From positions 1 to 64,000 of the forward strand of contig NZ_RHNY01000009.1 in the NCBI RefSeq assembly GCF_003946345.1: DNA of 64,000 nt, in the 5' to 3' direction. A program made the translations under genes and the position numbers. This DNA comes from Levilactobacillus tongjiangensis (GTDB lineage Bacteria > Bacillota > Bacilli > Lactobacillales > Lactobacillaceae). Positions 1-64,000 of this stretch are shown piece after piece. Position 1 is the first letter of the stretch; each line of letters starts with the position of its first letter. Below the pieces are notes generated by a model, which saw nothing but the letters and a program-made list of their open reading frames with translations, searched no databases and had not been told where the DNA came from.

Positions 1-310
1 GGGTTTGATACCAAGTATCAAACCGCCCTACACATATTTGGTTTGTCGAAACAATGTTCAGTTTTCAAAGGTCTACCAGTTATCCGCTCTCGCAGATAAC
101 TTAATAATCATATCATTCAATCAATATGATGTCAACAGGAAGTTTGATTTAACAACGTTCCTCACTGACCGCCGTCTCAATGAGACAGCTAGAATAATAT
201 ATCATTTTATCAACACAACTGTCAACAACTAATTTCACTCTTTCAAATTGGTCTAGCTGATGAATCGCCGTGACAACGTATATAACTATACCAACCACAG
301 GTCCCACCGT
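1..310 (-). promoter_or_regulatory. rRNA operon tandem promoters and leader (16S gene beyond the left edge)
   Basis: Read on the minus strand, this stretch has two strong promoters in tandem. P1 has TTGACA at 225-220 and TATATT at 201-196 (18-nt spacer). P2 has TTGACA at 135-130 and TATGAT at 112-107 (17-nt spacer). Downstream comes a leader containing TTTGAAAACTGAACA (about 73-59), the type of sequence found in the 5' leader of Bacilli rRNA operons, and then a perfect 10-bp hairpin at 2-24. Tandem near-consensus promoters before such a leader are typical of rrn operons, so a 16S gene should lie just left of position 1. A stable-RNA or tRNA operon is the alternative. Confidence 0.7.
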
Positions 311-375
311 CAACTAAAATACGTAGAAAATGAAAATTATTTTCAAAGGCGAATACTATCTCTGAAAGCTGTTAA

Positions 376-414
376 AAAGAGACGGATAAACCGGGTGTTC
401 CCCGTACCGTCTCC
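376..414 (-). terminator. Terminator of the MFS transporter gene
   Basis: On the minus strand GAGACGG and CCGTCTC form a 7-bp outer stem with further pairing inside. The stem is followed directly by TTTTT. It lies about 30 nt beyond the stop codon of the MFS gene. Confidence 0.7.
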
Positions 415-440
415 CAATAATGGTTCGTCTCGATTTTTAC

Positions 441-1622
441 TCAGCCTTCACGTCGACTGATAATCGGCCAAATTCCCACCAAAAAACAAATGGCAATCAC
501 ACCATCAACCACGGCACACAGGGAAAATAGCAACGAAAAGGACGTAGAGTAGCTAATGACAACACCACCAAGAACCGGCCCTAACGCTTTACCCAAAGAG
601 GAAAAGGCGTTCACCAACCCCTGGTACAAGCCTTCATTACCGACCGTATGTGCATTAATTAACGCTGGGACACCAGGAACATAGACAGCTTCTCCAAAAG
701 TCAGTAGGGTCATTGCGCCAAATAAGACAACTACACTAGATGCACCACTTAATAGAAGAAACGATCCACCAATTGCCACCAGCCCCATCAAAATCTGCCA
801 AGGCACTACCCGCGGATGGTTCACGCGGGCCATTAGCGTTTGAATGACGATCAGTAAGATACCGTTGTAAACCCACAGGTAACTATACAGTTTGATACTA
901 AGTCCTTCATTTTGAATAAATACCGACACATTACTCATCCACTGTGCGTAGGTCACCCACATAAAGATCAAGGTTAATAAAAGAACGCCTAATCCGACTT
1001 TCGTTAATTGCTGCTTTATCCGCGGTTGACGGACGGCTGTTTGATCATTTTTTACATCAAACGATAAGGACCGCTGTTCAAATTTTCCCGCACACTTCGC
1101 CCACAGAATCAGGGCTAACCCATAGCAACCAATGAGCAGGGCAAAAATTGGACGTAAGCTATGGCGAAACAACAACCCGATACTAGCAGTACCCACCACT
1201 AACCCAACATTAATGAAAATATAGAGCAAGTTGAACAAACGGCCATCAGTTCCCAGCTGCGCCGTAATCGCCGTAATTAGAGTCAACATTCCGCCCGTTA
1301 GCAAGCCAAAGATGACTAAGACGATTGGATAGGCAATGAGACCATTCCAAATAAAGCCGACTCCCGCATCAATCAATAAAACCGCTAACATGGCTAGTCC
1401 AACAAACCGTGCTGAGTAGCGATCCGTTAAGACGCCACCTATGTATCCCCCTAATACGTTACAGCCAGAGTACGCCGCCAGTATCAGACCACTTTGAACC
1501 AAATTCAGGTGTAAGTCTCCATGTAAATAGATTGTTGTCAGTGGCCACATCACGCTATACGCCGTGTTTACCAAAAATCCTAAAACCAGTAATGGCCACA
1601 TTTTTCGCATCACTTTTGCCAC
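441..1622 (-). CDS. Major facilitator superfamily transporter (multidrug-type exporter)
   Basis: The protein has 393 residues and about 12 hydrophobic membrane segments in two halves, separated by a hydrophilic loop at about residues 185-205. This is the standard size and layout of a proton-driven MFS permease. Between segments 2 and 3 sits GGVLTDRYSARF, a good match to the MFS motif A (GxLxDRxGRR). The start is a GTG, preceded at 9 nt by AAGGGG. The family fits multidrug or sugar-efflux exporters, but the substrate cannot be read from the sequence. The gene is monocistronic, with its own terminator, between the rRNA promoters and the divergent lysS. Family call is secure; substrate is unknown. 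Confidence 0.85.
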   Translation of the reverse strand: MAKVMRKMWPLLVLGFLVNTAYSVMWPLTTIYLHGDLHLNLVQSGLILAAYSGCNVLGGYIGGVLTDRYSARFVGLAMLAVLLIDAGVGFIWNGLIAYPIVLVIFGLLTGGMLTLITAITAQLGTDGRLFNLLYIFINVGLVVGTASIGLLFRHSLRPIFALLIGCYGLALILWAKCAGKFEQRSLSFDVKNDQTAVRQPRIKQQLTKVGLGVLLLTLIFMWVTYAQWMSNVSVFIQNEGLSIKLYSYLWVYNGILLIVIQTLMARVNHPRVVPWQILMGLVAIGGSFLLLSGASSVVVLFGAMTLLTFGEAVYVPGVPALINAHTVGNEGLYQGLVNAFSSLGKALGPVLGGVVISYSTSFSLLFSLCAVVDGVIAICFLVGIWPIISRREG

Positions 1623-1780
1623 GTTACTTTTCCCCTTCTTTCGATTTCTTTCTATAGATATCAGCTTCTTTAAATTCAGTCTATCATGTTTACTAAGTCC
1701 CCCAAAAGGCCTGCCAGTCAGAAAGCTACTAAATACCGCAAAAAGAAAGCGCCTTCATGGACCTAACGCGCCGTTGGGAC

Positions 1781-1809
1781 TTGCTTATTCAACAAAAATC
1801 AACTAAATT
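1781..1809 (+). promoter_or_regulatory. Probable lysS promoter
   Basis: TTGCTT at 1781-1786 and TAAATT at 1804-1809 are separated by exactly 17 nt, about 58 nt before the lysS start. No T-box core (AGGGTGGNACCGCG) is visible in this leader. Confidence 0.45.
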
Positions 1810-1866
1810 TAAGGGAGGTCTGGATTCATAGAACTTTCGAATCAATACTTTATAGGAGGACACAAC

Positions 1867-3378
1867 ATGGGTAACAGCAAGAATAATAATGCCACACCGG
1901 CCAATCTAAATGATCAAATGCAGGTTCGTCGGGATAAAATGAATAATCTACAAGAACAGGGCATCGCGCCTTTCGGTCACCGCTTCGATAGAACTGACGA
2001 CAGTAAGTCGCTCGTTGAAAAGTACGACAAGTATGATAAAGAAGAGTTGATGGAAGACAAACATTATGTTGCTGTTGCGGGTCGGATTACCGGTAAGCGT
2101 GGTAGTGGTAAGGCCGGCTTCATCGACTTGCTCGACAGAACTGGTGTCATCCAAGGTTATGCACGACAAGACGAACTTGGTGAAGACAAGTACAGCCTTT
2201 ACAAGACCCTAGACTTAGGGGACTTTATCGGTGCCAAGGGTTACGTCATCAAGACAAACACTGGTGCTCTCACGCTCCGTTTCACTGACTTTGAATTCTT
2301 ATCAAAGGCTTTACGGCCATTACCAGATAAGTATCATGGTCTGACTAATCCTGAAACTATCTACCGTCAACGGTACCTTGACTTAATTTCAAACCGTGAC
2401 AGCTTTGACCGGTTTGTTAAAGTCACTCAAATCAAGCGCGCTATCCGTGAATACTTGGACAGCGAAGGTTACTTAGAAGTCGACACGCCAGTCCTTCAAA
2501 CTGAAGCTGGTGGTGCTGAAGCCCGGCCATTCGTGACCCACTCCAACGCATTTGACATTCCATTGTACCTCCGGATTGCCACTGAACTTTACCTCAAGCG
2601 TTTAATCGTTGGTGGTATGGAAAAAGTTTACGAATTAGGCAAAGACTTCCGGAACGAAGGGACTGACGTCCGTCATAACCCTGAATTTAACATGGTTGAA
2701 GTCTATACTGCCTACGCTGATTACACCGATGTCATGGACTTAACAGAAAACATCTTCCGGTTCGTGGCTAACAAGGTTAACGGCTCTGGTCAAATCAGTT
2801 ACCAAGGTAAAGATATCGACCTCGACAGTGATTTCAAGCGCGTTCATATGGTTGACGCCGTTAAGGACGCCACTGGTATCGACTTCTGGCAACCAATGTC
2901 TGATGAAGATGCCCACAAAATTGCCGAAGAAAATGGCATTCATTGTGAACCATACTGGAAGGTTGGTCACATCATCAACGCCTTCTTCGAAGAAAAGGTT
3001 CAAGACAACCTGGTCAACCCAACCTTCATCTATGGTCACCCCGTTGAAATCTCACCATTAGCTAAGAAGAACCCTAAGGATGCACGATTCACCGACCGGT
3101 TCGAACTTTACATCGATGGTAGTGAATACGGTAACGCCTTTACTGAATTAAACGACCCCGTCGATCAACGTCAACGGTTCGAAGCTCAAGATGCAGAACG
3201 GGCAGCCGGTAACGAAGAAGCCCACGGTATCGATAACGATTACGTCGAAGCCATGGAATATGGTATGCCACCTACTGGTGGTTTGGGCATTGGGATCGAC
3301 CGGATGACGATGTTGTTAACTGATTCAACCTCCATCCGCGACGTCATGCTCTTCCCAACCATGCGGCCTAACGACTAA
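1867..3378 (+). CDS. lysS: Lysine--tRNA ligase (class II)
   Basis: This cytoplasmic enzyme charges tRNA-Lys with lysine using ATP. The protein of 503 residues has the normal class II LysRS layout. An N-terminal OB-fold anticodon-binding domain (about residues 60-165) is followed by the catalytic domain with motif 2 ([18 protein letters not shown], about 263-280) and motif 3 ([12 protein letters not shown], near 480). The start is set by a strong AGGAGG 8 nt upstream of ATG. The first 15 or so residues ([16 protein letters not shown]) are a low-complexity extension. murE follows after 20 nt, so both are probably cotranscribed. Both use lysine if MurE is the L-lysine type. Confidence 0.97.
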
Positions 3379-3398
3379 CCACGAAAAGAGGCAATTGA

Positions 3399-4913
3399 AT
3401 GAGAGCAAACCAGCTGATCGCGTTACTGCAGGAACATAACTTATTTCGCAGTACCACGCTTAAATCAGACGACGTCGACTTTGCATCGTTAACCTACGAT
3501 TCCCGCAAGGCCAGCGCCAACGGCCTCTTCGTCTGCAAGGGCTTCAATTTTTCAGTGGATTATCTGCACGCCGCCATTCAAAATGGTGCCAGCGCCTACT
3601 TGGCTGAAAAAGACTACCACGTTGACGTTCCCGCGATTCTAGTTAGTGACGTTCGTAAAGCGTTATCGCTCGCGGCTCAGCTATACTTCGGGTTTCCGCA
3701 GAATGACCTGTTTGTCATTGGGTATACCGGTACCAAAGGGAAAACGACCTCAACCTACTTTACTAAGAATATTCTTAACCACACCTTCCCCCAACAGGTG
3801 GCCATGTTCTCAACCATCAACCACATTCTTGGTCCACGGCCAGAAGATCAGTTTCGCGCTCACCTTACGACGGCCGAATCTTTTGACCTCTTCCACGAGA
3901 TGCGGCAGGCTGTTGATAACGGACAAAAGGTGCTGGTCATGGAAGTTGCGTCACAAGCTTACCTACTGGACCGCGTGTACGGGTTAAAATTTGATGTTGG
4001 GATTTTCCTCAATATTTCTCCTGATCACATTGGGGTCAATGAGCATCCTAACTTCGCTAACTACCTCTTCTGTAAAATGCAGCTCATGCTTAACTCGCGT
4101 AACTGCATCATTGACGCAGATATGGATCATTTTGATGAAGTCTACGCCGCAGCGAAGGTCTCGACTGAACCGAACCACATCTTCACTTATGGTTTCAATC
4201 AAGAACAGGCTAGTCTGTCCATCACAAGTAGTGAGGCTACTTTGACGGACAGTGAATTTGGACTAACGGCCAATGATGAACGGCTAACTGATTTAGCAAC
4301 GACGTTCAACGTTTCAGTGCCTGGTGACTTTAACCAGAGCAATGCTACGGCCGCTATTTTGGCTAGTTACTTAGCCGGTGCTCACGTCGCTGATATGCAA
4401 AACGGCTTGGCCCACACGACCATTCCCGGTCGGATGGAATTCATCAAGACGCAGCACCACGGAACGGTCTACATTGACTACGCCCATGACTGGGGTAGTA
4501 TGAACGCCCTTCTGAGTTTCCTACACACCCAATTTCCTGACCATCAGATTATCACCGTGCTTGGTAGTACGGGTGATAAGGGTGAGGATCGACGTGAAGG
4601 ATTTGCCCAAGCCCTTAATGACTACGCGGACGTTGCCTTCTTAACCACTGACGATCCGGGTCACGAAGATCCCATCGCCATTGCTAAAGAAATCGATAGT
4701 CACATTGACCACAATAAGGTGAACGTGACCATCATTGCCCAGCGTGAAGAAGCCATTCAGCACGCCATTGCTACTGCCACTAATAACGATCTCGTCGTTT
4801 TAGCTGGTAAGGGACAAGACGCTTATCAAAAAATCAATGGGGTCGACACCCCGTACGCCTCCGATCCCGTCGTTGCCCACGAGGTTATCGACGACTTGGC
4901 AGACGAAAAATAA
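3399..4913 (+). CDS. murE: UDP-N-acetylmuramoyl-tripeptide synthetase, MurE family, probably L-lysine adding
   Basis: Mur ligases add amino acids to the peptidoglycan precursor; MurE adds the third residue to UDP-MurNAc-L-Ala-D-Glu in the cytoplasm. The protein (504 residues) has the ATP-binding loop GYTGTKGKTTST (about 108-119), the TTAESFDL segment that contacts UDP-MurNAc peptide, NISPDH, a central FCKMQL where the family carries its carbamylated lysine, and GRMEF. The substrate loop reads TTDDPGHEDP rather than the DNPR of meso-DAP enzymes, so the arginine that grips DAP is missing. Lysine is therefore the likelier substrate. YAHDWGSMNALL and GDKGEDRREGF diverge from typical MurE, so a specialised paralogue (MurE2) is possible. 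Confidence 0.88.
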   Translation: MRANQLIALLQEHNLFRSTTLKSDDVDFASLTYDSRKASANGLFVCKGFNFSVDYLHAAIQNGASAYLAEKDYHVDVPAILVSDVRKALSLAAQLYFGFPQNDLFVIGYTGTKGKTTSTYFTKNILNHTFPQQVAMFSTINHILGPRPEDQFRAHLTTAESFDLFHEMRQAVDNGQKVLVMEVASQAYLLDRVYGLKFDVGIFLNISPDHIGVNEHPNFANYLFCKMQLMLNSRNCIIDADMDHFDEVYAAAKVSTEPNHIFTYGFNQEQASLSITSSEATLTDSEFGLTANDERLTDLATTFNVSVPGDFNQSNATAAILASYLAGAHVADMQNGLAHTTIPGRMEFIKTQHHGTVYIDYAHDWGSMNALLSFLHTQFPDHQIITVLGSTGDKGEDRREGFAQALNDYADVAFLTTDDPGHEDPIAIAKEIDSHIDHNKVNVTIIAQREEAIQHAIATATNNDLVVLAGKGQDAYQKINGVDTPYASDPVVAHEVIDDLADEK

Positions 4914-4917
4914 GACC

Positions 4918-4955
4918 AGAAAAAAAGAGTTTGGAATTTCCAAACTCTTTTTTTG
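4918..4955. terminator. Bidirectional terminator between murE and the convergent gene
   Basis: AAAGAGTTTGGAA and TTCCAAACTCTTT form a near-perfect hairpin at 4924-4950. It has a T run on the right and an A run on the left, so it can stop transcription from both sides. Confidence 0.85.
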
Positions 4956-4956
4956 T

Positions 4957-5916
4957 TTACCGTCGACGCTTACGCCGCCGTTTTTGACTATATTTGATTT
5001 GTTTAATATGTTTCTTGTGGGTTAAGTGCCGATCCGTCGCAAATAGTTCCTGACTAGCGGTGGGGTGACGGCGCAAGTAATCCTGCGTAAATGCGTCCAC
5101 TTTCGTGTGATCATTCGCATCGATACCCTCACGTTGCATCGCCGTAGTCAGTTCTTCAAAGAAACTCTCCAGCTTAGGATCATACATCGTGACTAATGCA
5201 TCGTGGTGCCCACTAACCCAATCCAGCAACGGCTGACCTTGTGGTAACTTTTTTTGCGTCATTAAGTAACTAAATAAGGTCGTCAAAGCAAATGGCACCA
5301 GATTGAACAGCTCTGGCACTCGGTCCTGTTCATCTAGTAAATGCGTAAATGGCCCAAACATGATTTCACTGAGCGTCTTGACGTCCCAGTCCTGAGGTTC
5401 TAAGTGCTTCCCCGTAATCATCAATTCAGCCGTCGTATGAACGATCGTCACAAAGTGTTGCAGGTCGTCAGCCTTTAAATTGGCAACATCAGCCTGTTCC
5501 ACCATGTCCTGAACCCACTGTTCAACCAATGCAACCACATCTTCATAGGCAGCTTGTTCATCAGCCGCTTCGGCGTGTTTCTCGACCAACACAGGCCGAG
5601 CGTTCTTTAAGGCCACTTCTAATTCCTTTAAATTAGGAAGTTGTTGCGCCTTAAAATAAGCCGTGAGGACGGGAACCACCGCTACAAAGTAAAGGTGCGG
5701 TTGATCAACCAACGTTGGCAAGGCTGCCAATGTTGCTGCAACCTGTTGTGCCGTCCAAGTATCCCCCGCCATATTGACGGTCTCTCGAGCGTGCAAAACA
5801 TCCTGCAAAATGTTAGCCGCAAACTTTTGCTGGTTAGCTGACAATTGCGCCAATCGTTCTGGCGTCAAAAATTCTGCTGGCGTCAGTGATTTGGCAGTTG
5901 ACTCTGTTCGTTTCAT
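4957..5916 (-). CDS. Uncharacterised helical protein with arginine-rich C-terminus
   Basis: I do not recognise this family. The 319-residue product has no signal peptide or membrane segment and looks almost entirely alpha-helical. It ends in a very basic tail (KYSQKRRRKRRR) after a histidine/lysine-rich stretch, HLTHKKHIKQIK. Such a tail suggests contact with nucleic acid, ribosomes or acidic membrane lipid, but nothing in the sequence decides which. The ATG start is preceded by AGGGGA. A promoter is seen upstream (TTGCTT at 5981-5976, 18 nt, TATAAT at 5957-5952). The gene is convergent with murE and stands alone. Confidence 0.75.
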   Translation of the reverse strand: MKRTESTAKSLTPAEFLTPERLAQLSANQQKFAANILQDVLHARETVNMAGDTWTAQQVAATLAALPTLVDQPHLYFVAVVPVLTAYFKAQQLPNLKELEVALKNARPVLVEKHAEAADEQAAYEDVVALVEQWVQDMVEQADVANLKADDLQHFVTIVHTTAELMITGKHLEPQDWDVKTLSEIMFGPFTHLLDEQDRVPELFNLVPFALTTLFSYLMTQKKLPQGQPLLDWVSGHHDALVTMYDPKLESFFEELTTAMQREGIDANDHTKVDAFTQDYLRRHPTASQELFATDRHLTHKKHIKQIKYSQKRRRKRRR

Positions 5917-5951
5917 AACTTCTATTCCCCTATCTTGAAGCCCACCCCTCT

Positions 5952-5981
5952 ATTATAGGAAAAATAATTAAGAAAAAGCAA
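5952..5981 (-). promoter_or_regulatory. Promoter of the helical hypothetical gene
   Basis: On the minus strand TTGCTT (5981-5976) and a perfect TATAAT (5957-5952) are separated by 18 nt, 36 nt before the start codon. Confidence 0.6.
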
Positions 5982-6078
5982 ATCCCTCGTGAACTCCTTA
6001 CCAAATTCAAGACAAATCCGGTAAAGTTCGTTATATTAGAGTTTCGGAAACCATTTCGTAAAGGAGTAACCAATTAGC

Positions 6079-7245
6079 ATGGCAGATAAAGTAGTAATTG
6101 TTAGTGCGGCCCGGACCCCAATCGGCAAATTTGGCCGGATTTTTAACGGAATATCCGCCGTTCAGTTGGGGACCATCGCTGCGAAGGCCGCCATTGAACG
6201 TAGCGGCCTCGCACCCGCCATGATTCAGCAAACCATTTTTGGAACAGTATTGCAGGCTGGGCAAGGACAAAATGTCGCCCGTCAGATAGAATTGAACGCT
6301 GGTTTACCAGTCACTAGTACCGCCATGACCATTAATCAGGTCTGTGGCTCAAGTCTTAAAGCCATCCGTTTGGGCCAAAGCGCTATCCTGATGGGTGACG
6401 CAGACGCTGTCTTAGTAGGTGGAACTGAGAGTATGAGTCACGCCCCATACTTAAACCCTCGGACCCGTTGGGGCAGTAAATATGGTGATGTAACCCTAAC
6501 AGATAGTCTGGCTAAGGATGGTCTGATGGACGCCTTCAACGACGTTCCCATGGGTATCACCGCCGAAAATGTTGCAGAAAAATATCACGTCAGTCGAGCC
6601 GAACAAGATGCCTTTTCCTTAGATTCTCAGAAAAAGGCTACCCGGGCCCAACTTAACGGCCAATTTACGGATGAAATTACACCGGTTCCCGTGGGCGATA
6701 AACTCATCACCACCGATGAAGCCGTACGTACCGATACTTCTCTGGAACAACTTGCCGCTCTCAAACCCTCATTCAAGCCTAATGGCACGGTGACTGCTGG
6801 AAACTCAGCAGGGCTCAATGATGGGGCAGCTGCCATGATCTTAATGCGTAAATCTGCTGCGGACGCTGCCGGCATCCCCTATTTGGCAACGTTAGCGGGT
6901 TATCAAGAAGTTGGTATTGACCCAGCCATCATGGGGTATGCGCCCGTCACCGCTATTCAGCAGGTCCTGACACAAGCCAATTTAACGCTAGCTGATATTG
7001 GTCGTTTTGAAATCAACGAAGCCTTTGCCTCGCAATCCGTCGCCATTGCTCGGGACCTACACCTCCCGGCCGAAAGGCTAAACGTCAATGGTGGTTCAAT
7101 TGCCTTAGGCCACCCGCTGGGTGCTTCAGGAACACGAATTGCCGTTACTTTACTGTACGAACTACTCCACAGTGACAGCAAACGTGGACTAGCCAGCATG
7201 TGCGTTGGCGGTGGAATGGGAATTGCCCTCATTATTGAACGCTAG
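6079..7245 (+). CDS. Acetyl-CoA C-acetyltransferase (thiolase)
   Basis: Thiolases condense two acetyl-CoA molecules to acetoacetyl-CoA, or run the reverse. The product (388 residues) has all expected active-site signatures: the acyl-accepting cysteine in NQVCGSS (Cys89), NEAFA (about 315), the GGSIALGHPLGASG histidine loop (about 340) and the C-terminal cysteine in CVGGGMG. In lactobacilli this enzyme starts the mevalonate route to isoprenoids. No hydroxymethylglutaryl-CoA synthase or reductase gene is beside it, so the pathway link is inferred from family knowledge. AAAGGAG lies 11 nt upstream of ATG. The gene is apparently monocistronic. Confidence 0.93.
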   Translation: MADKVVIVSAARTPIGKFGRIFNGISAVQLGTIAAKAAIERSGLAPAMIQQTIFGTVLQAGQGQNVARQIELNAGLPVTSTAMTINQVCGSSLKAIRLGQSAILMGDADAVLVGGTESMSHAPYLNPRTRWGSKYGDVTLTDSLAKDGLMDAFNDVPMGITAENVAEKYHVSRAEQDAFSLDSQKKATRAQLNGQFTDEITPVPVGDKLITTDEAVRTDTSLEQLAALKPSFKPNGTVTAGNSAGLNDGAAAMILMRKSAADAAGIPYLATLAGYQEVGIDPAIMGYAPVTAIQQVLTQANLTLADIGRFEINEAFASQSVAIARDLHLPAERLNVNGGSIALGHPLGASGTRIAVTLLYELLHSDSKRGLASMCVGGGMGIALIIER

Positions 7246-7267
7246 TCTCTGACCGACCCTTAATCTC

Positions 7268-7276
7268 TGCTATAAT
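7268..7276 (+). promoter_or_regulatory. Extended -10 promoter of the small membrane protein gene
   Basis: TGCTATAAT is a perfect extended -10 element, 35 nt before the start codon. The -35 region is weak, as is common when the TGn extension is present. Confidence 0.6.
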
Positions 7277-7311
7277 GGAGCCACTACACAACCATAAAAG
7301 GAGCGAAAATC

Positions 7312-7503
7312 ATGTTGACCAGTGATTTTGACGTAAAACTAAAATTAATCATTTTATTCACCGCGGGCCTAGTGGCTTTAGCAGTTATTCTGGGTTATCT
7401 CTGGCATCGTAACCATCAGTATTATCAAGGATTCACTGGTCTACTTGGTGTGATTGTCGTTCAGCTGTTCGTTCTGACATCGCTATTATTAATTCACCAA
7501 TAA
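7312..7503 (+). CDS. Small two-helix membrane protein of unknown function
   Basis: The 63-residue product has two hydrophobic helices (about residues 11-28 and 40-61). They are joined by a short hydrophilic loop, HRNHQYYQGF. It has no signal peptide or known motif. It is supported as a real gene by an extended -10 promoter, an AAAGGAG site 9 nt before ATG, and its own downstream terminator. I do not recognise the family. Confidence 0.7.
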   Translation: MLTSDFDVKLKLIILFTAGLVALAVILGYLWHRNHQYYQGFTGLLGVIVVQLFVLTSLLLIHQ

Positions 7504-7505
7504 AA

Positions 7506-7547
7506 AATGAGGTTGTATCGTTCTAAACGGTATAACCTCATTTTTGT
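7506..7547. terminator. Terminator shared by the small membrane protein gene and addA
   Basis: AAATGAGGTT and AACCTCATTT pair around a 17-nt loop that itself partly pairs. T and A runs on the two sides make it usable in both directions. Confidence 0.75.
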
Positions 7548-7554
7548 ATCATCA

Positions 7555-10500
7555 TTACTTTTGAATCTCTTGCTTAGGCACCGCAACCAACTGCCCAGCA
7601 GTAAGCAAATACAAATACTGGGCAATAATTGGCTGCTGCGTCATTTGTTGTAACGCCTCGGCGTACAGATTAACCTGGCCACCATACCGTTCAATCAATT
7701 TAGCCTCACTCTGCGCTAAATTACGCGAATTAACATGATCGGTCTTGTAGTCAAACAGAATAATCCCCTCTGACGTCCTTAAGTAACCATCCACAATCCC
7801 ATGGACTAACACTTGGGAATCAGCTTCCTGAAAATCCTTAAAAAGGCTCTGAGCTGGCATCAATAATGAGAATGGCACCTCACGCTGCAAATCCTCTGGG
7901 TTAGCTAAAATCTGTTGGCCCAGGTTACTTTGGAAAAATTGTAAAATTGCAGTAATTTGTATCCGTTCAGCCACTTCGCTGGTCAAGATACCATCTGTAA
8001 CCAATCCATCAATAACTGACTGAATGCTATCATTCGTTGGTTCCGTTGACACGGATATCTGCTGTAACACTAAGTGGGTTGCCGTCCCAATTTCAGTTGC
8101 CAACGGCTCTCGCACAGTCTGTAGAAATTCCGGTCGCGCAAAATCATGTGTAACAAATCGATTTCCCGCTTGACCGTGCGTACCAGGCTGATATTCGCCA
8201 ATTGACGCGTTATCAGGATCTTCAAACAGCCGCTTAGCTTCAGAAACTGATTGATACGCTGTTGTTACTGTAGCCGTCTGATGCGGATACTGAAAATCCA
8301 TAATATGCTTAACTTGCGCACTATCAACTGTATCAGAAACAGTCTCGGCCGACTTAGCGGTCTGCGTCAACCAATCAACTGCCGCTTCGTTAACCTGCTG
8401 TGCCGGCTCAACATCGGCGGCCGTGGCAAAGTGCACCTTGAACTTAGCTGGATCACCAGCTAAACCACCGAAAGTCGTTGAACCCTGACGTAAGGTCTCA
8501 TCGAATTGTGGATCACGCACTAAACACATACCGATCCAGTCCAAATAGTTAGCTAAGGTGTTCTTTTCACGCAAGGTAGCGTTTAACACCAGATCTGGAC
8601 TTTGATAAGCCTGTTCCCAAGCTGAAATGGCCTCGGCTTCGCTCTTATGGGAACCAACAATATAAATCCGTGATTCAGCCCGGGTCAACGCCACGTAAAG
8701 TTTCCGCATTTCCTCAGCCAGGCTAGCCCGTGAAATGGCTTGTGCCGTGACTAATTTTTGCAGGCTGGGAGCCTTGATCCGACTTTCAGGGTTCAAATAG
8801 TCGATACCAATTCCCGACTTCCCACCCATCACATAATTTCCCTGCTGGTCTTGCCGATTAAACTGGCGAGAAGCATCCATGATAAACACCACGGGAAACT
8901 CAAGCCCTTTACTCCCATGAATCGTCATCACTGACACAGCATCTTCTGCTGACTGAACTGGCGCCCCAGCCAGATCCGCATCTCGTTCTTGTAACTTTTC
9001 TACAAACCGTACAAATTGAAAAAGGCTCTTGAAACTACTCTTCTCATAACTCTGGGCCCGTTCATACAAAGCGTGCAAGTTGGCTTGTCGTTGTTCCCCT
9101 GCAGGCATCCCACCAACGTAGTCTAAGAACCCAGTCTCCTGATAAATTCGCCAAATCAACGTCACCAATTCATTTTGCTGAGCAATGTCACGGAAGGTTT
9201 GCAACTGCTCTAAGAAATGACTGACTTTATCATAAACCGTCTGCTGGAAATCACTGGCGCTACCCGCCGCAAAAGTCCGTTGGAAATGCTGAACAGCTTG
9301 GAAATAATCTCCCGTTCGCTGATTGATTCGTAGCAATGCCAGTTCATTTTCATTCAAGCCCACGATTGGTGACCGCAAAACGGCAGCCAAAGGAATATCC
9401 TGATACGGATTATCAATTACCCGGAGTAGTGCCATCATAATTTGAATTTCCGTTGTCTTAAAGTAGTTCTGTGCGTCGTTAACAACTACTGGAATACCCA
9501 ACCGTCGCAGTTCATCGGTAATAATCAAGTTGTTGGTCCGCGTTGGCGTCAACAACGTAATATCCTTATACGTTATCGGTCGTACCTGCTTGGCATCACG
9601 ATCGTAAATAGGTGTCTTATCGGCAATTAATTGCTGAATCTGTTTACCAACGAGTAACACTTCACCCTGATGCTTATTATCCACCTGGAAAGTAGCATCC
9701 ATGGCTTCTCCATCATTACTTTGAGAATCATTATTCCCCTCAGTCAGGTAAACTAGCAGTTCCGCAGTACTTTCAACTTTCTCGGGATAGTACGTTGCCC
9801 CAAATTTCAACTGCGCCGACCCTGTATAAGCAATTTCTCCCAGCTCTCGGTCCATCAATTGCTTGAAAATCAAGTTGGTAAAATCATCCACGTTTTTCAT
9901 CGAACGAAAGTTTTCAGCCAAGACAATCAACTCACCAGCTTGACTGTCCGCTTGATAGCAATCCGTCTTGCCCATGAATAAAGTGGGATCTGCTTGTCGA
10001 AATCGATAAATTGACTGCTTAACGTCACCCACCATAAAAAGATTACCAGTCGGTGCCGGTTGAGCAATCGCCGTTAAAATAGCCTCTTGCAGGCTGTTGG
10101 TATCTTGATACTCATCCACCATGATTTCAGCATATTGGTCTTGTAATTGTTGCGCTACCTGGTGTGATTGCGCGGTATCTTGCGTCAGAATTTCCAAGGC
10201 TGCATGCTCAATATCCGCAAAATCTAAAACGTGGCGTCGTTGTTTCTCTTGACGATAGGCTTGCCGGAAGTCTGTGACGACTTTGCCAAGTTCAGTAACG
10301 AGTTCTCCGGCTGCCGCAATAGTCGACATAGCTTGCGCTTCATCCTGAATCAAATACGTCTTCTTCAGCGTCTCTAATTGCTTTTTGGCTGGATCATAAT
10401 AGGTCGTCTTAAGTTCGTTGTAAACGGGATAATCCTCATTTGCCTTGCGAATACTAGGAATACGCCCCCATGGGAAGTTCTGAATGGCTGCTCGCAACGC

Positions 10501-11325
10501 ATTCCAACTCCCATCACTGGCTAACTCGATTACTTCTTGCATGCTGCCTAAAACAGTTGTTAAATGTTCCGCTTGCTTGGTTAAGCCAGCTTGATCAGCT
10601 AGCTGATAGGCACTCGTCAAATCTGCCTGAATCTGTTTCAACTGTTCCATGAACAGGGGCTGCAAATGTTCACGGTAAAAGGTGGTCCCCGTCAGTTGCT
10701 CACTATCCAGCTGATACGGCGTGGCTAAATTAGCCAGCCAGTCTTCGGGATGGGGAGTCGCATTGGCAAACGTATAGGTTTGTTGAACCAGTTCTGCCAA
10801 TCCATCATCACTACGATCTCCAGAAAAGTTCTCCGTTAAACGTGCAAATAGTCCGGTCTCGTCATCCGCATATAACTGTTCACGTAGGTCCGACCAAACT
10901 TCGTCCCGCATTAGCGCGTTCTCAGTTTCATCCGCTAATAACCGAAACACGGGGTCTTGATCAATTACGTAGTAATAATGCTGCAGGATTCGCAAACAGA
11001 ATGCATCCAACGTACTAATATCTGCTACTGGCAATTGATTTAACTGACGTAAATAGAATTGCTGTTGTTCAGCATTCCCTTGATTAGCAGCCAACTCTTG
11101 CCGTAATGCCGTCTGAATACGATCCCGCATTTCTGCAGCTGCGGCTTTAGTAAACGTCACGATTAAGATTTCATCAATACCCGTGCCTGACTTTAATCGT
11201 TCAATAACGCGTTGAACCAGTACCCGCGTTTTACCAGAACCCGCAGAGGCTGATACAAGTAAATTGTTCCCGGTCTGGTGAATTGCCTGGTCCTGACTGG
11301 GAGTGAAATTAAATTTTGCGCTCAT
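7555..11325 (-). CDS. addA: ATP-dependent helicase/nuclease subunit A (AddA/RexA)
   Basis: AddA is the UvrD-type helicase and nuclease subunit of the AddAB (RexAB) complex, which resects double-strand breaks for RecA-dependent repair. With the start at 11325 the protein has 1256 residues. The Walker A loop SASAGSGKT lies near residue 26-33. The helicase Walker B (VDEYQDTN) and motif VI (LYVALTRAESRIYIVG) follow, and the C-terminal RecB-type nuclease core carries LFDYKTDHV. The chosen ATG has a perfect AGGAGG 5 nt upstream; the longer frame beginning at 11364 has none. The gene overlaps the end of addB by 17 nt, which indicates translational coupling. Confidence 0.95.
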   Translation of the reverse strand: MSAKFNFTPSQDQAIHQTGNNLLVSASAGSGKTRVLVQRVIERLKSGTGIDEILIVTFTKAAAAEMRDRIQTALRQELAANQGNAEQQQFYLRQLNQLPVADISTLDAFCLRILQHYYYVIDQDPVFRLLADETENALMRDEVWSDLREQLYADDETGLFARLTENFSGDRSDDGLAELVQQTYTFANATPHPEDWLANLATPYQLDSEQLTGTTFYREHLQPLFMEQLKQIQADLTSAYQLADQAGLTKQAEHLTTVLGSMQEVIELASDGSWNALRAAIQNFPWGRIPSIRKANEDYPVYNELKTTYYDPAKKQLETLKKTYLIQDEAQAMSTIAAAGELVTELGKVVTDFRQAYRQEKQRRHVLDFADIEHAALEILTQDTAQSHQVAQQLQDQYAEIMVDEYQDTNSLQEAILTAIAQPAPTGNLFMVGDVKQSIYRFRQADPTLFMGKTDCYQADSQAGELIVLAENFRSMKNVDDFTNLIFKQLMDRELGEIAYTGSAQLKFGATYYPEKVESTAELLVYLTEGNNDSQSNDGEAMDATFQVDNKHQGEVLLVGKQIQQLIADKTPIYDRDAKQVRPITYKDITLLTPTRTNNLIITDELRRLGIPVVVNDAQNYFKTTEIQIMMALLRVIDNPYQDIPLAAVLRSPIVGLNENELALLRINQRTGDYFQAVQHFQRTFAAGSASDFQQTVYDKVSHFLEQLQTFRDIAQQNELVTLIWRIYQETGFLDYVGGMPAGEQRQANLHALYERAQSYEKSSFKSLFQFVRFVEKLQERDADLAGAPVQSAEDAVSVMTIHGSKGLEFPVVFIMDASRQFNRQDQQGNYVMGGKSGIGIDYLNPESRIKAPSLQKLVTAQAISRASLAEEMRKLYVALTRAESRIYIVGSHKSEAEAISAWEQAYQSPDLVLNATLREKNTLANYLDWIGMCLVRDPQFDETLRQGSTTFGGLAGDPAKFKVHFATAADVEPAQQVNEAAVDWLTQTAKSAETVSDTVDSAQVKHIMDFQYPHQTATVTTAYQSVSEAKRLFEDPDNASIGEYQPGTHGQAGNRFVTHDFARPEFLQTVREPLATEIGTATHLVLQQISVSTEPTNDSIQSVIDGLVTDGILTSEVAERIQITAILQFFQSNLGQQILANPEDLQREVPFSLLMPAQSLFKDFQEADSQVLVHGIVDGYLRTSEGIILFDYKTDHVNSRNLAQSEAKLIERYGGQVNLYAEALQQMTQQPIIAQYLYLLTAGQLVAVPKQEIQK

Positions 11326-14300
11326 CTGGGTCCTCCTGTTCTTGTTCTTCTTTGATCCGAGCAATAACCTCGTCCTTCTTCAGAGAGGTCAATTCACGGT
11401 AATTATTTTCCTTTAACAAAGGATCAAATTGCATGATCGACTTATATGGTGAAAACTGTAAGGCAGTTCGATTCTGCTCTCGAAATGGTGCCAAATCAAC
11501 GTGCCCATCAAAAATCTGATTAGCAGCGCGTTTAATCAAACGTTCGGTATGACCAAGTAAGAGGTCCAATTCAGCTGGGTTAACTAGCATCTTGCCATAT
11601 GACGTGATGCCCCCATCTTTCTTGCGTCGTAATCCTTGGAATAAAAGTGAACTCCCGGTGTAATCTGTCTCACTAAATAACGTATCAATGTTCGTTAAAA
11701 GGTCGGGATCGTCTAACAATAGTCCCTGATAGCGTTCTTCTTTTAATAACGCTACTAAGGGATCCTCATCTAAAACATCAGCAGCTTTCAGAACCGGATT
11801 TTGTAAGTGTAAGTAGACGGCACCCGCTAGCTCGGCCACTTGTTCATCATCATTCAGTAAATCTGGCATATTCTTTTTGACAGCATCTAGGTACGTCAAC
11901 ATTTGCATGGCTTGACCATAATAAGCATCCTGATAGCTAAATTTATGCTCAGAACTCTTATAATCTACAATTCCCAAGAACGTTTTGTCATTAACTTCCA
12001 ACGCATCCAACCGGTCAATCCGCCCACGGACCGACACCTGACGCCGTTTACCCAAGTCAAACGATAATGGCTTTAGTCCCCGTTCATCCCCCAGTCCAAA
12101 CTGCACTTCCGTTCTTTGTGGTCGTAGCTTGGTTCGCGTGCTCTGTTCATGCAGTGTCCGTGCCATCTGACGCATCGTCTTAATCAGCTGCTGGCGGATA
12201 TAACCCATACGATGGGAACTTTCGAGAATGGCAAACTGCGGATTCTCTGACGTGTCTAATACCTGAGCGATAACTTCATCGGTCAACTCGTGTAGCTGTT
12301 GCGCGTCCAGACTAGCTAAGTCTAAATGTTGCTGTTTAACTAGCTTCATTAGCCCATCTAAGGTCGCATGGAAGAATTCCCCGGTACTTGCCGGTGAAAG
12401 TTCAAAAACGTCTCTCTCCTGTAGTTTTAGCCCGTATTTAAGGAAGTAGGCGTATGGGTTGGCGTAGTATTCCTCCAACTTTGAAATTGAGGTACTAATT
12501 TTCTGCCCATATAAGTGGGTCACAATATCAGGCGTCAATTGCGTTGGCACATTGCGATAGCTTAAGCTACCTAGCAATTTCGTCGTGAGATCACCATAGT
12601 TTCGGTCCGCCCGAAGTAACCGTAACACGTACAACCACGGCTTGGATAAGGGCTCCTCACGTAGTTGACTATCCCGGCTCGCTTGAACCAGATGGCGTAG
12701 TGTACTTCGGCGTGTCCCAACAAACGGTAAAATTGCTGTTTCATCAGCACTAGGTGTTGCCACCGCCTTGATAATCGGCAAGTTGAAGTAGTCCTTAATC
12801 CGGGCTACATAGGGGGAAATTTCCAACCCATTCCGATCACCATCACTATTCACTGGGTAACTAAAAATCAATTGCTCACTGCCGCTCAGAAAGGCCAGAT
12901 AGTTAAGATATGGCTCACCCGCTAACTGCGTAGCTGCATCATCTCGCAGATAACTCGACTCATCAATGGATTGCAGCTGTGTACTTAAGTCTTGGCGATC
13001 GTTATCAGCCAACAGTGTCGTTGGAACTTGGTCGTCAGGCATCGCATCGGCAGTGGCTCCCATCAAAAAAGTAATTTTGCGATTATTTGCTTGAACAATC
13101 CCACTTTCTGAAATGGTCACTTGGTCTAACGTTGAAGGAATTTGACTAAACTTAGCACCAGCAAATCCTGCTTGTAGTAAGGTTTGAAAATCTGTTTGAC
13201 TAAAAACTAAATCACCAATAATACTGTGACATTCGTCTAGCATCTGACAGAAGGTCGCCCACGTTTGCTCTGGTTGACCGGCCCGAACCAAGTCTCCTGC
13301 TTCAATCGCCTGATCCCGCCAAGCCATCAAACGTTGACTTACACCAGCACCATCCAAAAATTGGTACAAAATTGCCGCCGCATCCGTATAGGTCTTCGCT
13401 GCCTTTAATCGTGCAAAAAATGGCGGTAAGGTCTGTTTTACAAAGTGACGAATCTGATTGACCTGCGCCGTTACCTGGTCATCCTGCGTTGTTTGAACAC
13501 CCACATCCCCACTAGTAAAACGGTGAAAGACCCAATCTTTTTCTTGTGTCCATCGATGTTGTCCTTCATAACCATTCTTCAAAACCATGTTTTCCGTAAG
13601 TGCCAGCGCCTGACGATAATCCGTTAGTGACATAGGCTCACCTGCATCATCTTTGGGTAGCAGAAGTTCTGATTTTAAAACCCGGAACACGTCCGCATAC
13701 CGATAGTTACGCCGTTGAACATCAAACAAAGCATTAATTAACTCCACAAAGGGATGATCAGCCATCTGCACATCGGCATCATCAAAATAAGGAATTTCTT
13801 GTGCACGAAAGACTGGATCAATCACCGTCTGATATGTATCTAAATGCCGAGCGAGCACCAAGAAGTCTTGATAGCGATACTTCCCAGTTGCGACCAACTG
13901 ACGAATCTGAGTTGCCACTCGGGACACTTCAACGTAGCGATTATCTGCCTGCACGATTTGAATATCGGTTGGCTGGGTCGTGGGTTTATCAGGTGCCGGT
14001 GACAGGGTATTACTAGCCTGCCAGTACGCATCTAAAGCACCTAAATCAGCTGAGACCCGTGACACTTTAGCGCGTTCGTCGACCAATACTGGTACATGAT
14101 TGGTCTGCGCCACCGTATACAGCTGATGATAAAGCTTAGCAGATTGAAAAAAAAGATCTGTCGTATCTGGTAACGCCTGTGGGTAACCCTTATTTAAGTT
14201 CAAGGCTACCGTAACACTAGCTGACCGCTGAATCAGAACGGCGGCCAACCGACGTTCTTGGGCACTTAATTGTGAGAATCCTTCTAAATAAAAATGTGCG

Positions 14301-14914
14301 TGGCTTAAATCGATTTTCGTTTCTAAATAGTCTGCCAATTGATTCAGCAGGTCCGTATTTTCAACATATTTGCCAAGCATCTTCGTTTCAAAGGCTTCGT
14401 AAATTACCATTAAATCATGTAGTTTAGCCTGTAAATCCGCATTCTTGGTTGAAAGCTGATCAATGGCGCTCATTAAATCAGCAGCCGTCACCTGACCAAC
14501 TTTAAATTCAGATAATTGGGTGGTCAGTTGGCTGATGAATCCCGGCCGGTCGACCTCTCCCCGAAAAATAGTTAAGTCATCAGCATGCTCTTGAATAATT
14601 TGATAAATCAACATATTCAGACCCGCTGCGGAGATCCGTGGCAATTGATAAACGGGTTCGTTCTTCATAAAAAACCAAGCCAACCGGGTAAACGAAAACA
14701 CTTGTACTTGCGTCTGTGCAAATAAGCGTTGCTCAGGAGCTATCCGCTGTTTCAAAGCAGTTAAAACATCTACTTCAGTCTCAAACTTGATATGGTTAGG
14801 AACCAAGTAATAATAAGACTCTTCTGGATGCGTCGTTACTTGCTGAGCCAAGGTGGTCACCATCGGCTCGCGGTGATTCAATCCCGCACTCCCTAAAATA
14901 AATTGTAAACTCAT
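11309..14914 (-). CDS. addB: ATP-dependent helicase/nuclease subunit B (RexB type)
   Basis: This is the partner of AddA and carries the second nuclease domain. The protein (1201 residues from the ATG at 14914, preceded by GGAGG at 6 nt) ends in a RecB-type nuclease with VRGRIDRLDAL and FLGIVDYKSSEH. Two features mark it as the RexB form. The N-terminal P-loop is degenerate (LGSAGLNHRE instead of GxxGxGKT). The C-terminal region that holds the four-cysteine iron-sulphur cluster in Bacillus AddB reads TALQFSPYKSIMQFDP with no cysteines. It should therefore act as a nuclease scaffold rather than a helicase. It is first in the addB-addA operon. Confidence 0.94.
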   Translation of the reverse strand: MSLQFILGSAGLNHREPMVTTLAQQVTTHPEESYYYLVPNHIKFETEVDVLTALKQRIAPEQRLFAQTQVQVFSFTRLAWFFMKNEPVYQLPRISAAGLNMLIYQIIQEHADDLTIFRGEVDRPGFISQLTTQLSEFKVGQVTAADLMSAIDQLSTKNADLQAKLHDLMVIYEAFETKMLGKYVENTDLLNQLADYLETKIDLSHAHFYLEGFSQLSAQERRLAAVLIQRSASVTVALNLNKGYPQALPDTTDLFFQSAKLYHQLYTVAQTNHVPVLVDERAKVSRVSADLGALDAYWQASNTLSPAPDKPTTQPTDIQIVQADNRYVEVSRVATQIRQLVATGKYRYQDFLVLARHLDTYQTVIDPVFRAQEIPYFDDADVQMADHPFVELINALFDVQRRNYRYADVFRVLKSELLLPKDDAGEPMSLTDYRQALALTENMVLKNGYEGQHRWTQEKDWVFHRFTSGDVGVQTTQDDQVTAQVNQIRHFVKQTLPPFFARLKAAKTYTDAAAILYQFLDGAGVSQRLMAWRDQAIEAGDLVRAGQPEQTWATFCQMLDECHSIIGDLVFSQTDFQTLLQAGFAGAKFSQIPSTLDQVTISESGIVQANNRKITFLMGATADAMPDDQVPTTLLADNDRQDLSTQLQSIDESSYLRDDAATQLAGEPYLNYLAFLSGSEQLIFSYPVNSDGDRNGLEISPYVARIKDYFNLPIIKAVATPSADETAILPFVGTRRSTLRHLVQASRDSQLREEPLSKPWLYVLRLLRADRNYGDLTTKLLGSLSYRNVPTQLTPDIVTHLYGQKISTSISKLEEYYANPYAYFLKYGLKLQERDVFELSPASTGEFFHATLDGLMKLVKQQHLDLASLDAQQLHELTDEVIAQVLDTSENPQFAILESSHRMGYIRQQLIKTMRQMARTLHEQSTRTKLRPQRTEVQFGLGDERGLKPLSFDLGKRRQVSVRGRIDRLDALEVNDKTFLGIVDYKSSEHKFSYQDAYYGQAMQMLTYLDAVKKNMPDLLNDDEQVAELAGAVYLHLQNPVLKAADVLDEDPLVALLKEERYQGLLLDDPDLLTNIDTLFSETDYTGSSLLFQGLRRKKDGGITSYGKMLVNPAELDLLLGHTERLIKRAANQIFDGHVDLAPFREQNRTALQFSPYKSIMQFDPLLKENNYRELTSLKKDEVIARIKEEQEQEDPDERKI

Positions 14915-15090
14915 CAGCAACCTCCTTGGACACTTTGCTATTGATTATAGTTTAGCATATCTTTCACCAAAAGCGAACGGATGTTCGTTTTCTTTACACT
15001 GACTTTACAAATTATTTCAGCCACGCAACGCAAACCGTGATAAACTAGGACTTAACATTAAAAAACGATGAGAAAGCGGGTTAGTATTTT

Positions 15091-16233
15091 ATGGAAGATA
15101 GTGAAAAAATTCAGATTCTACAGCATCTTGTTCAAATTAATTCCGTCAACGGCAACGAAGGTGAAGTTGCCGCCTATATCAAGCAACTCTTAGCCAAACA
15201 CAATATTTCTGCTAAAATTATTCCTTACGCAGATGGACGCGACAACATTGTCGCTGAAATCGGTAACCCAGATAGTAAGACCGTCTTCGCTCTAGCTGGT
15301 CACTTAGACACCGTCGCAACTGGCGACCTAACGGACTGGAAATTCGACCCATTCGCAGCACACATTGCCGACAATCAACTATACGGCCGTGGTGCCGCCG
15401 ATATGAAGAGCGGCCTAGCCGCAATGATTATCACAATGATTAACTTAGCTGACCAAAAGGTTCCCTTAAATGGCCGGCTACGCCTCATTGGTACCGTTGG
15501 TGAAGAAAACGGTGCAATGGGATCGCGGATGCTAACCGAACAAGGCTACGCTGATGATCTCAGCGCAATGGTTATTGGTGAGCCCACTGGTGGTAATCTA
15601 GTCTATGCCCATAACGGCTCCCTCAACTATCACGTTTATTCACATGGACTAGGCGTCCACAGCTCTATGCCAGAGAAGGGAATCAATGCTATCACTAATT
15701 TAGTTAAATACGTGACGGCTGAGGCAACCGCATTCGATGACGCACCTGTCAGCCCAGAACTCGGTCCACTGGTCCACAGTGTCACCGTCTTCAATGGTGG
15801 TGAGCAGGTTAATAGCATCCCCGCCAAAGCCGAAATTCAAGGAAACATTCGCCCAATTCCGGAATTTGATAATGCCGCTGTTATTAAACGGTTAAATGCC
15901 ATCGTTGACCATCTCAATCAGGAAAAACAAGAAGACCTGAAGTTACACGTCGACTATAGCTTCAAACCAATCATCAGTGCGCAAGATTCTCCCCTCGTTC
16001 AATTGACGAAACAAATTGCCGACACTGAATTTACACAACCAATTAAACTTCAGGTCATCCACGGCGCCACCGATGCCTCCGAATTCACCAAATCAGCCAA
16101 CCAATTCCCCGTTATCGTTTATGGTGCCGGTCAATGGTCCGATGCTCACGCACTCAACGAATCCGTAGACCTCGATCTATTCATCCACGTTCAACATGTT
16201 TATCAGCAGCTTGTTCAAAAATATCTAAGTTAG
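15091..16233 (+). CDS. M20 family metallopeptidase/deacylase (ArgE/DapE/CPG2 type)
   Basis: The protein (380 residues) is a cytoplasmic zinc-dependent amidohydrolase of peptidase family M20. Metal ligands are visible in LAGHLDTVATGD (about residue 70), GRGAADMKSGLAAM (the bridging Asp, about 100), the catalytic GEENGAMGS (about 133) and GEPT (about 157). A dimerisation domain occupies about 170-285 and a late His lies in SDAHALNE. Family members desuccinylate diaminopimelate precursors, deacetylate ornithine or cleave dipeptides, and sequence alone does not separate these. It is monocistronic and followed by a clear terminator. The RBS is weak (GAAAGCGGG). Confidence 0.88.
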   Translation: MEDSEKIQILQHLVQINSVNGNEGEVAAYIKQLLAKHNISAKIIPYADGRDNIVAEIGNPDSKTVFALAGHLDTVATGDLTDWKFDPFAAHIADNQLYGRGAADMKSGLAAMIITMINLADQKVPLNGRLRLIGTVGEENGAMGSRMLTEQGYADDLSAMVIGEPTGGNLVYAHNGSLNYHVYSHGLGVHSSMPEKGINAITNLVKYVTAEATAFDDAPVSPELGPLVHSVTVFNGGEQVNSIPAKAEIQGNIRPIPEFDNAAVIKRLNAIVDHLNQEKQEDLKLHVDYSFKPIISAQDSPLVQLTKQIADTEFTQPIKLQVIHGATDASEFTKSANQFPVIVYGAGQWSDAHALNESVDLDLFIHVQHVYQQLVQKYLS

Positions 16234-16241
16234 TCTCAAAA

Positions 16242-16285
16242 AAAACGATGAGCTTACGGCTATGACCGAAGAGCTCATCGTTTTT
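16242..16285. terminator. Bidirectional terminator between the M20 peptidase and deacetylase genes
   Basis: AAAACGATGAGCT and AGCTCATCGTTTT form a perfect 13-bp stem, flanked by A and T runs. It serves the two convergent genes. Confidence 0.88.
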
Positions 16286-16293
16286 ATCTGCTT

Positions 16294-17316
16294 TTATTTA
16301 CCAGCGCGACGATAATCATGGGCACCAAAGTACTGTAACCCTGGTAGCGCTTGACTATTCAGTAACTGACTAACAGTCACCAGGTGATACCCCTTAGCCT
16401 TTAAACGCTTAATAATCGTTGGTACGGCCGCAACGGACTGTGCATGAATATCATGCATCAGTACAATGTCGCCACCACGAGTGTCACGCATAATTTCATT
16501 AATATCCTTCTGAGTATTCAAGTAAGCCCAGTCACGAGAATCCACTGACCACCGAATAATTGGCTGCTCAATGGCCCGTCCCTCAGCAGCCGTAATGTTG
16601 CCATATGGCGGCCGGACGTACTGTGGTAAGGTCCCGGTAGCTTGATAAATGGCGCGATTCGTACGTGTAATTTGATCAAAGGTCTTCGACGTACCAATGC
16701 TGTCAAAATCAGGATGGTTCCAAGAATGATTTCCCAGTTCATTACCACCGGCTAAGACTGCCCGTGAAATTTTTGGATAGCGACTAACACTCTGCCCCAC
16801 TTCAAAGAACGTCGCATGGACGTGATACTTCTTCAAAGTTTTCAATAGGCGCGGCGTTAACGTTGGATCTGGCCCATCATCAAAAGTTAATGCGACCATT
16901 TTATTCGTCTTAACCGTGTGCGTTCTGTTAGCCTTGGGTAAGTATTTATTCAGGATCTTGCCTTTTAGCTGTGCGTAAGGAATCGTAATCTGCTTAACCT
17001 TAAAGCTATTAGCCAATAGATTCATCCGAAGCCCTGCCGGTGTTAATGTTGCTTTCTTGGCCATGTTTTTCGGTAATTTCACCTGATAAACTGCTTTGAC
17101 CCGACTTCCTTTAGCCTTCTTCTGTTTCAAAATCTGTTGCCGCGCAGCTTGCCGAATGGCAGCCAACCGGTGCGGGTTCTTGTTCGTCAACTGACTGAAC
17201 GTAACGGTCCGATTAGCGCCCTTGGCTTGTGCCCCTGTCGGATTCATCCCCACAATTAAGACAGCGACCGCTACCACAACGCTTGCAAACAACCATTTTG
17301 CTCGCTTCATCTTCAT
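16294..17316 (-). CDS. Exported polysaccharide deacetylase (NodB homology, peptidoglycan GlcNAc deacetylase-like)
   Basis: This is a carbohydrate esterase family 4 enzyme (340 residues) with an N-terminal signal or anchor segment (about residues 7-30). All five NodB motifs are visible in the C-terminal half: TFDDGPDP (catalytic base and metal Asp), ELGNHSWNHPD (two metal-binding His), RPPYGN, the RWSVDSRDW segment and IVLMHDIHAQS. Such enzymes remove acetyl groups from cell-wall glycans, commonly GlcNAc in peptidoglycan, which gives lysozyme resistance. Residues 30-140 are a basic spacer rich in lysine and alanine, probably a wall-spanning region. Exact substrate is inferred. Confidence 0.9.
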   Translation of the reverse strand: MKMKRAKWLFASVVVAVAVLIVGMNPTGAQAKGANRTVTFSQLTNKNPHRLAAIRQAARQQILKQKKAKGSRVKAVYQVKLPKNMAKKATLTPAGLRMNLLANSFKVKQITIPYAQLKGKILNKYLPKANRTHTVKTNKMVALTFDDGPDPTLTPRLLKTLKKYHVHATFFEVGQSVSRYPKISRAVLAGGNELGNHSWNHPDFDSIGTSKTFDQITRTNRAIYQATGTLPQYVRPPYGNITAAEGRAIEQPIIRWSVDSRDWAYLNTQKDINEIMRDTRGGDIVLMHDIHAQSVAAVPTIIKRLKAKGYHLVTVSQLLNSQALPGLQYFGAHDYRRAGK

Positions 17317-17407
17317 CCCTCCTCAAAAAGTGACTCCCCTGTGTCTACCTTTAGTTTACCAGTTGTCCAGTAACCAGCCCTACAAAACGTCTTATAAATT
17401 CCCCGAT

Positions 17408-17438
17408 AAAAAAAGTAGCCTAACAGATGTTAGACTAC
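17408..17438 (-). terminator. Terminator of the acidic hypothetical gene
   Basis: Read on the minus strand, GTAGTCTAACA and TGTTAGGCTAC form an 11-bp stem with one mismatch and a 2-nt loop. A run of T follows. It starts directly after the stop codon. Confidence 0.75.
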
Positions 17439-17813
17439 CTAATCGTCGGCGCTGTCAGGTGGATTGACCGCCTGATGGTTTTCCTTCAAAACTTCATTCG
17501 TGTAGTATTCCAGATCAGCTAAAACAGCCGTATCATCACCTTGTTGTGCTGCCATATTTTCGGCAACCGCCCAACGAGCCAATGCATCCGTAATTGGAAC
17601 AATATCTTGGATGATGGTCATATCAGAATCTTCCTGATGTTGATCTTCAATCGACTGAAAACTTTCGATATCTGTGATTAATCGCAGGGCCTTTCCCGTT
17701 TGTTTTTCAACGGATTGAAAAATAACAAAGTGGGCACGCTGATTAGCTTCATCCATTCGCTCACGAATTGCTTGTAACTGCTCATCATCAATATTTAATG
17801 CCAATGCATTCAC
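17439..17813 (-). CDS. Small acidic cytoplasmic protein of unknown function
   Basis: The 124-residue product is rich in Asp, Glu and Gln, with predicted long helices and no membrane segment. I do not recognise it. The frame begins with a GTG preceded closely by GTGGGG, and an internal ATG at codon 20 is a possible shorter start. It has a dedicated terminator, which supports expression. It stands between the deacetylase and a nucleoside-binding oxidoreductase gene, both also on the minus strand. Confidence 0.6.
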   Translation of the reverse strand: MNALALNIDDEQLQAIRERMDEANQRAHFVIFQSVEKQTGKALRLITDIESFQSIEDQHQEDSDMTIIQDIVPITDALARWAVAENMAAQQGDDTAVLADLEYYTNEVLKENHQAVNPPDSADD

Positions 17814-17880
17814 CCCACTACAGCCATTTTAACAAATAATTCATATAATGACGTAACATTTCGTTAGGTTTCATGAAACG

Positions 17881-18483
17881 TTAGCAAATTGCTAATGATT
17901 GATAGTCGTAGCCACCTGCTTGTAAAATCGTAACTGCCACCGTCGCAACTGTTTCACGTGAAACAGTTCCCGCTGGTACTGCTGTCCCTTCTGGAATTAT
18001 CTGAGGTGCCGTAGCCGGCCCATCCATCAGGGTTACCGGCCGCAGAATAGTGTAAGGAAATTCTGCCTCATCGACTAATTTAGCAGCGTACCGCTGCTGA
18101 TTCAAATACTCTTTGACATCTTTAATACCAGGATACTGGCTGGCTCCACTCACTTCCTGATCCACACCAGCGGTACTCAACATCACGAACCGCGTTAATG
18201 CTAGTTGATTGTGATATTGCGCATCAAATAATGCCTCAAAGGCTAAATCAACATCCATGCCTTCCAACGCAGAAAAAATGATTGGCTTATCTTGTAACGC
18301 AGCTAGGTAAGTCGCTTCTTTCGTTAAGTCGCCCGTCAACTCAACAACTTGCTTCGCTAAATCCTGGGGTAGCGTGTCATCAACTGCATGTAATACTCGC
18401 ACGGTCGACTCCTTAGCTTGAGCCAATTGTCGTGCTACGGATTGCCCCAGTGAACTTGCACCCACAATCAAATAAGTTGTCAT
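17881..18483 (-). CDS. NAD(P)-binding Rossmann-fold protein (NmrA/SDR-like)
   Basis: The protein (200 residues) begins with the dinucleotide-binding strand and loop TTYLIVGASSLGQSVARQL, matching an atypical short-chain dehydrogenase or NmrA-type fold. ILRPVTLMDGPAT later in the protein is typical of the NAD(P)H-binding YwnB-like group. The start at 18483 is chosen because AAGGAG lies 9 nt upstream; 29 further codons are open upstream but lack a ribosome site. The substrate is unknown, and a redox-sensing role is as likely as an enzymatic one. A perfect parS site is embedded in the last third of the coding sequence. Confidence 0.8.
   Translation of the reverse strand: MTTYLIVGASSLGQSVARQLAQAKESTVRVLHAVDDTLPQDLAKQVVELTGDLTKEATYLAALQDKPIIFSALEGMDVDLAFEALFDAQYHNQLALTRFVMLSTAGVDQEVSGASQYPGIKDVKEYLNQQRYAAKLVDEAEFPYTILRPVTLMDGPATAPQIIPEGTAVPAGTVSRETVATVAVTILQAGGYDYQSLAIC
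17950..17965. promoter_or_regulatory. parS site, perfect
   Basis: TGTTTCACGTGAAACA is a perfect 16-bp palindrome that matches the ParB (Spo0J) site consensus of Firmicutes. It lies inside the coding sequence of the Rossmann-fold protein, about 35 kb from dnaA. Confidence 0.88.
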
Positions 18484-18559
18484 ATCATCCGCTCCTTTTT
18501 CCTTGCCTTCTAGTGTACCAGAAACCATCTCACCTGAGGAACTTCTGGATAAAGTGATT

Positions 18560-18586
18560 TTGAAATCCAATCAATTTGGGTATAAT
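18560..18586 (+). promoter_or_regulatory. Promoter of the aldo/keto reductase gene
   Basis: A perfect TATAAT at 18581-18586 is preceded by TTGAAA at 18560-18565. The 15-nt spacer is short, so the -35 assignment is uncertain. The start codon is 45 nt downstream. Confidence 0.5.
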
Positions 18587-18630
18587 GGGTGTGTATTGAA
18601 TCCGGTTTCATCACTATTAGGAGGTAAACT

Positions 18631-19614
18631 ATGACACATAATATGGTAACTATTGGCAAGACTGACGTTCAAACCACGCCCTTGGGACTTGGTACCAATG
18701 CGGTCGGTGGTTATAACCTCTTTCCTGACCTCAAAGATGAGGATGGTATCGACCTAGTCCAGGCCGGCTTGAATCAAGGCATCAAGCTCTTGGATACGGC
18801 CTTCGTTTATGGCTTAGGCCATTCGGAAGAGCTGGTCGGCCAAGCAATGCACACCTTCGATCGTCACAGTTTTACCTTAGCGACCAAAGGCGCCCAAGAT
18901 TTTTCATCTGGCGAGCAAGTCATCAACAATGATCCTCAGTTTTTAACTGAGCAAGTCGAAGCTAGTCTAAAACGGCTTAACACCGATTATCTTGATATCT
19001 ATTACATTCACTTTCCTGATAAGCAAACCCCTAAAGCAGAAGCTGTTGGTGCTCTACAGCGATTACGTGAGCAAGGAAAAATCCGGGCAATTGGGGTCTC
19101 TAACTTCAGCCTAAAGCAAGTTAAGGAAGCCAATGCTGATGGCTACCTAGACGTGGTTGAAGATGAATTTAGTCTCTTACATCGGGACCACGAAACCGAC
19201 CTGTTACCTTACCTGAAGGATCATCAAATCAGCTTCGTCCCCTACTTCCCACTCGCTTCAGGACTACTGACAGGTAAGTACAATCACGACGTTAGTTTTC
19301 CCGCTGATGATATTCGTAGCCAAATTAGCGATTTCCAGGACCCCCGCTACAGTCAAGCTTTAGCAGCTATCGAAAAGATTCGACCAATTGCAAAAGCTCA
19401 CCAAGCAACGATAGCTCAGACTGTCCTGGCCTGGTACATGCAAAATCCACTGATTGGCGTCGTTATCCCTGGCGCCAAAAAGGCCGCTCAAGTTGAAGCC
19501 AATGCCGGCGCCTTAGATGTGACACTGGGCACTGCTGAATACCGGACGATTGACGAAGCCTTCGCTGGTTTCCGAACTGTCACGAGTGGTAAATCGCTAG
19601 CCGATCCAGATTAA
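18631..19614 (+). CDS. Aldo/keto reductase
   Basis: This NADPH-dependent (beta/alpha)8-barrel oxidoreductase has 327 residues. The catalytic set is visible: Asp in LLDTAFVYGLG (about 55-60) with its Tyr, Lys in LATKGAQD, and His in YYIHFPDK. VVIPGAKKAAQVEAN in the last quarter is the usual NADPH-binding end. Family members reduce aldehydes and ketones; the substrate cannot be deduced. AGGAGG lies 7 nt before ATG. It is divergent from the Rossmann-fold protein and followed by an imperfect terminator at 19629-19658. Confidence 0.92.
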   Translation: MTHNMVTIGKTDVQTTPLGLGTNAVGGYNLFPDLKDEDGIDLVQAGLNQGIKLLDTAFVYGLGHSEELVGQAMHTFDRHSFTLATKGAQDFSSGEQVINNDPQFLTEQVEASLKRLNTDYLDIYYIHFPDKQTPKAEAVGALQRLREQGKIRAIGVSNFSLKQVKEANADGYLDVVEDEFSLLHRDHETDLLPYLKDHQISFVPYFPLASGLLTGKYNHDVSFPADDIRSQISDFQDPRYSQALAAIEKIRPIAKAHQATIAQTVLAWYMQNPLIGVVIPGAKKAAQVEANAGALDVTLGTAEYRTIDEAFAGFRTVTSGKSLADPD

Positions 19615-19628
19615 TTGACTATTCCTAA

Positions 19629-19658
19629 GAGCCAGAGCAAGTGCCCTGACTCTTTTTA
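19629..19658 (+). terminator. Terminator of the aldo/keto reductase gene
   Basis: AGAGCCAG and CTGACTCT pair with one mismatch around a 10-nt loop. TTTTT follows. Confidence 0.5.
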
Positions 19659-19663
19659 TTTAT

Positions 19664-19782
19664 CCGAACGATTATTTTACAAATTTAATTGTAATTCGTG
19701 ATTGTATTCTATTCATAAAAATGATATGCTCTTTAAGTAGTGATTTAGCATTTATATCCGAACATTCCTTTAAAACGTTCGG
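19664..19782 (+). promoter_or_regulatory. Promoter and PurBox-like operators of the purine permease gene
   Basis: A promoter with TTGTAT at 19702-19707, a 17-nt spacer and TATGCT at 19725-19730 is flanked by three CCGAAC motifs. 19754-19766 (ATATCCGAACATT) matches the lactic acid bacterial PurBox AWWWCCGAACWWT exactly. An inverted half-site, GTTCGG, lies at 19777-19782, 13 nt away. A third copy, CCGAACGAT, is at 19664-19672 upstream of the -35. PurR control of a purine transporter fits this layout. The inverted pair could also form a hairpin in the 5' leader. No purine riboswitch core is visible. Confidence 0.65.
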
Positions 19783-19818
19783 GTTTTCATAAATAAATTA
19801 TTTTAAGGAGCCTCATTT

Positions 19819-21129
19819 ATGCAACGTATTGCGAACTTTTTCCATTTTGATGAATTAGGAACCAGCTTCCGGACTGAAATGTTGGCCGGTCTCACAACTT
19901 TCGTATCCATGGCCTACATTTTGTTTGTAAATCCCCAAGTATTAGGTGCTTCCGGGATCAGTCAAGGGGCCGTCTTCACGGCAACCGCTTTCGCCTCAGC
20001 GTTAGGTTGTTTCCTGATGGGCTTACTAGCTAACTACCCCATTGCAATTTCCGCCAGTTTAGGAATCAACGCCTTCTTTGCCTATTCAGTTGTCATTGGT
20101 ATGAAGGTTCCTTGGGAAACCGCACTAGCTGGTGTCTTTGTGGCTTCAATTCTCTTCATGATTTTAACCGCATTTAAGATTCGCGAAATGGTCGTTGACG
20201 CAATTCCTCGTGATTTAAAGATGGCCATTAGCGCCGGGATCGGATTATTCATCGCCTTTATCGGCTTGAGTCAAGGTGGTCTGATTGTTGCTGATAAATC
20301 AACGGTTGTCACGCTCGGTTCTCTGCAAGTCGGGAGTACCTGGCTGACTATCTTTGGATTGATTGTCACCATGATTCTCATGAGTGCCCGGGTTCCTGGG
20401 GCTATCTTTATTGGGATGGTTGCTAACTCTGTCTTGGGTCTGGCCACTGGATTAATTCCTATGCCCCATCACATCGTTTCAGCAATTCCTAGTATCAGTT
20501 CCACTTTCATGGTTGGGTTAACCCATGTGGGAAGTATTAACTCCCTGCAACTAGTCGTCGTTGTTTTAACGTTCCTACTCGTTACTTTCTTTGACACTAC
20601 CGGGACATTGGTTGGGTTAGCCGAACAAGCTGGTCTGGTCAAGAACAACAAGCTTCCTCGTATCGGTAAAGCCTTGATGGCTGACTCCAGCACAATGGTT
20701 GTCGGCTCACTGTTGGGAACCTCGCCAATGGGGGCCTTCGTTGAATCCTCAGCTGGTATCGCCGTTGGTGGTCGAACTGGTTTCACCGCTATCGTTACGG
20801 GTATTCTCTTCATCTTTGGTGCCTTCTTCTCCCCTCTGTTGGCGGTTGTCACGAACCAAGTTACTGCTCCTGCTCTGATTATCGTTGGGGTACTCATGGC
20901 CCAATCCCTGAAGAACATCCATTGGGAAAAATTCGAAGTCGCTGCGCCCGCCTTTCTGATTGTCCTGGGCATGCCTCTGACTTACAGTATTTCAGATGGA
21001 ATTGCCTTGGGCTTCATCACATATCCTTTAACGATGCTTGCTGCTAAGCGCGGTAAGGATGTGGGACCTATGATGTACGGCCTAGCCGTCGTCTTCGTCC
21101 TCTTCTTGTGGATCTTGAATGCCGGATAA
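19819..21129 (+). CDS. Purine permease, AzgA/PbuG type (hypoxanthine/guanine uptake)
   Basis: The 436-residue integral membrane protein has about 12-14 hydrophobic segments and the signature stretch TTFVSMAYILFVNPQVL near the N-terminus of the AzgA branch of nucleobase transporters. FFDTTGTLVGLAEQAG in the middle and SSAGIAVGGRTG further on belong to the substrate-binding core of the family. It imports purine bases such as hypoxanthine, guanine or adenine for salvage. The PurBox-like sites upstream support that role. AAGGAG lies 8 nt before ATG. The gene is monocistronic, with a strong terminator. Confidence 0.92.
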   Translation: MQRIANFFHFDELGTSFRTEMLAGLTTFVSMAYILFVNPQVLGASGISQGAVFTATAFASALGCFLMGLLANYPIAISASLGINAFFAYSVVIGMKVPWETALAGVFVASILFMILTAFKIREMVVDAIPRDLKMAISAGIGLFIAFIGLSQGGLIVADKSTVVTLGSLQVGSTWLTIFGLIVTMILMSARVPGAIFIGMVANSVLGLATGLIPMPHHIVSAIPSISSTFMVGLTHVGSINSLQLVVVVLTFLLVTFFDTTGTLVGLAEQAGLVKNNKLPRIGKALMADSSTMVVGSLLGTSPMGAFVESSAGIAVGGRTGFTAIVTGILFIFGAFFSPLLAVVTNQVTAPALIIVGVLMAQSLKNIHWEKFEVAAPAFLIVLGMPLTYSISDGIALGFITYPLTMLAAKRGKDVGPMMYGLAVVFVLFLWILNAG

Positions 21130-21140
21130 TAAATGACTAT

Positions 21141-21182
21141 AAGAAAGGGCGTCGCCAGTTAATTCTGACGACGCCCTTTCTT
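21141..21182 (+). terminator. Terminator of the purine permease gene
   Basis: AAGAAAGGGCGTCG and CGACGCCCTTTCTT form a perfect 14-bp outer stem with CAG/CTG inside. It begins 12 nt after the stop codon. Confidence 0.85.
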
Positions 21183-21281
21183 ATACAGCACAAACAAGAC
21201 TGCTGAAGCCACTTTTTCAACTGCGATAATGATTAACTATAACCCGGGTTAAACTGTGGTGCCCCATAATCGGATACCCGC

Positions 21282-22196
21282 CTAAAGCCAAGTTCCGATT
21301 GCAAACAATACCGGATAGGCTAAAAAGAAGAGTGAAGCGCTCTTCACCGTTGCCATGAACGTCAGTTGTTTATCTTGACGCTGAAAGAACGGCGTCATAC
21401 CGCGCCACATCACCGGAAGCAAAATGGCTGCCCAGCCCGTAATTGCTGGGGCCACCCCAAAAATGACGTTGAGTAGTGGCCACAAACTGCCAACAACTAA
21501 AAACACCTTGATCAACCGAACGGCACCCCTTTTTCCGGTATAGTAAGCCAACGTATACCGCCGATTAGCAATATCCTCATCACGGTCAGCCGTATCATTA
21601 GCTAATTGCAGTGTAAAGAAGATCAGCGTAAGTGGCAGACACAGCAAAAATGTCACACCAACGATGGTCCAGGATAAGGGTCGTTGGCCGTAGATGGACA
21701 CATAGACACACGTTAATTGGATTAGAAAGGCAATCGCCAAGGCCACAACTGCCGCAGAAAATGGCGTTGTATTAATCGGGCGCGGCCCAGCCGTGTAAAA
21801 AATACCGATAGCATACCCAACTGCGCCAAATACTGCAACCGGCCAGCCAGTTCTCAAGACTAAAACTACGCCAGGAATTGCAGCCAGTAAATATAACCCC
21901 CAGGCGAGCTGCGCCACACCATGCTCTGGCAAACCCAATCGACCAACTGGATTCGTTTGCTGTGCGTATCCTTCCCGGTCATGTGCATGTTGATAATCAT
22001 AATAATTGTCCGCCACGTTGACCGCCAAATCAAAAATAAAAACCACTAGCAGGCACAAACCAACGTTTGCCCAGTTCACGACACCAACGTTGTACTGCGC
22101 AATGGCTGCCCCTAACACAAACCACATCACATTCAACAGTGCCGTGTAGATTTCTGTTAATTCAACAAATACTGGCCACTTGAGCCACCTTACCAT
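21282..22196 (-). CDS. menA: UbiA prenyltransferase, 1,4-dihydroxy-2-naphthoate polyprenyltransferase
   Basis: MenA attaches the isoprenoid tail to dihydroxynaphthoate in the membrane, giving demethylmenaquinone. The 304-residue protein has about nine membrane helices. It also has the two aspartate-rich motifs of the UbiA family: NVADNYYDYQHAHD (about residue 60) and NDTADRDEDIANRRYT (about 185). Many lactobacilli keep menA while lacking the early menaquinone genes and use supplied precursors. No other men gene is visible here. The start at 22196 gives AAGGAG an 8-nt spacing; an ATG two codons earlier sits too close to it. Confidence 0.88.
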   Translation of the reverse strand: MVRWLKWPVFVELTEIYTALLNVMWFVLGAAIAQYNVGVVNWANVGLCLLVVFIFDLAVNVADNYYDYQHAHDREGYAQQTNPVGRLGLPEHGVAQLAWGLYLLAAIPGVVLVLRTGWPVAVFGAVGYAIGIFYTAGPRPINTTPFSAAVVALAIAFLIQLTCVYVSIYGQRPLSWTIVGVTFLLCLPLTLIFFTLQLANDTADRDEDIANRRYTLAYYTGKRGAVRLIKVFLVVGSLWPLLNVIFGVAPAITGWAAILLPVMWRGMTPFFQRQDKQLTFMATVKSASLFFLAYPVLFAIGTWL

Positions 22197-22243
22197 CACC
22201 ATCGCTCCTTTATCGATTGCCAACAAATTGAGTGTAGCAAATC

Positions 22244-22291
22244 TTACTAAGAAAAGCGCCCCTCGAATTCGAGGGGCGCTTTTCTTAGTAA
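22244..22291. terminator. Perfect 48-bp palindrome acting as yfhO terminator
   Basis: All 48 bases are exactly self-complementary around CGAATTCG (centre 22267/22268), giving a hairpin of about 22 bp with a minimal loop. It begins at the base next to the stop codon of the YfhO gene and precedes the menA promoter region. AAAAG/CTTTT arms provide the U-rich side. Confidence 0.85.
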
Positions 22292-25200
22292 TTATTGAGA
22301 TTCTTTACGTTCACGAAACCATCGCCAACTACTTTCAGCTATTAAAATTAGTCCTCCTAATAGAGTGACTAACGCACCTACTAACAGACCAGGAGTCCGA
22401 TACGTCAACCGAATCTTATGGGTTCCAGCCGACAATCGGGCGCCCACAAAACCATCATTGACGACCTGTGTTTTTACCTGATGACCATCGACGGCCAAAT
22501 GCCAACCATCCGAATACGGAATTGATGTTGTTAACACACTCGTTCGCTGTGGGCTGACTTCTCCAGTAACCTGATTGTCGGTCACTTTGGCGTGCTTTAA
22601 CCCACGTTGCTGAGCAGCGTGAACTTGCTGGTCGTAGCTCTTGCCAAAAGGCATTGCAAGCAATTTAGCCGACTTAAAGTTGATCTGCCGCGTCGCATTA
22701 AAGGTAACGGTTATCGTTTCCCGACGCTGCTTAGAGTACCCCAGGTTCAACAATACCTGATGTTTGGGTTCGTAATCTGAAAGATTATCCACCCCAAACT
22801 GAGAAAACATTTTCGATTGATTACGTGTCTGAACCTTGACCCAATAATCTCCTAAATCTGGTGCGCTGACAGCATCCCGCCAGGCATTTAATTTAGTTAA
22901 ATTAGACCGCGGTGTTGCTCCCAGAATACTGGTATTATCCTGGTCTTGCAGTTGTCGCTTAGTGGTCAATTTCTGTGACGTAATACCATCTAACGCTAAA
23001 TAGAGTTCCGTTCCCTGTGCCCGTTTTGGCCGCTTTAGCGTTAACGTATAGCTAATTGGCTGCCCTTGAGCGTCACTCGTCATCTGGTGAAGACCATTTC
23101 GATTTGCCTGCGTGGTCGTCTCAAGAACCTGTTGATTCTGCACCAACACCCTCTTTAAAGCTGTCTGCTGGTTATTCAAATCCACCATGGGCCCATAAGT
23201 CTTGACCTCTTGCTTACTCAACAGACCATTCTCATCAACCTTCAGCTCTGGTGTCTTAATTGATGACCCGTAATTATCCAATTGCTTATCGTTTAAGCCA
23301 GTTTTCTGACCTGTAATCCCTTGCTTTAAACGATACTGAATAACCTTATTGGTACTGTCAATAACTGGAATCGCGTTCGGTGTAACTGTATAATCTAACG
23401 TTCGTTTGGGTGACGCATAGGCCGTTTGGGGAATGCCTTTAAAGGCATCATCAGTCACTGCACCTTGTGTCAGACTACGTTCCCGATCAACACCATCAAG
23501 CTTACGCCAAGCGTTTGCTGATAATGCCTGTGGCTGCGTATACACCAAGGGGAAATTGAGCTTGGTCGTTAAAATCTGTGTTCCCACACCGTTAGAGAGT
23601 GCGTATACCGGTTTTTCTGGATACACTTTCTTCTGAGCATGATACCCATAGGGTAAGGCTGCATGATTGGTCACCTGATCTTCTCGTGCAAATAAATGCT
23701 TAACCCCCAGCAATTGATTCAGTGAGGTACGACTGTCCGCCTGCCCTATTGGCGCATTCATGGCATATTCTGAATTTTGTAAGTCACGGCTAAATTGCCC
23801 AACGTAACCATTCTGAACAGAAAAATAAGACATCGTCCCCCGCAAGCCATGACTCATTGTCATGTTGTTTCCAACCGTGCGGAAGAGGTTGAAGTTCCGC
23901 GTCGCGTTCACCCGCGAAAAGGCGGCTGCTTTTTTGATGCCGTGATCAGCACCATCAAAGTAATCCAAAATATACCGCGTGGCATCGTGCCGCCGTAACT
24001 GCTGGGTGGCCTGAACGCCGGCATTAGGATCATAGTATCCCCAAGCATTATTAACTAAATTCAGTCCAACCAAGATACAAACCAAGCTGACTAACCACCG
24101 TGCCGTCAGCTGCGCACCACCCCAAATCACAGCAACTAAGGCCAGCAATAAACAATAGGTAATCAAATCCCGCTTAGCATTGTTAAACGTCAAACCATTA
24201 CACAGGTAAATTATCGCTAAAAGCGCCATTGCACTGCCAGCTAACCAATATCGATCCGTCCGCGTTAACGTCGTCAAATGATCCCACAGCGTCATCGTCG
24301 CTAATCCAAAAGGAATTGCGGCTAACAAAATCCACCGATTAGAGGGCGTTGACAACACATTAAAGAATGCCGCGACCGCCGGAATCCCTAAACCGACCAC
24401 GATTGCCACTAACGTTCCGGCTAGCCAACGTTGCTCACGCCAATGGACTAGGACATACACGCCGCCTAAAAAGGTCAGTCCGCTGACCCCCAATACCGCC
24501 CAATAACTCAGCGCATTCCCAGTGGTTAAAATGGCATTTCCTAACTGTAAATAGTAACCATTAGGATATAGCCACAGCCCATTTGCAAAAATAGACACGG
24601 TCCTGGTTGATTTCAGCATCATCAGTAGTGATGGTAGCAGTAAGATACCCGAAACGAAAACACCAGTGACCGCTGCCGCTATGAAGCGACCAATAGCTGG
24701 CCGCCATTTAACCGCCAACGCCCCTTGTCCTTGCAGACTGAAGAAACGAATAACTGCATAAATTAAGCTACCAAGTCCCAATATGTAAGCAAAATAAAAG
24801 TTACTAAGGATAGTCACACCAGTCATTAGCCCTAGAAATCCCCACCCTTTGCCTCGTAGGATTCGGTCAATACCTACAAACAACAGCGGTAGCCAAATCA
24901 TGGGTAATAAAAAGAATGGATGGTGGACACCAACCATTAGGGAATATCCCGTAAAGGCGTAGGTAATTGCTCCCATCAAGCGACTTCCCGGACGAAAATT
25001 ATATCGACGGGCAAATGCTAGAAAGGCTAACCCGGTCGCATAGAGTCGTAGGACGATAAACACACCGTACCCGGTTTCTAGCCATCGCGTTGGCAACAGT
25101 GCCAAGCCATAGGCAAAGGGGTCACCAAGGACGTAATAAGCCAACGTTGTGAGCTTATCTGCTCCCAGCCCCATCGTCCACGACCAGCCTGCCAATCCCG

Positions 25201-25387
25201 CAAAACCTGATTTCACTAATAGCTGGTGCAGTTCCAAAATGACAGGATAATGTTGGGTAATCCCATCCATATTCCAAATCAATGTTCGGTTGGCTAGGCC
25301 AAACACCCCAAAACTAAATGCCGCGATCACCATAAAGGCCAGGCTATACAAAGCCCATAATGGCCAACGGTGGTGTGCGATTTTCAT
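22292..25387 (-). CDS. YfhO family polytopic membrane protein
   Basis: A very large membrane protein (1031 residues). About twelve hydrophobic helices fill the first 450 residues. An extracellular domain of roughly 550 residues follows, then a final helix (about 1000-1022) with a basic tail (SSWRWFRERKESQ). This matches YfhO, a GT-C-like protein that in Bacillus subtilis works with CsbB to glycosylate lipoteichoic acid outside the membrane. By analogy it transfers a sugar from a lipid carrier to a wall polymer. The start at 25387 is set by GGAGG 8 nt upstream. No csbB-like gene is adjacent. Confidence 0.88.
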   Translation of the reverse strand: MKIAHHRWPLWALYSLAFMVIAAFSFGVFGLANRTLIWNMDGITQHYPVILELHQLLVKSGFAGLAGWSWTMGLGADKLTTLAYYVLGDPFAYGLALLPTRWLETGYGVFIVLRLYATGLAFLAFARRYNFRPGSRLMGAITYAFTGYSLMVGVHHPFFLLPMIWLPLLFVGIDRILRGKGWGFLGLMTGVTILSNFYFAYILGLGSLIYAVIRFFSLQGQGALAVKWRPAIGRFIAAAVTGVFVSGILLLPSLLMMLKSTRTVSIFANGLWLYPNGYYLQLGNAILTTGNALSYWAVLGVSGLTFLGGVYVLVHWREQRWLAGTLVAIVVGLGIPAVAAFFNVLSTPSNRWILLAAIPFGLATMTLWDHLTTLTRTDRYWLAGSAMALLAIIYLCNGLTFNNAKRDLITYCLLLALVAVIWGGAQLTARWLVSLVCILVGLNLVNNAWGYYDPNAGVQATQQLRRHDATRYILDYFDGADHGIKKAAAFSRVNATRNFNLFRTVGNNMTMSHGLRGTMSYFSVQNGYVGQFSRDLQNSEYAMNAPIGQADSRTSLNQLLGVKHLFAREDQVTNHAALPYGYHAQKKVYPEKPVYALSNGVGTQILTTKLNFPLVYTQPQALSANAWRKLDGVDRERSLTQGAVTDDAFKGIPQTAYASPKRTLDYTVTPNAIPVIDSTNKVIQYRLKQGITGQKTGLNDKQLDNYGSSIKTPELKVDENGLLSKQEVKTYGPMVDLNNQQTALKRVLVQNQQVLETTTQANRNGLHQMTSDAQGQPISYTLTLKRPKRAQGTELYLALDGITSQKLTTKRQLQDQDNTSILGATPRSNLTKLNAWRDAVSAPDLGDYWVKVQTRNQSKMFSQFGVDNLSDYEPKHQVLLNLGYSKQRRETITVTFNATRQINFKSAKLLAMPFGKSYDQQVHAAQQRGLKHAKVTDNQVTGEVSPQRTSVLTTSIPYSDGWHLAVDGHQVKTQVVNDGFVGARLSAGTHKIRLTYRTPGLLVGALVTLLGGLILIAESSWRWFRERKESQ

Positions 25388-25402
25388 GATGACAGCCTCC
25401 AA

Positions 25403-25768
25403 TTAATTACTCAAGTTCCCGGTCCTTTTAAACCGACTTACATTAAATCTACAAATCAAACCGCCCTGTGTCAATCTTTCCAGCCATAAGATACCTGATT
25501 TTAATGTTTCACGTGAAACACTTGCATCAGTATTCCCTAAAAATTGTCTGGCCAAACATATACACCAAATTAACTTAAGAATACAAGCACTAGCAGTTGT
25601 TCAACTATACCGGAAGTCCCGACCAATGTCAGTCATTATCTCCGTTCTTCGTACCCAACCACTAAGATGGATAGTCGGTCCGTCAATTACCCCGTAACTT
25701 GATTGTTTTTACTTTTCATTGCTATCGGATACATCTTCAGGTACTGTTAACAGACTACGAAAAAAAGC
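25403..25768. other. Intergenic stretch upstream of yfhO with one parS site
   Basis: Apart from the parS site at 25505-25520 and the likely yfhO promoter area near 25420-25470, I see no open frame with a ribosome site, no repeat and no strong hairpin. Confidence 0.6.
25505..25520. promoter_or_regulatory. parS site, perfect
   Basis: TGTTTCACGTGAAACA, identical to the site at 17950, here in a non-coding region upstream of yfhO. Confidence 0.9.
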
Positions 25769-25925
25769 CCGTGATTACTCACGGACTTTCTCACACATAC
25801 ATACTAGTCTGCTGATGCACGATGCGTCTTAGCTGACCGGTGAAGCACCGGCCTCAATCCAGCTAAAGACAAGCTAATCATCTCAGCGCCACCATCATAC
25901 ACCCGAATACCATAAGACCCAATTA
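25760..25925 (-). ncRNA. Candidate structured 3' element downstream of cls
   Basis: On the minus strand, GTCTTTAGCTG (25870-25860) pairs with CAGCTAAGAC (25835-25826) with one bulge. Inside is a perfect CCGGTG-CTT-CACCGG hairpin (25851-25837). About 40 nt later comes an intrinsic terminator, CCGTGA-GTAA-TCACGG (25784-25769) plus seven T. The region begins about 50 nt after the cls stop codon. It may be a cls 3' UTR, a separate small RNA or a dispersed element. Overlaid on the hairpin is a 32-codon frame from GTG at 25902 to a stop at 25804, encoding VYDGGAEMISLSLAGLRPVL and then HRSAKTHRASAD. No good ribosome site precedes it. Function unknown. Confidence 0.4.
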
Positions 25926-25974
25926 TTTAGCATTTTATCAGACATTTACCTGCCCAACGTGACCAACAGATTTG

Positions 25975-27432
25975 CTACAGAATCGGAGATAGTAACCGGG
26001 ACGCCGTCTGCTTAAACTTCAAGTACAGTGACTGTTCATCAAACATTTTCGGTGTAATCAACTCACTATGCCGCATATCGGCTTCATAGATTTCCTCTAA
26101 CTGAGTCGCCACCTGCGGATCATAAATAAAGGCATTAATTTCGAAATTCAGTTTAAAGCTACGATAATCCATATTGGCTGAACCAACGGAAGCAATCCGG
26201 CCATCAACGACCATCGTCTTCGCATGAATGAATCCATTATGATAATAATAAATTTTCACGCCATCATCGGCAAGTTGCCGTGCATAATACTGCGTTGCTC
26301 GGTATACGAACGCGTGATCCGGCTTATCTGGAATCATGATTCGCACATCGATCCCCGCCATTGCCGCAATCCGCAACGAGTCCAAAACACTGTCATCCGG
26401 AATCAGATAGGGGGTCTGAATCCATAACCGCTTCTCAGCGGTTTGAATCAAGCGCATGTACCCCATCTTAATTTGCTGCAAGTCCGAATCTGGTCCACTA
26501 GAAACAATTTGCAAACTGGTTTCCCCCTTGACCTTCGTCAATGGGAAATACTTGTGTTCAATACGGTCATCCTTAAACGGGTGATCACGATCCGTTGCAT
26601 TCCAATCTAGCATGAACCGCGCTTGGAGGGAGAAGACCCCTGAACCAACTAACCGTAGATGCGTGTCACGCCAGTAGCCAAACTTTTCTTTACGACCAAG
26701 ATATTGATCGCCAATGTTAAACCCACCGACGTACCCAATCTGTCCGTCAATCGTCACAATTTTTCTATGATCACGGAAATTCAACCGAAAGTCAATAACG
26801 GCTGACCGGGTGCCCAGGAAGGGCTCCACGTGGCCCCCCGCTGCCATCAACGGTTTAAAGAAGCGTTTCCAGGTCCCCATGGATCCCCATGGATCATAAA
26901 TGACCCGCACTTCCACACCCATTTTCGCCTTCTTTACCAATAAATCCAAGATGTCATTACCAATCTGATCATTGTAAAAGGTGTAAAATTCAATATGAAT
27001 ACTTGAGTGTGCACGTTCAATATCTTCCATCATTAGGTGGAACAGGTTATGACCATCCGTAATCACCCGCACCCGATTTTTTCGGGCTAGAAACGCGTGA
27101 TCCGTCGCCATAAACATATTAACCATATTGATAACCGAATGGCTAATTTCATCTGCTGGCATAACTTGATTGCCAATCTCTTCACGCTGTTGAGATAACC
27201 GTTCCTCAAGTTGAACGGCCACCTGCCGCTGCAGTCGGAACATGCGATCTTTCGGTAACTTTCGGCCAATGAAGGCATAGGCAATAAATCCAACTACTGG
27301 CAGTAAGACCAATACCAGCATCCAAGCCCACGTTGCCGCAATATCGCGTTTCTCCCGAAAAACAGTTACAAAGGCCAGTGCTGAGTTAATCACCACAACG
27401 ATTTCCAGGATGAGCATGTAATTCACGTTCAC
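25975..27432 (-). CDS. cls: Cardiolipin synthase, phospholipase D family
   Basis: Cls joins two phosphatidylglycerol molecules into cardiolipin at the membrane. The protein (485 residues from the GTG at 27432) has two N-terminal helices. Two HKD catalytic motifs follow: HRKIVTIDGQIGYVGGFN in the middle, and HAKTMVVDGRIASVGSANMD near residue 400. The GTG start has GAGGAGG 8 nt upstream; the longer frame from 27465 has no such site. Length and layout are those of typical bacterial Cls with both HKD motifs intact. The structured element at 25.8 kb lies directly downstream. Confidence 0.95.
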   Translation of the reverse strand: MNVNYMLILEIVVVINSALAFVTVFREKRDIAATWAWMLVLVLLPVVGFIAYAFIGRKLPKDRMFRLQRQVAVQLEERLSQQREEIGNQVMPADEISHSVINMVNMFMATDHAFLARKNRVRVITDGHNLFHLMMEDIERAHSSIHIEFYTFYNDQIGNDILDLLVKKAKMGVEVRVIYDPWGSMGTWKRFFKPLMAAGGHVEPFLGTRSAVIDFRLNFRDHRKIVTIDGQIGYVGGFNIGDQYLGRKEKFGYWRDTHLRLVGSGVFSLQARFMLDWNATDRDHPFKDDRIEHKYFPLTKVKGETSLQIVSSGPDSDLQQIKMGYMRLIQTAEKRLWIQTPYLIPDDSVLDSLRIAAMAGIDVRIMIPDKPDHAFVYRATQYYARQLADDGVKIYYYHNGFIHAKTMVVDGRIASVGSANMDYRSFKLNFEINAFIYDPQVATQLEEIYEADMRHSELITPKMFDEQSLYLKFKQTASRLLSPIL

Positions 27433-27550
27433 GTGTAAACCCTCCTCTATTCTCTGTGATTTCATGATACGCTAAATCACTCAAATGTCTTTACTTTTCT
27501 TTAACTTTTTTGATATTTTAATTTCCTAATTTCAAGGAGGTCCTGCGACC

Positions 27551-27706
27551 ATGTTTACTCACTTCACCACCCTGCTCGGTGGCTTGCACGGCACCAGTTC
27601 TTTTCGAATCGTTCGGTGGCTCTTCCGTGACAATCCCACGGTTGGCATCATCGTACTAGCTGGCATCATCCTCTATGCAATTTACCGGTACATGAATCGT
27701 CATTAA
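27551..27706 (+). CDS. Small single-helix membrane protein (51 residues)
   Basis: A short frame starts with ATG and is preceded at 9 nt by a perfect AAGGAGG. The product begins MFTHFTTLLGGLHG and has one hydrophobic helix at about residues 31-46 (VGIIVLAGIILYAIYR). A basic segment (FRIVRWLFRD) precedes it and RYMNRH follows. Size and layout suggest a membrane-associated small protein. It lies between the divergent cls and the convergent nuclease gene. I do not recognise a family. Confidence 0.6.
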   Translation: MFTHFTTLLGGLHGTSSFRIVRWLFRDNPTVGIIVLAGIILYAIYRYMNRH

Positions 27707-27758
27707 AAATCTAGCGACTTCCATCGCCAGTAACCCAATTTGCTTATCTGAAAACACA

Positions 27759-27783
27759 AAAGAGACCGGCAATTTCTCCGGTC
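27759..27783 (-). terminator. Terminator of the nuclease gene
   Basis: On the minus strand GACCGG and CCGGTC pair around an 8-nt loop. CTCTTTTGTGTTTT follows. Confidence 0.6.
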
Positions 27784-27835
27784 CCTTGCTTAAATTAAGT
27801 GGGTCACTGATGACCATGCCGTACCCTGTGACGCC

Positions 27836-28654
27836 CTAAAAACTGGCCGCAGGATCACCGTATTGACTAGTCCCGGTAGCGTAATCAATTTTAACGCCCG
27901 CTTGGATGTTAAAAATATAAACATTGTAGGAAACCCCTGCATTTTTGACCGACTTGGCCTGCATATGCACGCCACGAGCCACCAGTTCGCTTCCACGGAA
28001 CACTGGCTGAACTTGGTAGCGAACGTAATCGGTAGGGTGACTCTTCAAATAACTAGCCACTGGATTCTCGTAAGCGGTCATTCCCGGGTCATTCAGTGAC
28101 CGCGTCCCGGTCATCAGGTTCTTTAAATTATTATTCTGCCCCGTCAGCTGGTAGCCGATCAAGTGACTCCGGTTATACAAATACCCCTTCTTACCATTAA
28201 CGGTATAAGCCTTGTTTTTCCACCCGGTCGGACTGACGTAGAGCGGTTCTCGTTTGGCCGTTGGCATGGTGCTCTTACTCAGGAGGGCATTCGCCGTGGT
28301 TACCCGATTAAGGTTGTCCAGGGCACCATAGGTTGCCCAGGCACCCTTTTTCGTCGACAGTTCAGCCGACGTGAACGTTGGTTTGTTGTGATTCACCGCA
28401 ACAATCTGAGTCCCGGTATATTTTTGATCAGCGAGTGCCTTAGTGGCAACGGACTGTTTAGGAACCGACGTTGCCGAACTACTGCTGCTATCTTTGGTTG
28501 CACCACCGACCAGACTCGAGGCCACCTCAGTCACTTTTTTAGCCGTTGGATTTCCCTGGCTGCTCAATCCACCAATTGCCCCAATGGCAATCACTAATAT
28601 TGCCGCATAAATTGAAACCGTACTTCGGCGACGCCCCCGACGACGTTTACTCAT
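27836..28654 (-). CDS. Exported DNA/RNA non-specific endonuclease (EndA/NucA-type)
   Basis: The 272-residue protein starts with a strongly basic segment (MSKRRRGRRR) and one transmembrane or signal helix (about 14-30). A Ser/Thr-rich linker follows, then a beta-beta-alpha metal nuclease domain. The core reads YNRSHLIGYQLTGQNNNLKN, matching the (D/N)R(G/S)H signature with catalytic His and the downstream Asn that binds the metal. Relatives degrade or process extracellular DNA, for nutrient use or during DNA uptake. The membrane anchor suggests action at the cell surface. The ATG has GGGGAA upstream. It is monocistronic. Confidence 0.88.
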   Translation of the reverse strand: MSKRRRGRRRSTVSIYAAILVIAIGAIGGLSSQGNPTAKKVTEVASSLVGGATKDSSSSSATSVPKQSVATKALADQKYTGTQIVAVNHNKPTFTSAELSTKKGAWATYGALDNLNRVTTANALLSKSTMPTAKREPLYVSPTGWKNKAYTVNGKKGYLYNRSHLIGYQLTGQNNNLKNLMTGTRSLNDPGMTAYENPVASYLKSHPTDYVRYQVQPVFRGSELVARGVHMQAKSVKNAGVSYNVYIFNIQAGVKIDYATGTSQYGDPAASF

Positions 28655-28843
28655 AACTTACTGGTTCCCCTTTCTCTCTTCGCAAAACTAACGGCCTTAA
28701 TTTTACCAGAAGAACATACGTTTGTCTCTACTATTTTATTATTAATAATCAAATGATGGATAATTAATAATAAACAACAGACTGCATGCCCCGCAACTTA
28801 ACACTTTTTTAATTGCCCCGTAACTATTTACCCCGGACGACCA

Positions 28844-28852
28844 TGCTATACT
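28844..28852 (+). promoter_or_regulatory. Extended -10 promoter of the lipoprotein gene
   Basis: TGCTATACT is a good extended -10 element, 75 nt before the lipoprotein start codon. The leader in between includes a 3-base-repeat-free stretch with no obvious hairpin. Confidence 0.5.
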
Positions 28853-28926
28853 GTGGGTGGATAGAAGTAGATGGGTTTGTGTGTAACGCACAAAACTGTT
28901 ATCATTTTCGATGAGGTGATTGAGAT

Positions 28927-29469
28927 ATGAAGAAATCCCGGATTTTTGCCGCCGCCATGGGGCTGTTAGCAGTATTTGCTATCGGTCTTGCTGGCTGCAG
29001 TAACAGTAGTAGCAAGTCGGGGAACAACCAACAAGCTAGCTTCAAAAACAAAACGACTAAGAAGGCTGACGTTAAGTCAACGTTGACCAGCTCGACCAAA
29101 CTTTGGTACGTAACTGGTGCCATGAATGCGAAGAGTAACTCAGGTCTTGAGGCCTACCGGTTCAATAAAGATGGTAAAGTGACCGTCTACAACGTCAACA
29201 AACTCTACAAGTCCTACAGCGCCGCTAAAAAGGCCAACGCTTTGAACAAAGAAGGGACCCTTAATACCACGTTCAAGACTAAGGGTGACGACACCGTAAT
29301 CAACTTTAAGGGGAAGTTATCTGACATCCCAATGACGCAAAAGTTCACGGTTAAAGACACACTTACTGGCAAAAACAAAGAAAGTAAGTTAAAAGTTGCC
29401 GGTTATCACATTTCACGTGATGTCGATCAAGATGTTACCAAGGCTGTGATGGTTAAGGTTGCCGAATAA
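28927..29469 (+). CDS. Predicted lipoprotein of unknown function
   Basis: The 180-residue product has a clear type II signal peptide: positively charged MKKSR, a hydrophobic stretch, and the lipobox LAGC with Cys at about 24. A Ser/Asn/Lys-rich linker follows. The mature domain (about residues 55-180) has alternating beta-strand patterns and many lysines, and I do not recognise it. It should be anchored to the outer face of the membrane. GAGGTGA lies 6 nt before ATG. A small membrane protein gene follows after a terminator-like hairpin, so the two may be partly cotranscribed. Confidence 0.8.
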   Translation: MKKSRIFAAAMGLLAVFAIGLAGCSNSSSKSGNNQQASFKNKTTKKADVKSTLTSSTKLWYVTGAMNAKSNSGLEAYRFNKDGKVTVYNVNKLYKSYSAAKKANALNKEGTLNTTFKTKGDDTVINFKGKLSDIPMTQKFTVKDTLTGKNKESKLKVAGYHISRDVDQDVTKAVMVKVAE

Positions 29470-29481
29470 GAGCCTATTGCT

Positions 29482-29513
29482 AAACGGTGCTGCACCTGCA
29501 GTGCCGTTTTTTT
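29482..29513 (+). terminator. Terminator of the lipoprotein gene
   Basis: AAACGG and CCGTTT with CTGCA/TGCAG inside form a hairpin followed by seven T. It lies between the lipoprotein stop and the next ribosome site, so read-through may set the level of the next gene. Confidence 0.75.
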
Positions 29514-29527
29514 GTGGAGGAATTGAC

Positions 29528-29698
29528 ATGAAAAAATACCTACCCCTTACCCTAGGTGTCCTCTTTGTCGGTGGTGTTGTCCTCTATCAACGCTACCGTC
29601 ATCTAAGTGGCATTGTCCTATTGGAAACTGGCATCCTAGGTATTGCCGCTGTTTTGGGCGTTCTGCACCTCATTCGCTTTTGGCGTGACCATCACTAA
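29528..29698 (+). CDS. Small two-helix membrane protein (56 residues)
   Basis: The product starts MKKYLPLTLG and has two hydrophobic helices (about 4-20 and 28-46) with a basic connector QRYRHLSG and a tail of RFWRDHH. The ATG at 29528 has TGGAGGA at 6 nt, so the longer open frame from 29459 is not used. Its position after the lipoprotein terminator suggests linked expression. Function unknown. Confidence 0.65.
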   Translation: MKKYLPLTLGVLFVGGVVLYQRYRHLSGIVLLETGILGIAAVLGVLHLIRFWRDHH

Positions 29699-29770
29699 CT
29701 TAGCCCCGGTAAAACGGGCCGGCTGACAGCGCTCTCAGTTTGGGTTATGATGGTGCAAAGGAGTGTGATG

Positions 29771-30067
29771 ATGATGATTAAACACAAGTTTATCGTGGAT
29801 ACCGACCCAGAAGTCCTACAGGAACATAAGGAATATTTTACTAAACTGGTTAGCGAAAATCCCTGGCTGATTCCCGCAACTGTTTCGCTGGAGATCATCC
29901 CCGTTTCCCTGATGATTCATGGGTTTTGGAAAAATCGGCAACTCAAAAAACAGGTTAAAATTGAAAAAGAACGCACGAAACAGTTTCAGCTGGAACACCT
30001 TCCTGGCTATCGGCCCAATGGCAAGCCTCGCCCACTTGCCGATCGTCTTCATCACAATCAACACTAA
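29771..30067 (+). CDS. Small membrane-associated protein with basic cytoplasmic tail
   Basis: The 98-residue product has one hydrophobic helix (about residues 31-50) and a long charged region after it (KNRQLKKQVKIEKERTKQF), then HLPGYRPNGKPRPLADRL. Several ATG codons follow AAAGGAG in series (29768, 29771, 29774), and the middle one has the best spacing of 7 nt. It is followed by a strong terminator. I do not recognise the family. Confidence 0.6.
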   Translation: MMIKHKFIVDTDPEVLQEHKEYFTKLVSENPWLIPATVSLEIIPVSLMIHGFWKNRQLKKQVKIEKERTKQFQLEHLPGYRPNGKPRPLADRLHHNQH

Positions 30068-30076
30068 AACAACGTA

Positions 30077-30102
30077 ACCGACTCACTTAGAGTCGGTTTT
30101 TA
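30077..30102 (+). terminator. Terminator of the basic-tail protein gene
   Basis: ACCGACTC and GAGTCGGT form a perfect 8-bp stem with a 5-nt loop. TTTTT follows. Confidence 0.8.
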
Positions 30103-30469
30103 ATTGGCTCCAGTTTCTAATAAAATTTTTAACAAAATGTAACATAATCAAAAAATTATGTAGTATATACGTATTCCTTAAATTCTCTTAGTTTTATCTT
30201 TTTCCCATACGTATTTTATTGATCAATCTGCCATTAACAATTAGAAAAAAGTAATCCAACCCCCGGTTAGACCCGAATAAATGGGTTTTCGACTACTCAT
30301 TAGAATATATTTATAGCTATCATTGATTAAACGTAAGAAAAGTTCACAATTTCTTCACATTTACCGGTTACGATACAAGCATACCAATATAAACCTATTA
30401 ACCAACCTTTTTCATTTTATTCACCAAATAAAATGACGCCACTTGCCCTAACCAAGCAAGCGGTTCTGA
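30103..30469. other. AT-rich intergenic stretch without a recognisable gene
   Basis: About 370 bp are markedly AT-rich and contain no open frame with a ribosome site on either strand. A short stem (CTTGC/GCAAG, about 30443-30460) lies just before the plus-strand terminator at 30470. That makes a small transcribed RNA here possible. Confidence 0.5.
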
Positions 30470-30498
30470 CCGTCCTCTAACCAGGGACGGCTTTTTTT
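30470..30498 (+). terminator. Strong plus-strand terminator with no gene in front of it
   Basis: CCGTCC and GGACGG pair around a 9-nt loop and are followed by CTTTTTTT. On the minus strand there is no T run after the stem, so it works only for plus-strand transcripts. The last plus-strand gene already has its own terminator at 30077. Confidence 0.75.
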
Positions 30499-30538
30499 TA
30501 TCCAAAAAACCAGCCACAGAGGACTGGTCAACGTTTAG

Positions 30539-31177
30539 CTAAATAGTTAATAATTCCATCGGTGCCTGTAATAAATAGGTCGGTTCTTCCGCCTTAACTG
30601 ACTCCGGATCTGCCGCGCCCCACAATGCTGCGGCAGTAGCCACTCCAGCGTTGTGGCCCATCTGCATATCATACTTCGCATCACCGATCATGACACTCTC
30701 AGCAGCCATCAAGTCAAAGCGGTCCAACAGATTTAGAATGCCATCCGGGGCTGGCTTATAATTGGCGACGGTATCGGATCCACTAATGGCTGCAAACGTC
30801 GTTCCCAAGCCGACCTGTTCAAGGTTACGTTGTAGGGGGACGGAATGCTTACTAGAAACCACGTAAAGCCGCTCACCACGTGCTTTCAGTTCAGACAAGG
30901 TGTCTGCCATCCCCGTAAACAGGGAAATCCCCAACTGCTCAGCCTGCTGATACTGCTCTCTAAACGTTGTATACAACGTCTCCAATTCCACAGCCGTTAA
31001 CGCACGGTCTGCCATTTTAGCAAAGGATACCTCAATTGGTACCCCCATGTAGCTGACAACCGTGGCACGACTGGGTTGGGTTAATCCTCTAGCCGCAAAA
31101 GCTCGTTGGGTCGCAATCACTGCGACGTTACGAGTATCTGCCAGTGTACTGTCAAAGTCGAAGAAAAAATTGTGCAT
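30539..31177 (-). CDS. HAD superfamily phosphatase, phosphoglycolate phosphatase-like
   Basis: The 212-residue protein has the HAD nucleophile motif as FFFDFDSTLADTR (Ser in place of the common Gly after the second Asp). A helical cap domain follows at about 20-90, then VVSSKHS (motif II) and VMIGDAKYDMQMGHNAG (motif IV metal site). It belongs to the PGPase/PpaX-like subgroup that hydrolyses small phosphomonoesters, and the substrate is unknown. The start ATG has GAGGTGA 7 nt upstream. Confidence 0.88.
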   Translation of the reverse strand: MHNFFFDFDSTLADTRNVAVIATQRAFAARGLTQPSRATVVSYMGVPIEVSFAKMADRALTAVELETLYTTFREQYQQAEQLGISLFTGMADTLSELKARGERLYVVSSKHSVPLQRNLEQVGLGTTFAAISGSDTVANYKPAPDGILNLLDRFDLMAAESVMIGDAKYDMQMGHNAGVATAAALWGAADPESVKAEEPTYLLQAPMELLTI

Positions 31178-31295
31178 TTCGAATCACCTCATCAAATTAG
31201 CTGTCTGGACCTCATCCTTAGTTTACCCGTAAACTTATGTGAAATACCAGCCACAAGTCGTTTTATTCTGGAATTATCAGTGACCCTAGCCTAAG

Positions 31296-31311
31296 TGTTT
31301 CACATGAAACA
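31296..31311. promoter_or_regulatory. parS-like site, one mismatch
   Basis: TGTTTCACATGAAACA differs from the perfect sites only in the central G to A. It is intergenic, between the HAD and pepC genes. Confidence 0.65.
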
Positions 31312-31379
31312 ATGCCAGTTAGCCAGGCCACCGCCGCCTAACCAGCCGGCGTTCACCCAAATTCATGGCCAACTAAAAA

Positions 31380-31550
31380 GGTCTGAGACAAAAGTTTCAG
31401 ACCTTTTTGTGCTCCGAACGTATATGGTCGAAACGTGCGACAAAAGGCAGTCAACGCCACTTAACCCCGCTAGACAGACAATCCAAGACTGGGATTATTC
31501 GTCGACCGACGTTAATGCTCATTGACTACCAGCCTTTCGTCTCACTCTGT
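31380..31550. repeat. Structured 3'-end repeat, copy A (after pepC)
   Basis: About 165 bp are homologous to 45302-45472. The element is bounded by TGAGACAAAAG (31384-31394) and CTTTCGTCTCA (31534-31544), which are inverted repeats matching at 10 of 11 positions. The left end is a bidirectional terminator-like hairpin (GGTCTGA...TCAGACC with TTTTT). Inside are GGCAGTCAA (31446-31454), which pairs with TTGACT...GCC (31522-31534), and AATCC/GGATT. It begins about 11 nt beyond the pepC stop codon, so it forms or follows the pepC mRNA 3' end. Function unknown. Confidence 0.75.
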
Positions 31551-31555
31551 TTTGA

Positions 31556-32890
31556 TTATTGCAGTGAATCCCACGCAGGTAATGGTTCTGGTTCCGTCGT
31601 TAACAGTGCTTGTTGGGCAGCTGTCAGATAACGCTTGTGAACGACGACCTCGTAAACGAAGTCGTCCATCCAATCGTCTGTCATGACAAAGTAACCCTTG
31701 TCACCATTCTTTTCACCCCAACTGTTTTCAACTTTCCAGCGAGTCGGTTCGTCCGCAACTAAATCGACACCGGTCAACGTCATCGCATGTGAGACCTCCG
31801 CCTCACCAGTTGCCAAACGCTGGGCCTTCGTCAAACCTAGGTCGACCCCAAACAAATCACTGATCTGATATAGATGACTGTCGAGGAAGCCCTGTTCGCG
31901 GCTCATCTGTTGAAGAACATCGTTCCCAAACCACACCGTCTCACTATCCTGCAATTGCGCAATGGCGGCTCGCTTCAAGTCTGCCATTGGCTCATTGAGC
32001 ATCGTGATGTGCTTACCACCAACGATGTTATCCTGACTAGGTAAACTGTATAAGCGGTCAAATGGCTTATCTGGAGAATTCGACAAGACCACGTAATCGT
32101 CCAAATCAATGTCGAAGTACTTGTCAAAGAAGCCCTGTGGTGTCAGATCTGCATCGCGATGATATTGGTGCTTATCATCCTTATATTCTAAATCAAACGT
32201 GGTTGGCGGTTCACCAAAGGCGTAAGCGGCCATGCGATAAACTTCCTTCAACGCAGCGGCTCGCGTGGACGCAATCTGTTCTTCGCTAGCGCCATCTGCG
32301 ACTAACTTCCGGAGTGTGAGCGCATCCTTCCGCAACTTCAGATTTAAGGCAGACCCGATTCCCGTCGTGTCGTTAGTGTTAAAGGATTCTGGCATAACGC
32401 TTGCCGGAACGACCCCATACTTTTGAACCAGTGCGGCCCCCATAGCCCACTGACCACCATCATCGTCCGGTCGTTGCAGGAAAAACGCCACTTCCCGATC
32501 ATCTAGCGGCTTATCCGCCGTTCGTAGAATATTGTTGTAAAACATATTGGCCCGTTCGATTCGGTCCCAGAAAAATAGATAGCTCTGCGATAACTCGAAA
32601 TCTTTGACCCCATACTTCGTAGCAAATTGATGACGAATTGTATTCAGTGTCGAAAACAACCAGCACCGGCCAGAATGCTTCTGGTTAGAAACTTTACCGG
32701 TATCCAATTCCACGGAAAACGTTCGGTCTAGGCGAACCGTTGCTTGGGGATCCTCAGCTGCTGCTAACACCCCATTCTTAATAACTGCCCGACTAATGAC
32801 GTCGTGCGCGGGTTGTTGCTGTAGATCGGCATGTAACTCTGCCGTCTCTGCGGGACTTAAGACATGTGCCTGTTGACTATCTTTTGGCAT
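31556..32890 (-). CDS. pepC: Aminopeptidase C (bleomycin hydrolase family, C1)
   Basis: PepC is an intracellular cysteine aminopeptidase that trims peptides imported by lactic acid bacteria. The papain-fold triad is complete: Cys76 in SGRCWLF, His in EVSHAMTLTGVD (about 368) and Asn in VENSWGEKNG (about 390). The length (444 residues) is that of the family, which forms hexamers. The protein has no signal peptide. The ATG has AGAGGAG 6 nt upstream. The structured repeat copy A lies at the 3' end. The C-terminus is ...PAWDSLQ, slightly different from the canonical end. Confidence 0.96.
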   Translation of the reverse strand: MPKDSQQAHVLSPAETAELHADLQQQPAHDVISRAVIKNGVLAAAEDPQATVRLDRTFSVELDTGKVSNQKHSGRCWLFSTLNTIRHQFATKYGVKDFELSQSYLFFWDRIERANMFYNNILRTADKPLDDREVAFFLQRPDDDGGQWAMGAALVQKYGVVPASVMPESFNTNDTTGIGSALNLKLRKDALTLRKLVADGASEEQIASTRAAALKEVYRMAAYAFGEPPTTFDLEYKDDKHQYHRDADLTPQGFFDKYFDIDLDDYVVLSNSPDKPFDRLYSLPSQDNIVGGKHITMLNEPMADLKRAAIAQLQDSETVWFGNDVLQQMSREQGFLDSHLYQISDLFGVDLGLTKAQRLATGEAEVSHAMTLTGVDLVADEPTRWKVENSWGEKNGDKGYFVMTDDWMDDFVYEVVVHKRYLTAAQQALLTTEPEPLPAWDSLQ

Positions 32891-33045
32891 AAAAAGCTCC
32901 TCTCTGTGGGATGTCCACCAAGATTCTCATGGAAATCTCATATTAACCATAGATTCATTCTAGCGCTCCACCACGCCCAACGCAATTAATCTTGAGTATT
33001 AAAAAAAGGAACCGGTTTAACCCAGCTCCTCTTAGCCAGCACCAG

Positions 33046-33690
33046 TTATTCCGGTGCCAAACCTTTTTCTAAAAATTTAATTATGAGGGATGCGGCGCTC
33101 GTTACTTCTTCATTCGTTAAGGTACTCCGCACTAACTGCGTCAGCATGGTCCCAATCATGAACTGCGCAATCCGGTCATTAGGCCAGTCAACCAGCTCAC
33201 CAATAGCTTTTAAGTGGTCCAAAACTGGGTACAGGTTTTGTTTCAATAACGGCACCATCCGGGAAATCGTTTGGTCTCGTAAGTCATTTCTTACCAAAAT
33301 CTCCGTGACCAATATCCGTAAAACTGACTGGTTTTCTACTACGAATTGCATCCGATCATTCACGACCGTCGCCACTAAATCATGACGAGATGAATAAGTT
33401 TGTCCCACCACCTTTTCGGCAAATTCCGAAACCAGTTTGGGCAAGACCTCCGTCATAAACGGCGCCAACACGCCAGCCAATAGTTCATCCTTGGTTCGAT
33501 AACGCCGGTAAACTGTTCCCTCGGCTACACCAGCACGCTCCGCTATCTCTTTCGTCGTCGTGCTCGCAAACCCTTTCTCAGCAAACAATGATAGACTAGC
33601 CGCCAACACCTGCTTCTGCTTAGGCGGAATATTTCCGCTGGCCGCCATCACTTCCTGAAACGCCGTCTGAATATTTGTTTCCTTTACCAT
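33046..33690 (-). CDS. TetR/AcrR family transcriptional regulator
   Basis: The 214-residue protein has an N-terminal helix-turn-helix (about residues 23-70) with ASTTTKEIAERAGVAEGTVYRRYRTKDELL, the TetR signature. The ligand-binding helices that follow are divergent, as usual. TetR proteins repress nearby genes until an effector binds. A palindrome at 33819-33834, upstream of its own start, is a candidate operator, suggesting autorepression. Neither neighbouring gene is an obvious transporter target, so the regulon is unknown. Confidence 0.9.
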   Translation of the reverse strand: MVKETNIQTAFQEVMAASGNIPPKQKQVLAASLSLFAEKGFASTTTKEIAERAGVAEGTVYRRYRTKDELLAGVLAPFMTEVLPKLVSEFAEKVVGQTYSSRHDLVATVVNDRMQFVVENQSVLRILVTEILVRNDLRDQTISRMVPLLKQNLYPVLDHLKAIGELVDWPNDRIAQFMIGTMLTQLVRSTLTNEEVTSAASLIIKFLEKGLAPE

Positions 33691-33818
33691 TTACCGATAC
33701 CCTCCGCTAATTCATGATGACCACCTATCGACGTGAGCGCACTGTTTCCCAATCAAATGGACCTTTGCCACCACCAATGCTGGTCCCATTGCGTCGACTT
33801 TTTAAAACCGTCGTTTCA

Positions 33819-33834
33819 GTGAGTGAACACTCAC
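33819..33834. promoter_or_regulatory. Candidate TetR operator
   Basis: GTGAGTGAACACTCAC has perfect 7-bp inverted arms around AA. It lies about 130 bp upstream of the TetR-family gene and about 110 bp from the end of the MarR gene. TetR proteins typically bind such 14-20 bp palindromes. Confidence 0.5.
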
Positions 33835-33914
33835 CTTTTCTTTCTATGGTAAACCGGGCCAACCAATAAGTCAACCAGCTTATCAATTAGCTCGCATCTA
33901 GGGACGGTCAATTA

Positions 33915-33943
33915 AAAAGAGACCCGCCCAATGGCCCAGTCCC
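33915..33943 (-). terminator. Probable terminator of the MarR gene
   Basis: On the minus strand a GC-rich imperfect hairpin (GACTGGGC...GCGGGTC) is followed by CTTTTTAATT. It starts directly after the stop codon. Confidence 0.45.
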
Positions 33944-34408
33944 TCATCCTTGCTCGTTATTAATTTCTGGCATTTCATTATGTACGGCTCGCAAGGCTAG
34001 CTGACGAATCTCAGCGACCAGTTCGTCATGATGTTCCGGCGCAACGTCCGTCAACAAGTTGTCTGCGACCTCTTGGCGCAGCGTCACAATTTTAGGATAA
34101 AGCGTCTCTCCCTTTTTCGTTAACGACAGCTCGTAAACCCGCTTATCCGATTTAGACTGCCGCTTGCGCACGTACCCTAAATGAACTAGCTGGTTGACTG
34201 CCCGCGTCACGTTACTCGGATTGAGGTACGTCAAACTGATCAGCTTATCTTGGGTCATCTTTGGCCGCTCGTGAATCCGCAGAATGTAGTAGTACATGCT
34301 CGCATTCAAGCGGTACGGCTGCAAGCGCCGGTCTAAGGCAATTCGCGTATAGCGAGTCGTAATTGAAATCCATTTTAAAATGTCCGAATCGTTGTTTCCG
34401 GTAACCAA
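33944..34408 (-). CDS. MarR family transcriptional regulator
   Basis: This winged-helix regulator has about 154 residues when started from the TTG at 34408. GGAGG precedes that codon by about 10 nt; the upstream ATG at 34465 has no ribosome site. The DNA-binding part contains KMTQDKLISLTYLNPSNVTRAV (recognition helix) followed by the wing, KRQSKSDKRVYELSLT with the family's D-R pair. MarR proteins sense phenolic or oxidative compounds and control efflux or stress genes. The target is unknown, and the gene lies between lepB and the TetR gene, all on the minus strand. Confidence 0.85.
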   Translation of the reverse strand: MVTGNNDSDILKWISITTRYTRIALDRRLQPYRLNASMYYYILRIHERPKMTQDKLISLTYLNPSNVTRAVNQLVHLGYVRKRQSKSDKRVYELSLTKKGETLYPKIVTLRQEVADNLLTDVAPEHHDELVAEIRQLALRAVHNEMPEINNEQG

Positions 34409-34496
34409 AGTACCGTCCCCTCCCTGAAAAATACGTGCGCAAGCATATACTAAATCGCAGGGCATGTCAAGCCAACCCTAACCGGCTAACCTGCCA

Positions 34497-34541
34497 CAAA
34501 AAAACGTGATGATCACAGGCATTCCCATGAACCATCACGTT
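34497..34541 (-). terminator. Terminator of lepB
   Basis: AACGTGATG and CATCACGTT form a perfect 9-bp stem on the minus strand around a 21-nt loop. Seven T follow. Confidence 0.75.
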
Positions 34542-34546
34542 CTTAT

Positions 34547-35131
34547 TTAGTAGGCTAATCCATTAACGTTAGCCCGCCGCGTCTTATTAGAGGTCCAAGC
34601 CGGCACCTTCACAACGCCCAAAACTTTGTCCTTGTTAACGAATCCCCAGTAACGGCTATCGTTGGACACACTCCGGTGATCACCAAGCACAAAGTACTTG
34701 CCCTTAGGAACAACTGTGGTGCCATTGCCCCAACCATTACTCTTCTGCAGACTAGCTAAGGTCCAGTTACCGGTCCCAGCATTCCGTTCGGACTCACTAA
34801 TAAAACTCTGCTTAATTTTCTTCTTGTTTACGTAGATGTACCCATTTTTACTGGTAACCGTATCACCTGGTAACCCGATGACCCGCTTAACGTAATTGGT
34901 GTTTGCCTTAGCAGATGGGTCCTCACCATGGGCGTCAAAAACGATGACACTCAGGTGTTTAACCTTCGATTGCTTGAAGGCAAAAACCTTTTCGTTATTT
35001 TGCAAGTTTGGTTCCATGGATGGCCCGTCGACCCGCACCCGGGTAAAGACGAACTGCTTGATGGCAAAGGCGATAGCCAGCCCGATAATCACGGGGATGA
35101 TCCAACTCATGACTTCCTTTAGTACTTTCAT
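34547..35131 (-). CDS. lepB: Signal peptidase I
   Basis: LepB cleaves signal peptides from exported proteins at the outer membrane face. The 194-residue enzyme has one N-terminal anchor helix (about 9-28). The catalytic serine is in VDGPSMEPNL (Ser38) and the general-base lysine in YVKRVIGLPGD (Lys82). The GDHRSVSNDSRYWG box near the C-terminus is conserved. The ATG at 35131 has AAGGAG 7 nt upstream; an 18-codon extension to 35185 has no such site. It would process the lipid-free signal peptides of exported proteins such as those at 61-64 kb. Confidence 0.95.
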   Translation of the reverse strand: MKVLKEVMSWIIPVIIGLAIAFAIKQFVFTRVRVDGPSMEPNLQNNEKVFAFKQSKVKHLSVIVFDAHGEDPSAKANTNYVKRVIGLPGDTVTSKNGYIYVNKKKIKQSFISESERNAGTGNWTLASLQKSNGWGNGTTVVPKGKYFVLGDHRSVSNDSRYWGFVNKDKVLGVVKVPAWTSNKTRRANVNGLAY

Positions 35132-35470
35132 GATGAGGCTCCTTATGTTCAGAAATATTAATATACTGTTATCATACACCCGCAACGAAATCAGACAACC
35201 GGTTCCGTTTTTATGGTCGAGTCTAATCTTACCATTTACTGGCTAAAACCCCCATGCTTTTTCCCAAGTTTATTTTAAATGTTACAAAATTGATATCCCC
35301 CGTAGAAAAACTGAGCTTGCAAATTCGTTTTTTTCCAGCAATAATGGACAGATACATAACGAATAGCCATTTCATCCGCTGGACCGCCATTCTGCCCGAC
35401 AGAGTAGCGGTCCAGTGGTGATTTGCCCCATTATTAATTTCATAATATCTCTAGAAAGGGCTGACAGTCT
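35132..35470. other. Divergent intergenic region between lepB and the Bcr-type exporter
   Basis: It holds the lepB promoter side and a 12-bp-stem hairpin at 35376-35418 (CCGCTGGACCGC / GCGGTCCAGTGG, one G-U pair). The hairpin's loop can pair further (TCTG/CAGA). No T run follows, so it is not a simple terminator; it may act in the leader of the exporter mRNA. Confidence 0.5.
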
Positions 35471-36664
35471 TTGAATTCTACACTCTCACGACGGCGCCAA
35501 ATCTGGCTGACCTTACTCCTGGGAACCGTTAGTGCAACGGGTCCCCTGGCCATCGACCTTTATTTGCCGGCCCTGCCTCAAATGAAAGTTCAGTTCGCAA
35601 CCAACGCTTCACTCATGCAGCTCAGTATCACCGCCTGCCTGATTGGTCTGGCCCTAGGTCAACTGATTGCGGGTCCGCTATCTGACCAATATGGCCGCCG
35701 TAAACCGTTAATCACTGGTTTTATCATCTTCGGCCTGGTCTCACTAGCAATGGCCTTTATCCATTCAATTGGTCTCCTAATTGGCCTCCGGTTCATTCAG
35801 GGGCTGGCCGGGGCCACCGGGCAGGTGCTCGCCCGGGCAGTGGCGCGCGACCTCTTCTCTGGCAAGAAATTGACGAAGTTCTACGCCCTCCTCAATACCG
35901 TCAACGGTGTCTTTCCCATCATTGCCCCCATTATTGGTGGCTTTATGATTCGTTACGTTGACTGGCAGGCCATCTTCATCCTGCTAGCTGTAATCGGCTG
36001 GGTCATTGCCCTTGCCGTTGCCTTGGGCCTCCACGAATCTCTGCCAGTTGCTGACCGTCAGACGGGTGGCTTCCACACGTCTCTGTTGTCCATGGGCAAC
36101 TTGCTGATCAAGCCCGCCTTCTGGCCACTGATTCTTGCAACCGGCCTCGTCTACGGCGCCCTGTTCAGTTACATTTCTGCGTCGACCTTCGTCTTCCAAA
36201 CCGGTTTCGGTATGCCTCCGCAAATGTTTAGTTTGCTCTACGCCTTTAACGGGCTCGGAATCGTTGTCGGCAGTAATCTTCCCGGGCAACTGGCTGGACG
36301 CTTCTCTAACCGACAGCAGGTCACGACCCTGTTGACACTGGCTGCGCTCACCAGTCTGATTCTAATCGGTTCACTGCTCTTCCCCGCCAACGTCTGGCTG
36401 GTGAGCGGTTTGATCCTGATTCTTGTCGTTTTAATTGGGGCCCTCCTCACTTTGACCGTCACCATTATCATGGATCAGGCTACCAGTAACGCTGGTGGCG
36501 CGTCAGCTGTCATTGGTCTTTCCCAAAATGCCTGCGGGGGCTTAGCCTCGCCACTTGTTGGTCTAACTGGTAGTTCCTACGCAGCAATGGCTATCATGCT
36601 CTTTATTTGTAACGTGGGGGCCCTTGGACTGGTCAAAGTTCAGGGTAAACTTGCTAAAGCTTAA
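35471..36664 (+). CDS. MFS drug transporter, Bcr/CflA subfamily
   Basis: The 397-residue protein has 12 predicted membrane helices. The Bcr/CflA hallmark LAIDLYLPALPQM lies in helix 1, motif A is GPLSDQYGRRKPL (about 75), and motif C-like GLAGATGQVLARAVARDLF is in helix 4-5. These mark drug:H+ antiporters of the DHA1 family. It starts at a TTG, 12 nt after AAAGGG. A strong stem-loop lies in its leader. Substrate unknown. It is terminated by the hairpin at 36671. Confidence 0.9.
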   Translation: MNSTLSRRRQIWLTLLLGTVSATGPLAIDLYLPALPQMKVQFATNASLMQLSITACLIGLALGQLIAGPLSDQYGRRKPLITGFIIFGLVSLAMAFIHSIGLLIGLRFIQGLAGATGQVLARAVARDLFSGKKLTKFYALLNTVNGVFPIIAPIIGGFMIRYVDWQAIFILLAVIGWVIALAVALGLHESLPVADRQTGGFHTSLLSMGNLLIKPAFWPLILATGLVYGALFSYISASTFVFQTGFGMPPQMFSLLYAFNGLGIVVGSNLPGQLAGRFSNRQQVTTLLTLAALTSLILIGSLLFPANVWLVSGLILILVVLIGALLTLTVTIIMDQATSNAGGASAVIGLSQNACGGLASPLVGLTGSSYAAMAIMLFICNVGALGLVKVQGKLAKA

Positions 36665-36670
36665 ATGACT

Positions 36671-36701
36671 GCTCTCACCAATCTGGTGGGGGCTTTTTTT
36701 T
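36671..36701 (+). terminator. Terminator of the Bcr-type exporter gene
   Basis: GCTCTCACCA and TGGTGGGGGC pair (with G-U) around a 3-nt loop. Eight T follow. Confidence 0.8.
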
Positions 36702-36786
36702 GACCGTTCATTTGATACTAACTAGCCCTGGCCATAGCAAAAAAGGCAGTCGACAACTATCGACCGCCCTGCTACCATAACCGGGT

Positions 36787-37764
36787 TTACCACATGTATT
36801 CAATTGGATCTTTAATATATTTATCGTAAACGTCCGTGACAATAGCCATCTGTTCATTAGTTAACGGTTTGACGTCCGCAGCAATTGTGTTCCGCTCAAT
36901 CTGGTTAGGCGTGCTAGCCCCTGGAATAACAGCAGAAACCGCGTCAAACATCAAAATATAACGCAAGGCGGTGGCGGCCAGGTTATCCGTCCCCAGTCGT
37001 TCCTTCAACTCATTGGCGGCCTTAACCCCCGTTAAGTAGTCGACGCCAGAGAATGTCTCCCCTTTACTGAAGAGCTCGCCATTCCGGTTAGACATCCGGT
37101 GATCGTTGGGTTCAAAGTGCGTGTCCGCCGTAAACTTCCCAGTCAACAGGCCACTAGCTAGGGGCACCCGAGCTAGGATTCCCACGTTAGCCTGCTTAGC
37201 CAGCTCAAAGAATAACTTAGCTGGCCGTAACCGGAACATGTTGAAAATAATTTCAACGCTGGAAATGTCATAATCCAACGACTTAATGGCTTCCTCAACC
37301 CGTTCAACGCTGACACCGTAGTTGGCGATTTTCCCTTCCTGCTTGAGATCATCCAACGTTTTAAAGGTTTCTGGTTGGTAGTACACGCTCATTGGTGGGC
37401 AGTGCAGTAACACCTGATCAAGTGAATCGACTTGCATGTTCTGCAGGCTCTCTTCAACGTATCGTCTGATAAACTTAGGACTAAAATGTTCCACTGACAG
37501 GGGCATTTCTTTGCGACCGACTTTGGTTGAATAGTGGACGTCGGGGTGGCGTTTGATGAACTGACCGAGCACCTTTTCACTTAACCCATCCTGGTAACCA
37601 TCGGCGGTATCAAAGAAGTTGACGCCATGGTCATAAGCGGCCTCTAGCGTCTCACTAGCATCCTTTTCACTAAATGGGGCCCCCCACTTACCACCAAGCT
37701 GCCAAGTCCCCAAGGAAACTTCGCTGATGTTAAAACCCGTCTTGCCCAATGTTCTAAATTTCAT
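36787..37764 (-). CDS. Aldo/keto reductase under MerR control
   Basis: The 325-residue (beta/alpha)8 oxidoreductase has NFFDTADGYQDGLSE (catalytic Asp and Tyr, about 50-60), STKVGRKE (catalytic Lys), LLHCPPMS (His replaced by H-C context) and VIPGASTPNQIERN near the C-terminus for NADPH. Its promoter has a 19-nt spacer holding a long palindrome, beside a divergent MerR gene. That strongly suggests activation by MerR, probably in answer to reactive aldehydes or a similar electrophile. The substrate is inferred only. Confidence 0.92.
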   Translation of the reverse strand: MKFRTLGKTGFNISEVSLGTWQLGGKWGAPFSEKDASETLEAAYDHGVNFFDTADGYQDGLSEKVLGQFIKRHPDVHYSTKVGRKEMPLSVEHFSPKFIRRYVEESLQNMQVDSLDQVLLHCPPMSVYYQPETFKTLDDLKQEGKIANYGVSVERVEEAIKSLDYDISSVEIIFNMFRLRPAKLFFELAKQANVGILARVPLASGLLTGKFTADTHFEPNDHRMSNRNGELFSKGETFSGVDYLTGVKAANELKERLGTDNLAATALRYILMFDAVSAVIPGASTPNQIERNTIAADVKPLTNEQMAIVTDVYDKYIKDPIEYMW

Positions 37765-37794
37765 ATTTGTTAACCTGCCCTTCTACTTGTTTCT

Positions 37795-37825
37795 AACATA
37801 CCACTTGAAGTACACTTCAAGTAAA
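37795..37825 (-). promoter_or_regulatory. MerR-type promoter with 19-nt spacer and palindromic operator
   Basis: On the minus strand, TTTACT (37825-37820) and TATGTT (37800-37795) are 19 nt apart, the overlong spacing of MerR-activated promoters. The 20-bp near-perfect palindrome ACTTGAAGTACACTTCAAGT (37803-37822) lies between and over them. It drives the aldo/keto reductase gene. Confidence 0.8.
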
Positions 37826-37860
37826 GTAGTTTCTCTATCAAAGAATAGGATGAATAAATA

Positions 37861-38277
37861 ATGACCGAATTAACCATTTCCGAAGTCGCCAAGGCGTATA
37901 ACCTGGCCCCCTCGACCCTCAGATATTATGAACGACTGGGGCTGATTCCTAACGTCCAACAAAGGGGCAACCATCGCGTCTACAACGAAGCTAATCTTGA
38001 AAAATTGAACAGTATCCTTTGTTTCAAAAATTCTGGCATGAGCATGAATGAGCTTCAAACCCTACTGAGCTATCAGGAAACCGGGGACGACCTGAATGAG
38101 ATTTTAAACGTTCTGAATGAACACGCCATCAGTGTGGCCCAGCAGCTGGCCAAACTCAAGAAGTATCAACGACATATCACGCAAAAGGTGGCCTTCTATT
38201 CAGCTATCAAGGAGGCTGAAGCTAAAGGCGACCCCCGACCAGACTGGGCGGATTATAAGCCAACTTACGAGAAATAG
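37861..38277 (+). CDS. MerR family transcriptional regulator
   Basis: The 138-residue protein has the MerR helix-turn-helix and wing at its N-terminus: ISEVAKAYNLAPSTLRYYERLGLIP, then RVYNEANLEKL. A long dimerisation helix follows (about 80-120). There is no cysteine cluster for metals, so it resembles the organic-effector branch of the family. It is divergent from the aldo/keto reductase and shares the regulatory region with the 19-nt-spacer promoter. It likely both represses itself and activates its neighbour. Confidence 0.9.
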   Translation: MTELTISEVAKAYNLAPSTLRYYERLGLIPNVQQRGNHRVYNEANLEKLNSILCFKNSGMSMNELQTLLSYQETGDDLNEILNVLNEHAISVAQQLAKLKKYQRHITQKVAFYSAIKEAEAKGDPRPDWADYKPTYEK

Positions 38278-38283
38278 GGGTAT

Positions 38284-38315
38284 AAAAATGGACCTAAAAG
38301 TTGCTTTCAGGTCCA
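38284..38315 (-). terminator. Terminator of the acyltransferase-like gene
   Basis: TGGACCT and AGGTCCA form a 7-bp stem with a 13-nt loop. On the minus strand a T-rich stretch follows (ATTTTTATA). Confidence 0.65.
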
Positions 38316-38320
38316 ATGGC

Positions 38321-39529
38321 TTACGCCTCGTGGCTCCATTGCGTTAACTGAGCCACGACGTTTTTTAAAATTTTAATACCCAATTGATAGTCGGGTTCGG
38401 ACCCCATCATCCGAAATGCCAACGTCCACGCATCGTGATACACGCTGACCGTCAATTGAAAATGCGGCATTGTCCGATAAGCACCAGCAAAATAAATCTG
38501 GGTAACGGTGATCCCAGAAAAGTTGAGCCGCGTATGATCAATGTGGCCGAAGTTCGCAAAAGAAATGGCCGCCTGGGGCCGATGTTTCCCAGCTAACCGC
38601 CGCACCAACTGTGGTGGCAAGGCCCGACTCATCCGATTGATTTCCACTAAGGGCGGTAGGTAAGCCAACTCATCTCGCATTTGCGTGATCGTCGTCTGGG
38701 TCCGCTGAACCACAGCCCCTAAGGTATCACCATCCTTAACCGTCATGGCCACAGGCATTTCACTGGTCAAATTGGCTACCTGAACAATGTTCGTTGCAGC
38801 CACTGGTCCGTGTAACCGTAAATCAACCTGGTACGGGATGACCAACCGTTTTTCACCAGTCAACGCAAATAACGCGAGCGCGTAAGCAGAAAGGAGCACA
38901 GCATTCATCGTGACCCCCTGTTCACGCGCTTTTTGCCGAAGCAACCGGCTCTCGACCCGCGGAATAGTGGCTTCACCACGGTGATGGTGAACGTCCCCAC
39001 TTAGCTGTGGAAAGGTTTCCGTCGCATTATCGTGCAAGAGCGGCAACGCCCGGTGGGGATGGCGCAAGTGTGCTAAAATTTTACGCACACTACGCTCATT
39101 GGTAAAATTCGTTAAGTCCTGACCATCATATGCGGCAGCCAAGAGATACAGGTAATGCTTGAACCCTTCCCCATCGGCCAGTAAGCGACTCATTGCCAGT
39201 CGTAGTTGATCATAGGCAGCGTAATGAATCACCTGGATTTTTAACTGTGGCCCCGCTAGGACGTCAAGTTGAACCCGACCGGGATCATGACTCGCAGCAT
39301 ATTCTTCAACCACATCCGTCGCCACATCCGGTTCAACTTCAAATCGATTCCATTTCAAATTATACCGACCCAAAATCTGGGGAACCACCGTTTGAGTCGT
39401 CTCAATCGCTTCTTGTAATCGTGCCAAATCAATGGGGTGCGTCAAACTCAGTGTACATTCAAGTAGTGGATACGTCTGAGCCGTGTCCAACGTTGGCATC
39501 AAATCTAACGGTTCACCGTGGTAAATCAT
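38321..39529 (-). CDS. Condensation-domain/acyltransferase-like protein lacking the catalytic His
   Basis: The roughly 402-residue product resembles the chloramphenicol-acetyltransferase-like fold of condensation enzymes, alcohol acetyltransferases and PapA-type proteins. The first half is CoA- or carrier-binding and the second half has the floor-loop region (VPYQVDLRLHG). At the expected HHxxxDG site the sequence reads SRLLADG, so both histidines are gone while Asp-Gly remain. It may be catalytically inactive, use another mechanism, or bind an acyl group. The start at 39529 is set by AAGGAGG 8 nt upstream; an ATG 7 codons earlier is not favoured. Genomic context gives no pathway. Confidence 0.6.
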   Translation of the reverse strand: MIYHGEPLDLMPTLDTAQTYPLLECTLSLTHPIDLARLQEAIETTQTVVPQILGRYNLKWNRFEVEPDVATDVVEEYAASHDPGRVQLDVLAGPQLKIQVIHYAAYDQLRLAMSRLLADGEGFKHYLYLLAAAYDGQDLTNFTNERSVRKILAHLRHPHRALPLLHDNATETFPQLSGDVHHHRGEATIPRVESRLLRQKAREQGVTMNAVLLSAYALALFALTGEKRLVIPYQVDLRLHGPVAATNIVQVANLTSEMPVAMTVKDGDTLGAVVQRTQTTITQMRDELAYLPPLVEINRMSRALPPQLVRRLAGKHRPQAAISFANFGHIDHTRLNFSGITVTQIYFAGAYRTMPHFQLTVSVYHDAWTLAFRMMGSEPDYQLGIKILKNVVAQLTQWSHEA

Positions 39530-39660
39530 GCAACACCCCTCCTTACTCATTTATCCATAGTATAGCAAGCCAACTGGCCGACCTCTAGGAATTCACTGAG
39601 TCATTGTGAAAAATTAATAGTCCTGTAACCTTTGCTAAAGTCGCCGGAATGCACGGACTC

Positions 39661-39669
39661 TGGTAGAAT
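39661..39669 (+). promoter_or_regulatory. Extended -10 promoter of the thioesterase gene
   Basis: TGGTAGAAT is an extended -10 element 37 nt before the chosen ATG. It supports 39707 as the start rather than an earlier frame position. Confidence 0.5.
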
Positions 39670-39706
39670 AGAGGGAGATAAATTAACTGATGAGGTGAAG
39701 CTTTTG

Positions 39707-40228
39707 ATGAATCGAACCACGCCCGTGTCCTGCAACGCCACACTAATCGTGACCAGTCACCGGGTTTTTCAACCAGATCTAAACGAACATGAATCCGTCT
39801 TTGGCGGTAAGATTTTGTCGCTAGTAGATGATAGCGCTTCCGTGGCCGCTGTACGACTAACCCACAAGACGGTGGTCACAGCCTCCTTTGACCACGTTAG
39901 TTTCCTAGAACCCTTCCATTTAGATGATTCCATGTTCTTGGAGGCCTATGTCACTGGCACGGGGACGCGCTCCCTGGAAGTCTTCGTTAAAATTATCGGC
40001 GAAAATCTCACGACCAGTGAACGTTTCGTTGGTTTCACGTGCTTCATTACTTACGTCATTGAGGACTCCCGATCAACACAACCACTGCCACCGGTTAAAC
40101 CCGTCACGGAGGAACAACGCTACATTGTCTCGGGTTACGAGAAACGTACCGCCCAACGGAAACAGCGGCGGGCAGAACAAGCCAGCCTAAACAATCACGT
40201 TTCAACTGAATTTCCTTGGCCACTTTAA
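39707..40228 (+). CDS. Acyl-CoA thioesterase (hotdog fold)
   Basis: The protein has 173 residues from the ATG at 39707, which has GAGGTGA 8 nt upstream. The hotdog domain contains NEHESVFGGKILSLVDDSASVAAVR, the helix and catalytic Asp region of the YciA/acyl-CoA hydrolase family, followed by ASFDHVSFLEPFHLDD. These enzymes hydrolyse acyl-CoA to fatty acid and CoA. The C-terminal 30 residues are basic (KRTAQRKQRRAEQ). It is followed by a terminator flanked by two parS-type sites. Confidence 0.85.
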   Translation: MNRTTPVSCNATLIVTSHRVFQPDLNEHESVFGGKILSLVDDSASVAAVRLTHKTVVTASFDHVSFLEPFHLDDSMFLEAYVTGTGTRSLEVFVKIIGENLTTSERFVGFTCFITYVIEDSRSTQPLPPVKPVTEEQRYIVSGYEKRTAQRKQRRAEQASLNNHVSTEFPWPL

Positions 40229-40244
40229 TGTTTCACATGAAACA
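40229..40244. promoter_or_regulatory. parS-like site, one mismatch
   Basis: TGTTTCACATGAAACA, identical to the variant at 31296, starts next to the thioesterase stop codon. Confidence 0.65.
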
Positions 40245-40250
40245 TTCCGA

Positions 40251-40291
40251 GTTCGTCGTCGCATCTTCAAGGTGCGACGACGAGCTTTTTT
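40251..40291 (+). terminator. Terminator of the thioesterase gene
   Basis: TCGTCGTCGCA and TGCGACGACGA form a perfect 11-bp stem, then AGCTTTTTT. It lies between two parS sites 70 bp apart. Confidence 0.85.
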
Positions 40292-40847
40292 AGCCTTCTG
40301 TTTCACGTGAAACAGCGCGCCATTCACTTGCTAAAATCCCATAAGAATAGAGATCCAACCAGTGGCCATCCTGGAAAATGGCTTCTCGATTGACCCCTTC
40401 CCTAGTAAAGCCGACTGCCTCATAAGCATGAATGGCTAAGGGATTGTTAGCATTGACCTCCAAATTTACCTTATGGAGACCCAGCTCATTAAATGCAAAC
40501 GACAAGATTGTTTGCATGGCATCCTGGCCGTAACCCTGCCCCCGGTCACTGACCACGGGTAAGGCGATTCCCATGGATGCCCGCCGGTTTTTGAAATAGA
40601 CGTTATTCAAAACGACTGATCCTAGCAAACCATCGTCCGCATTAGCCCGCACCATAAAGAAGTAGTGGTCGTCACTGTCCGGATCTGTTGCCCATTCTGC
40701 GTACTCCTGCGCCGTCAATGGGTGAATGGCATCAGCGGATAAATTCCGCAGCAATCCTGGCTCCCACTGGGTATCCTGCAACCACTCTGCATCCCCGTCT
40801 CTCATTTCTGTCAAATGAACCAACCGGCCTTGTACCACATCTTTCAT
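40290..40847 (-). CDS. GNAT family N-acetyltransferase (RimJ/RimL-like)
   Basis: The 185-residue protein has the GNAT core: GIALPVVSDRGQGYGQDAM (acetyl-CoA-binding R/Q-x-x-G-x-G/A loop, about 98-115) and NPLAIHAYEAVGFTREGVNRE near the C-terminus, the pattern of the RimJ/RimL group. Such enzymes acetylate protein N-termini or small amines. The exact target cannot be told. GAGGGGG precedes the ATG. The last codons include a perfect parS site. Confidence 0.88.
   Translation of the reverse strand: MKDVVQGRLVHLTEMRDGDAEWLQDTQWEPGLLRNLSADAIHPLTAQEYAEWATDPDSDDHYFFMVRANADDGLLGSVVLNNVYFKNRRASMGIALPVVSDRGQGYGQDAMQTILSFAFNELGLHKVNLEVNANNPLAIHAYEAVGFTREGVNREAIFQDGHWLDLYSYGILASEWRAVSRETEG
40299..40314. 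promoter_or_regulatory. parS site, perfect
   Basis: TGTTTCACGTGAAACA lies in the 3' end of the acetyltransferase coding sequence, 70 bp from the variant at 40229. Confidence 0.9.
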
Positions 40848-40910
40848 TCTTGTGACCCCCTCAGTGTTTTCTCCACTGTACCATACGGTGACAATGAAGG
40901 GTCAAAATAG

Positions 40911-40939
40911 TTGGCGATTGACCAAACTTCCTCTATACT
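40911..40939 (+). promoter_or_regulatory. Promoter of the NAD(P)H-binding protein gene
   Basis: TTGGCG at 40911-40916 and TATACT at 40934-40939 are separated by 17 nt, 32 nt before the start codon. Confidence 0.6.
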
Positions 40940-40971
40940 AATCACAACTCAAAAAGGAGGACGATTTTTTT

Positions 40972-41619
40972 ATGAAAATTACAATTATTGGAGCGACCGG
41001 TATGGCCGGTAGCGCACTGGTTGCTGAGGCACTCAAGCGAGGGCACCAAGTAACCGCGCTGGCCCGCTCCACCGAAAAATTGGCCGCCTTACCCACGAGC
41101 CCTAATCTCACGACCCGCGCCGTAGACGCCTTTGCTGTCACCGCCGCCGACTTGCAGACAGCTGACGTCGTAATCGACGCCTTCGCTACGGCCCCAGCTC
41201 AGGCTTACTTACACGTCGACTTGGCTGCTCACCTGGTCCACGTTCTCCGCGAAACAACCACGCCACGCTTAGTCTTCATTTTAGGAGCTGGTAGCCTGCA
41301 CACGGGTGACGACCGCCACTTATTCGTCAATGATATTGCCAAAGATCCCCACGCAGCTAGTTTTATCAGTGTTCCTCAAAATCAATTGAAGGAGCTCAAC
41401 TTCCTCCGCGAAGTTGAGGATGTCAACTGGGTCGGCGTTTCTCCTGCTGCTAATTTCCATCCTGGAGAGGCTACCGCAGCACTTTTGGGCGAAGACGACC
41501 TGCTCTTCAACGCCCAACAAGAATCAGGTACTTCAGCTGGTACGATGGCCGTTGCCATTTTAAACGAAGTTGAAGACCCACAACACCATAACAGTCGCTT
41601 CACCGTAGCTGATAAGTAA
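40972..41619 (+). CDS. NAD(P)H-binding protein (NmrA/YwnB-like)
   Basis: The 215-residue Rossmann-fold protein starts ITIIGATGMAGSALVAEA, a GxxGxxG nucleotide-binding loop. FILGAGSLH and VGVSPAANFHPGE are features of the YwnB/BLVRB-like NAD(P)H-binding group. Relatives are flavin reductases or oxidoreductases of unknown substrate. AAGGAGG precedes ATG by 9 nt. A terminator follows at 41627. Confidence 0.85.
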   Translation: MKITIIGATGMAGSALVAEALKRGHQVTALARSTEKLAALPTSPNLTTRAVDAFAVTAADLQTADVVIDAFATAPAQAYLHVDLAAHLVHVLRETTTPRLVFILGAGSLHTGDDRHLFVNDIAKDPHAASFISVPQNQLKELNFLREVEDVNWVGVSPAANFHPGEATAALLGEDDLLFNAQQESGTSAGTMAVAILNEVEDPQHHNSRFTVADK

Positions 41620-41626
41620 GTTTCTG

Positions 41627-41657
41627 ACGCTCACCGTTTCTTCGGCGGGCGTTTTTT
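41627..41657 (+). terminator. Terminator of the NAD(P)H-binding protein gene
   Basis: ACGCTCACCG and CGGCGGGCGT pair imperfectly around a 6-nt loop. TTTTTT follows. Confidence 0.7.
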
Positions 41658-41720
41658 GGTATGCTAGTCGTTGATTATGCAGAGACACTGCCTGAAACTT
41701 AATAGAAAGTTGCGATTACA

Positions 41721-43064
41721 TTGAAAACTAAATTATCCGGTCGCGAGTTACTCATCATTGGGATGATGCTCTTCGGTCTCTTCTTCGGTGCTGGTAACCT
41801 AATTTTCCCGGTCTTCTTGGGACAGCAGGCTGGACATCACGTCTGGACGGCGGTCATCGGCCTGTTGTTAACAGGGATTGGCCTACCGCTCCTGGGGGTC
41901 GCAGGGATCGGCTTAACGCGTAGCGAGGGGGTCTTTGACTTAGCCACAAAGGTCAACCGACCGTTCGCCTACGTCTTTACCATCCTCCTTTACCTCACCA
42001 TTGGCCCGTTCTTTGCCCTACCACGACTAGCGACCACGTCCTTCCAAATTGGTTTAGCCCCCTTTACCAGTCAGGGGGCCCAACCCGCTGTTCTGGCTAT
42101 TTTCTCCGTTATTTTCTTCTTCACTGCTTGGTGGCTGGCTCGAAATCCCGGCAAGCTCATGGTCTACGTCGGCAAATGGCTGACGCCAACCTTCCTAATT
42201 CTACTAGGTATCCTGTTACTCGCCGCCTTTATCAAACCTATGGGTGGCTTTGCTGCCGCTGCCCGTGGCACCTACATTACCGAACCAATTCTCAGCGGGT
42301 TCACCGAGGGCTACAACACCATGGACGCCCTCGCCTCACTGGCCTTTGGTATCGTCATCATCAATAGTATTCGCGCTCTTGGCGTCACTGAACCTGGCCA
42401 AATTGCCCGCGACGTCATTAAAGGGGGGACGATCAGTATCGTCCTCATGGGCCTGATCTATACGCTGCTGGCTTTAATGGGAACCATGAGTGTTGGCCAA
42501 TTCTCACCAGCTGCCAACGGGGGCATCACTTTAGCTCAGGTGGCAGCCCACTACTTCGGTACCTTTGGCAACGCCTTGTTGGCACTGATTGTCATCATCG
42601 CTTGCCTCAAGACGGCGATTGGCCTGATTTCAGCCTTTGGGGATACCCTACATGAAATGTTCCCACGGGTCCCCTACGCTGCTTTGATTGCAGCGGCCAG
42701 TATCTTACCCTGCCTCTTTGCCAACGTGGGACTAACCAAGCTCATTACTTACTCAACACCCGTCCTCATGTTTCTCTACCCGCTAGCCATCGTATTGATC
42801 TTCCTGGCAGTGCTATCACCTATTCTGGGAACCTCCCGGTGGTTATTTGGAACCAGCACCCTGATCACCTTAATTCCAGCCATCTTCTCCGCAGTAGCTG
42901 CCTTACCGGCTAATCTGCAACAAACTGGTTGGGGCCACGCAATCGTTAGTCTCAACAATCGGCTACCCTTTGCAGCGGCTGGGTTCAGTTGGGTTGTCCC
43001 GGCACTACTAGCCATTGCACTAGGTTGGCTACTGGGTCGTCTGTTTGACAAATCAGTGGGTTAA
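41721..43064 (+). CDS. brnQ: Branched-chain amino acid transport system II carrier protein
   Basis: BrnQ is a sodium or proton symporter for leucine, isoleucine and valine. The 447-residue protein has 12 helices and the family signature at its start, GLFFGAGNLIFPVFLGQQAG. TIGPFFALPRLATTSF lies in helix 3-4. It starts at TTG with a weak GAAAG upstream. Branched-chain amino acid uptake fits a peptide- and amino-acid-dependent lactobacillus. It is monocistronic. Confidence 0.94.
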   Translation: MKTKLSGRELLIIGMMLFGLFFGAGNLIFPVFLGQQAGHHVWTAVIGLLLTGIGLPLLGVAGIGLTRSEGVFDLATKVNRPFAYVFTILLYLTIGPFFALPRLATTSFQIGLAPFTSQGAQPAVLAIFSVIFFFTAWWLARNPGKLMVYVGKWLTPTFLILLGILLLAAFIKPMGGFAAAARGTYITEPILSGFTEGYNTMDALASLAFGIVIINSIRALGVTEPGQIARDVIKGGTISIVLMGLIYTLLALMGTMSVGQFSPAANGGITLAQVAAHYFGTFGNALLALIVIIACLKTAIGLISAFGDTLHEMFPRVPYAALIAAASILPCLFANVGLTKLITYSTPVLMFLYPLAIVLIFLAVLSPILGTSRWLFGTSTLITLIPAIFSAVAALPANLQQTGWGHAIVSLNNRLPFAAAGFSWVVPALLAIALGWLLGRLFDKSVG

Positions 43065-43173
43065 CTGACAATCCAATGGTTTTATCTCCCCTTTTACCCC
43101 AACTTCTGTTAAAATAAGAGCAAGTTATAACCAAAATCTCATACTCTCATTTAAACGAAACGAGGTAATTCGG

Positions 43174-43440
43174 ATGACCGATACAAAGTACCCAGTCACC
43201 CCGCTTAAAATTGGTGTCCCAATTCTGACGGTGGTGCTCTTACTAGCTATGTTATTTCTTCAAGACCCCGTTACTGTCGCGTTCTTATGTTTTAGTTCAC
43301 TGATTACTGCTATGCTCCACTTCAACGTCTTTGAAAGTACTGCTGACAAGAATCCTTTGAATCGGATCGACCTTGGTATTCAAGTTGCCTTTCTGATTTT
43401 ATCCGTCGTCCGGGCCTTGGCCATGGGCGGTCACCCTTAA
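43174..43440 (+). CDS. Small membrane protein of unknown function (88 residues)
   Basis: Three hydrophobic helices are predicted (about 14-28, 33-48 and 68-82), with a polar loop ESTADKNPLNRIDLG. AACGAGGTAA lies upstream of ATG and a strong terminator follows. I do not recognise the family. It is monocistronic between brnQ and a HAD phosphatase gene. Confidence 0.7.
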   Translation: MTDTKYPVTPLKIGVPILTVVLLLAMLFLQDPVTVAFLCFSSLITAMLHFNVFESTADKNPLNRIDLGIQVAFLILSVVRALAMGGHP

Positions 43441-43446
43441 CAGCTA

Positions 43447-43484
43447 GGCTTCGTTATCCAGCAATGGATAACGGAGCCTTTTTT
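43447..43484 (+). terminator. Terminator of the 88-residue membrane protein gene
   Basis: GGCTTCGTTATCCA and TGGATAACGGAGCC form a 14-bp stem with one G-T pair and a 4-nt loop. TTTTTT follows. Confidence 0.88.
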
Positions 43485-43494
43485 CATACCTAAA

Positions 43495-43523
43495 TTTCAC
43501 CGAACACCAAACTATGCTAAACT
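43495..43523 (+). promoter_or_regulatory. Promoter of the YjjG-type phosphatase gene
   Basis: TTTCAC at 43495-43500 and TAAACT at 43518-43523 have a 17-nt spacer and a TGn extension. Confidence 0.5.
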
Positions 43524-43553
43524 CTGGTAAACCACCTTGAAAGGACCGTAACC

Positions 43554-44243
43554 ATGCTAAAATACGCTATCTTCGACCTCGATGACACCCTGCTTGATTT
43601 CACCCGCGGCGAAAACGAAGGAATTACCCATTTGCTAAAAAAATACGGCGTGACTGATATTCAAGCTGGATTTAAGACCTACCTGAACATCAATCACGCC
43701 GTCTGGCAAGCTATTGAGCAAGGCGCCCCCCGTGACCAGTTACTAAATGATCGGTTCACGCGCACCTTTGCTGCCATGGGCTTAGCCGTGGACGGTGCTA
43801 GCGTCGAAGAACAGTACAACGTCATCCTCGACCATAATTACTATATCTTGGCTGGTGCAGACTCTCTGTTACAAACACTGCGGGCAGCTAATCTGACACT
43901 AGTCGTCGCCACTAACGGGACCAAATCCATCCAGTTGAATCGCCTAAATGGCTCCGGTCTCCACCAGTACTTTGATAGCCTCTTCATTTCTGAAGATATC
44001 GGCTACACCAAACCAGACCCTCGTTTCTTTGCGCCCATTTTTCAGCATTATCCAGACCTCACACCAGCGAATACCCTGATGATTGGCGACCGCCTCCAGT
44101 CTGATATTTTGGGCGCACGCAACGCCCAACTCCACAACGTTTGGTTCAATCCGCAGCATCACGTCAACCGGTTAGACTTCCAACCAACTTACGAAGTAAC
44201 GACCTACTCGGACCTTCAACGACTCTTACTCACAGAAATTTAA
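43554..44243 (+). CDS. HAD superfamily hydrolase, YjjG/noncanonical nucleotidase type
   Basis: The 229-residue protein has FDLDDTLLDFTRGENEG (nucleophile motif, Asp9/Asp11), a helical cap of about 80 residues, VVATNGTKSIQLNRL (motif II Thr/Asn) and MIGDRLQSDILGARNAQ (motif IV). DDTLLDF and the NGT pattern match YjjG and the YfnB group, which remove phosphate from unusual nucleotides. Its 3' end overlaps the convergent antitoxin-like gene by 4 bp. Confidence 0.88.
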   Translation: MLKYAIFDLDDTLLDFTRGENEGITHLLKKYGVTDIQAGFKTYLNINHAVWQAIEQGAPRDQLLNDRFTRTFAAMGLAVDGASVEEQYNVILDHNYYILAGADSLLQTLRAANLTLVVATNGTKSIQLNRLNGSGLHQYFDSLFISEDIGYTKPDPRFFAPIFQHYPDLTPANTLMIGDRLQSDILGARNAQLHNVWFNPQHHVNRLDFQPTYEVTTYSDLQRLLLTEI

Positions 44244-44491
44244 CCCCATTCGACTTGATCAGTCCGCAAACTGGTTAGATTGATCCGACTATTTTGCTTG
44301 ATCGGTGCTGCTGGTGCCTCTAAAAAAGCCAGTTCTGACAAGGCCTGCCATTCTTGCAAAGGTAAAATTACAGCCGCGTGCTCGTCCCGCTCGTCCGTCG
44401 GCGTAACTAAAATAGTCTCCTTAAGCTGATGAACCGCCGACAAAATTTCTAAAAAGTCTTCCTGTGCCGCTACTGGTGAATACTGTTTCAT
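44240..44491 (-). CDS. Phd/YefM-like antitoxin family protein, no toxin partner
   Basis: The 83-residue protein has the pattern of Phd/YefM antitoxins: an N-terminal part about DFLEILSAVHQLKETILVT, then HAAVILPLQEWQALSELAFLE, where a strand and helix precede the toxin-binding tail. The tail here is short and proline-rich (APAAPIKQNSRINLTS). No RelE-, Doc- or YoeB-like frame follows or precedes it on the minus strand. It may be an orphan antitoxin or a small autoregulator. The fold call is by pattern and moderate. Confidence 0.55.
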   Translation of the reverse strand: MKQYSPVAAQEDFLEILSAVHQLKETILVTPTDERDEHAAVILPLQEWQALSELAFLEAPAAPIKQNSRINLTSLRTDQVEWG

Positions 44492-44512
44492 GTTAAAGCT
44501 CCCCCTTAAAAT

Positions 44513-44553
44513 TAAAAACGCCCGTTAGCGCAGTTAAAGACTAACGTTAACGG
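44513..44553 (-). terminator. Terminator of the four-helix membrane protein gene
   Basis: CCGTTA and TAACGG can pair (so can CGTTAG and CTAACG, an alternative stem). On the minus strand GCGTTTTTAATTTT follows. Confidence 0.55.
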
Positions 44554-44575
44554 ACAACGATTCATTTAATGTATT

Positions 44576-44965
44576 TTACCGGTACGGTGACCCCAGCAAC
44601 GTTCCCAACAGCACCGCAGCCAATAATAATTGACTGCTAGTAAAGTACCACGCTTGACGGCGACCCAACGCCCGAACAGCCCTAGGATACCGTCGCTGGC
44701 GACGCTCAAAACTCGCCATGGCAACTGCTACCAAATCCACCAGTAACAGTAAACCAATGACGCGTGCATTCAGCCAGGCTGGTTGCCAAAGCCCCACTAC
44801 CACGTAGCTGAGGCCGACGTATAACAACCCATGATACAAAAATCGGTTGCGGCTGACCCGCTCCGACGTGACTGATTGTTGTTGCACGGCTCGTAACAAC
44901 CGCTGATGTTGCCAGTGACTGCCTAACGTTAACAGCACCCCGAAACTCAACAGACTCGTGTACAT
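44576..44965 (-). CDS. Membrane protein of unknown function (129 residues)
   Basis: The product has four hydrophobic helices (about 5-18, 45-60, 70-88, 108-123) and basic loops (RRQRRYPRAVRALGRRQ), giving a positive-inside cytoplasmic face. The ATG at 44965 has AGGGGAG 8 nt upstream; the 31-codon extension upstream has none. It is unrecognised. The antitoxin-like gene follows after about 85 bp, with a terminator in between. Confidence 0.65.
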   Translation of the reverse strand: MYTSLLSFGVLLTLGSHWQHQRLLRAVQQQSVTSERVSRNRFLYHGLLYVGLSYVVVGLWQPAWLNARVIGLLLLVDLVAVAMASFERRQRRYPRAVRALGRRQAWYFTSSQLLLAAVLLGTLLGSPYR

Positions 44966-45058
44966 TGTAAAAACTCCCCTTGTTTCAAGTAATGTCCCGA
45001 CATCACTTGCCCCGATATTAGATGACTCTGGGAATATTTTACCAGACTTCGCAGCCAA

Positions 45059-45297
45059 ATGATTAGCTACGCAAAGTCAGTGGTACCCTGCTTACTGATA
45101 AATAAGCTGCACCACCGTTTGTTGCCGTTATCTAGGGGTGGCGTAATCACTTACCAGCCAACCGTTTAACGTTGTCTCACTACAGCTTCTACCTTACCGA
45201 AGCTATGTTGAAATCTTGCAAAGAATCGGTAAAGATTGTGTTTCCTTTTTATTAATATATTGATATTAGACGTTAATTAATAATTATTAATAACAAA
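45059..45297. other. Intergenic stretch without recognisable features
   Basis: The right part (45250-45300) is strongly AT-rich. I find no open frame with a ribosome site. A possible -35 (TTGAAA, about 45210) has no matching -10. Confidence 0.4.
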
Positions 45298-45301
45298 AAA
45301 G

Positions 45302-45472
45302 GGCTTGAGACAAAAGTCTCAAACCCTTTTTGTGCTCCAAACGTAAATAGTCGAGACGTGCAACAACAGGCAGTTAACTCCGCTTAACCCCGCTAGACAA
45401 ACAATCCAAGACCGGGATTATTCGTCTAGCGACGTTAATGCTCATTGACTAACCGCCTTTGGTCTCACTCTC
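45302..45472. repeat. Structured 3'-end repeat, copy B (after mnmG)
   Basis: This is homologous to 31380-31550, with inverted ends TGAGACAAAAG (45306-45316) and CTTTGGTCTCA (45457-45467). The left end is a bidirectional terminator hairpin (CTTGAGAC-AAAA-GTCTCAAA, T run on both sides). Inside, CGCTAGAC (45391-45398) pairs perfectly with GTCTAGCG (45424-45431), enclosing AATCC/GGATT. GGCAGTTAA (45369-45377) pairs with TTGACT...GCC (45445-45457). TGAGAC can pair either with the adjacent GTCTCA or the distant one, so two folds compete. It begins about 14 nt after the mnmG stop. Confidence 0.75.
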
Positions 45473-45481
45473 TTTTCAATG

Positions 45482-47392
45482 CTAATCGACCTTAGCAATT
45501 TTTCCCTGTTCAATGTAGACACTCAGGATAGCAATATCGGCAGGGTTGACCCCACTGATTCGGCTAGCCTGCGCCAACGTTTCCGGTTGAATCTTCTTCA
45601 ACTTCTGGTGCGCCTCAGTTGCGAGTCCATCAATAGCATCGTAATCGATCTTGGCTGGAATCGCCTTGGCTTCCATCCGCTTCAGCTTGGCCACGTTCTC
45701 TTCAGCCTTCTTGATGTAACCAGCGTACTTCAAAGAGATTTCAATCTCCTCAACGATGTGCCGATCTAACGGCTGTTCTGGCGCTGGCATGAACCGCAAC
45801 AACGTTTGGTAGTCCACGTATGGCCGGCGCAAGAAGGCAGCTGCTAACACGCCATCCTGCAGGGGCTTGTCCCCGTGGCTCTGAACAAACGCGTTGATAT
45901 CATCCCCAGGCTTGATTCGAATGCTGTTTAGCCGGTCAATTTCAGCCTTGAGCGCCGCCTTTTTAGCCAAGAAGGCCTCGTAGCGTTCATCACTGATCAA
46001 TCCCAGTTCATGGCCCTTAGCAGTCAACCGTAAATCAGCATTATCGTGCCGCAAAATTAAACGGTATTCGGCCCGACTTGTCAACAGACGGTAAGGTTCG
46101 TTAGTCCCCTTGGTGACCAAGTCATCGACCATCACACCAATGTAAGCATCGGAACGCTTCAGCGTAAAGCCAGGCTTACCCTGGGCCCGTAAACCGGCGT
46201 TGATCCCAGCTAACAGCCCTTGGCCAGCAGCTTCTTCGTACCCAGATGTTCCGTTCGTTTGGCCCGCTGTAAACAAGTTCTTCAGTGGCTTCGTTTCCAG
46301 CGTTGGCCGTAACTGGTATGGTGAAACGACATCGTATTCAATGGCGTAACCTGGCCGCATCATTTGGGCATCTTCTAACCCCTTGATGGAGTGCAAAATC
46401 TTCTGCTGAACTTCTTCTGGCATAGACGTTGATAGTCCCTGAACGTACCATTCATCAGTCTTACGACCTTCTGGTTCGAGGAAGAGTTGATGCCGTGGCT
46501 TGTCAGCAAACCGAACGATTTTATCCTCAATGGATGGGCAGTAACGGGGGCCAACACCTTCGATCACGCCGGTAAACATAGGCGCACGGTCTAAGTTCTC
46601 TCGAATAATATCGTGCGTTTTGGCGTTCGTGTAGGTCAACCAGCACGATAGTTGATTCTTCAGGTCTAAATAAGCACTGTCGGGCGTGGTGAAACTAAAG
46701 TGGTTAGGTTCCACGTCGCCGGGCTGTTCTTCCGTTTCATCGTAATGGATCGTATTGCCATCAACCCGTGGTGGGGTCCCAGTCTTAAACCGTTCCAAGT
46801 CAAAACCATACTTGGGCAGGTTCGCCGTCAGCTTAGTCGCTGGTTGCGAGTTGTTAGGACCGGAAGAGTACATTAATTCACCAATGATAATTTTACCGCG
46901 GGCAGCCGTTCCGGCCGCAACGACCACGGCCTTGGCACTATAACGAGCCCCCGTATTCGTGATGACCCCGTGACAGACGCCATCTTCTACGATTAAATCA
47001 TCGACGATTCCCTGCCGCAAAGTCAGGTTCGGTTCGCGTTCCAAAGTGTGCTTCATTTCAGCGTGGTAAGCATGCTTATCTGCCTGTGCTCGCAAGGCAC
47101 GGACAGCTGGGCCCTTCCCCGTATTGAGCATCCGCATCTGAACGTAAGTCTTGTCGATGTTTTGGCCCATCTCGCCACCCAGGGCGTCAATTTCACGGAC
47201 AACGATTCCCTTGGCTGGACCACCCACGGATGGGTTACATGGCATAAACGCTACCATATCAAGATTGATCGTCATCAACAGGGTCTTATTCCCCATCCGA
47301 GCAGCGGCTAAGGCTGCTTCACTACCGGCGTGACCGGCACCAACGACGATAACGTCGTAGTTCTCACCGGGATATTGCTTTACTTCAGTCAA
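45482..47392 (-). CDS. mnmG: tRNA uridine-5-carboxymethylaminomethyl modification enzyme, FAD subunit
   Basis: MnmG (GidA) works with MnmE to place carboxymethylaminomethyl groups on wobble uridine 34 of several tRNAs, using FAD and tetrahydrofolate. The 636-residue protein has the FAD-binding [21 protein letters not shown] at the N-terminus, the GGxAKG loop (PSVGGPAKG), and the typical C-terminal helical domain ([16 protein letters not shown]). mnmE lies 62 nt upstream on the same strand, and the two are probably cotranscribed. The C-terminus is followed at once by repeat copy B. Confidence 0.97.
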
Positions 47393-47454
47393 GATTCTTT
47401 CCCTCCATGTCTAGCTACATCTGCGCATAGCCGGACGGTCTTATGTGTTTTCCG

Positions 47455-48849
47455 TTATTTACCTAAACAGAACTGACTAAACAGCTGATCTAACAATTCA
47501 TCTTGGTAGCTGTCCCCGGTGATTTCACCTAACAGATCCCAGGCACGGGTCATATCAATTTGGACCAAATCGACGGGCATCCCCGCCGCAATCCCGTGTT
47601 GCACGTCATCCAAAGCCGCACTGGCTTGATGGAGCAACCCAATATGCCGGGCGTTCGTGACCATCACGGTGTTTTGACTAGACTCAATCCCTTCATCAAA
47701 GAACAGGTGAGCAATGGTCGTTTCCAACTCATCCATCCCCGTGCTTTGCAGGATCGAGGTACCGATCAGCGGACTGTCACCAGCTGCTGCTTTAACTTCA
47801 GCCATGTCGAGTTTCTCTGGCAGGTCTGTTTTATTTAAAATTAAAATGCGTTGTGTATCGGCCGTAGCTTTCAAAAGTTCACGATCCTCAGCAGTCAACG
47901 GTTCACTCGCGTTCAACACCAACATGACTAAGTCAGCCGTATTGATGGCTTTCCGCGAACGTTCGACCCCAATCTTTTCGACCTTATCCTCAGTATCCCG
48001 GATACCAGCCGTATCGATCAATTTCAAAGGCACACCCTTAACGTTCACGTATTCTTCAATCACGTCACGGGTAGTACCGGCAACGTCGGTCACAATCGCC
48101 TTATCCTCATGTAAGAGGTGGTTCAACAGGCTAGATTTCCCCACGTTGGGACGACCAACGATAGCAGTGGCCAGTCCTTCACGTAAGACTTTCCCCTGCT
48201 TCGCCGTTGAAAGCAAGACCTTGATCTGCTTTTGGACCTCTTGGGCCTTCTCTAGCAGCATCTTAGTCGTCATCGTTTCCACGTCATCGTATTCAGGGTA
48301 GTCGATATTAACTTCTACTTGAGCCAAGGCATCTAGAATATCTTGACGTAAGTTACGAATCAGTTTAGACAAATCTCCGTCTAATTGGTCTAAAGCTACT
48401 TTCATTGACTTGTCCGTTTTAGCTCGAATCAAATCCATCACAGATTCTGCCTGTGTCAAATCGATCCGGCCATTCAGGAAGGCGCGCTTGGTGTATTCAC
48501 CGGGTTCGGCCAGCCGAGCACCATAGCTCAAGCACAATTGGAGAATCCGGTTCGTAGCCACAATTCCCCCGTGACAATTGATTTCGATGATGTCTTCCTT
48601 GGTGTACGTCTTGGGTGCCCGCATCACGGTCGCCATGACTTCATCAACTTCTTCGCCATTCTCCGGGTCAATAATGTGGCCGTAGTGAATCGTGTGACTC
48701 GCTACCTTAGTCAAATTGGCACCCTTAAATAACTTAGCGGCAACGCTAAAGACTTCCTCACCGCTCAACCGAATAATGGAAATCCCTCCCTCACCAGGTG
48801 GGGTAGAAATTGCTGCAATCGTATCAAACTCTGTTGTGGTGACTGCCAT
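47455..48849 (-). CDS. mnmE: tRNA modification GTPase
   Basis: MnmE (TrmE) is the GTPase partner of MnmG in wobble uridine modification. The 464-residue protein has an N-terminal tetrahydrofolate-binding domain (about 1-120) and a helical domain. The G domain has the P-loop GRPNVGKSS (about 230), [13 protein letters not shown] (G3) and NKTD (G4). The C-terminal FCLGK gives the conserved catalytic cysteine motif. GAGGATGA precedes ATG. It lies between jag and mnmG in the usual origin-side order. Confidence 0.97.
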
Positions 48850-49139
48850 GAGTCATCCTCCTTTGATTTAAAAATCCTTTTAACTACTGAATAATTGGAG
48901 CGACATCTTAGTTGCATCGTCCCTTATGAACGGGGAAGCCCATCCCCTTATCAGGGACCGTGGTCACCCGCTACCACACTCTTTCAACCCGGGCGTATCA
49001 TTTAACGCCATAAAAAAAAGCACCCACTCCACGCCACCTAACTCTGCGCGGATAAAGTACTTTCACTACTTTATCGTAAACTTGATAAGAATGATTGTCT
49101 TCACTATAAGGGCAATCACGTCATTTGTCAAACAGAAAC
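48850..49139. other. Intergenic region between jag and mnmE
   Basis: It contains two stem-loops. One is at 48931-48966 (CCCTTAT/ATCAGGG with one mismatch, enclosing GGGGA/TCCCC). The other, at 49055-49075, is a 7-bp stem (TAAAGTA/TACTTTA). Neither has a clear T run, so whether they end the jag transcript or form the mnmE leader is open. Confidence 0.4.
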
Positions 49140-49937
49140 CTATGCCGGTTCAATCACAACGGCCCGGTGCGGTTCTTTACCCGCAGAATAGGTCGTCACG
49201 TAGCGATTCTTAGCTAGCACGGCATGAATCTGCTTCCGTTCAAACGATGGCATGGGGTCCAAATAAATAGGCTTACCAGTCGCCACGACCTCCCGGGCCG
49301 TATTCTCAGCCAAACGAGTTAAAGTCACCGTTCGCCGCTCCCGATAGCCCGCAACGTCCAGTTCAATGTCGACGTGCGCGGCCCCGTTATGGTTCAAGAA
49401 CAGCTGAGCTAGACTCTGCAAAGCATTAATGGTCCGCCCGTGCTTACCAATCAATAGCCCCTCTTTGTCCGTCGTAAACGTTAAGCGGACTTGCCGGTGA
49501 GCACTGCTCTCGACCTCCAGAGAGGCGTCGATACCCAGTTGCTCAACAATGGTCGCCAAGTAGTCTTGCACGGCATCTACAGCCGCCTTACGCTGCTGAC
49601 GCCGCTCTTCTGGTGTCACCGTCGATTGCTCTTCAGTCGTGGTTGGTGCAACCGAAGCAGCAGCGACCGCTTCCTCTACCGGCTCAGCCGTTGGCGTTGA
49701 TACCTGAGCCAACGAATCAGTTGCTGCGGTTGAATTTGCCGCTTTCGCTGACTGTTTTTCTTCCTCGGCCACGGGCTTTAGCACAACATCCACCATCGCA
49801 TCACGCCGACCAATTCCTAGTAGACCCTTACGCGGGGTTGCTACGACCTTAATTGCGACCTGGTCTCGTTCACAGTTCAGCGCGGCCAGTCCCGCGGCAA
49901 TCGCTGCTTCTTCCGTTTTCCCCGTAAAGATCGTCAT
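49140..49937 (-). CDS. jag: RNA-binding protein Jag/KhpB (Jag-N, KH and R3H domains)
   Basis: Jag/KhpB is an RNA-binding protein found next to yidC; in streptococci it acts with KhpA in cell elongation control. The 265-residue protein has a Jag-N domain (residues 1-50, TGKTEEAAIAAGLAALNCER), a long acidic Ala/Thr/Glu linker (about 55-125) and a KH domain (GLLIGKHGRTINALQ, about 165). An R3H domain (about 205-262) with RTVTLTRLAENTAREVV follows. The linker is low-complexity and poorly conserved. It is in the order rnpA-yidC-jag, preceded by yidC on the same strand. Confidence 0.95.
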   Translation of the reverse strand: MTIFTGKTEEAAIAAGLAALNCERDQVAIKVVATPRKGLLGIGRRDAMVDVVLKPVAEEEKQSAKAANSTAATDSLAQVSTPTAEPVEEAVAAASVAPTTTEEQSTVTPEERRQQRKAAVDAVQDYLATIVEQLGIDASLEVESSAHRQVRLTFTTDKEGLLIGKHGRTINALQSLAQLFLNHNGAAHVDIELDVAGYRERRTVTLTRLAENTAREVVATGKPIYLDPMPSFERKQIHAVLAKNRYVTTYSAGKEPHRAVVIEPA

Positions 49938-50176
49938 CGTTCATTCCTCCGTATCGTTTTCGCTAAGCTTCAGTATACCATACTGCCCTGATACAACTAG
50001 TCCTATAAAAAAGGATGGTCAGCAGGATAATTACGTATTTCCGCCTTACCGGATGTCAGATATGAGTTTCATCCCTGGTATCCAGCGTGCATCGTGTTAT
50101 CCTTTATCCCCTAAATTAGGCACAAGAAAAGGGCTTGGAATGAACTCCCAGGCCCTTAAAATGCATTTATGTTTAA

Positions 50177-51019
50177 CTATTTACGCTTACTTTGCTTAGC
50201 ACGACGAACAGCCTTTTTAACTGCGCGATCATGCGCTGCCTTTTCCCGATTCTTCACGTCACGCTCTGCTTGAATCTTCCAAGGGTTCTGGATAAGCAAG
50301 GTTTGCCCAACTTGGAAAATGTAGGAAACGGTCCAGTAAAGTGACAGTGATGAAGCCACGTTCAGGGCAGTGAAGAAGACCACTACCGGCATCCCGACAA
50401 CCATCATTGTGTTCATTGAACTGGACTCTGGGGCGGACTTCGTGGTTAACCACGAACTAGCGAACGTTGCCAATGCGGCTAGGATCGGTAGGATGAAGTA
50501 CGGGTCCTTGTGACCAAGTTGCAGCCATAAAAAACTCCCAGTACGTAATTCTGCCGTCCGCCAAATGGCTTGATACAGTGCCCAGATAATAGGCAATTGC
50601 ACAACAGCTGGTAAACAACCCAACATAGGATTGATACCGGCTTCCGAGTACAGCTTTTGCTGCTCGGTCTGCAATTTCTGCATCGTCTCGCGATCCTTAG
50701 ACGAATATTTCTTTTGCAGTGCTTTGAGTTGAGGTTGAACCTCTTGGGTCTTCCGCATGCTTCGCGTTTGGAAGATCATCAATGGCATCAAGATAATCCG
50801 AATGATTACGGTAAAGATAATAATCCCAACACCGTAACTTCCACCAAACAAGTCAGCCAACCAGATAATCGCCCGGGAGAAGTTCAAGACGATCAGACCG
50901 TCCCACAACCCCGTACTTTGATTGGTGATTGGCTTGTTGCTACAAGCGGAAAGGATAAAGACCAAACTCACAATGCCCAGCATAAGTAGGGTACGTTTGT
51001 ACTTTTTGACGTTTTTCAC
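50177..51019 (-). CDS. yidC: Membrane protein insertase YidC (OxaA/SpoIIIJ)
   Basis: YidC inserts and folds membrane proteins, alone or with SecYEG. The 280-residue lipoprotein has a lipobox (LSACSN, Cys about 26) and five helices. The large first loop carries the conserved arginine-containing positively charged groove (IIRIILMPLMIFQTRSMRK). The C-terminal tail is very basic (KKAVRRAKQSKRK), as in ribosome-binding SpoIIIJ. It starts 3 nt after the rnpA stop, so the two are coupled. Confidence 0.95.
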   Translation of the reverse strand: MKNVKKYKRTLLMLGIVSLVFILSACSNKPITNQSTGLWDGLIVLNFSRAIIWLADLFGGSYGVGIIIFTVIIRIILMPLMIFQTRSMRKTQEVQPQLKALQKKYSSKDRETMQKLQTEQQKLYSEAGINPMLGCLPAVVQLPIIWALYQAIWRTAELRTGSFLWLQLGHKDPYFILPILAALATFASSWLTTKSAPESSSMNTMMVVGMPVVVFFTALNVASSLSLYWTVSYIFQVGQTLLIQNPWKIQAERDVKNREKAAHDRAVKKAVRRAKQSKRK

Positions 51020-51021
51020 GT

Positions 51022-51378
51022 TTATTCCTCGCTAAAGTTGGAATCCAACAGTTTGGCTAGCTTCAACACGTGGATCATACTGCTTTTCGCGTCGGGCATG
51101 GCAATACCATCGGCTCGGGGACGAGCAATCACGAGAAAGTCCACATCCTGCTTGAGGTAGGGCTTTAACTCGAGGAGACTCTGCCGAATCCGACGTTTCA
51201 CCCAATTACGGTGAACGGCGTTACCAATTTTCTTCCCGACGGAAATGCCGACCCGAAAGTGCTTCTGGCTAGGCTTTTCCATTGAGTACACCACGAATTG
51301 CCGATTGGCGACTGAATTCCTGGTTTCAAAGACCTGCTGAAATTCCGCTTCTTTCTTAATGCGGTAAGATTTTCGCAT
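51022..51378 (-). CDS. rnpA: Ribonuclease P protein component
   Basis: RnpA helps the RNase P RNA cleave the 5' leaders of tRNA precursors. The 118-residue basic protein has the usual N-terminal [16 protein letters not shown], the central [18 protein letters not shown] (RNR motif) and the end segment. The ATG at 51378 has GGAG 6 nt upstream; an upstream ATG at 51390 is too close to the site. It lies 96 nt after rpmH, in the order conserved in nearly all bacteria. Confidence 0.95.
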
Positions 51379-51473
51379 GTGCATCTCCAAAATTCTCGAT
51401 TTACAGTCCGTGAGGGATTGGTGATCCAGTCACCCCGCAGATAAAATAAAAAGACCACTGAACCATCAGCGGC

Positions 51474-51608
51474 CTATGCAGACAATACTTTACGTCCCTT
51501 TTGACGGCGACGTGCTAATACTTGACGGCCATTGCTAGTGCTCATGCGCTTGCGGAAGCCGTGGACACGTGAACGGTGACGTTTCTTTGGTTGGAAAGTA
51601 CGCTTCAT
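51474..51608 (-). CDS. rpmH: 50S ribosomal protein L34
   Basis: L34 is a 44-residue basic ribosomal protein starting [19 protein letters not shown] and ending GRKVLSA, with the family length and motif. AGAGGAG lies 8 nt upstream of ATG. A longer frame from 51671 has no ribosome site. It faces dnaA across oriC. The promoter is at 51694-51722 (TTTCAA, 17 nt, TAATAT with a TGn extension on the minus strand). Confidence 0.97.
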
Positions 51609-51693
51609 CGTAAAAACTCCTCTCTTAACTATGACTATATTTTCATCTGGGAGTCCCAGACTTGGATACATCTAGTAAATGCATTTCCTGAAC

Positions 51694-51722
51694 ATATTAG
51701 CATAAAAACGGCTGGATTGAAA
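51694..51722 (-). promoter_or_regulatory. rpmH promoter
   Basis: On the minus strand TTTCAA (51722-51717) and TAATAT (51699-51694) have a 17-nt spacer with TGC before the -10. Confidence 0.55.
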
Positions 51723-51784
51723 TAGCAAGTTTCGATTTCATAGAAAAAGTTGTTCCCAGTAAAATTTGTTTCATGCACTTTGCT

Positions 51785-52054
51785 TGTGGATAACTCTAAT
51801 ATCTAGAAAAAGTTATTTCGGACTTGACCACCGAGTTATCCACCGTTCCACAGGCTGTTAATTTTTAAAAAATAGGTTTTGTTGATTCTGTGGATAACTT
51901 GTGAAACACTTACTGCTATGCGGTTATTAGAGAATAAGCTTCTGTGCATAACTAAAACAAAAGAAAACTATCCACAGATTCTCACAAGCCTGTGGATAAC
52001 TCTATTCACTTCCTGTGAAACAATTATTCACAGCCTCCAATACCCTGTGGAAAA
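51785..52054. other. oriC, upstream DnaA-box cluster
   Basis: Eight sites match or nearly match TTATNCACA. Forms identical to the consensus are at 51785-51793, 51889-51897, 51943-51951, 51991-51999 (minus orientation, TGTGNATAA) and 52024-52032 (plus). One-mismatch forms are at 51836-51844, 51968-51976 and 52046-52054. The region is AT-rich and lies between the divergent rpmH and dnaA genes, the normal position of the first half of a Firmicutes bipartite origin. Confidence 0.9.
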
Positions 52055-52076
52055 CTTTTTTTCTTCATGCTACACT
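52048..52076 (+). promoter_or_regulatory. Candidate dnaA promoter overlapping a DnaA box
   Basis: TGCTACACT at 52068-52076 is an extended -10. A -35 of TGGAAA at 52048-52053 fits with a 17-nt spacer and falls inside the DnaA box at 52046-52054. This would give DnaA autorepression. Confidence 0.5.
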
Positions 52077-52152
52077 GGATTTACGTTTTCTTTTGGGGAG
52101 ACTACGCCCAATTGATAAATGAGCATCTAAACTAAAATAGGGGGATACATCA

Positions 52153-53511
52153 GTGCCAGACATGTTAACTTTGTGGACTGATATCAAGGCGTTGTTCGAA
52201 GAGAACAATTCCAAGACGGCCTACGCGACTTGGATTGAAACAGCCAAGCCGATTGCCCTCGAAGGCAACAAATTAACGTTGGAACTCCCATCACCCCTGC
52301 ATCGTGATTACTGGACCCATCAACACCTGGACCAGCAATTGGTAGAATACGCATACCAAGCCGCTCACGAAGATATTCAGCCCGTCCTTATTTTGGAAGG
52401 GGAGCGTCAACAACAAGCGACGCTCAAAGCCAAGACCGCGACTCCTGGAGAAGCGGCCTCAACGGAACCAACGCCCACCTTTATGAAGGAAACGGCGTTG
52501 AATTCGCGCTACACGTTTGACACTTTCGTTATCGGAAAAGGTAACCAGATGGCCCACGCAGCGGCCCTGGTTGTCTCGGAAGAACCCGGCGTGATGTACA
52601 ATCCGCTGTTCTTCTATGGTGGCGTTGGTTTGGGCAAGACCCACTTGATGCACGCGATCGGCAACAAAATGCTTGAAGATCACCCGGACACCAAGGTTAA
52701 ATACGTGACTAGCGAGGCCTTCACGAACGACTTCATTAATGCGATTCAAACTCGGACGCAGGAGCAGTTTCGACAGGAGTACCGTAACGTTGATCTGCTA
52801 CTGGTCGATGATATTCAGTTCTTCGCTAATAAGGAAGGAACCCAAGAAGAGTTCTTCCATACATTTAATGCACTCTACGACGATGGCAAACAAATCGTTT
52901 TGACGTCCGACCGTCTGCCTAACGAAATTCCTAAGTTGCAAGACCGGTTAGTCTCCCGGTTTGCTTGGGGATTATCCGTTGACATCACGCCACCAGACCT
53001 CGAAACGCGAATTGCTATCTTACGTAATAAGGCGGATGCCGATCAAATCGACATCCCCGATGACACACTCAGTTATATCGCCGGTCAAATTGACTCCAAC
53101 GTGCGTGAACTTGAGGGCGCCTTAGCCCGTGTTCAGGCCTATTCGCAACTCATGCATCAGCCGATTACCACCGACCTGGCAGCCGAAGCGCTCAAGAGCC
53201 TGAACCTCGCTAACGCTAGCGACGCCATCACCATTCCATTGATTCAAGATAAGGTCGCCAACTATTTCCACGTCTCACTCAAAGACTTAAAGGGTAAGAA
53301 GCGGAAAAAGGCGATCGTGATGCCCCGGCAAATTGCCATGTATCTCTCACGTGAATTGACCGAAGCATCCTTACCACGTATCGGCAACGAATTTGGCGGT
53401 AAAGACCACACTACCGTCATCCACGCCTACGACAAAATTACGGACTCCTTAAAGACTGATCTTGAACTGCAAAAGGATATCGACAGTCTCAAGGAGGACC
53501 TTCGTCGTTAG
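52153..53511 (+). CDS. dnaA: Chromosomal replication initiator protein DnaA
   Basis: DnaA binds the boxes in oriC and opens the DNA. The 452-residue protein starts at a GTG preceded by AGGGGG. Domain I is at 1-80, a linker lies to about 112, and the AAA+ domain has Walker A GGVGLGKT (156-163) and Walker [11 protein letters not shown] (about 217). Domain IV ends with the box-binding [15 protein letters not shown]. It is the first gene of the right arm. Confidence 0.98.
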
Positions 53512-53607
53512 GAGGGGATCGTCTGAGTCTAACGACTAAAGTTACGGACTCATGACGGTCTTTTTGTGACCGATTGGGGTATCATGAAGAGTAGCAAGCC
53601 CACGGTG

Positions 53608-53757
53608 TGTGGATAAAAAAGAATAACCCTCAGAGTTTTCCACAAGTTATCCACAGGTGGAAAACCCTAACTGCTTAGTAGTTTCTCAAAGTTATCCACA
53701 AAATACACCGCTCTACTACGGCTACTATTTTTTTCTTTTAATTAAGTAAATAACCCG
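53608..53757. other. oriC, downstream DnaA boxes and unwinding element
   Basis: Consensus DnaA boxes lie at 53608-53616 (minus), 53647-53655 and 53692-53700 (plus), with a one-mismatch box at 53636-53644. After the last box comes CTACTACGGCTACTA (53713-53727), the complement of TAG triplets. This is the DnaA-trio arrangement seen in Bacillus subtilis, and it runs directly into a T/A tract (53726-53752) suited to melting. Order box, trio, AT-rich strongly marks the replication start. Confidence 0.85.
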
Positions 53758-53783
53758 CACCACGAAAAAGGAGTGTCCAATCT

Positions 53784-54923
53784 ATGAAATTCTCAATCAA
53801 CCGGGCTGCGTTCATTAAGGAATTGAATAATGTCTCCCGGGCCATCTCTTCCAAGACCACGATTCCCATTTTGACGGGATTAAAAATCGTCGCTAGTGAC
53901 GCTGGGTTACTTTTAACCGGATCCAACGCAGATATTTCCATTGAAACGTTGATTCGCGCTGATGACCCAGACATTGGTTTAGCTATTGATGAACCGGGTT
54001 CTATTGTCTTAACGGCGCGGTTCTTTAGCGAAATCGTTAAGCGATTACCTGAAAAAGATATGACGGTGACCGTTAAAGACGGGTTCCAAACGGAAATTAC
54101 TTCTGGTTCAGCCGCCTTTAACATTAACGGCCAGGATGCGAATAACTATCCGCACTTACCTGAGATTGATGCCGCTGATTCAGTCGTTCTTTCTGGTGCG
54201 GTCTTCAAGGAATTGATCAGTCAGACTGTTATTGCCGTGTCCAACCAGGAAAGTCGGCCAATCTTGACCGGGGTGCACTTTGTCTTAGCAGATAACCAAT
54301 TCTTGGCCGTCGCCACGGACAGTCACCGGTTGAGTCAACGCCAGATTGAACTGCCAACACCTAGTGAAGCTTCATTTGACGTGATTATTCCAGGGAAGAG
54401 TTTGACTGAACTCTCACGGATGATCGGGGATGACGATGCCGACGTGAAGATGCAGTTCTCTGAAAACCAAGTGCTGTTCTTACTGGGTGATACTTCCTTC
54501 TACTCACGGTTATTAGAGGGAAACTATCCCGATACGTCACGGTTAATTCCCAAAGATGCTTCAACGACCGTTGAGTTCGAAGCGCCAGAATTATTGGCAG
54601 CCGTAGAACGGGCCTCCCTGTTGTCTCATGAATCACGGAACAACGTGGTTAAATTGACGCTGACGCCTGCCGACAATCAGGTCACTATCTTCAGTAATTC
54701 TCCTGACGTGGGGAACGTTGAAGAAGAGTTGGCACCTAAGGCTTTGGATGGGGAAGACCTGGAGATTTCCTTCAATCCTGATTATATGAAGGATGCGCTC
54801 CATTCATTTGGTCAGGCGACGATTCGGGTCGCCTTCACCTCAGCTTTGCGGCCATTTACGTTGGTTCCAACTGAAGATACGAGTAACTTTATTCAACTGA
54901 TTACGCCAGTCCGGACGTTCTAG
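53784..54923 (+). CDS. dnaN: DNA polymerase III beta subunit (sliding clamp)
   Basis: The 379-residue sliding clamp encircles DNA and tethers the polymerase. Its three clamp domains match in length. It begins MKFSINRAAFIKELNNVSRAI and ends FIQLITPVRTF, the normal hydrophobic C-terminal end of the family. AAAGGAG lies 7 nt upstream. The unwinding element of oriC lies just before it. Confidence 0.98.
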   Translation: MKFSINRAAFIKELNNVSRAISSKTTIPILTGLKIVASDAGLLLTGSNADISIETLIRADDPDIGLAIDEPGSIVLTARFFSEIVKRLPEKDMTVTVKDGFQTEITSGSAAFNINGQDANNYPHLPEIDAADSVVLSGAVFKELISQTVIAVSNQESRPILTGVHFVLADNQFLAVATDSHRLSQRQIELPTPSEASFDVIIPGKSLTELSRMIGDDDADVKMQFSENQVLFLLGDTSFYSRLLEGNYPDTSRLIPKDASTTVEFEAPELLAAVERASLLSHESRNNVVKLTLTPADNQVTIFSNSPDVGNVEEELAPKALDGEDLEISFNPDYMKDALHSFGQATIRVAFTSALRPFTLVPTEDTSNFIQLITPVRTF

Positions 54924-55399
54924 CCGAACGACTTGGGGTGTATCGCAATGTATGAGAGGGTCTGAGGCATAGGTCTCAGACCTTTTTTGTCGCCGATTTT
55001 GCTGCGCCGGAATGTGGCCAGGTAGTAGCTAGTTCTGAGTAGCAAATAGGTTGCATCTGAGAATTTATCCGGAGGGGGGCAGCCACGGTCTGTCACCTGC
55101 CAATTTGACGAATTGGTCCAGGTAAACACTCACGGTGGGTGAAACCTTGCAAACCAAGTGAAAGCTGACCTTATTTTGGGGTGAAATTAGTACTTGCGTG
55201 CGCAATTAATGGCTGTTTTCGATTAATAAACGGTAAAAGTTGGATTTGAGCACAAAAAAAGGCATATTTTGATATAAGCGGGTTCTTTTTTGTTCTGAGC
55301 AAATTTAGTAGCTTTTTACCAAAAATATCATAAACGGCCTAAATCGGCTGAGAACGCAAAAATAAGGTGGTCAACCTGTACCTTTCGTTTAAAAAGCGG
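54924..55399. other. Intergenic region between dnaN and yaaA
   Basis: It contains the dnaN terminator (54959-54988) and a long imperfect inverted repeat. The arms are 55292-55308 and 55339-55355, 17 nt each with 14 pairs and a 30-nt spacer. The rest is AT-rich without an open frame with a ribosome site. Confidence 0.5.
54959..54988 (+). terminator. dnaN terminator
   Basis: GGTCTGAG and CTCAGACC form an 8-bp stem around an 8-nt loop. TTTTTT follows. The stem is similar to the left end of the two 3'-end repeats, but nothing else of them is present. Confidence 0.8.
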
Positions 55400-55405
55400 T
55401 ATAAT
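55383..55405 (+). promoter_or_regulatory. Promoter of the yaaA-recF-gyrB-gyrA group
   Basis: A perfect TATAAT at 55400-55405 is located 29 nt before the yaaA GTG. No convincing -35 is seen. Confidence 0.5.
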
Positions 55406-55434
55406 ATAAGAGAAGAAAATTAAGGGGTGAAATT

Positions 55435-55662
55435 GTGAAAAAAGAAGTTTTCATTGACACGCCCTACATCACTTTAGGCCAGTTACTCAAGGAAGAATCC
55501 ATTATCAGTACTGGCGGCCAATCCAAGTGGTATTTACGCGAAAACACCGTAAATATTAACGACGAGCCGGACAACCGGCGTGGCCGTAAACTGTATCCTG
55601 GTGATACGGTGGAAGTGCCTGATACGGGATTGTTTTTTATACGCTCAAAGCAGGGTGAATAA
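55435..55662 (+). CDS. yaaA: S4-domain protein YaaA
   Basis: The 75-residue S4-type RNA-binding protein begins at GTG with AAGGGGTGA upstream. The S4 signature covers [23 protein letters not shown]. The family lies immediately ahead of recF across Firmicutes. Its last base overlaps the recF start (TAATG), so translation of recF depends on it. Confidence 0.9.
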
Positions 55663-56816
55663 TGTATTTGCAAGAGTTGCAGCTGCAGCATTTTCGGAAT
55701 TACCCAACGGCTGATTTGCAGTTGGGGCAGGGCATTAATGTTTTGCTTGGTGAAAATGCGCAAGGCAAGACCAATCTATTAGAGGCAATTTACGTGCTGG
55801 CGTTAACGCGCAGTCACCGTACCGCCAATGACCATGATTTGGTCAATTGGCAGGCCAAGACGGCCAAGGTCAGTGGCCGGGTCGTTAAATCTGCCGGCAC
55901 GGTGCCGTTAGAGCTCACATTTTCACGCCAAGGGAAGCGCGCCAAGGTGAATCATTTGGAGCAAGCCCGGTTGTCTCAATACGTGGGACAGCTCAACGTG
56001 ATCTTGTTTGCACCGGAAGACCTCGCCATTGTTAAGGGCGCACCGACCGTTCGGCGACGCTTCATGGACATGGAATTTGGTCAGATGAATCCGCGGTATC
56101 TCTACAACTTGAGCCAATATCGGACGTTGTTAAAACAGCGAAATCGGTATCTAAAGGATCTCCAGCACAAGCAAAAAAAGGACCTCCTTTTTTTGTCTGT
56201 CCTGTCAGACCAGTTAGCAGCATTTGGGGCAGAGATCATCATGGCACGGTTGACGATGCTGAAGAAATTGGAGCATTGGGCGCAAGCCATTCATGCTGAG
56301 ATTTCGCAGCAACGTGAAGAGCTGACGTTTCATTACGCTACACAGGTGGCTGACGATCAGTTAACGGACGCCAAGACCATCTGTGATGCGCTGACCGCGC
56401 TTTACGCGAAGCAGCAGGAAAAGGAGCTCTATCAGGGCACGACCTTGGTTGGTCCTCACCGTGATGACCTGCACTTCCAGGTTAACGGGAAGAACGTGCA
56501 AACGTTCGGGTCACAGGGCCAACAGCGGACAACTGCATTGAGTGTCAAACTTGCCGAGATTGATTTGATGAAGGAAGAGACTGGCGAATACCCAGTCTTA
56601 TTGCTTGATGATGTACTTTCAGAACTGGATGATGCGCGCCAAACGCATTTATTGACGGCCATTCAGGACAAGGTACAGACGTTTATCACCACCACCAGTT
56701 TGAGCGGCATCACGCGCAAACTGATCAAGGATCCGACCATTTTTCACGTGGCCGATGGAACCGTGGTGGCGGATGGGTCGCCTGAACAGGGCGATGCAGC
56801 AACAAAGGAGGATTAG
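55662..56816 (+). CDS. recF: DNA replication and repair protein RecF
   Basis: RecF is an SMC-like ATPase that with RecO and RecR loads RecA at gaps. The 384-residue protein has Walker A GENAQGKT (30-37), [12 protein letters not shown] (the ABC signature region) and Walker [16 protein letters not shown]. Start is at the overlapping TAATG with yaaA. A 3-nt gap to gyrB indicates one operon. Confidence 0.96.
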
Positions 56817-58763
<1,947 letters not shown>

Positions 58764-58794
58764 TGTGTGTTAGGGAAGAACGGAGGGTAAAGAT

Positions 58795-61341
58795 TTGGCT
58801 GATCAAGATTATTTAAGTCGGATTACCGACGTTGACCTTTCACAAACGATGCGGACATCCTTCTTGGATTACGCAATGAGCGTGATTGTTCAACGGGCGT
58901 TACCAGACGTGCGGGACGGGCTAAAACCCGTTCACCGTCGGATTTTATATGATATGCATGAACTGGGAATTACTCCCGACAAGCCATTCCGGAAATCAGC
59001 CCGGATGGTTGGGGATGTTCTTGGTAAGTATCACCCCCATGGTGACTCGGCTGTGTACGAATCCATGGTGCGGATGGCGCAAGACTTTTCATACCGCTAC
59101 ATGCTGGTTGATGGTCATGGGAACTTTGGTTCCGTCGATGGTGATGGGGCCGCTGCCATGCGGTATACCGAAGCGCGGTTAAGTAAAATCGCGATGGAAA
59201 TGCTGCGTGACATCAACAAAGATACGATTGATTTTCAAGATAACTATGACGGTAGCGAACGGGAACCCGTTGTGCTGCCATCACGGTTCCCGAACCTCTT
59301 GGTCAACGGGGCTTCCGGGATTGCTGTGGGGATGGCTACCAACATTCCACCTCACAACTTAACGGAAGTTATCAGTGCTTTACACATCTTGATGGACAAT
59401 CCCGATGCCAGCTTGGCTGAGTTGATGGAGGCCTTACCAGGTCCCGACTTCCCAACTGGTGGGATCGTTATGGGTAAGGCAGCCATTCGCCGGGCTTACG
59501 AGACCGGGAAGGGCACCATTACCTTGCGGGCTAAGGTCGACATTGAGGAAGAAAAGAACGGGAAGCAACGCATTGTGGCCACGGAAATTCCGTACATGGT
59601 CAACAAGGCTAAGCTGATCGAACGAATCGCTGAATTAGCTCGGGACAAGCGAATCGAAGGCATCACGGATGTCAACGATGAAACCGACCGGACGGGGATG
59701 CGAATCGTCATTGACGTTCGTCGTGACGCCAGTGCTGAAGTCATCTTGAACAACTTGTACAAGATGACATTGATGCAGACCTCCTTTGGAATCAATATGT
59801 TGGCCATCGTTAACGGTGCGCCTAAGGTCCTGGGGTTAAAGGCTATCTTGCAGTACTACCTGGAATTCCAGATGGAAGTTATTCGTCGGCGGACTGCCTT
59901 TGAATTACGGAAGGCTGAAGCCCGGGCGCACATCCTGGAAGGGTTGCGGATTGCCCTAGACCACATCGATGCCATTATTACCATCATCCGTCAGTCACAA
60001 ACGGCGGAAGTGGCTAAGAATGAATTGATGACTCGTTACAGCTTGTCAGATAAGCAATCGCAAGCCATTTTGGATATGCGGTTAGTTCGTTTGACCGGTT
60101 TGGAACGTGAAAAGGTTGAGAAAGAATATAACGAAGTGATGGCTAACATCAAGGATTACAAGGAAATCTTGGCATCCAAGGATCGGCAACAAGCCATCAT
60201 TTATCAAGAATTGTTAGATATTCAAAACAAGTTTGGCGACGCACGACGGACCGAATTAATGGTCGGCGAAGTGTTGAGCCTGGAAGACGAAGACTTGATC
60301 GCTGAAGAAGACGTTGTGGTCTCACTGACGCATAACGGGTACATCAAGCGCTTGCCAACGTCTGAATTTAAGGCACAAAACCGTGGTGGTAAAGGGGTCC
60401 AAGGGATGGGCGTGCACGATGATGATTTCATCGAACACCTCGTAGCGACCTCCACCCACGATATGTTGTTGTTCTTTACGAACACTGGGAAGGTCTACCG
60501 GATGAAGGGATATGAAATCCCTGAATACGGTCGGACTGCCAAGGGGATTCCTGTAATCAACTTACTGGGAATCAACAACAACGAACACGTACAGGCCGTT
60601 ATTAACGTCGCTAACCCTGGTGAAAACGAAGATAGGGATATCTTCTTCACCACGGTACAAGGGACCGTTAAACGGACGCCTGTGGACGAATTTGCCAATA
60701 TCCGGAGTAATGGTTTGAAAGCCATCAACTTGAAGGAAGACGACGAATTGATCGACGTGGACATCATCAATGGTGATGCCAACATGATCATCGGGACCCA
60801 CTTGGGTTACGCCGTTAGCTTTGCTGCTCAGGATGTTCGGTCGATGGGTCGTTCCGCAACCGGTGTCCGGGGGATTCGCCTACGGGACAGTGACTACGTC
60901 ATTGGTGCCAGCGTGCTCAAGCCAGACAGTCACGTGTTTGTCATTTCCGAAAAGGGTTACGGGAAGCAAACGGCTGCTAGCGAGTACCCAATCAAGGGCC
61001 GTGGCGGTAAAGGAATCAAGACCGTTAACGTGACCGAGAAGAACGGACCGTTGGCTGGATTGACCACCTTGAACGGTGATGAAGACTTAATGTTAGTTAC
61101 CGATAAGGGTGTTATGATCCGGTTCAGTGGCGCTGATGTTTCCGAAACGGGACGGGCAACCTTAGGGGTTCACCTGATTCGTTTGGCCGACGATACTGCT
61201 GTGGCAACCATGGCTAAAGTCGACAAGGAAGCCGACACGTCGGATGAAGCCGCTGATGGAACTGCTGCTAACGAGGAGGCACCGTCAACTGACGAAGCCA
61301 CTCACGTTACCCCAGATTCCGATGCACCAACTGAAGATTAA
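58795..61341 (+). CDS. gyrA: DNA gyrase subunit A
   Basis: GyrA breaks and rejoins DNA to introduce negative supercoils. The 848-residue protein starts at TTG with GGAGGG upstream. The catalytic Tyr is in [11 protein letters not shown] (Tyr124), and Ser85 and Glu89 of the quinolone-determining region ([11 protein letters not shown]) are the usual sensitive residues. The C-terminal beta-pinwheel includes the GyrA box QRGGKG-like [11 protein letters not shown]. About 40 extra acidic/Thr-rich residues end the protein ([20 protein letters not shown]). Confidence 0.98.
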
Positions 61342-61353
61342 ATTGTCTTGTAA

Positions 61354-61386
61354 AGGGACCTTACCAACTGGTAGGGTCCTTTTTGC
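61354..61386 (+). terminator. gyrA terminator
   Basis: GGGACCTTACC and GGTAGGGTCC form a nearly perfect stem with a 4-nt loop. TTTTT follows, 12 nt after the stop codon. Confidence 0.85.
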
Positions 61387-61624
61387 GTGCTCATTTGGCT
61401 AAAGATAAACGACGGTCTTGGAAACGCTCGTTGGGATGAGCGAGCGTTAAAGCTGATGTTAGTCGACTTTGTCTCTCAGAAAGCCAGCCGTTACTTGCAG
61501 AAAAGATAAGTCTTACAAGGCGATTAGTTTTGGTGATATACCATTACATGATTTCACCGATATTTGGCAAAATGAAAACATATGTTAATTATTGAGTAGC
61601 ATGTACTTTTCTTCACGACCATGT
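61387..61624. other. Intergenic stretch between gyrA and the surface protein gene
   Basis: No gene is seen. An 8-bp stem (AACGCTCG 61423-61430 / CGAGCGTT 61441-61448) has a 10-nt loop and no T run. The right part is AT-rich and leads into the surface protein promoter. Confidence 0.4.
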
Positions 61625-61662
61625 TATAGTGACTTTAGACAGATAGGCGGATGTGTTACAAA
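61625..61662 (+). promoter_or_regulatory. Promoter -10 and conserved leader of the surface protein gene
   Basis: TATAGT (61625-61630), TTAGACAG (61635-61642) and GATGTGTTACAAA (61650-61662) recur with exactly the same spacing before the next surface gene (63692, 63702, 63717). Confidence 0.6.
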
Positions 61663-61680
61663 AACGAAAGGGGTATTACC

Positions 61681-63513
61681 ATGAGTACAAAGTTGGGGAA
61701 CAGTTCAAAACAAAAATTGGCAACCTTGGCATTACTAGGTGCCGTGGCAGGACTAGGCTACCAAATCGACGTTGCTCAGGCGGATACAACGGCAACACCC
61801 GACCAACAAGCACCTAAGACAACGGTAACTTCACCGGCAACAACGACTAATCAACTTCAGGATAAGTCGGCTACGTTAAGTCGTTCACAGGAAGAACCAT
61901 CTCAAAACAAATCCGGTAACGTTGAGAACTCACAACTGGTTAAAGAAGCTGAACCGCAGCCAGAAGAAACACCAGCAGCGCCTCAGGCACCGGCGGCCCC
62001 CGAACAGACAACTCCAGACAAAGTAGCCACACCGGCTAAACACGATACACCACAGCCAACCAACTTAGATGTGGTGCAACCACAGCAGCCAGTTAAGCGA
62101 GCGAGAATGGCCACACCAGTTGCCCCCATTGATATTCAGACTGGCGTTTGGGGTACCAGTAAGTGGACACTAAACGATCAGGGCACTATGACGATTTTTG
62201 CAGGGACGTTGGGCAGGGCGTTTAATCAGTTTGACAGTACCAACGACAACATCTTTGGCGCCAAGAAGGTGGTCTTTGATGGTACCGCGGGTAAAATTGT
62301 TTTGCCGGCTAACGCGAATTCTTTGTTCGCTAGTTTTGAAAAAGTGACCGCCTATGAAGGGCTGGACAACGTTGATACCAGTCAGGTTGCCATGATGAAC
62401 AATCTCTTTGCTGAGAATTTGGCGCTGACCAGTATTGATCTCAGTAGCTGGGACTTCAGTCATGTTTCCAACGTCAGTTATATGTTTGCTGGGCAATCAC
62501 CAGCCATCTTGGAAGAGATGCAGTTAAAGAGTGTTAAATTAGGTAAGAGCTTCAATGCCGCCATCAATTTGACGGGGATGTTCCAGAACGCTGCGAACTT
62601 GACCGATGTAGACTTTGCGAACTGGGATCTGAGTCATGCCACGAATATTCAAATTATGTTAAGTGGAACTGGTTTTAGTACCTTAGATGTCAGTGGTTGG
62701 AATGTCGGCCACGTGACATCTACGCGGGATGCCTTCTCCAATATGGCTAATTTGACCGCCATTAACCTGGGCGACTGGCAGACCGGTAAAGTAGGGAACG
62801 CAATCGGGATGTTTAGAAATGACCCACTGTTGACGCAACTTGATTTAACCAATGTTGGTGGCCAATACATCACCAATCTATTGGACGGAAATACCGGATT
62901 GTCACAGCTCGTACTGGGGCCCAACACCGTACTGACCAATGATTACGGTAACGTGGCGTTACCAGCAGTCCCAGTCAATGACGACTACACGGGACTCTGG
63001 CAATCGGTTGAAACGGGTGCCACTTACACGAGTGATGAGCTGGTTGCGACCTACGACGGGGCCACGATGGCCGGCACCTACGTTTGGCAGAAGACGACGC
63101 CTAAGCCAGTTACGCCAGTTGATCCTGGAACACCGGTAAATCCAGGTACGCCAGATGTTGTGACGCCAGGTCCAACTCCAGAGACGCCAACGACGGACAT
63201 CGTTAACGGTGGAGATGCCGCCACCATTGACGACAGCGCGGCAGATACGGTTGCCCCTAAGAAGACTGTGAAAACTGTGCCAGTGCAGACGGTTAAGACA
63301 TCCGGTCAAGCTGTCAAAGGAACCCGTTCAGCGGTAGTAGCGACCACAATGCCAACTGTAGTGCCAGCCGCTTCCAAGACGCCGGTATCACAGACTACGC
63401 AGCAAGCAACGCTACCTCAAACTGGTGAACAAAAGACTAGTTGGTTAGCTGTCGTAGCGGGTGCCCTCAGCATGAGCTTACTTGGCGCACACTGGTTTAA
63501 ACGACAAGATTAG
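61681..63513 (+). CDS. LPQTG-anchored surface protein with BspA-type leucine-rich repeats
   Basis: The 610-residue protein begins at the ATG with AAAGGGG 7 nt upstream. A signal peptide ends near AQADT. A proline/glutamine/threonine-rich region follows (about 40-145), then a leucine-rich repeat domain of the DUF285/BspA type. Its repeating units, such as DLSSWDFSHVSNVSYMFAGQ, DFANWDLSHATNIQIMLSG and DVSGWNVGHVTSTRDAFSN, are about 25 residues each. A Pro-rich linker (PVTPVDPGTPVNPGTPDVVT) and a sorting signal LPQTGEQ with a hydrophobic helix and KRQD end follow. Sortase would anchor it to the wall. Such proteins mediate adhesion; the ligand is unknown. Confidence 0.92.
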   Translation: MSTKLGNSSKQKLATLALLGAVAGLGYQIDVAQADTTATPDQQAPKTTVTSPATTTNQLQDKSATLSRSQEEPSQNKSGNVENSQLVKEAEPQPEETPAAPQAPAAPEQTTPDKVATPAKHDTPQPTNLDVVQPQQPVKRARMATPVAPIDIQTGVWGTSKWTLNDQGTMTIFAGTLGRAFNQFDSTNDNIFGAKKVVFDGTAGKIVLPANANSLFASFEKVTAYEGLDNVDTSQVAMMNNLFAENLALTSIDLSSWDFSHVSNVSYMFAGQSPAILEEMQLKSVKLGKSFNAAINLTGMFQNAANLTDVDFANWDLSHATNIQIMLSGTGFSTLDVSGWNVGHVTSTRDAFSNMANLTAINLGDWQTGKVGNAIGMFRNDPLLTQLDLTNVGGQYITNLLDGNTGLSQLVLGPNTVLTNDYGNVALPAVPVNDDYTGLWQSVETGATYTSDELVATYDGATMAGTYVWQKTTPKPVTPVDPGTPVNPGTPDVVTPGPTPETPTTDIVNGGDAATIDDSAADTVAPKKTVKTVPVQTVKTSGQAVKGTRSAVVATTMPTVVPAASKTPVSQTTQQATLPQTGEQKTSWLAVVAGALSMSLLGAHWFKRQD

Positions 63514-63540
63514 TTAATAAAGGTAATTTGTAAACTCGAC

Positions 63541-63572
63541 AGGCGTTGGAACCGCGTTCCAACGCCTTTTTA
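63541..63572 (+). terminator. Terminator of the first surface protein gene
   Basis: AGGCGTTGGAA and TTCCAACGCCT form a perfect 11-bp stem with a 5-nt loop. TTTT follows. Confidence 0.85.
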
Positions 63573-63586
63573 ATGGGGAATAAGCC

Positions 63587-63610
63587 ACAATGTTTCCCAT
63601 GAAACATTGT
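63587..63610. promoter_or_regulatory. Weak parS-like palindrome on the right arm
   Basis: TGTTTCCCATGAAACA (63591-63606) has two mismatches to parS but sits in a longer inverted repeat, ACAATGTTTC-CCAT-GAAACATTGT. It may be a degenerate ParB site or only a hairpin. Confidence 0.35.
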
Positions 63611-63691
63611 TTGCATAAGAAACAAGTTCGACAGCCAGTAAAATCGACGATTAATTGGTGCGCATAGGTAGATTTTTAACCATTTCGCGCT

Positions 63692-63729
63692 TATACTACG
63701 GTTAGACAGTTTGATCGATGTGTTACAAA
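63692..63729 (+). promoter_or_regulatory. Promoter -10 and conserved leader of the second surface protein gene
   Basis: TATACT (63692-63697), TTAGACAG (63702-63709) and GATGTGTTACAAA (63717-63729) have the same order and spacing as in the upstream surface gene. Confidence 0.6.
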
Positions 63730-63746
63730 GTTGAGGGGGATTAATC

Positions 63747-64000
63747 ATGACTAAAAAGTTGAGGAACACGACAAAGACAAGGTTGACAACCTTAGCAATC
63801 ATGGGGGCTATTGCAGGCGTTGGCACCCAGATGAACACGGCTTATGCTGACACTAATGAAAGCGCAAACAGTTCCGATAATCAGGTCAGCGATTCAGCGG
63901 CCAGCACGGCTAACGACACAACCAAGCAATCAGCAGCACTAACTGGTTCACAATCAAAACTAACTAACGAAGAAGATACGCAGACACCTACGACTAAACC
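63747..64000 (+). CDS. Exported surface protein, 5' part only
   Basis: This gene is cut by the window edge. The visible 84 codons start MTKKLRNTTKTRLTTLAIMG and give a signal peptide (cleavage near AYADT), then a Ser/Asn/Thr-rich region like that of the preceding surface protein. The signal region is similar in pattern to the upstream paralogue (TLAIMGAIAG versus TLALLGAVAG). GAGGGGG lies 7 nt before ATG. It is likely another wall-anchored adhesin, but the domain content is beyond the window. Confidence 0.8.
   Translation, partial: MTKKLRNTTKTRLTTLAIMGAIAGVGTQMNTAYADTNESANSSDNQVSDSAASTANDTTKQSAALTGSQSKLTNEEDTQTPTTK

Follow-up and report, generated by a model that had tools for sequence, protein, structure and literature searches.

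Results

Layout of the element behind mnmG

The window, that is the whole stretch of 64,000 nucleotides of Levilactobacillus tongjiangensis DNA that was analysed, carries at the 3' end of mnmG a structured element that shares the gene's strand and runs from 45471 down to 45294, as mnmG on the minus strand ends at 45482. In gene direction a core hairpin, whose first bases AGAGTG begin ten bases past the mnmG TAG, is followed by a linker, an intrinsic-terminator hairpin and a T-tract (Table 1). The 184 nt of the gene-sense strand fold at -83.6 kcal/mol with a z value of -9.62, which none of 200 shuffles equalled, bearing out the strong structure that an earlier note on this DNA had read from the letters. 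The helices named there are present as well, CGCTAGAC pairing with GTCTAGCG around an inner AATCC/GGATT, and GGCAGTTAA with TTGACT...GCC. The single 162-bp body closed by its own ends, as the note had drawn the element, gives way to a unit made of a 122-nt core, a linker and a terminator hairpin. The homologous copy claimed behind a pepC-like gene, of the aminopeptidase C / bleomycin-hydrolase type, is indeed in the window.

Table 1. Positions of the features at the two copies of the element in the window (R1, covariance model built from 27 copies of the same genome)
Feature	Position	Strand	Basis and remarks
Core hairpin, 122 nt (AGAGTG ... CACGTCTCGAC)	45350..45471	-	R1 place C43:45350-45471, 4.2e-31, sense strand; among the sequences that R1 was built from; fold z -9.62
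Linker, 23 nt (TATTTACGTTTGGAGCACAAAAA)	45327..45349	-	sequence; common to long-form copies
Intrinsic-terminator hairpin GGGTTTGAGACTTTTGTCTCAAGCCC	45301..45326	-	sequence and fold
T-tract behind terminator hairpin	45294..45300	-	sequence
mnmG, 3' end bears the copy	45482..47392	-	ORF; name from the earlier note
Second core copy	31427..31548	-	R1 place C43:31427-31548, 1.8e-28; in the R1 seed; 89% identical
Terminator hairpin of second copy	31380..31403	-	sequence
pepC-like gene upstream of second copy	31556..32890	-	ORF

A stand-alone terminator resembling those of the long form (see below), with no core, lies at window positions 54959-54996 behind an ORF taken for dnaN and is 79% identical to a 38-nt stretch of the pepC copy. 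This type of terminator may be common in the genome. Elsewhere in the window a 39-nt direct repeat (74%; 61624-61662 and 63691-63729) flanks a gene that encodes a large protein whose end is LPQTG-like.

Copies, fold and covariation

BLAST of the own 2.7-Mb genome gave 49 matches at about 40 distinct places. R1 gave 77 matches there at E ≤ 0.01, from which antisense echoes and short fragments were removed by eye, leaving 42 taken as sense copies for the position counts. The copies come in two forms, a long one with the shared linker and terminator and a short one (L030, L032, L033, L034, L036 and L039) that ends after CACGTTTCRGC and continues into other sequence, with a different terminator seen by eye behind four of the six.

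When 27 of 33 own-genome cores were aligned without structure (alignment A1, which omits L019, L022, L026, L028, L029 and L031), double compensatory changes were found in 25 of 45 pairs, and 94.2% of the cells were paired as against 86.8% in shuffles and 31-41% with the partners slid. Alignment A4, in which 51 copies were fitted to the model, showed double changes in 44 of 45 pairs, with 91.4% of cells paired versus 58.7% in shuffles. Compensatory change on this scale indicates that the core fold is under selection. On the gene-sense strand G-U cells outnumbered A-C cells by 122 to 30 in A1 and by 144 to 30 among 57 non-redundant copies, obtained by running R1 on 77 loci (124 rows), removing overlapping opposite-strand matches (93 rows) and cutting at 82% identity. 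Since strand-symmetric mutation would not give G-U so great an excess over A-C, we infer that selection acts on the gene-sense strand and that this strand is what counts, either as RNA or as single-stranded DNA.

The sequence of the upper stem varies freely and its length is kept: of the 117 named matches listed for an exact sequence pattern, 113 have 43-48 nt separating the conserved halves. Of the remaining four, one has 2 nt, and in three, one of which lies at the end of its locus, no right half could be recognised. Over 51 copies, drawn from several families, the core measured 113-128 nt, and in 46 of them 120-126 nt. A stem of near-fixed length and free sequence, with covariation and G-U bias on the sense strand, would also suit a 3'-UTR element useful to the host (a stabiliser, an RNase III site or a protein-binding site) that is selected gene by gene and does not spread by itself, an explanation to which we return with the occupancy of individual sites.

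The earlier note had read the element as two competing folds, as in an attenuator. As examined here, such a switch would have the 5' arm GTGRGACAAAAG pair with the core in one state and with the terminator in the other, and so switch termination. The arm is indeed similar to the complement of the terminator's CTTTTGTCTC. When the longest uninterrupted helix joining the 5' arm to the terminator stretch was imposed, and only that helix, the fold was nevertheless worse by 26.3 kcal/mol in the mnmG copy and by 15.2 kcal/mol on average in 24 copies (range 4.3-28.8), and in the predicted folds the core hairpin and the terminator form together. The arm matched its own terminator no better than swapped terminators, 231 of 500 swaps doing as well, and for the arm against the core's own 3' side the count was 22 of 500. 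Moreover, the rival pairing showed no covariation and the element tends to sit behind genes, not ahead of them. An attenuator or riboswitch with two exclusive folds controlling a downstream part was rejected on the fold energies and the terminator-swap test; a switch of this kind is strongly disfavoured, and we give it hardly any credence.

Position relative to genes

Positions were counted against ORFs of at least 100 codons in four sets of copies: the 42 of the own genome, 92 of the 117 listed pattern matches (the others lay too near the end of a locus), 18 from Enterococcus faecalis and 20 from other families. A same-strand ORF ended within 60 nt upstream in 26/42, 54/92, 13/18 and 12/20 copies, respectively, and an opposite-strand ORF ended within 60 nt of the far end in 3/42, 6/92, 4/18 and 2/20, the matching counts for random intergenic points being 235/1840 and 254/1840, a comparison that favours the sense side because the antisense distance runs from the end of the core, where the linker and terminator lie. 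With the limit set at 150 nt the sense and antisense counts were 28 and 17 in the own genome, 63 and 28 in the named matches, 14 and 6 in E. faecalis and 12 and 6 in the other families. A sense ORF end within 20 nt, overlaps included, was seen in 22/42, 45/92, 10/18 and 11/20 copies. A codon-based gene call placed a same-strand gene next upstream in 31 of the 42 own copies, within 20 nt in 24, and an opposite-strand gene in 11; by ORF ends, 16 of the 42 had no same-strand end within 60 nt. Copies are thus biased to stop codons in the orientation of the gene, and about half lie directly behind (within 20 nt).

A terminator-like hairpin followed within 115 nt downstream in 21 of 42 own copies, as compared with 37 of 341 random windows, in 11 of 18 E. 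faecalis copies (40 of 150) and in 7 of 20 elsewhere (21 of 126). This frequent place between a stop codon and a terminator is a further point that speaks for an element useful to the host.

Distribution

At E ≤ 0.001 R1 had matches in 178 of the 397 genomes of Lactobacillaceae, spread over 22 of the 40 genera. The support that the earlier note had named for its element, many copies behind stop codons with compensatory changes, was obtained. Levilactobacillus, the genus of the window, had 24 R1-positive genomes, the own one included, and one more genome (G084) with no R1 match and two weak matches to R2, a second model built from 51 copies of several families, toward which R1 was additionally given 44 sources. 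Among those listed, the named exact-pattern matches fell in Levilactobacillus (strains of Levilactobacillus koreensis and L. yonginensis are examples that carry copies), Lactiplantibacillus, Lapidilactobacillus and records named only Lactobacillus sp.

Across the order Lactobacillales 36 of 295 genomes were R1-positive; 20 of these belong to families f2, f5, f7 and f9. Of 39 chosen genomes, several of which had fed the model, R2 matched 23 at E ≤ 0.01; these include 9 of 14 genomes of f3, the family of E. faecalis, in which R1 under stricter filters had no match, and there was one match in f8. Of eight Lactobacillaceae genomes tried from other genera, five (G037, G018, G005, G013 and G016) had no R2 match under laxer filters, and the three tried genomes of f4, which we take to be Streptococcaceae, had none either. 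At the level of the phylum only 2 of 398 genomes had an R2 match at E ≤ 1e-4 under stricter filters, the own genome and one borderline case (2e-5), and this absence outside the order is a soft result, because under such filters R1 had missed f3.

The borderline match, L332, belongs to a genome of the same class and another family (G994) and has what seems to be a second partial tandem unit directly behind it; it may mark relatives outside Lactobacillales. Tandem arrangement was also seen in G539 (f9), where three copies spaced 122 bp apart follow one another head to tail behind a single ORF, at its end (L286:833-1197), in a genome with at least 92 R2 matches, opposite-strand echoes perhaps counted, and in G629 (f5), where L294 and L296 hold tandem arrays of differing core hairpins behind genes.

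At gathering score no Rfam 15 family matched in the window, and a search of seven loci at E ≤ 10 gave as the only match overlapping a core a microRNA model with E 1.2, far below its cut-off.

Filled and empty sites

Within the genus mnmG was matched in 28 of 29 genomes drawn, and the pepC-like gene in all 29, the own genome being counted in both. At the 3' end of mnmG a full core is present in 1 of 28 loci, that of the own genome, with short remnants in L227 and L236 and a plain terminator with no core in L239. At the 3' end of pepC a core is present in 4 of 28 loci (own, L248, L259 and L260), with a remnant by eye in L274 and an unrelated terminator in L249. In the mnmG alignment the element shows up as a cleanly delimited additional segment of the own genome. 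At the two nearest sites that lack it, something resembling the end of the linker and the terminator is still present, and loss therefore fits this site as well as gain. Five copies (L024, L031, L227, L236 and L274) seem to be internally deleted with both ends kept, a recurrent form of decay.

These occupancies bear on the explanation by benefit to the host. The positions are not kept between species, as the counts of 1/28 and 4/28 illustrate, and this speaks against an element selected for its effect on particular genes; nor does such an element sit well with the five of eight Lactobacillaceae genomes that had no R2 match. Weighing this against the sense-strand fold, the fixed length and the place before terminators, we judge a host-selected 3'-UTR element unlikely. 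As positions are not kept and the fold is, the fold would serve the spread of the element more than any single gene.

Homologues in Enterococcus faecalis and searches for mobility

In one R2-positive genome of f3, G638, a GyrB fragment of 207 aa shows 100% identity with the PDB 4gee chain, presumably that of E. faecalis, and on account of this match we take the genome as E. faecalis. R2 finds 18 homologous places in it at E ≤ 0.05, the best at 9.3e-11. All 14 copies measured of these 18 are 167 bp long, beginning at GGTCGGGA and ending with CACGCT or an equivalent of it, and consist of the core and a second hairpin. Their flanks tend to complement each other, with a summed score of 70 where shuffles averaged 52.7 and scored as high in 5 of 5000 cases, a pattern that insertion of the unit into the stem of a terminator would leave. 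Among 27 own-genome copies flank complementarity, and with it the sign of insertion into terminator stems, was not significant (91 versus 84.1, 707 of 5000 shuffles being as good).

Complementary flanks, as would follow from insertion into a stem-loop, and the filled and empty sites are also what one would expect of a repeat of MITE or REP type acting purely as DNA, on one folded strand of which a transposase would work, so that orientation would come from target polarity and RNA would be irrelevant. The strand preference fits single-stranded DNA too, and "EFAR elements in Enterococci" are named among MITEs in the available part of PMC3733652. Canonical MITEs have terminal inverted repeats of 15-30 bp according to the same part of that source, whereas by eye the two ends of the unit share an imperfect similarity of about 9-11 bp and no repeats of MITE length. 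There was no target-site duplication either, the longest abutting direct repeat in the 14 E. faecalis copies being 2 bp. No larger version with an insert between the hairpin halves occurred in the 117 named pattern matches listed.

Mobile DNA was also searched directly. BLAST with one window query found no copy in 72,556 plasmid and 50,697 phage records, and a tandem array used as query gave no match in a search of plasmid/phage type. In viral contigs the exact pattern was absent, and a looser pattern gave 30 stretches, none of them an R2 match at E ≤ 0.1. Such absence from plasmids and phages, within the limited reach of BLAST, is not what one usually sees with an element that hops freely. 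With a copy from f5 as query, the plasmid collection gave a 41-bp partial match to a single Aerococcus record. On balance we hold the DNA-only explanation to be a possible one, to be kept in mind, and rather doubtful.

Discussion

Any explanation of the element has to accommodate its copy number, its covarying fold, the strand preference, the bias in position and orientation, the filled and empty sites and the homologues in E. faecalis. We propose, as a probable reading about which we retain appreciable doubt, that it belongs to a Lactobacillales-wide, EFAR-like family of small mobile repeats whose sense-strand hairpin is kept by selection. The hairpin of about 122 nt and near-fixed length would be carried behind stop codons in gene sense, often with a terminator hairpin next, and in the genus of the window the unit of core, linker and terminator would have multiplied as a whole. 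Entry into the 3' ends of genes may occur by placement into or beside terminator stem-loops. It is conceivable that the hairpin, in the form of RNA or of one strand of DNA, is what the copying machinery recognises, because the hairpin is kept although the positions are not. Once placed, the repeat would be carried as a cap and terminator at the 3' end of the mRNA, neutral or mildly stabilising for the gene.

A bolder version would make the repeat a bacterial counterpart of SINEs, a non-coding rider on the 3' end of many mRNAs. An enzyme, of the host or itself selfish, would recognise its RNA hairpin, and the element would be copied by way of RNA into new terminators. It would account for the sense orientation, the placement within the transcript, the unit reaching as far as the terminator and the conservation of fold and not of position. 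We offer it as a speculation, and a rather improbable one.

Of the interpretation in the earlier note, a structured 3'-region element that is a small dispersed repeat has stood, and the attenuator-like switch has fallen. The statement that it matches no named family is right for Rfam, which holds no family matching the window element, and has to be amended by the homologous repeat of about 170 bp and two hairpins in E. faecalis, which fits EFAR/Efa-1. In the literature, with few subscription journals covered, we found no report of such a repeat in Lactobacillaceae, and PMC2229807 has no occurrence of Enterococcus, EFAR or Lactobacillus. If the proposed mobile-repeat family is real, a repeat that is in print only for Enterococcus (few subscription journals being covered) is an order-wide family, and a strong covariation signal that is missing from Rfam sits on the 3' ends of many genes of food and gut bacteria. 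R1 and R2 make the family countable across many genomes, and the annotation of 3'-UTRs, sRNAs and terminators in these bacteria should take the repeat into consideration.

Among known repeat classes, BOX, RUP and SPRITE are set apart by the three tried genomes of f4, taken as Streptococcaceae, that had no R2 match. The available part of PMC10969869 gives all three as repeats of Streptococcus pneumoniae, SPRITE holding terminator-like sequence, and the likeness to our family, compared by description only, is that of small dispersed intergenic repeats. The RAYT-associated REP is a palindrome of 20-40 bp in the part of PMC3733652 available, whereas the core here is 113-128 nt, and membership in that class was rejected on this difference in size.

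The likeness to the repeats of Enterococcus goes further. Filled and empty sites in close relatives, which one would look for in a member of EFAR/Efa-1, were found at mnmG and pepC among Levilactobacillus congeners. EFAR, on which Venditti and colleagues worked in 2007, is reported to be mostly 170 bp long with two stem-loops and to have stem-loops as targets, whose arms are partly kept. The E. faecalis homologues, at 167 bp and with two hairpins, resemble EFAR in this build, and their complementary flanks, significant in E. faecalis and not in the own genome, would correspond to the retained arms of a target stem-loop. The family described here differs in extending over Lactobacillaceae and f2, f3, f5, f7 and f9, with one match in f8, and in having a core that covaries on the sense strand and a bias to gene ends; it is likened to EFAR by description, not by sequence. 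Efa-1 is given in the accessible part of Petrillo et al. 2008 (PMC2267715) as an intergenic family of E. faecalis with 163 bp, 65 (18) copies and a predicted pair of adjacent stem-loops. Size, host and paired hairpins match the E. faecalis homologues, and from these features, as distinct from sequence, the two would be the same, whereas Efa-1 is listed in that part of the source for E. faecalis alone. By size, host and shape, EFAR/Efa-1 most probably belongs to our family as its Enterococcus part, and the repeat in the window appears to be a wide and so far unrecognised extension of this Enterococcus repeat.
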